Below, one piece after another: positions 1 to 64,000 of a stretch of 64,000 nt of DNA (the stretch's first letter is position 1; every line of letters begins with the position of its first letter). The translations under genes and the position numbers were made by a program. Under the pieces are notes generated by a model. That model searched no databases. It had not been told where the DNA came from and worked only from the letters and a program-made list of their open reading frames with translations. This DNA is from Zoroaster sp. YZ-2022 (Eukaryota > Echinodermata > Asteroidea > Forcipulatida > Zoroasteridae): assembly GCA_029582265.1 (NCBI GenBank), contig CM055822.1:5139200-5203199 (forward strand). Reading direction: 5' to 3'.

Positions 1-677
1 AGATGGTTGATTCATTTTAATTTGTTATGCTGAACAAATTAGGTGGCATGGATTATTTGAATGTGTCAATGTTCTTTTTTTTTTAAATAGAAGTCGGCAG
101 TCGGAAAAAATATTCCTATTCTTCTGTTTTCTTGTAATATATTGTAATATTACAATGATTATGGTCATTTCAATGTCGAAGGTTTCCCAGTGCCGGTTTT
201 GTTTTTATGAATTTTGGTGATTTATAAACATAAATATTTATATAGTGGGCGATGGTTGATTTGGGACAAGCAGTTGTAAAAACAAAAGTGTCTAGGATAC
301 GTTCCCCAACCCCACCACTGAAAGACTGTGTCATCTAATGCTTCCACTGAGGTTTCTCAGAAAAACAGGAGTACATTCACTGTCAGCAATGTGCCAAGAG
401 TAACACTCTCTGCCCCTATATACTTTCTTTAAAGATGGATCGCCCGTGTTTTTGGCTATTTTACGGCAATTTCTGAACATTTCCTTTTTCATCGGAACAT
501 CTCTATTTTACCTGGAGGGAAAACAAACGTTTTGAAATGAAATAATCTCAAAATATCTACCGAAATTAATTTATGGTGGGTCCCGTCATAAAATGATGTT
601 GGCACTGTTTTGCTATAAAATCGAGATTCTGTTTTGTCAAATAACTCATTTCAATGTATTTGTTTCTTTTTATTAAA

Positions 678-770
678 GGAAAGCACTGAGCATATAGTGC
701 TATACACACATCGGTGTAGGGCAAAATTAAATCAATTGTTTATCTCCTGACGCAAGAATTTCACCAATCT
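678..770 (+). mobile_element. SINE type A, 3' fragment
   Basis: AAAGCACTGAGCATATAGTG and GGTGTAGGGCAAAATTAAAT match the body of the copy at 822. It continues with GACGCAAGAATTTCACCAAT, also seen after the copy at 31968. Confidence 0.8.
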
Positions 771-821
771 ATATATATCGCGGAACCCGCTGCTATATAG
801 GATTCTAGCCGGCCAATTGTC

Positions 822-993
822 ATCGGGCAAGCTCGGTGGTCGAGAGGTTAAGACGTCTGCACTAGTAAGCAGGAGGTCGTGGGTTCGAATCCCGCCCGAG
901 TCGCCTGTGTAGTTTTTTCACAGACACTCGGAAAGCACTGAGCATACAGTGCTATACACACGTCGGTGTAGGGCAAAATTAAATCAATTATTA
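822..993 (+). mobile_element. tRNA(Thr)-like SINE, type A, full head and body
   Basis: The head GGTCGAGAGGTTAAGACGTC with B-box GGTTCGAATCC is a tRNA-like pol III promoter; the loop read as AGT suggests Thr. The body AAAGCACTGAGCATACAGTG then GGTGTAGGGCAAAA recurs at 678-770 (3' part only), 16528-16585, 31968-32185 and, reversed, 33800-33905. Upstream of the first exon in the window; nothing else is seen in 1-677. Confidence 0.85.
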
Positions 994-1202
994 AAGGCAG
1001 TTATCAATTGATGTTATTATGAAAACAAAAATTCCGGAAATTGCTTGTAACACGGACGATGCATCTTTAACTGAAAATTCTAGGGCAGAAACTTGACAAA
1101 GTGCAATGTCTATAAGGAGCTGCAAAAACGCACTCAGAAATAAGTATAGGTTATGGATTAAAACAATGATTTTAAGTCTAATTGATTTATTTATTCTTAC
1201 AG

Positions 1203-37308
<36,106 letters not shown>

Positions 37309-37499
37309 AGCTCACCAGAGCCTTGTCCTGCAGGCAGGTGCACTGCGAGACTGCGAAACTGCGAAACGCCCATTGCCCTGAATTAAAGATAACATGCTGC
37401 ATAACCAAATAGTATACATTGGTATATATCCCCACAATAACTTTGTAAGCCCAGAGTAAAAAATTATTATAAAGGAGTCCTGTGATTTTCTTTACTCCA

Positions 37500-37845
37500 T
37501 AATAATAATAATAATGTGTGGACTTATATAGCGCACGTATCCACCAACTGAGTGGTACTCAAGGCGCATATTATTACCCCTGCTCATAAGGCTCATAAAT
37601 CATTCCTGAAACCATCTCAGCTCCCTGGGGAGTATACAGCTCAATTGCTGCCATTACAGCGCATATAGGGCTAATCAACCAACTCTGCCCTCACAGGTAC
37701 CCATTTAACCCCTGGGTGGAGAGAAGCAATTATGGTTAAGTGTCTTGCTCAAGGACACAAGTGTCACGGCCGGGATTCGAACCCACATTCTGATGCTAAC
37801 ACCAGAACTTGAGTCCGGTAAGCTAGACCGCTCGGCCACGACACT
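37500..37845 (-). mobile_element. SINE type L, full copy downstream of the dikinase gene
   Basis: Reversed copy with an (AAT)n tail on the left and tRNA-like head TAGACCGCTCGGCCACGACA on the right. It is intergenic, about 190 bp after the dikinase stop. Confidence 0.92.
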
Positions 37846-39844
37846 CCATACACTCTTCAAACAATAGTATTGAATCAACATTTTAAAAGATTCTGAATTA
37901 TGTATATTATTTTAATTATGTTTAACTCTGAAATCCCTCATTTGTCTCACCCTACACCCCTTATATGTGGGCATGGCGCAGCCACTGTGTGAGAGCGTTT
38001 TGCTTTCCTTGGAATTCACAGCCAAGATGATGTCAAAATATGAACACAATGTCTGAGGTTTGTGATTAAAAGGCTCTTTTATCTTGATTTAAACGCCAGA
38101 TTTATTTATTGTTTTGCTCTCCGTAGTTTTAGGCATTCTAAAAGTAGCTAGCTAGCTATTAGCTATTTAGATAGATATATTCACAGATAAAAACGTTGTT
38201 ACCCCTTAGGCCAAAGAAGTCTCCGGTTTCTGGTCTCAACACGCGTCGCCTCAGACCGGCACGTGAGCATTTTTAGTTTTCCAGTCTTAAAAAGACTATA
38301 TAGATAGATATATAGACATAGCTGGATATATAAAACCGGTATTATCTCAGTTAAAAAACACCTTGACCAATTATTTTTACAAAACGGTACAAACACTAAC
38401 AGTAGACCAATAAATTTTATGAAAATTGTAATAAGGCAGAGCCTATTCAAATTAACAATTCCTTCGATATTTACAAATTTAAAAGAGTTGTTTACAGTGT
38501 ATGGTTAAATTTATATACCAAAATAAAAAATATATAATAAATTTATAAACTGTATTATAATTATATAGCCTGCTATCCCACGCCAAATATCACAAGACAG
38601 TCCGACGTTACATGATTATAATGGGTTATGCGTCATTAATAATTTATTTTTATTAGAATGAGAGTTATATAAAATCAGTGTATCATAATATTGATATAAA
38701 ATGTGTAAACAGTCTCGTAAAGATTATGTGAATTAAGTTGAAATTAAGTTGAAATGAATCAAAATACTGATGTGTAAGATTGAGATAATTTTAATCTGTT
38801 TAAACTGAAATTTAAAAATTTAATGTTGTTTATAAATTGTTTTCAGACGCAGAAAATGTAATTGCAAAATTACATAAAATTCGGATGTTTAACAATCACC
38901 GAATATTATGACTTCCATCTTTGAATATGACTAATATAAATCAAACCAAGTTGAGAGAATGGACTTTGAATTAACGTTGATTGGCGTGTAATTATTTTCT
39001 TGTCTTTTAAACTTTCTTGTCTTTTATCAAGTAGTATTGCATAATAACATATAAAACGACAATCAAACTTACATTTTAGTTTTAAAAGAAAGGCACAACA
39101 TTGTGTTTGGCAGCATACTTTCATTTCAACCCTCTAGTTTTCGAGAAATATTTTATTATAAAACTAACCTGTGACCATTTCATCACAAAAGGTTCTCGCG
39201 TATTTGAGAAAACAATAAAAAGCGTTATGTTTTTCATGGATTTTTTTTTCTTGTTTTACAAAAGTTCTTGTAAATTCGACATCGTTCGTCTATTAGATGA
39301 AAGCACTTTCAATCAGAAATCATTTCTGTTCTCTAAAATGATTGATTCGTGTACCAACTTTACACCCAAGTATAATAAGTCACACATCCCTCCCATCCCC
39401 CACCCTAATCAGAAATGGAAATAAAGGAGTGTGCCCCCCTCCCCCCTCCCCCCCCCCGGTTCGGGATGTCAATGTTTTGTTTAATAGAAAAATAAATTGC
39501 AAGACAAATAAAAATTCATAAATACACAATTTGTTTTTTCCCAAAAAGGGGGTGAGGTTTGTTTGGGTTTGGGAAGCATTCCCTTTTTGTATGTGGGTTA
39601 CGTCTGCAACCACGCCGTACGCCTGGATAGCATCGACGAATGTGAAACTTCTCTACAACTGAGAAAAGACTGAAAAGTATGAGTTTCCTTAAAAATGCAA
39701 CATCTGCTGTAGGGCAGATGCTTGGTTGTATATTTTTAAACAGTTCTTTTAAGTAAGATCAGAAGTATATTACCGACCTATGTAGGCCCCTATAGGTAAT
39801 AGACTTCTGGTGAGATACCGTAGCTTTGTTGGGGCTATGGGTCG

Positions 39845-40020
39845 CTATTTTTCTGCAGTACACCTCGTCAATGGCTTAGAAATTGGCATAGAAATCTATT
39901 TTAAAAAAGGGTTCTTCAATAATTAATTCAATGACATTTAATTAATTCGACTGGCATGGTAGTCGAGTAGTTGTAGAACGCTCGCTTTGCAAGTAGGAGG
40001 TACCGGGATCAAGACAAAGT
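39845..40020 (+). mobile_element. tRNA(Ala)-like short element, type T
   Basis: CTGCAGTACACCTCGTCAAT and GGCTTAGAAATTGGCATAGA lead into a tRNA-like block GGCATGGTAGTCGAGTAGTT with TTTGCAA loop. The reverse copy at 23720-23862 has the same order. Intergenic. Confidence 0.65.
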
Positions 40021-40128
40021 CTTCCAGCATTTTTATAAATTTGTTTTTATTAATTTTGTTAAACATTTTTTAATTACAAAATTAATTCAGAAGCAAAGCT
40101 TTTCTATATAATAGTAATTCACGGTTGT

Positions 40129-40240
40129 GGAGGATTTTATTATTTGAAAAATCAGTTTTAGTATACAAATGTGTTGGACAAAGTGTAGTGCAGAAAAAAA
40201 ATCACGACCAGGTGCCAGGTCATCAAACCACTGATCTCAG
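40129..40240. repeat. Partner copy of the 32732 repeat, first part
   Basis: TGGAGGATTTTATTATTTGA and TTTTAGTATACAAATGTGTT match 32738-32800. Intergenic. Confidence 0.68.
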
Positions 40241-41148
40241 AGATCAGTCACCGCTGTTCAAAATGTTCTGCAGGCGACATGTGGTTTGGGCGCATGCGCG
40301 AGAATTTTGAAGGGTCATACAAAAATGCATATTCAAAATTATTTGAGCAAACCCAGTAGCTAACTTTTAAACGGTGGGATTCCCCTGCGGCTTTAGCGTT
40401 GTTAAACAAAAGATTTCTGGGGAACCCGTTACGGTTTTTGGGATGACATCATTGTGTATGCGTGTGCATACACACACGGATTAGATTGTGGGCGTTTTCA
40501 TTGTAAGGGGGGTTAAATAATTTTTTAATAACGTTAGAATATAAAAAAACGGGGAATGATTTGAGTTTATAAGCCAATATAAACCAATATTTAATACATA
40601 TATTCTGTTCACTCTTCCATTTTAAATTAATTTAAGGATTTTTTTCCTTTCTATGCACTCCAAATCCATTATTTAAACAGCGAAGATGTAATCAATAGCA
40701 ATATTTCACCTTTTTTGAATTGCTGCCCAGAGGCCGTTACTTGGGTTTGTTCAGGTATAATCACCATGAAACTGTTCTTCGTGAGTTTAACTACCCTCCT
40801 ATGCTTGATTTTTCAAGAAGAAAATTCACGAAAGACGTACAATAACGTCAAAAATGGACCAATAATTAGCTTCTCTCGATCTGTAAAATTTAACGGATGC
40901 TCAATATTTGATGCACATTGAAGACGCTTTTTACACTTCGCGGATTTCGATGAATTCACCCAGAAACGTGTCATCTTGTAAAGCCATGACTGTAGATTGA
41001 TGTGTGATCTTTGTTCATTGAGGTCATTTGGCATTTGCACTCACTTTGATCGTACACCTCCAGTCGATTTGCCAAATTTCAAAAGACGCGACCTTGTTTA
41101 AAGTTGGTGAAACAACACCAATAGAGGGCGCTATACAGAGCAGAAAAA

Positions 41149-41160
41149 GGCGCATGCGCA
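41149..41160 (+). promoter_or_regulatory. NRF1-like palindrome upstream of the CEP290-like gene
   Basis: GGCGCATGCGCA matches the GCGCATGCGC core of NRF1 sites, 209 bp before the ATG. A second GCGCATGCGCG is at 40290-40300. NRF1 sites mark many CpG-type promoters in animals. Use as a promoter here is inferred. Confidence 0.5.
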
Positions 41161-41368
41161 CAAACCTCTTGTCGCTCTGCATGCAGCGGTGGCATGCAGC
41201 GGTGCAGTGTGTCAAATTAAGTACTAGTAAAAAAAAGTAACAGCGCCCTCTTCCGTTAGGCTCAGACCCAAGCTAGATCTAGAGAGCAGAACGCGGAATC
41301 TTTAAATTTTCACTTCAGTTATTTTTGCTAGCGTCAAGTTTACGCCTTTCTTGGGAAATATTCCCGAA

Positions 41369-44300
41369 ATGGATATCCCACCTGTTCATCACTGTTTTAT
41401 GGTAAGTATATCTGAATTTATCTTTTAAGGTTTAAAACAAATCACCATCAGGAAAAAGATTCTTAAACTCAACTCAACCTGTGTTTACTTTTGTATTCAG
41501 TATTTCGGGTGCTAGCCTAACTTAGTACTAACTTAGTAAAAACCGTCAAGGACGGATTCTGGTCGGGATATTTAGCCCTATTTCACATGTTGTTGTCAGC
41601 TATTTTTACTCGTTGTGGTCGTAGAAAAACCCTTGACGCGACCGGGGTGCTTGTGTCCTTGAGCAAGACACTTTACCAAAATTGCTTCTCTCCACCCAGG
41701 GGTAAATGGGTACCTGTACTCTGTAGCTGTGAGGGCAGAGTTGGTTGTTGTGTTTGACTAGCCCATATGCGCTAAAATGGCAGCAATTGAGCTGTATATA
41801 CTCCCCAGGGAGTTGAAATGGTTTCAGGAATGATTTATAAGCCTGATGAACAGGGGTAATAATAATATTAATATAATGCGCCTTGAGCACCAGTTTGGTG
41901 GATACGTGCGCTATATTATTATTATTGACGCCTTGAGATGTAGGCCTTGACGCCGAATCCAGCCCTTGACGCCGATTCCAGCCCTTGATGCCGATTCCAG
42001 CCCTTGATGCCGTGAATCCGCCCTTGACGCTTTTTAGTAGGACCGAGTATTTCCAGTAACATTAATGACTAACGTTAATGTTGTTTTTTGTAAAATTGTA
42101 TCTTGACTCAAAATATAACTAGACTTTGAGTGATATTATTGATGTTTATCACTAAGGCTTATGGCGTATGTATCATAGACTCGTGGTGTTTCCCCAATTT
42201 TTCTTCCGTTTTGTCATGTTTGTCATTTTTGTTAAATGAAATCTTGAGTGGTTATGAATGAATAGGAAGAGTTTTATTTTTATTTCATTTCAGCTGACTG
42301 CCCAAAATGAGAAGATGATTAAAAAACTCAAGAAAATGAAAAGGCGCAACGCAGACTTGGAGCTGGAGTTGAGAGTCATTACTGAAAATCTGAACAGGGA
42401 AAAACTGCTCAGAGAACACATACATAACAGAAGGCAAGATGCTTTTCCATATCCCCCACCCCTGGCAACATGAGCCACACCCTTGGCAACCTGAGCCACA
42501 CCCATGGCAACCTCGCACCTGAAGGTTCGAGCAGGGGATGTGCTGAACAGACTGATCTGGCCTGTCATTCAAACATCACAGATCGACCGTTACACTTTTC
42601 CATGACGAATGTTAGCTTATATCCACTTTGACGACTGCTATATCAACCATACATTTCCTTTGCTACATAGGCTTTTAATTATTATTAACCAGGCTGTGTG
42701 GATGGCAAGACCAAGTTCTGAGCATCGCTAAGGGTAGGTGGGTCTTAGGGTCAAATCCAGATTATATTAACCCTAACCCCCTAGGTATTCTGACTAGGAA
42801 CCTCCTGAATCCTCCAAAATCCATCAGTGCACTTTTGGAAACATGCCCTTATCTTCAAAATGCACCATGCATCTTTCATATTCAGCACTTATGGCCTGTA
42901 CTTCTTGTCAGGTAGTAATTTTGTCCCATTTGAAGAGGTGAAAGTACCAGTTTCCAACACTGCTGAATTTTTCCCAAAAAGTGCCTCTTGGAGGATTTTG
43001 CAGGATATGGGGTGGTTAGGGTTAAGTATTTATTTGGTGTATAAACCAAGCTTTTAAAGGGTGTATATTGCTTTGTGTTTGTGCCATATATAGCGTAGCA
43101 ACACACCAAACAGACTCTATTATGTACAATTAGAAAATACTTTATTAATTAGCTTCAACAACAGTGACTTGTTTTCAATTTTAACACAACCATCATTCTA
43201 AAAATTATTGCTCTGTCCTGCGGAGCTCCGGCTGTGCCCTCTGGCTTGCCATGAATTTCATTTTTGAAAAGACAAGGCAATATTTCCTTAGCAAAGAGCA
43301 CTCTCCGCATACAAAAATGAAAATTTGTTAAGGAAAATGTCATACGGCCTCAAGACAAAGACCTAAGGTATTAGACCTTTCTCACGGCATAGCCATCTTG
43401 TTTTTCTTCAACAAAGAACCACGTTACCAAACCGAGGCTGGTCCCTTTTCATGCATTGAGAGTTAGCGCTATAATCTTAATTTTGTACATGTATACAGGG
43501 AACCTGACAAAGATGGTCGCAGAAGAAACGTCCTTCCATTAAGTTCAAGGCATGCCCTGTGGCAGAGAACTGTGTGTTTTGTTGGTTTGTCACAGTAAAC
43601 TAAATAATATGTGTATGTTATTATATTTACAGTGTTGGAGTTCAGACTGATCCGCCAGGTTATAGACCCTACGTGAAGCCTCTACAGTTACTCACCCGAG
43701 CCAACAGGCAAGACAAGACAGACGATGACCAAAAGAAAGCAGACAGGTACACATATATTTCCAAATATGATTTTAGCACATGTATGGACATGTAGAAAGT
43801 CACAAACAGTCAACCAAAGGAAGTTTATGTAAAACTTGTAGCTTTGCATGGTGAAGAGGATAAGTAAGACTAATTGCAGAGACACCATGTGAAATTCTCT
43901 ATTGAGTAGTAATTAGTTCTGAAAAGAACTGGAGGTTACAACTCAACGTTTCGATTAGTATGCTCTGAGCATCTTCAAAGGAACTTTATGGAAAGTGGTC
44001 ACAAATATGGTACATAGCTGTTCATTAACCTTATCCCGCTAGGTATTCTGGCTAGGAGTGTCGTGGCCGAGCGGTCTAGCGCACCGAACTCAAGTTCTGG
44101 TGTTGCCAGCAGCAGGGTGTGGGTTCGAGCCCCGGTCGTGACACTTGTGTCCTTGAGCAAGGTACTTAACCATAATTGCTTCGTCCTTCGGATGGGACGT
44201 AAAGCCGTAGGTCCCGTGTGTTGTGTAATGCACGTAAAAAAGAATGCGCCTTGAGCACCACTTAGTTGGTGGATACGTGCGCTATATAAGTCCACACATT

Positions 44301-46887
44301 ATTATTATTATTAGGAACCTTCCTTAACCCTAACCACCTAGGTATTCTGGCTAGGAACCTTCCTGAATCCTCCAAAATCCATCAGTGCACTTTTGGAAAC
44401 ATGCCGCAGAGCTGCCAACATATCATCTTGAAAATGAGGAAGATTTAATTTTCTAATCAGAAAGACTCAATCGAAGCGAACGCAGCGAGCGAGCCAAGCG
44501 AGCGAGCCCAGCGAGCGAGCCCTTGCGGGTGGGGTCCAGGGGTTTTAGGCTTGCATATATTTTAAGTGAGTAAATTACCGTCAAATACGGAAGTCTTCCG
44601 CAGAATCCGGAAGAGTTGTCAGCTCTGCATGCCCTTATCTTCTTTTCGTTGATCTTTCATTTTCAGCACTTATGGCCTGTACTTCTTACCAGGTAGTGAT
44701 TTTGCCCCATTTGAAGAGGTGAAAGTACCAGTTTCCAAAGGTGCTGATTTAACCCCAAAAAAGTGCCCCTTGGAGGATTTTGCAGGATATGGGGTGGTTA
44801 GGGTTAAAGACACAATATTATGATGCAAGTATTTGGCAAGTCGCTAGTGTTATTTTCTTAAATTATTACCCACAGTTATGCTGGGCTCTGGTAGTTTGAA
44901 GTTGTACCTGCCCTTGTTATACAACACAATTATTCAAGGGACAATTGGCAAGATCAGAGCAGACTTTCAACAGGGCATGGAATAGGTGTCCTAGTTTAAG
45001 ATGAACACAGTGACTGGAAATTACTGGCTCTTTTATGCAGCAGCAATGGTAATATGACCTTATCATGTGAGGTATTATTTTTAGTCACTGAGTTAATCTG
45101 AAAAGACCACTCTGATTCCATGCCCTCTTGATCGTGATGATACTGTCCCTTTAAGTTTCAGTTTTTAAGTTTTTTTTTAAGTTTGCTTAAAATTTGTTTT
45201 AAATATACAAGACTTTTCAAAGAAAGGTGGATAATCTCTAAATAAGGAAATTTTGGTAACATTCTTTAATTTGTCCACTACTTTTAAATTGTCTTTGTTA
45301 ATTTTTTGTTTAATATTTAGGTTACTTTCAATGCACAACAAGCTGATGAAACGCTACGAGAAAGAACTCAAGACAAATACAACACACACAGAGACCATTG
45401 CAGCTTTAAATGTAAATCATTTCTTCCTGTTGGAATAGTAATTATTAATCTTTTCTTAACTTTTTATACCAAGTAAGTTTTACACAATAAAATTTTGGTA
45501 TTTCTCTGATTACCAGTATAGTACCATACATTAAATTTCTGGGTAATTACAGTGTCTTGCTCAACACAAGCCCTACCACAGTTTCTTCAACTTCATATTT
45601 TTTGTCTGCTTTACTGAATTCTACTCCTTGATTTTTGTTCAGCTGAGAATTCAAGACTTGGAGAGACAGCTAAACCGATCCAGAGAGCAGGTCCATCGTC
45701 TTGAAAGGTCAGTGACCCCAAGAGGTCATAGGAGACGTGGGAGCCGTTCAAGGAGTGTTTCTCCCTTCACAAATTCCCAAGGTAGATATATCTAACACTT
45801 GGGTGTCAATACCTTCTGCATTAATAAGGCTCACAGGGTCGATGTCAACTATACTATCCTGATTGGGAGATACGTTTGCCCTGATTGAAACCCTATTCTC
45901 CCAATGAGGATAACAATAGGCCCCGATCGGGAAAACCCTTGGGTGTCAATACCTTCTGCATTAATAAGGCTCACTGGGTCGATGTCAACTATACTATCTT
46001 GATTGGGAGATACTTTTACCCTGATTGAAACCCTATTCTCCCAATGAGGATACAATATACCCCAATTGGGAAACCCATGGGTACCAATAACACATTTTGT
46101 ATTAGACTCACTGGGTTGACGTTACGGCTTTAGGTCCCTATTTGTTTTAGCTAAATGTCTTTCAGGAAGTCTCACCCTCATGTGATGATTTAACCAGTTC
46201 GCGTCGGGAATAAAAAAGTTTTTCTGGGCCCCTGTGGCGGGTTTATTTTTCCCACACATACGTTAATGGAAGCTTCCACAGCGGGTGGCCGGCATTTCCG
46301 AGCATGTCACACAAATATTCCAGAGTTTCCTCTGGCGTGTTTAGATGCTCTCCGATCCGTGGTGCAAAATTTTTTTTTGTGTATACACGGCCTCCGACGC
46401 GAACTGGTTAACAAAAATGTTTCAGAGATATTTCATATAGATGTGTACAACATCTGAAGTATTTTTGTAATTTTCTATTCAGTTCAGCAATCAGAAGTGA
46501 AGCGATTGAAGAAAGAACGAGACCAGCTAGTCAAGGACAAGAAGAAACTCAAGAGAGAACTGCGGGGCCTTGACGAGGTAACACTGTCCTTAATATCTGA
46601 TCATGTTATATTTGTATTTAAAAGTTGTTTTCCATAAATATATGACATGCCGATTGCATTCTGATTTTAAACAACTGAATTCCATTTCATTAAACAATAT
46701 TTTGTATTTCTCTCAGGGCTTCTTTGAAGAAATTGAGGACCTGAAATATGCCCTCCAGCAGTCAGCCAAGTTGAACAAGGAGTACGAGAAGGCACTAAAA
46801 AGAATCTGTCATCAATTTGGCGTTCCCTACCCACTCATGAATAATGGTGGGTCCAGGAGTTCAGAAAACAAAACTGTCCCTAGATGA
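41369..46887 (+). CDS. CEP290 C-terminus-like coiled-coil protein (7 exons, 260 aa)
   Basis: Exons: 41369-41401, 42294-42433, 43633-43746, 45321-45411, 45643-45781, 46483-46577, 46717-46887 (TGA at 46885-46887). Phases agree throughout and total 783 nt. The protein starts MDIPPVHHCFM and then forms a charged heptad-like helix (about residues 12-58). A linker follows with VGVQTDPPGYRPYVKP, then a helix (about 105-160), a basic Arg/Ser stretch (RRRGSRSRSVSP) and a last helix with KRELRGLDEGFFEEIEDLKY (about 196-215). From memory, human CEP290 ends with a closely similar K-E-L-K-A-L-D plus F-F-E-E-I-E-D-L-K-Y segment. This suggests a centrosome or cilium role, but CEP290 is about 2,480 residues and this gene is only 260. 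A start upstream cannot be excluded, but the dikinase gene ends only 4 kb away and ATG 41369 has a canonical donor 33 nt later. Intron 2 has a GC donor. Confidence 0.85.
41645..41927 (+). mobile_element. SINE type L lacking its tRNA head
   Basis: It starts at CTTGTGTCCTTGAGCAAGAC and runs to (ATT)n. Intron 1 of the CEP290-like gene. Confidence 0.88.
41945..42035. repeat. 19-bp tandem repeat upstream of CEP290-like exon 2
   Basis: CCAGCCCTTGACGCCGATT recurs at 19-bp spacing, about five copies, the outer ones diverged. It directly follows a SINE tail in intron 1. Confidence 0.85.
42434..43632 (+). other. GC-AG intron in the CEP290-like gene
   Basis: Exon 2 must end in phase 2 to join exon 3 (AG + T gives Ser, then VGVQTD). 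The only junction that does so reads AGAAG|GCAAGA, a strong GC donor, with acceptor TTTACAG at 43626-43632. The first GT downstream of that point lies beyond an in-frame TGA at 42471-42473. Intron length is 1,199 bp. Confidence 0.8.
42771..43021. mobile_element. piggyBac-like TTAA MITE, copy 2
   Basis: TTAA (42767-42770) and TTAA (43022-43025) flank CCCTAACC...GGTTAGGG. Reverse orientation to copy 1. CEP290-like intron 2. Confidence 0.9.
44058..44315 (+). mobile_element. SINE type L, internally deleted, inserted in a MITE
   Basis: Complete tRNA-like head, shortened middle, and tail GGATACGTGCGCTATATAAG plus (ATT)n. It splits the MITE text CTGGCTAGGA|AGGAACCTTCC, and TAGGA flanks both sides as a target duplication. 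Confidence 0.9.
44328..44803. mobile_element. piggyBac-like TTAA MITE, copy 3, interrupted by a hAT-like element
   Basis: TTAA (44324-44327) and TTAA (44804-44807) flank CCCTAACCACC...GGTGGTTAGGG. A foreign 222-bp block at 44406-44627 interrupts it; without that block it aligns with copy 2. Confidence 0.9.
44406..44627. mobile_element. hAT-like MITE nested in the TTAA MITE
   Basis: Inverted ends CAGAGCTGCCAAC and GTTGTCAGCTCTG; flanking CATGCC duplicated at 44400-44405 and 44628-44633. The empty site GAAACATGCCCTTATC is intact in the sister copy at 42771. The inside has AGCGAGCGAGCC repeats. Confidence 0.88.
44938..45149. mobile_element. GGGGCAGTATCGTCAC palindromic MITE, copy 2
   Basis: Reversed relative to copy 1. 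CAACAGGGCATGGAATAGGT to CGTGATGATACTGTCCC. CEP290-like intron 3. Confidence 0.85.
45796..46125. repeat. 140-bp direct duplication in CEP290-like intron 5
   Basis: CTTGGGTGTCAATACCTTCT starts at 45798 and again at 45938, and the two units are about 93% alike by eye. A third, short, diverged start is at about 46076. The first copy begins 14 bp after the exon 5 donor. Confidence 0.88.
46194..46407. mobile_element. TTAA-flanked MITE with CCAGTTCGCGTCGG ends
   Basis: Perfect 14-bp inverted ends CCAGTTCGCGTCGG, with TTAA at 46190-46193 and 46408-46411. 214 bp, GC-richer than its surroundings, no transposase. CEP290-like intron 5, 75 bp before exon 6. Confidence 0.88.
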
Positions 46888-47043
46888 CACTACTAGCTTT
46901 AAAGGAAATGAAGCTATAAGCTTGAAAAGTGACAAGATGTACGTCACCTTGCATGCACAGTATACTCAATACATGTACAACAGACACGGAGCTACATTTA
47001 TCAAAACACATTTTTTCCTTTTTTATTTGCACTTCGAAGAAGA

Positions 47044-47248
47044 GGGACAGTATTGTCACAATCAACAGGGCATGGAATCAGAGTGCTTGTTTTAGATTAA
47101 CTCAGTTACTAAACAAATACCCCACATGATCAAGTCATATTACCGTTGCTGCTGCATAAATGAGCCAGTAATTTTCAGTTATTTTGTTCATCTAGGACAC
47201 CGATTCCATGCCGTTGAAAGCGTACTCTGATCATGACGATACTCTCCC
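47044..47248. mobile_element. GGGGCAGTATCGTCAC palindromic MITE, copy 3
   Basis: GGGACAGTATTGTCACAATC to CATGACGATACTCTCCC. It ends 5 bp before a TTAA MITE at 47254. 3' of the CEP290-like gene. Confidence 0.85.
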
Positions 47249-47253
47249 ATTAA

Positions 47254-47516
47254 CCCTAACCACCCCATATCCTCCAAAATCGTACAAGGACCACTTTTTG
47301 GGGGAAAAATTCAGCACTGTTGGAAACTGGTACTTTCACATCTTCAAATGGGACAAAATTACTACCTGGAAAGAAGTACAGGCCGTAAGTGCTGAATATG
47401 AAAGATCAATGAAAATGCATGGTGCATTTTGAAGATATGGGCATGTTTCCAAAAGTGCATTGATGGATTTTGGAGGATTCAGGAAGGTTCCTAGCCAGAA
47501 TACCTAGGGGTTAGGG
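47254..47516. mobile_element. piggyBac-like TTAA MITE, copy 4
   Basis: TTAA (47250-47253) then CCCTAACCACCCCATATCCT to GGGGTTAGGG, flanked on the right by TTTTAA. Same orientation as copy 1. Confidence 0.88.
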
Positions 47517-48522
47517 TTTTAATGCATAACCATTGCTTATTATTTAAAATATTAATAATTTAAAGAGATCTTAAGTTTTTTTTTTCTCTGTAAATTTAGA
47601 TTACATCATTCTGACGAATGACACACACAAACATTATTTTTTGGCACAATGGTTATTAAAAGTACTTGAAAAAGTTGAATAGAATTTCAGACGGTGGAGT
47701 TTTGTTTTTTTATTAATTTATATATAGAATTGGTAATTAAAATAAATATTTTATTTAAAACTTTATTGGTGTGAAGCTTACAATGGTATAAGACTTCCCT
47801 ATAAATAATTGTGTCCGAGTTGCTGTCATTTTTAACAAGTGTTAAATTATTTATTACATTTATTGGAGAAACATTGTTCCCTGATTGAATCATAAGCTGA
47901 AAGAGGCTTGGTTGTTTAATGTTTATTTTCATTCATAGAAAAGTGCTTCAACAATTACTCCATTATTCATAAACCGAATGTTTCGACGGTTATTTGGATA
48001 ATTTTTACGGTTTGGTTATTTGAAAACTAACTTTATTGGGCAATAAACCTATTCAAAATCAGTCAACATCAATCCACTAAAATTAGCATCTGCTCATTTC
48101 TTCCTACCTTTATTTTCGTACCATCTTTGAATTTTATGTTTTTAAAATTTGGTTTACAAAATTACCCATAAACTTTCAGCAGTAATACAAAATAAACATT
48201 CCATTAAGCACTTTTGCCAACATGACCACCTTCCGTTTAATATAGGGACATGGTCAGTTCCAATTCCTTTTCTTAATGTTTTAATAGGTGGACAGCAGAA
48301 TGTTTGTCTGACACAAGATGATTAGCCCATAGATCTATATTTTTCTTCAAAATAAACATCAGGTTAGCTTAATGGGTAGATATACATTTAATTTGAACCA
48401 AATAAACTAACAACAAATTGTCATCAGAACCAAAATCTCTTGCATTGAACATACATTATTTATGGAATTGAAAAGGTGGGAGTTGGGTTGCTGGAAATAC
48501 ACATTTTTTATGGGGGGGCGCC

Positions 48523-51500
48523 TTATGGTTCCAGCATTTCTCCCATCAGTGACCATCTGCTGCTATATGGTTTCACTGAACAATTAGAACTCGCTGATAA
48601 TCCTTCAGACCCCCAATCCACAGCTTGGTTTTCTAAATAATCTAAAATAAAATCAAACTTGTCCTTTCTTCCGTGTAACGTCCGTATAACATTTTCCAAG
48701 ACGTCAACGTCTTTTGCCCTGTGACAGCAGTCCAACGCAGCCACATCAATCGGATGTGCTTCCGTGTTGAATATATAACCACCGGCGTTGAGAACGCATT
48801 CTCCGTAGGGGGTTTTGATGACATCACCATGGTTACCAGTGTTATGTAAGAAACTGTCCCAGTCAAACAGAAGGTAAAGGTACTTAGTTGTTTCAGAGAG
48901 GAAGAAAGACTCCATGCGATTATCAAGCTTGTGGTTCCTTACATCTTTCACCTAGAGTAGGGATAATAATGGAAACATCAGAAGTGTATTACCAACACAA
49001 AATGTGCCCATCTTGTTTTAAACCAATCCACAGCATTGCCTCAGACAAGATGTTGGACCATTAATGGCATTGTATTCTGGCGATTGATGCACACGTAATT
49101 AATATGAAGCAGTGCATTCTGGGAGATTAGTCAGCGCACATATGGTAACTGAACCTTACACATAAATTGGTGACCAAGAGTTTGACAAAGTACAATTTTA
49201 TTTATTTATTTATATTTTTTTTGGGGGGGGGGGGATCAAGATTTTCTTAGGTCAGTCTGGGAAGCTCTTAAAAAGAACCAGAGCATTCTGGGAAATCAGC
49301 CGTCACACGTGATAACTATAGTCTTACACACGATCTTGTCACTAAGAATTTGGCAACACACAATTTTGTTCTTATTTTGTTCTTATTTTGGAGGATGGGG
49401 ATGAAAGTTTAGTTAGGTCAGTCTAAGATCGATAGTCAAGATGCACGTCTTCCATCCCCTTAACCATCAGCCATACTTACACTAGTATATCCACAAGGTG
49501 TCCAGGCACTTGTTTCTATCGATGTGAGAATGTCTCGTCCTACTTCCAGGAGATATGGATCCTTAGTCGCTTGGTATAAGTAAACCACACTCTCTATTAA
49601 TTCTGCAGAATGAAACCAAATTTTTCGTGTTTAAAACTCACTGACAATACTAACACTTTTTTGCGTTCCCCAAATCTCGATGTCAACTGGACATGTTCTA
49701 GGAGGTTGTTGGCTATGGTGGTCCCAGACTAGTGAACCATCTGTCCACTGAAATTCACTAACCTAAGTCCCAACAATTGAGAAGTTTCAGAGGGCTGAAC
49801 TGATTGCAAAGCAATAATTCAAGATGTAGTTTATAAGTAGACTGGTCCCCAGTCTTTATTCTCAAAAATAAAGACAGGCTCCTGGCGTACCATTCAAGGG
49901 ATTTCATTGGATACGTTGTGCTGAAGATCTGACATCACGCTTTGAGGCTCACGCTAGCTACCAACCAAGGTCAAAGTTGAATCTCCGAGAAACAAACATG
50001 GCGGCCGCACGCCGGTATATGGTGTCATTCACAAGCCTCAAAGCTTTTAAGACGCTGACTTACCGGTTCTTTTTCCTTGGTTTACGTAGTTCTGAGTATG
50101 TGCATGATATTGAGAACAATGGGAAAAAACATTACTAGTCTGCTGACATATAGAATCTCAGAAGTCTCCCACTAAACACAATTCTTAGACCTCATATTGT
50201 TACAAAAAGATTAGGGTCAGTGTGATTCTCTAGGGGGATTCTCTGGCTTAATCCTGACAATTTAACAGACTTTAGTAAAGTACTTGTTCATGAGTACAAG
50301 TCAGAGTACAGAAAAATGTACTTGAGTACACATACAAGTACAAATGCAAAACAGAAGTTGTTGGCCTTACGTTACAAACCTAGCAGGTTCTTTCTCAAAG
50401 GCAAAATGGACGATATACAAACATGCATGCACATGACTGGCTCTGGCAAAACCCTCAACTTGGACCCAATTTTCAAAAGTGAGATTTTGGTATAGTTTGA
50501 TTCTCTAGATTTTCCTGTATTTCTTCTTATATTTTTTTTCAGATAAGAAGATTTTGTTGTTATTCTGATTTCTACAAATCTGGTGTCAAATGAAAGAGGA
50601 AAATCTAGAGAATCAAACTATACCAAAATCTCACTTTTGAAAATTGGGTCCAAGTTTAGGGTTTTGCCAGAGCCAGTCACATATACATAAACACAATACA
50701 AGTAAATCTTTATAGATTTAACTAGTATCACACTGTTTGATATCAATTGTCACTTACCTGGTCTTAGTGGGTAGCCTTCTCTTGATATCAATTGTCACTT
50801 ACCTGGTCTTAGTGGGTAGCCTTCTCTTGATATCAATTGTCACTTACCTGGTCTTAGTGGGTAGCCTTCTCTTGATATCAATTGTCACTTACCTGGTCTT
50901 AGTGGGTAGCCTTCTCTTGATATCAATTGTCACTTACCTGGTCTTAGTGGGTAGCCTTCTCTTGATATCAATTGTCACTTACCTGGTCTTAGTGGGTAGC
51001 CTTCTCTTGATATCAATTGTCACTTACCTGGTCTTAGTGGGTAGCCTTCTCTTGATATCAATTGTCACTTACCTGGTCTTAGTGGGTAGCCTTCTCTTGA
51101 TATCAATTGTCACTTACCTGGTCTTAGTGGGTAGCCTTCTCTTGATATCAATTGTCACTTACCTGGTCTTAGTGGGTAGCCTTCTCTTGATATCAATTGT
51201 CACTTACCTGGTCTTAGTGGGTAGCCTTCTCTTGATATCAATTGTCACTTACCTGGTCTTAGTGGGTAGCCTTCTCTTGATATCAATTGTCACTTACCTG
51301 GTCTTAGTGGGTAGCCTTCTCTTTTATCAATGGCTTTGTTTGTTACAATGTTGAAGAATTCTGGAGTGAAGCCCAGCTGTCTCCATACTTGATGATAGTT
51401 GTGTAATGTTTTCATGGCTTCGTCTGTCTTGCCCAATAGGCTCTGTAACAAGTGGATCACAGTGACAGCTTAAAACATTCTCTGTACCATAATAATTATA

Positions 51501-54500
51501 ATATGGACTTATATATCACACATATTCACCAAACTGGTGCTCAAGGCGCATTACATTATTACCCCTGCTCATCAGGCGCATAAATCATTCCTGAAACCAT
51601 CTCAGCTCCCTGGGGAGTATACAGCTCAATTGCTGCCATTTCGGCACATATAGGGCTAATCAAACGCAACAACCAACTCTGCCCTCACAGGTACCCATTG
51701 ACTCCTGGGTGGAGAGAAACAATTATGGTAAAGTGTCTTGCTCACAAGCACACAAGCACCATGGTCGCAGCACAAATCGCAACACAAATCCGATATCTGA
51801 TGCCCGAAACCGCTCGGCCATGACACTCCACAACTGCAGTATAAGTTTTTCAAGTAAAAGTGTAGGTACTTGTACAAATACAACTAGATCAAGTTCACTG
51901 TACATGTACATGTACACGTTTGATTTATTCAAGTAAATGTGAGTACAAGTGTGAGTACAGGCAGTTTATACACGAATCCACTTCAAATGTAGAAAATGAT
52001 TGATGTAAATCTTCATCATGGTACTCAACATGATTTTTTTTTTTTTTTTTTTGTAGCCTGTCTACAATACTTATTACCAATCATTTGAAATGGTCAATGT
52101 AGGTGTACCTGTAAGCCTGGCCAGTATGCCTCAAGTGACTGGAATACAGGCATGCTGATTTGACCTTTCTTCATGTTGACCCACATATACCAGTCATCTC
52201 GCTTCATAAACTGTTTAGTTAACTTCTCGTACTCTGCAATGGGGAAAGACACCAATAGCGTTGATCAGGATAAGCCAAAGCTGGTCATTCTTAAATTACA
52301 ACACTAAAGTACATGTACCAATGTATTACTATTACAAAGGAAACGTTACTTTTTATTAAATATTCTACACAAAATATTCTTAAAATTTTACTTTGTTGTA
52401 ATATTAAATAATGTAAAATTAAGCTTGGAACATCCATCCTTTAATCCTAAAGCATTCTCAGTGCAACAAGATGTAACAGATGTTGCATCTTGTTGCCCTC
52501 AGCAGAGAACAAAAGAACCATTGTTCTAGCTGCTGGATCTTGTTGCATTGAGCAGCCTGCACACTTTTCTGTTGTTGCATTTTGTTGTATTCAGCAGGGT
52601 GTCTGTGAAATGCCTGGGTTAGGGTTAGAGCAAAGAAGAAGTTACCCCAAAACATGTCCAGTAGGTCCGTGTTGCCTAACAACAATCCACCTTTGACTAG
52701 ATACTCAAGCAGTGAATCCACACCAGCGCCTATCCCGGAGTCTAATGCTGTCCATTTCTTCGTCAAGACATCTATGTGGTTACCAAACTGTGGAAATCAA
52801 AGTAAGGCTTTTCATAGTAGAAAGTGGAAATCAAAGTACATGTTACAGATGACACAATAAGGAATTCTCTTTTTGAGATATACGTGCATGTGTGGTTCTG
52901 ATAGGCACCTGTGGTTTTACTCAGGGACATGAAGAACCAATCCGTAGATCTGTGGTTTTACCTAGGGACATGAAGAACCAATCCGTAGACCTGTGGTTTT
53001 ACCTAGGGACATGAAGAACCAATCCATAGACAAACACAGCCATTAAAATGATGTCAATAAACCTTAATCGTGGTAAAAATAAGTAATTAAATTTCAATTA
53101 TTAAATAAATCAGAAAATCCTTCAAATTGCAAAAATGTGAAAGAAAACAATTAGGTAAGATACTGTGATGTAGATTTTGCATGAAAAATAAAACACCAAA
53201 ATCAGGACTCGGATATTTGGAAAAAATTGAACAGTGTATGAGATGACTGGTGATATTTGATTGCTTTATATACACGATATAACCTGCAGGCAGTATTAGA
53301 CATTTTCCTTGATGGAGATTACTGATATAAGAGGCAAACAATTACACCCCCCCCCCCCAACTACTGACAGGTCATCTCCTCTACAGGGTCTCATCTAGCC
53401 TCTCATCATATTGCCAAGCCTACCTGTCCAGGATAGACCAGTGTCCATTATCTAGTCTGTCCTATAATTATGTAAGGCTGTTTGTAGAGTCTGATTAAAG
53501 CCAAACCTATTTGCGGTAAGTCCTTCTTAAAACAGGCATGAGAATGGGTTGTGTTAGAAAAAACTGGAAAATAGCGATTCACTATTAATGACCCAATCAA
53601 GCCGTAGGCTTGGCCCGAGTCGAAGGCGAGGCATGCCGGGGGTTTCAGGGGGCCGGGGCAACCCATACGTAATGCACTTGTCAGAAGAGGTGGCGGAGGA
53701 TGTGGACGGCCCTGCGCCTGAAGAACTTGTTGGCCCCGCTGATGAAGCCACTTGCACGACATAATTTGTCCTTCTTATCTTCACTAGATTTACATGTTCC
53801 GCTGTGGTAACATGAGCTTTTAGTGCACTTTTCCCGCGATTTCCATAGTTGATCAGTTTATTGCAAAGCGTGCACATCGACTTCCCTGGTATATCTACCT
53901 TTCTGGCGAACTCGCCGAGATTGCACTTACTTTATCGGCAATACCACTTTTACCAGGCAGTTTAATTTCCACATCTTCCTCTAACCAAGACCACTTCCAT
54001 TTTTCTTTGACACCTTTATCCGACTCCCGCATTTAATTGTTCTTCATTTCTATCCAAAATTCTCGGCATTTTGAAGTCGGATGCCTCTCGATATTTCACG
54101 ATAATTTTACTATAACTTTTTCTTTCACGTACACAAAGGCCAAAGCGTTAACACGATGGTCGCTCAATCAACAACAGCATTTCCTAACGCTGATTATAGG
54201 GATCGTTGATTGGAAAATTTTATGACGTTATGGAATACTTGATACCTAACGCGATCGTTGATTCGCTTAGTAAACTTCATCTCTGTAACAGCACTTCATC
54301 GCTCTGCGCACGCCGTGTAAATAGGATCGGACAAACGGGTTTATAAAACAGCTGGGAGCGCCTAAAAACAGAGCTACGGGCCGACTTTAAAAGTGCCGAT
54401 CTCGGGGCATTTCAGCAATGATATTTCCACAATTTCCCTAAAAAAAAATCACCCTAGACCACCTCTACCCCCCAAATTTTAAACCGGATTCACATTGAAC

Positions 54501-57500
54501 TCGGAGAGGACATATTTTGGCCTCCAAAAAGCGGGAAACCGCGGAACGGCGGGAAATTCTCATGCCTGTTAAAAATCTTGATGCTAGAAAAGCCCAAGAT
54601 TGCACCAGAGAAAATCTAATCCCAATCTCTCCTTAAAGCGGGACCCTAATATCTCCACACCGTAATGGCTTGCTCACTCACAATTGGTGCTTCACACTCA
54701 AAATGTGTCACCTGCTAGTTCATTTTGAACAAGCAGATTACAAATCCAAATGAAACCCTGCTCCTCTCTCCTCTGGAAAGGTATCAGATTCTTCAAATAC
54801 TTATAAAATCTTCTTCTTTTTTTTTTTAAGTGGTGGGAAACAGGAATAAATAAAACAAAAAAGCCCTACCAGGCCAATTTCAGATCGACACTGCCAAATA
54901 GAGTTGAGAGCCTTGATTGCTGTCTCCTCAAAGACCGGATCACCAGTTAGTCTGCTTAATGTGCCAAACTCAATGATATACGTCCCGACACATGCTGTAC
55001 AGGTGACTGGCGTCTCCCCTGCTGGTACTCCATGGGCAAGGTTGACTGTACCATAAGGCATCCCTGTAGGAGTGTTAAATGCTGTACAAGAAGGAGAAAC
55101 AACAAAAATAATTGTAAATTTTAATCTGCATTTTGGTTTTTAAACTTGATTTTTATACAAATTCCAAGACCCTTCCAAGTATGAATATGCATAATACTGA
55201 AATTTACCATATATTAATTAATTAATTATTCATTTGTAAATCAGTTTTTCTGGATGTAACCAAATCTTCTGTCATGTGATGGTACATGAACAGAGTAGAT
55301 ATTTTGCAAGCTTTTCAGCTGACAAGATGAGGCCAAGAAGCCTGATTTGATGACATCTTGAACCCACACAACAGTCAATAAGGAGTTATGTAATGGCTAA
55401 GATTGGAATATTGGGAACACAGTCAAAGTGCTTGATGTTTGGTATGATGATCTGGAAGCACAGCATTAGCCAGCAATACCTGTGGGTGTCTTTTGGACAC
55501 CCTGTTTGCTAAATGGACGCCCTGTTTGCTAAATGGACGCCCTGTTTGCTAAATGGACGCCCGGTTTGCTAAATGGATGCCCTGTTTGCTAAATGGATGC
55601 CCTGTTTGCTAAATGGATGCCCTGTTTGCTAAATGGACGCCCTGTTTGCTAAATGGACGCCCTGTTTGCTAAATGGACGCCCTGTTTGCTAAATGGACGC
55701 CCTGTTTGCTAAATGGATGCCCTGTTTGCTAAATGGACGCCCTGTTTGCTTACTGGACGCCCTGTTTGCTAAATGGATGCCCTGTTTGCTAAATGGATGC
55801 CTTGTTTGCTAAATGGACTCCCTGTTTGCTAAATGGACGCCCTGTTTGCTAAATGGACGCCCCGTTTGCTAAATGGACGCTCTGTTTGCTAAATGGACGC
55901 CCCGTTTGCTAAATGGACGCCCTGTTTGCTAAATGGATGCCCTGTTTGCTAAATGGACGCCCTGTTTGCTAAATGGATGCCCTGTTTGCTAAATGGACAC
56001 CCTGTTTGCTAAATGGACCCCTGTTTGCTAAATGGACGCCCTGTTTGCTAAATGGATGCCCTGTTTGCTAAATGGATGCCCTGTTTGCTAAATGGACGCC
56101 CTGTTTGCTAAATGGACGCCCGGTTTGCTAAATGGACGCCCGGTTTGCTAAATGGACGCCCTGTTTGCTAAATGGACGCCCTGTTTGCTAAATGGATGCC
56201 CTGTTTGCTAAATGGACGCCCTGTTTGCTAAATGGATGCCCTGTTTGCTAAATGGACGCCCTGTTTGCTAAATGGACGCCCCGTTTGCTAACTGGATGCC
56301 CTGTTTGCTAAATGGACGCCCTGTTTGCTAAATGGACCCCTATTTGCTAAATGGACGCCCTGTTTGCTAAATGGATGCCCTGTTTGCTAAATGGATGCCC
56401 TGTTTGCTAAATGGACGCCCTGTTTGCTAAATGGACGCCCGGTTTGCTAAATGGACGCCCGGTTTGCTAAATGGACGCCCTGTTTGCTAAATGGATGCCC
56501 TGTTTGCTTACTGGACGCCCTGTTTGCTAAATGGATGCCCTGTTTGCTAAATGGATGCCCTGTTTGCTAAATGGATGCCTTGTTTGCTAAATGGGCGCCC
56601 TGTTTGCTAAATGGACGCCCTGTTTGCTAAATGGACGCCCTGTTTGCTAAATGGACGCCCTGTTTGCTAAATGGACGCCCTGTTTGCTAAATGGACGCCC
56701 TGTTTGCTAAATGGACGCCCTGTTTGCTAAATGGACGCCCTGTTTGCTAAATGGATGCCCTGTTTGCTAACTGGATGCCCTGTTTGCTAAATGGACATCC
56801 TGTTTACTAAATGGATGCCCTGTTTGCTAAATGGATGCCCTGTTTGCTAAATGGACACCCTGTTTGCTAAATGGACACCCTGTTTGCTAAATGGACACCC
56901 TGTTTGCTAAATGGACACCCTGTTTGCTAAATGGACACCCTGTTTGCTAAATGCACGACCTGTTTGCTAACTGGATGCCCTGTTTGCTAAATGGACACCC
57001 TGTTTGCTAAATGGACCCGTTTGCTAAATGGGCACCCTGTTTGCTAAATGGACACCCTGTTTGCTAAATGGACACCCTGTTTGCTAAATGGACGCCCTGT
57101 TTGCTAAATGGATGCCCTGTTTGCTAAATGGACGCCCTGTTTGCTAAATGGACGCCCTGTTTGCTAAATGGATGCCCTGTTTGCTAAATGGACACCCTGT
57201 TTTATTTGTAATACACATGCAAATTCATTTTAAGTTAAACTTTTGGACACCCTGTTTTTCAAAGAACAACAAATTTGGACACCTTATTTCCAAATCCTAG
57301 CTTACATGTATAACAGAAGCATGAAGTGGCAAAGGTATTCAAACATTGAATCTTGATTTTCCATGTCTTTTGTAATGAATCTTTTACCATAAATAAACTC
57401 AGGCTTACTGCTATAAATATCACAAAATCCCCCATCCCCTTGGACATTCCATCCCATCTGCTGAGATAAGTATTCACACCTGGTAAGATTCGTCTAGCCA

Positions 57501-60500
57501 CTTTCTCAGCCATCCTTAGCAAGGGTCCCTCACAGGGCCAACCTGACTCCAGATCCACCCCCGCTCTCTGAGACAGCAGGTGGGCAGACAGAAGCCCTCC
57601 AATAACTGCAAGCAATTGGTGTACACATATAAAAAAAAAAATTTTTAAAGGATAACATAAGCATGCATACTGTGAAAGAAAACGTGTAAATTTACAGCAA
57701 AATGTAGGCAACTCTATTTCCAACAATTTGCTGTATTACAATTTTAAATAACAAGTGTGTTAAACTGATTTACACAATTTCTTTAAACGCTTAATTATGA
57801 AACTGCAGTACATTTCCGTATTTGTTTCACCCATTCTGATTCTCTTTTTCAGCTCACAAAGAATACGTCCAAACAAATATGGAAACATACTGCAGTTTCA
57901 TTATTAAGCATTTACAGAAATTGTGTAAATCAGTTTAACAACACTTGTTATGCAAAATTGTAATACAGCAAATTGTTGGAAATAGAGTTGCCTGCATTTT
58001 ACTGTAAATTTAAAAATTTTTTACAGTGCACGTTAAAAACATAACTAACACAAAATGGTAAATATGAAAAGGATCTTTTTTTTTTAAAAACAAGTAACTT
58101 ATCAACTTTATCAAGTGACAAACCCTACAAGCAATGATAAACATATGTCACCAAGGGGGCATTGTCCCTCGGGTGCCCCCACCCATATTCTAAATTCAGG
58201 TCCCTTCTAAAAACACAAGGGTACCTCCCAGAAAATCCTTGTTCCCCTCCCACATTCCCCCTACTAAAATGAACCCTTCATTAGCTGTTGCCCCATCCCC
58301 ACTTACCTCTTATGTTTGTTTCAAACACAGACACATTAATGTCTTCAGAAAAGTCTAGATGATTCTGCAGTAGCGAAGCTACCCTCCTGAATTCACTATA
58401 GTTACCCATAATAGCAAGGGTGTCCAATGCATCAATGAGAGTTAGAGAATAACTACAAGGAAACGTTTATAATTAAAGGCAAAATAAATCAGAAAAAAGA
58501 TCCAAAGCAGTGAGATTCTATGTTCTACATCAGACAGTTTTGGTTAAATCATAAAATAATAAAAAATGAGTAACACTAACAGTTTAATGTCATTTACTCA
58601 AAAACATTCTTACTGTGATGAAACCTTTTTGGGTTAGTTTTATATTTGTAGCAAATCAAGAAGGTGGAAATTAAAGTATGTTACTAAAAACCAATGTTTT
58701 ACATGTACCTTCCTTATCCTCATTAACCCTCCTACTCTAGCTGAACTTTAGCGGCAAGTAGCTATAGCGGTCAAAACCAGTCAACTAACTCTTTTAACTG
58801 TTGACCCAAATGTGCACACAGGGGCCTTTTTGACTGGTTTTGACCACCCTCAACAATATAATACAATGCTTTTACCAGTCAAAAATGGTCAACTCATATT
58901 TATTCTAAATGTGGGACTGACCTTCCCCATGAGTCTACACCATCGCATGTCAAAGGTCGAAGTTCATCATATGGGAAAGCATTATTCAGGTAGTTGTCAT
59001 AGCCGTGGTAGAACATAGCCCGAACCCTCTCTCTATAGAAAATAAAATGACATGGGAAAAGATGAAGAACATTGCAACCAGACTTTACCTTGTTGTTAAA
59101 TGTTATTCCCATTCATAAATGCCTGTATCGATTTCATTTTCAAAATGTTTTTAAAAAAATGTATTTTTTGTTGAATAAAGGCAAATAGAAATTGGCAAAT
59201 TCACGTTTTGGGGACACACGAAACATTTCCATCGTACATGAGTCAGGCGCGTGATGGCATGCCAATCTTCGTCACTCTGATTGGTTGAAATCTGCGTTGC
59301 GTGTCACACAAAACTGTCCGGTGAACAGCTGGCACATACGCGCTGATAAGCATGTCTATACCATCCGTTAATACACCCCCACGTGATTACGTTTTGTCTA
59401 AACTGCCTTGGGCATTTATGAATACCTAATAAAAAAATAATTAGGCCTAATAATATTACTCATTAGGTAGGTATGTGACAATCAGGCCATTGCATGCGTA
59501 GATCCGTGCACCCGGGCCGGGATCGCGCATTGACCAGCCGCTGTGTGGGGTGCGTCATCATTTTGCGTGTAGTAGCCATATTTTAGGAGTACACATAATA
59601 CACAGGTATTGATGACGTAGTACACATAACCCTCTGTATCATCGTCTTCGATTTTTTTCAATGCGGTTTGTAAAAGTAAAAAAAAATCCATCAAAGTTTC
59701 GGGCTGTCAAAGTCATCGATTCATTACCTTGTTTTTGATGGGTCGCAAAAATTTTTGTCAACGGTGAAAATTATCAAAATTGCCGAATTTCACACTGGCC
59801 GAACGCTTCATGTCACTGCCTTTCAAATCACCGTTTGGCACTAAAATCATACTAAAATGAGACTTATGAATGTCTACTATTGATTTATGGCAAGATTTAT
59901 GGCAAGATTTATGAAAATTATGCCTTAGAGACACCGATGATTAAGGATTTTGATGTGTGCGTTTTCTGTTCAAAATAAATGCATACGCGATTCAGAGGTC
60001 ACATGACCCAATTTTGGCAACGTGATTGGCCGATGCCAATGTTTACAAACACAGGTGGCCGTGTTTTTTTGGACAGTGTACTGCTTAACTTTCATATTTT
60101 ATTGTTTTATTTGTCATTTTGCATTATTTATGGATTTATTTTTATTTTTATTAGTTATTTAATTTACAGGCCCATGAAATCTCTGATCCGCGTGTTTTTT
60201 TCGGGGGGAAAATGCCCCCCCAAAAAAAATTCTTTTTTTTTTCTTTCTTTTTTTTGAGATTGAAGATCTAATTCACCAAAGACATAAACAAAATCAATTA
60301 AAATACTACAGATTTCACATTAGAGCATTTGGAACCAAACAAACATCAAGTAAAAACATTCATACCATCATGGCTTTGCTTTAGCAATGCGTGCTTAAAG
60401 TATTAGCTTGTCATAATTTTCCTCTTTTGGGGGGATTATGAGTTGCATGCCTGAAAGCAGATATTGACTTTTTTATGACTTTTATTTCAGGGGGGAAAAA

Positions 60501-62782
60501 ATCACAATCAATTATGTTAATTTTTTGGTTGTGGTTACAAAAGTTCATTTTATTTCCTGTAGTACACATCTGAAAATAAAGAATAATGCACACTTTTTTA
60601 AGTAGTCCACTAGTAGGGTTTTCAGTTCGTACGTGCTTGACCGAAGCCCTCCACACACACAGCGCATCGCCCGCAACAAAAAACATTTTTGCTACTTTTA
60701 CCTGTCGAAATCGTACATGTAATAGCTCATTGGAAAGCTTATAGTTTCAGCTATCCAACAATGTACATAAAATAGCAATCGGAAGTACGTGCGAAAGCCT
60801 AGGTTTTTATGAATGAACCACTCTCGTTCCGCCCAGCCTTTCGCGAAGTGTTCCGAGATCAGGTGCATTCGGCCCGTAAAATTTGCCGCGCTCTGCTGAG
60901 GGCATCCACTTCGGAGCTGTCTCCGCGCCCGAGTACATTGTAATTGACATGAAAACGGGTTTCCCTATTGAGTCAAAGGGCTCCTTTACATACCCATGCT
61001 TGCTCGATCTCCATAACTACTCTACAACCGAAGTTACGAAGAGATAAAAGTAAACACCGTTTTTTCGAGGTGAAATCTTCAAGTTGAAAGGTAAGAGCGG
61101 TGTCTGAATTAATTTTACACCTCTTTTCTATCATATGTGAAAGTTTTGAGCCGTAATTTTGTTTAGTTTTGAGCGGAGAGTGTATTTTTTATACCCTTTC
61201 AAAAGCTCTTAAGCGGGAAACGAGCACAAACACTGTGCGTGTGTATCACGGTGTGTGTAGGCTGATTCAACGGTTTTGTTGCCATTAGGGATGTACACAG
61301 TGTATGGACAGTCGCGCTTCATCGAATGCTGTATACTTGATTAAATAAAACAGGATTCCTCAAAAACTACTCGTCCGATTTTCTTGATTTAAAAACCATT
61401 AGATTTCTTTCATCAAAACCTTTAATTTGATATAAATATTGAGCATATTGGTTTAGGAATAATTTTTCAACTGAAAACCCTACCACTAGTAATTAAAATT
61501 TAAAAATAAGGAACTGTTGTTCCTATGAATGAAGACTTGAATAGGCAGATTCACGCAAGCCGCCGCTGGCGGCGCACTTCAAAAGCTAACTTTAGACATC
61601 GCGATTGTGACCGACTCACTCACATCCGGGTTCGCGCGAAAACGTTCCCCCTGGCTAGCTGTTTAATATGTCGTCGTAGCTCGCGTTGTCGCTGTGCGGA
61701 TTAAGCGTTAATCTGTAGACGCCATCTTAGATTCATTCATAAATTTTGCTTCGTTTCAATGCAAAATATCCGAACTCGGACGTTAGAAATATCGCCGTGT
61801 TTACGAATTCGCTTTTTCATCATTGTGCATGACGGAAATTCATCATCAATTTAGAGGTATTGGATGGTCTTCACGAAACTTGAAACCACGAAAAAAGGAT
61901 ACACCGTATCGTGGTGCCAACTGTAACGTTGGTGGAAAAACAGTGCAACTCGCGTAAAATGATCCGACAGCAAATTTTAAAAAAAATCACCTCTATCGGC
62001 GATTTGACTCGGTGAATCGGGGTGTCACGCACGCTTAATCGGGGTGTCACGCACGGGTGGATTTTGGTATTCAATGAGATTTTTTTGTTTAAAAGGGGTA
62101 CATGCTATATAGACACTTTGTTAGTACTACAAGGATACGTTGCAGGCAAATGCGGTCACAACTTTTCAAATGAAACTGGCTTCCAAAATGACCAAATATT
62201 TAAATCAACAAAAAATCGTAACTTTGCACAGGGTTAACCTATCATGACCATTGACCCCTCACTTTCTTTCTAATTTTTTGCTCTATCCAGTGATATGACA
62301 TTTAAAAGAATTGAAGCAACTTCAAATTTTCATGAATCTGCCTAATGAAGTGAAAACAGTTGCAAACTGTTGTGTATTACTTAGTAAGGCTTTCTTCACT
62401 GAAAGTTTTATTAAAATCTGTTGGATATTAAAAAAGTTATGACACTTTGTAGTTCAGAACTGCCCGAAAAGGTCACAACTTTTTCTTTGTTTTCTATTAT
62501 ATAAAGCAATAATACCAAATTAAGCCCGCAAATTAAATATTTAAAAGGTCATAACTTTTTTAATAATTAACCTATAACAAAGATATTTATACCATTTTAA
62601 TGGATTTTCTGAGCTCTTTCCAACAAATTATGCCACAATGTTTATTTTGAATTTTTTTGTCACAGGCCCTACCTGTATTGAAATATTTCATCATCTGTAA
62701 ATGTTGAATACACTGCTTTACATACACAAACTAAAGTCAAGACTTTCAATACAAAAACCACGTGAAGAAAATCATGAGCCAT
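48523..62782 (-). CDS. EDEM2: EDEM2, GH47 ER-degradation-enhancing mannosidase-like protein (10 exons, 555 aa)
   Basis: Exons on the minus strand in transcript order: 62782-62673, 59032-58922, 58452-58307, 57605-57480, 55081-54870, 52787-52646, 52233-52109, 51442-51298, 49602-49481, 48951-48523 (TAA). All are GT-AG with matching phases and total 1,668 nt. Residues 1-27 form a signal peptide ([17 protein letters not shown] core). The GH47 barrel follows: [46 protein letters not shown] (about 116-121), [33 protein letters not shown] (about 251), [22 protein letters not shown] (Glu about 373), [10 protein letters not shown], and [13 protein letters not shown] (about 477). These match human EDEM2 nearly block for block (578 aa there). 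The role is trimming mannose from misfolded glycoproteins for ER-associated degradation. The three acidic residues proposed as catalytic in GH47 appear kept. The end SLMGEMLEP resembles the human end, with no KDEL. Confidence 0.95.
50434..50679. repeat. Near-perfect long inverted repeat (hairpin) next to the splice-site array
   Basis: Left arm 50434-50515 begins TGACTGGCTCTGGCAAAACC. The right arm 50598-50679 is its near-perfect reverse complement, with about 80 nt between them. It lies in EDEM2 intron 8, 57 bp downstream (transcript sense) of the last 45-bp unit. Probably a fold-back MITE; the transcript would form a long hairpin. Confidence 0.88.
50737..51321 (-). repeat. EDEM2: 45-bp tandem array, 13 copies, each with an exon end and a 5' splice site
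   Basis: Period 45, thirteen units, identical as far as I can read. On the minus strand each unit is 25 nt of EDEM2 exon 8 end (AGAGAAGGCTACCCACTAAG then ACCAG) followed by GTAAGTGACAATTGATATCA. Every unit therefore carries CCAG|GTAAGT, a near-ideal donor. The unit that joins the exon body (51321-51277) supplies the real donor at 51297-51296. The motif ATTGATA occurs in the exon just before the first unit and again at the end of every unit, a microhomology that could have seeded the duplication. In frame, any downstream donor would read Pro-Gly-Lys-stop. The 205-residue plus-strand open frame over this array is an artefact of the period being a multiple of three. Confidence 0.95.
51298..51442 (-). 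CDS. EDEM2: EDEM2 exon 8, whose 3' end is the seed of the 45-bp array
   Basis: The exon encodes [15 protein letters not shown] through [14 protein letters not shown] sequence (read: [12 protein letters not shown]) and ends CCA-G|GTAAGT in phase 1. The split codon G|AA completed by exon 9 (49602) is the Glu of the GH47 R-P-E motif. The last 25 nt and the following 20 nt of intron are repeated downstream (see the 45-bp array). Confidence 0.93.
51489..51830 (-). mobile_element. SINE type L, decayed, between EDEM2 exons 7 and 8
   Basis: Reversed body (CTCAGCTCCCTGGGGAGTAT, CTCTGCCCTCACAGGTACCC). The head is decayed but still ends ACCGCTCGGCCATGACACTCC. Confidence 0.88.
52909..53031. repeat. 41-bp tandem repeat, 3 copies, in EDEM2 intron 5
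   Basis: CTGTGGTTTTACCTAGGGAC followed by ATGAAGAACCAATCCGTAGA recurs at 52909, 52950 and 52991. Confidence 0.88.
53533..54568 (-). mobile_element. hAT-like element carrying a broken BED-finger gene
   Basis: Inverted ends CAGGCATGAGAAT, flanked by TTAAAA on both sides (53527-53532 and 54569-54574). On its minus strand lie the two gene fragments described in the next entry. About 1.04 kb, EDEM2 intron 5. Confidence 0.85.
53554..54032 (-). pseudogene. BED-type zinc-finger transposase-like fragment
   Basis: ATG at 54032-54030 opens a frame reading [20 protein letters not shown] then a stop after about 46 residues. A second, shifted frame continues with [20 protein letters not shown] and [15 protein letters not shown], a C-x2-C ... 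H-x5-H finger. A Ser-rich tail follows, ending inside the element at 53554. The catalytic hAT domain is absent, and the frame break near 53900 may be a lost base or a small intron. It is a remnant of a transposase-derived gene rather than a host gene. Confidence 0.7.
55492..57204. repeat. 20-bp minisatellite, about 85 copies, in EDEM2 intron 4
   Basis: The unit is CCCTGTTTGCTAAATGGACG. Phase is kept over about 1.7 kb except for short deletions near 56018, 56338 and 57016. Units differ mostly at one CpG: GACGCCC, GATGCCC or GACACCC, that is CG, TG or CA. CA forms cluster at the right end (about 56860-57080). Remnants occur at 57245 and 57275. The array lies 411 bp downstream of exon 5's acceptor side and 276 bp from exon 4's donor, fully intronic. 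It is not a CRISPR array because there are no spacers. Confidence 0.97.
57665..58033. repeat. Long fold-back in EDEM2 intron 3
   Basis: Left arm about 57668-57835 and right arm about 57870-58030 are inverted and about 90% alike, for example GGCAACTCTATTTCCAACAA versus its inverse at 57972-57995. One arm end reads CACTGTAAAAA. It sits between exons 4 and 3. Confidence 0.88.
60615..61482. mobile_element. DNA transposon with 8-bp target duplication
   Basis: Ends AGGGTTTTCAGTT and AACTGAAAACCCTA are inverted. CCACTAGT occurs directly at 60607-60614 and 61483-61490. 868 bp, no coding sequence recognised. EDEM2 intron 1. Confidence 0.8.
61542..62344. mobile_element. Possible DNA element with TAGGCAGATTCA ends
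   Basis: TAGGCAGATTCACG at the left, CATGAATCTGCCTA at the right. Inside, AATCGGGGTGTCACGCACG is tandemly duplicated at 62014-62058. No clear target duplication, so the borders are uncertain. Confidence 0.5.
62673..62782 (-). CDS. EDEM2: EDEM2 exon 1: start codon and signal peptide
   Basis: The ATG is at 62782-62780 and the donor CAATACAG|GTAGGG ends at 62673. The 36 codons plus 2 nt end in phase 2. The missing third base comes from the first nucleotide of exon 2 (59032), giving Q-Y-R-E-R-V-R, equivalent to the H-Y-R-E-R-V-K of human EDEM2. The peptide has a hydrophobic core [17 protein letters not shown], as expected for ER entry. The phase match, the signal peptide and the upstream Met together decide the start. 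The intron to exon 2 is 3.6 kb and filled with transposable elements. Confidence 0.85.
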
Positions 62783-64000
62783 AACTAACTACATGTAGGA
62801 CTATACTGTTTTATCGTCCTAATGTGTCATCAGTAGTAGTAGACAGCGAAATTCGTCTGCATGATGAGCTGATTGACTATTACTTAGTATTTAATTTTAT
62901 TTGTTTTGTACACGTAGGATTACTCTAGTCAGACACCTGTTTGACATCATCACTATTTGTATTACTTCTCCGTTTGTTGGAAGTGGACATCAGGCAAATC
63001 TTGAGAAATAAATGATTTGAACGCTTGAGGGCGACATATAACCCGACCGTGATCATGACTTGTGCAGCTAGTACGATACAACCTGTACATATAATGCAGC
63101 TAGCTACATCATAGCACGTAAGCACAGGTTTATTATTACAACGCAGTGAGTAACAAACTGCATCAGTACGTGCGGTTGCGCAATTAATTAGGTAAGTCGT
63201 CGTAGTAAGTTATACTTTCTCTGTAATAGGCCTATTTGCGTACTTTTATTGTATATGATAATTGCCTTGAGTGAAGAAGAAATAATACATATTAGTTTAC
63301 AAACGTCAGAAAACCATTTGCTTTTGACCGTCGAAATCAACTCAATCAACGGTAAGTCGACTCGACCGTCACTAACTTGACCGATTTGACCATCTCGACC
63401 GTTGATCGACTGGACTGTTAGTGTTAACCAACTCGACTGTTGAACATTTCCATGACCATAGTTCTAACTTTATGCCAATAAAATGCAATATTAAACAGAA
63501 TTTGACTGGGCACAATTGTCTAATACCCCGCATGCTCACACAGTCCTTTTGTATAGGTATGTGCGTATCCCACGCATTGTCGCAAATCTTTTCGGCCGCG
63601 GCCTCAATCTCGGGTTGAATCGCCGTGGCGAAGACACCGTGGAGATAGCGCTTTGTAACGTTTCGCTGAGGCTGTTCTTTTTGACGTACCCAGGAGTTTT
63701 TTTTTCGAAGATGTAGATCACATATTCTACTTCAACCTCGTTCTCAAATTTTCTGAATGCGGCATCTAGAAGTTTCCAAAAAAAATTCTCGAAATTTGGG
63801 TTTGTTCTTGCTCATCAAAATCATCGACGATTTACTCAAAGGTTAGTAAAACACCTTATCAAACCACAATATTAATTTTTCTATACTTGTTTTCTACCTC
63901 TTGGCCAATTTTGACGGCGATTGGACGATTAGCAGTTACGTTTTTTTGATGAGCAGAAATCGATGTCAACCAAAGATTGTAATGCGCCGCGTTCAGCACG
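62783..64000. other. 5' flank of EDEM2
   Basis: No TATA box or promoter motif can be chosen. 63325-63450 has repeats of the CTCGACCGT type. 63536-63790 is locally GC-richer with coding-like minus-strand text (see findings). The rest is unrecognised. Confidence 0.5.

What the first reader, a model, noticed from the sequence alone, without database searches (positions are those of the whole stretch)
50737..51321. A 5' splice site amplified 13 times: donor ladder in EDEM2
The 45-bp unit is not ordinary intronic satellite. It contains the last 25 nt of a conserved coding exon plus the first 20 nt of its intron, so thirteen consensus CCAG|GTAAGT donors stand in a row every 45 nt. U1 binding, donor choice and splicing fidelity at such a ladder are open questions. 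The units look identical, which implies very recent expansion or active homogenisation (or an assembly artefact).
Basis: seen in the sequence. Interest (0 to 1): 0.88.

Follow-up and report, generated by a model that had tools for sequence, protein, structure and literature searches.

The report
Starfish gene with thirteen repeated splice sites
In a starfish gene, a short stretch across the end of an exon has been copied thirteen times in a row, giving a ladder of identical, perfect cut sites for RNA splicing of which only the first gives the normal protein; the kind is known from two human genes, but here it recurs in several unrelated genes of one genome and is spaced in a way that makes a natural test of how cells choose among equal sites.

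Summary
Thirteen identical 45-bp units (585 bp, no mismatch) straddle the exon 8/intron 8 boundary of a complete 10-exon EDEM2 gene of a starfish (555 aa; 87.5% identical to Asterias amurensis EDEM2). Each unit carries CCAG|GTAAGT, a 9/9 match to U1 snRNA. Only the first donor (51298) gives the conserved protein; donors 2-13 meet an in-frame TGA and should trigger NMD. The query had one place in the 1.0-Gb assembly. Two donor patterns searched there gave 11 unit families; 5 start at a coding-exon end: EDEM2, a CATSPERG exon (13 units), an F5/8-type-C exon (20 units), a signal-peptide/CUB family (6-21 donor-like sites in six paralogues with 92-100% identical flanks) and an unnamed exon (3 donors). 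The kind is not new: human IFI6 (title seen, details recalled) and the ABCA7 VNTR are donor-bearing minisatellites, and among ABCA7's donors the first is mainly used. Distinctive are the 45-nt step (above the ~35-nt U1 footprint and the 40-nt limit for simultaneous occupancy), the perfect identity, and the recurrence in one genome. Most likely a young minisatellite whose first donor is used and whose others are intronic decoys. No RNA or read data were available.

The parts
50737..51321 (-). 13 identical 45-bp units, each 24 nt of exon 8 end (GAGAAGGCTACCCACTAAGACCAG) + 21 nt of intron 8 start (GTAAGTGACAATTGATATCAA)
   Evidence: one place in the genome
51298..51442 (-). EDEM2 exon 8 (145 nt) ending at donor 1, the only one of the 13 donors that gives the conserved protein
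   Evidence: motif PLRPE across the junction uninterrupted in 118 of the 120 listed homologues
50758..51253 (-). last exonic-side base of donors 2-13 (51253, 51208, 51163, 51118, 51073, 51028, 50983, 50938, 50893, 50848, 50803, 50758); all CAG|GTAAGTGA
49603..51297 (-). intron 8 from donor 1 (1695 nt)
49481..49602 (-). EDEM2 exon 9 (acceptor joined to donor 1 in the model)
48523..62782 (-). complete EDEM2 gene, 10 exons: 62673-62782, 58922-59032, 58307-58452, 57480-57605, 54870-55081, 52646-52787, 52109-52233, 51298-51442, 49481-49602, 48523-48951
   Evidence: Pfam PF01532 E 1.9e-107 on the 518-aa part without exon 1
50434..50679 (.). foldback (MITE-like) element in intron 8, 83-nt arms 99% complementary, 57 bp beyond the last unit; further copies in the genome

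Best explanation
A minisatellite born by tandem duplication of a 45-bp segment spanning the exon 8 donor of a functional starfish EDEM2 gene, then expanded to 13 copies by slippage or unequal exchange (inferred). In the pre-mRNA the exon-proximal donor 1 (51298) is the productive one, chosen by exon definition with the exon 8 acceptor 145 nt upstream (inferred). Donors 2-13 lie in the intron as extra U1 snRNP sites that are bound and then lost, and are used at a low rate (inferred); any use retains (n-1)x45 nt and adds only G-K before a TGA (shown from sequence), and such RNA is removed by NMD (inferred). The ladder is thus mostly tolerated, at some cost in splicing fidelity.
For: Intact 555-aa ORF with 87.5% identity and no gap over 551 aa to A. 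amurensis EDEM2 when donor 1 joins 49602. Donors 2-13 all truncate at the same codon, with the stop 162-657 nt upstream of the last exon junction. Query single-copy in the genome. Donor 1 has the best U1 match among the 8 donors compared in this gene (9/9, -12.9 kcal/mol; the others 6-8 of 9; exon 1 donor not included). In the human ABCA7 donor VNTR (25-bp units) the 5'-most donor is canonical and one-unit retention is reported at about 2% (PMC5954066, section 21 read). Another ladder of this genome gives an F5/8 type C domain across the junction when its first donor is joined to the next exon, and a CATSPERG_C domain runs to the first donor of a third. In six CUB-family paralogues the ladder runs from 6 to 21 donor-like sites while flanks stay 92-100% identical, as expected of tolerated, fast-changing minisatellites.
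Against: No transcript data. Work on duplicated 5' splice sites says the intron-proximal site is preferred when two sites more than 40 nt apart are both occupied (Eperon, as cited in the PMC5933811 discussion); 45-nt spacing exceeds that, which would favour donor 13. In human ER-alpha exon 1 two equally scored donors only 33 nt apart also use the intron-proximal one (PMC6002489 passage). ABCA7's spacing (25 nt) is below 40 nt, so the analogy may not carry over; and longer ABCA7 VNTRs go with lower expression and more exon 19 skipping, so a ladder need not be harmless.
Confidence: 0.7

Rival explanations
1. The intron-proximal rule holds: all 13 sites are occupied by U1 and distal (3'-most) donors are often chosen, so much of the EDEM2 pre-mRNA becomes a poison isoform and the array length tunes EDEM2 output.
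For: Spacing 45 nt exceeds the U1 footprint (23 nt exon side + 12 nt intron side, PMC6002489 passage) and the 40-nt limit above which the downstream site was preferred (PMC5933811 discussion); 12 distal donors identical in sequence to donor 1; a stop after each. In ABCA7, longer VNTRs go with lower expression and more exon 19 skipping (PMC5954066).
Against: In ABCA7, one-unit retention itself was not affected by VNTR size (PMC5954066 section 21). A strong loss of EDEM2 function would be selected against; the ORF is intact. Predicted pairing does not single out a distal donor: 9-mer accessibility 0.0056 for donor 1, 0.0005-0.0036 for donors 2-13, 0.0001-0.13 for the 8 donors of the gene, donor 1 among them.
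Confidence: 0.15
2. Traceless recursive splicing: each unit holds an AG|GT, so unit-to-unit splicing removes multiples of 45 nt and rebuilds the same CCAG|GTAAGT; mistakes at distal donors can be healed by a second splice.
For: CCAG|GTAAGT in every unit; tandem duplication of AGGT is an accepted route of intron gain (PMC3443670 passages; PMC4974935 abstract and results section). The unit's AG scores at the 73.8th percentile of 3467 minus-strand AGs and its score (-2.1) is within the leave-one-out range of the 9 real acceptors (-5.1 to 8.2).
Against: All 9 real acceptors lie at the 99th percentile or above on the same full matrix, which was built from them; only 7 pyrimidines in the 16 nt tested before the unit's site against 10-14 in the 8 acceptors compared; other AGs lie close upstream; the 45-nt step is very short for an animal intron (recalled).
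Confidence: 0.06
3. Assembly artefact: one or a few units in the animal, multiplied or miscounted by the assembler.
For: Thirteen identical copies with no variant; no reads available.
Against: Chromosome-scale assembly (C7 is 46.5 Mb); other ladders in it show copy-to-copy variants; a collapse rather than expansion is the usual short-read error (recalled).
Confidence: 0.07

Closest known systems
Human 6-16/IFI6 minisatellite (Turri, Cuin & Porter 1995, NAR 23:1854)
   Different: From memory: IFI6, 12-bp units, about 26 copies, first few donors used in frame. Here 45-bp units, all distal donors lead to a stop, different gene and phylum. The paper itself was not held.
Human ABCA7 intron 18 VNTR (PMC5954066; passages and section 21)
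   Same: Tandem array starts at the exon donor; its first GT is the canonical donor; use of the next unit's donor retains one unit and frameshifts
   Different: 25-bp C-rich units that vary slightly, about 12-427 copies, array described as intronic; here 24-26 nt of coding exon is inside the unit, copies are identical, and spacing exceeds the U1 footprint
[quoted passage not shown] review PMC3443670)
   Same: Tandem duplication across an exon-intron boundary; in the general model AGGT lies in the duplicated piece
   Different: In potato the boundary was an acceptor and a new spliced intron with RNA support arose; here it is a donor, 13 copies, no spliced product shown

Membership tests
Minisatellite providing multiple splice donors (IFI6/ABCA7 type) | array includes the authentic donor of a coding exon | tested here: met
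   (gene model; no RNA)
Minisatellite providing multiple splice donors (IFI6/ABCA7 type) | a consensus donor in each unit | tested here: met
   13 of 13 CAG|GTAAGT
Minisatellite providing multiple splice donors (IFI6/ABCA7 type) | copy number varies between individuals | not testable with these tools
   one assembly only; variation among paralogues seen for another ladder
Minisatellite providing multiple splice donors (IFI6/ABCA7 type) | distal donors seen in cDNA | not testable with these tools
   no RNA data
Recursive splice site ladder | polypyrimidine tract and acceptor-grade AG immediately before GTAAGT | tested here: inconclusive
   73.8th percentile against at least the 99th for the real acceptors; within their leave-one-out range
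Intron gain by tandem duplication | AGGT inside the duplicated unit | tested here: met
Intron gain by tandem duplication | a new intron is spliced out | not testable with these tools
   no RNA data

The most novel reading that the evidence does not exclude
Starfish genomes recurrently turn 5' splice sites into minisatellites, and ladders with steps of about 40 nt or more (EDEM2, CATSPERG, the C2 pair) load many U1 snRNPs at once, so that copy number acts as a fast-mutating dial: distal poison donors (or unit-to-unit recursive splicing that leaves no trace) set how much productive mRNA genes such as EDEM2 make.
Probability: 0.12. Interest if true: 0.82.

Novelty: new member of a known kind. Interest (0 to 1): 0.6.

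Why it matters
How the intron-proximal donor is favoured when two comparable donors exist is called not known in PMC6002489 (citing Roca 2013; passage). This locus offers 13 donors embedded in identical 45-nt units, spaced so that simultaneous U1 binding is sterically possible, with an unmistakable readout per donor (each retained unit adds 45 nt). The two precedents have shorter steps (25 nt; 12 nt recalled). The six CUB-family paralogues with 6-21 donor-like sites give a copy-number series in one nucleus. It also suggests that expansion of a donor does not have to destroy a gene.

Tried and rejected
Ordinary intronic satellite: rejected, the unit includes coding exon and the donor of the gene model. 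Dispersed repeat: rejected, one place in the genome. Structure sequestering distal donors: the 10-bp palindrome TTGATATCAA pairs neighbouring units, but six copies fold not unusually well (49 of 200 shuffled units x6 as low or lower) and accessibilities lie within the range of the gene's other donors; all 13 are below the mean of the stretch (0.08). Plus-strand ORF of 210 aa across the array: a shortened version (5 repeats) had no Pfam match; read as a by-product of a stop-free unit whose length divides by 3. Rfam at gathering thresholds: one tRNA in the window.

Counts that were redone: the first junction count (93 of 120) used too narrow a pattern; with PLRPE it is 118 of 120, the others being P0016 (no such motif) and P0061 (extra residues at this place in a partial bird annotation). 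The 120 are the listed best of 4465 hits. The first isoform table used a wrong frame and exon 2 began one base too early; corrected.

Genome-wide donor-triple counts are matches, not arrays, and give no enrichment claim: CAGGTAAGT 81 against 36 for the backward control; AAGGTAAGT 31 against 98; AGGTGAGT 202 against 190, only the first places listed, those mostly satellites, none followed up. CAGGTGAGT, CAGGTAAGT at longer steps, and an EDEM2 paralogue search did not complete.

Papers opened for passages and not used: PMC8724738, PMC5861446, PMC6035042, PMC12783039.

Full report
What is there. On the minus strand of the window lies a complete EDEM2 gene model in 10 exons (62782 down to 48523). 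Nine exons were assembled from conserved reading frames with GT-AG borders and the signal-peptide exon was found at 62673-62782. The predicted protein has 555 aa; it is 87.5% identical without gaps over 551 aa to the Asterias amurensis protein P0001, 85.7% over 544 aa to Patiria miniata and 80.8% over 552 aa to Acanthaster planci (names). The 518-aa part without exon 1 matches Pfam GH47 at 1.9e-107. The assembly has 1.0 Gb in 616 contigs and the window is C7:5139200-5203199.

The array. At 50737-51321 stand 13 identical 45-bp units. Read in the sense direction a unit is GAGAAGGCTACCCACTAAGACCAG|GTAAGTGACAATTGATATCAA. The first 24 bases are the end of exon 8 (EGYPLRP-G), the last 21 the start of intron 8. 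Two bases (AA) are shared by the two ends of the segment, so the phase is uncertain by 2 bp and the first duplication may have used that 2-bp microhomology (inference). ATTGATA occurs on the exon side just before the segment and again near its intron end (read). The intron also holds a foldback element with 83-nt arms at 50434-50679, 57 bp beyond the array. Its arm has 43 further matches in the genome, some of them the two arms of one element; the tool scored 40 of 748 candidates, so this is a lower bound. Whether it helped to start the duplication is open.

What each donor would make. All 13 donors read CAG|GTAAGTGA, a 9/9 match to U1; the other seven donors compared in the gene match 6-8 of 9. 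Joining donor 1 to 49602 gives the conserved sequence RPELIES; PLRPE is uninterrupted in 118 of the 120 listed homologues. Joining any of donors 2-13 retains 45-540 nt and gives ...[10 protein letters not shown] and a stop, 337 residues into the 518-aa part (about 374 of 555), with the stop 162-657 nt upstream of the last exon junction, a standard NMD trigger (NMD itself is inferred).

One of several. The exon 8/array query has a single place in the genome. A search for three CAGGTAAGT in a row found seven distinct unit families, and one for AAGGTAAGT four more. I read the sequence upstream of all eleven. Five of the eleven begin at the end of a reading frame that follows an acceptor-like site. 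(1) EDEM2. (2) C6:7869754 (minus): a 183-nt exon with a CATSPERG C-terminal domain (PF22846, 1.7e-7, residues 3-60 of the 60 given), then 13 units at steps of 40-42 nt and a last step of 52, of which 8 are CAG|GTAAGT, 2 are other GT sites and 3 have lost the GT; the codon across the donor is followed by TAA on read-through (read). (3) C1:39728861-39729431 (minus): 20 units at steps of 29-31 nt, 18 CAG|GTAAGT, 1 CAG|GTAGGT, 1 CAG|ATAAGT; the exon joined to the next gives an F5/8 type C domain across the junction (PF22633 5.4e-9, residues 23-71; PF00754 1.7e-6, residues 11-72; junction at residue 35/36). (4) A family on C13 (29.4-30.7 Mb): 18-bp units after a signal-peptide-like exon whose phase fits a downstream exon with a CUB domain (PF00431 1.3e-12); the CUB match lies inside the downstream exon, so it does not test the junction. 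(5) C2:13524675 and C2:14423658: three donors of a 49-bp unit after an exon reading MAFINFLKKRKVSESVLQRLIDEK, no Pfam match. Six C13 paralogues have 6, 7, 20, 21, 9 and 8 donor-like sites (6, 7, 20, 17, 6 and 7 of them CAG|GTAAGT), while their 400-bp flanks are 92-100% identical pairwise. In the C1 gene the 30-bp unit is open in frame (GKYTQGVTHT); in the C13 family the unit has a stop.

The other six. L042 (C6:44453343) has an open frame of 125 codons before its first donor and L054 (C7:45986259) one of 46; a 30-aa and a 52-aa piece of these had no Pfam match, so they are undecided. L043, L045, L053 and L055 have at most 12-23 open codons. At L053 (C5:35238382) the opposite strand carries a serine carboxypeptidase exon (PF00450 9.7e-7), so on that gene's strand the array lies before the exon's acceptor and is no donor ladder. 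C17:24840548-24841108 repeats a 26-bp unit ending TTTATATTTCACAG|GTAAGT, which looks like an acceptor and a donor together. The backward-pattern controls gave 36 matches against 81 (CAGGTAAGT) and 98 against 31 (AAGGTAAGT), so no enrichment is claimed; the point is only that ladders at coding exons recur.

How it most likely works. Exon definition should favour donor 1: exon 8 is 145 nt with donor 1 and 685 nt with donor 13 (arithmetic). The best natural analogue, the ABCA7 VNTR, has its first GT as the canonical donor and retains one unit at about 2% (PMC5954066, section 21 and passages). Against this stands the finding that of two sites more than 40 nt apart the downstream one is preferred when both are occupied (PMC5933811 discussion), and two equal ER-alpha donors 33 nt apart also use the intron-proximal one (PMC6002489 passages). 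The EDEM2 step of 45 nt exceeds both 40 nt and the 35-nt U1 footprint; ABCA7's 25 nt does not. In ABCA7, length did not change unit retention, but longer VNTRs went with lower expression and more exon 19 skipping, which leaves room for a dosage effect. Extra U1 binding downstream of a donor can also strengthen exon definition (PMC5933811 abstract and discussion), which would let the decoys help donor 1. The locus thus sets two views of donor choice against each other, and RNA reads would settle it. Predicted RNA structure does not decide: the array folds not unusually well (49 of 200 shuffled units as low or lower) and donor accessibilities lie within the range of the gene's other donors, all below the mean of the stretch.

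Unit-to-unit splicing would be traceless, because each unit ends its exonic part in CCAG|GTAAGT; but the internal acceptor is weak on the measure used (73.8th percentile of AGs against the 99th or above for real ones, the matrix being built from the latter; within their leave-one-out range).

Known or new. Minisatellites that supply several donors are known: human 6-16/IFI6 (title seen; gene name and 12-bp, 26-copy structure are recalled) and ABCA7. Searches of the paper library for exon-boundary minisatellites and repeated or duplicated donors (one search listed 10 of 440 papers) showed no other example that I recognised; most listed papers were not opened, and most subscription papers are not held there. 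I therefore file it as a new member of a known kind, with a step length and a recurrence within one genome that I did not find described in those listings.

Limits. One assembly, no reads, no RNA, no sister species. Several genome searches did not complete (see Tried and rejected).

Noticed in passing
L041 (G000:C6:7865200-7874600; array on the minus strand): Donor ladder of 13 units (mostly 40-nt steps) at the end of a CATSPERG C-terminal exon; 8 perfect donors, 3 units have lost the GT.
   Followed up: partly
L040 (G000:C1:39724500-39733800): Donor ladder of 20 units of 29-31 bp, 18 perfect CAG|GTAAGT, after an F5/8 type C exon; the 30-bp unit is open in frame.
   Followed up: partly
L044, L046-L050 (G000:C13, 29.4-30.7 Mb): Gene family with signal-peptide-like and CUB exons whose donor is repeated 6-21 times in 18-bp units; copy number varies while flanks stay 92-100% identical.
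   Followed up: partly
L051 and L052 (G000:C2:13524675 and C2:14423658): 49-bp unit with AAG|GTAAGT, three donors, at the end of an exon reading MAFINFLKKRKVSESVLQRLIDEK (no Pfam match), at two paralogous loci.
   Followed up: partly
L045 (G000:C17:24840548-24841108): 22 perfect donors in a 26-bp unit TTTATATTTCACAG|GTAAGT that looks like acceptor and donor together; at most 12 open codons upstream. A possible recursive-splicing ladder.
   Followed up: no
L055 (G000:C13:7893797-7895016): 29 units of 43 bp (one step of 50) with AAG|GTAAGT, at most 22 open codons upstream.
   Followed up: no
L042 (G000:C6:44453343-44453437): Three donors in a 43-bp unit after an open frame of 125 codons; a 30-aa piece had no Pfam match; coding status undecided.
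   Followed up: partly
L053 (G000:C5:35238382): 17-bp array just before the acceptor of a serine carboxypeptidase exon on the opposite strand.
   Followed up: partly
50434-50679: Foldback, MITE-like element with 83-nt arms in EDEM2 intron 8, with further copies in the genome.
   Followed up: partly
51477-51699: Dispersed repeat about 35 nt upstream of exon 8, with relatives at 9468-9587, 22236-22445, 37485-37705, 41723-41916 and 44234-44311.
   Followed up: no
55494-57202: 20-bp x 85.5 minisatellite in EDEM2 intron 4 (92% adjacent-copy identity), not touching an exon of the model.
   Followed up: no
35828-36926: 73-bp x 15 tandem array, 94% adjacent-copy identity.
   Followed up: no
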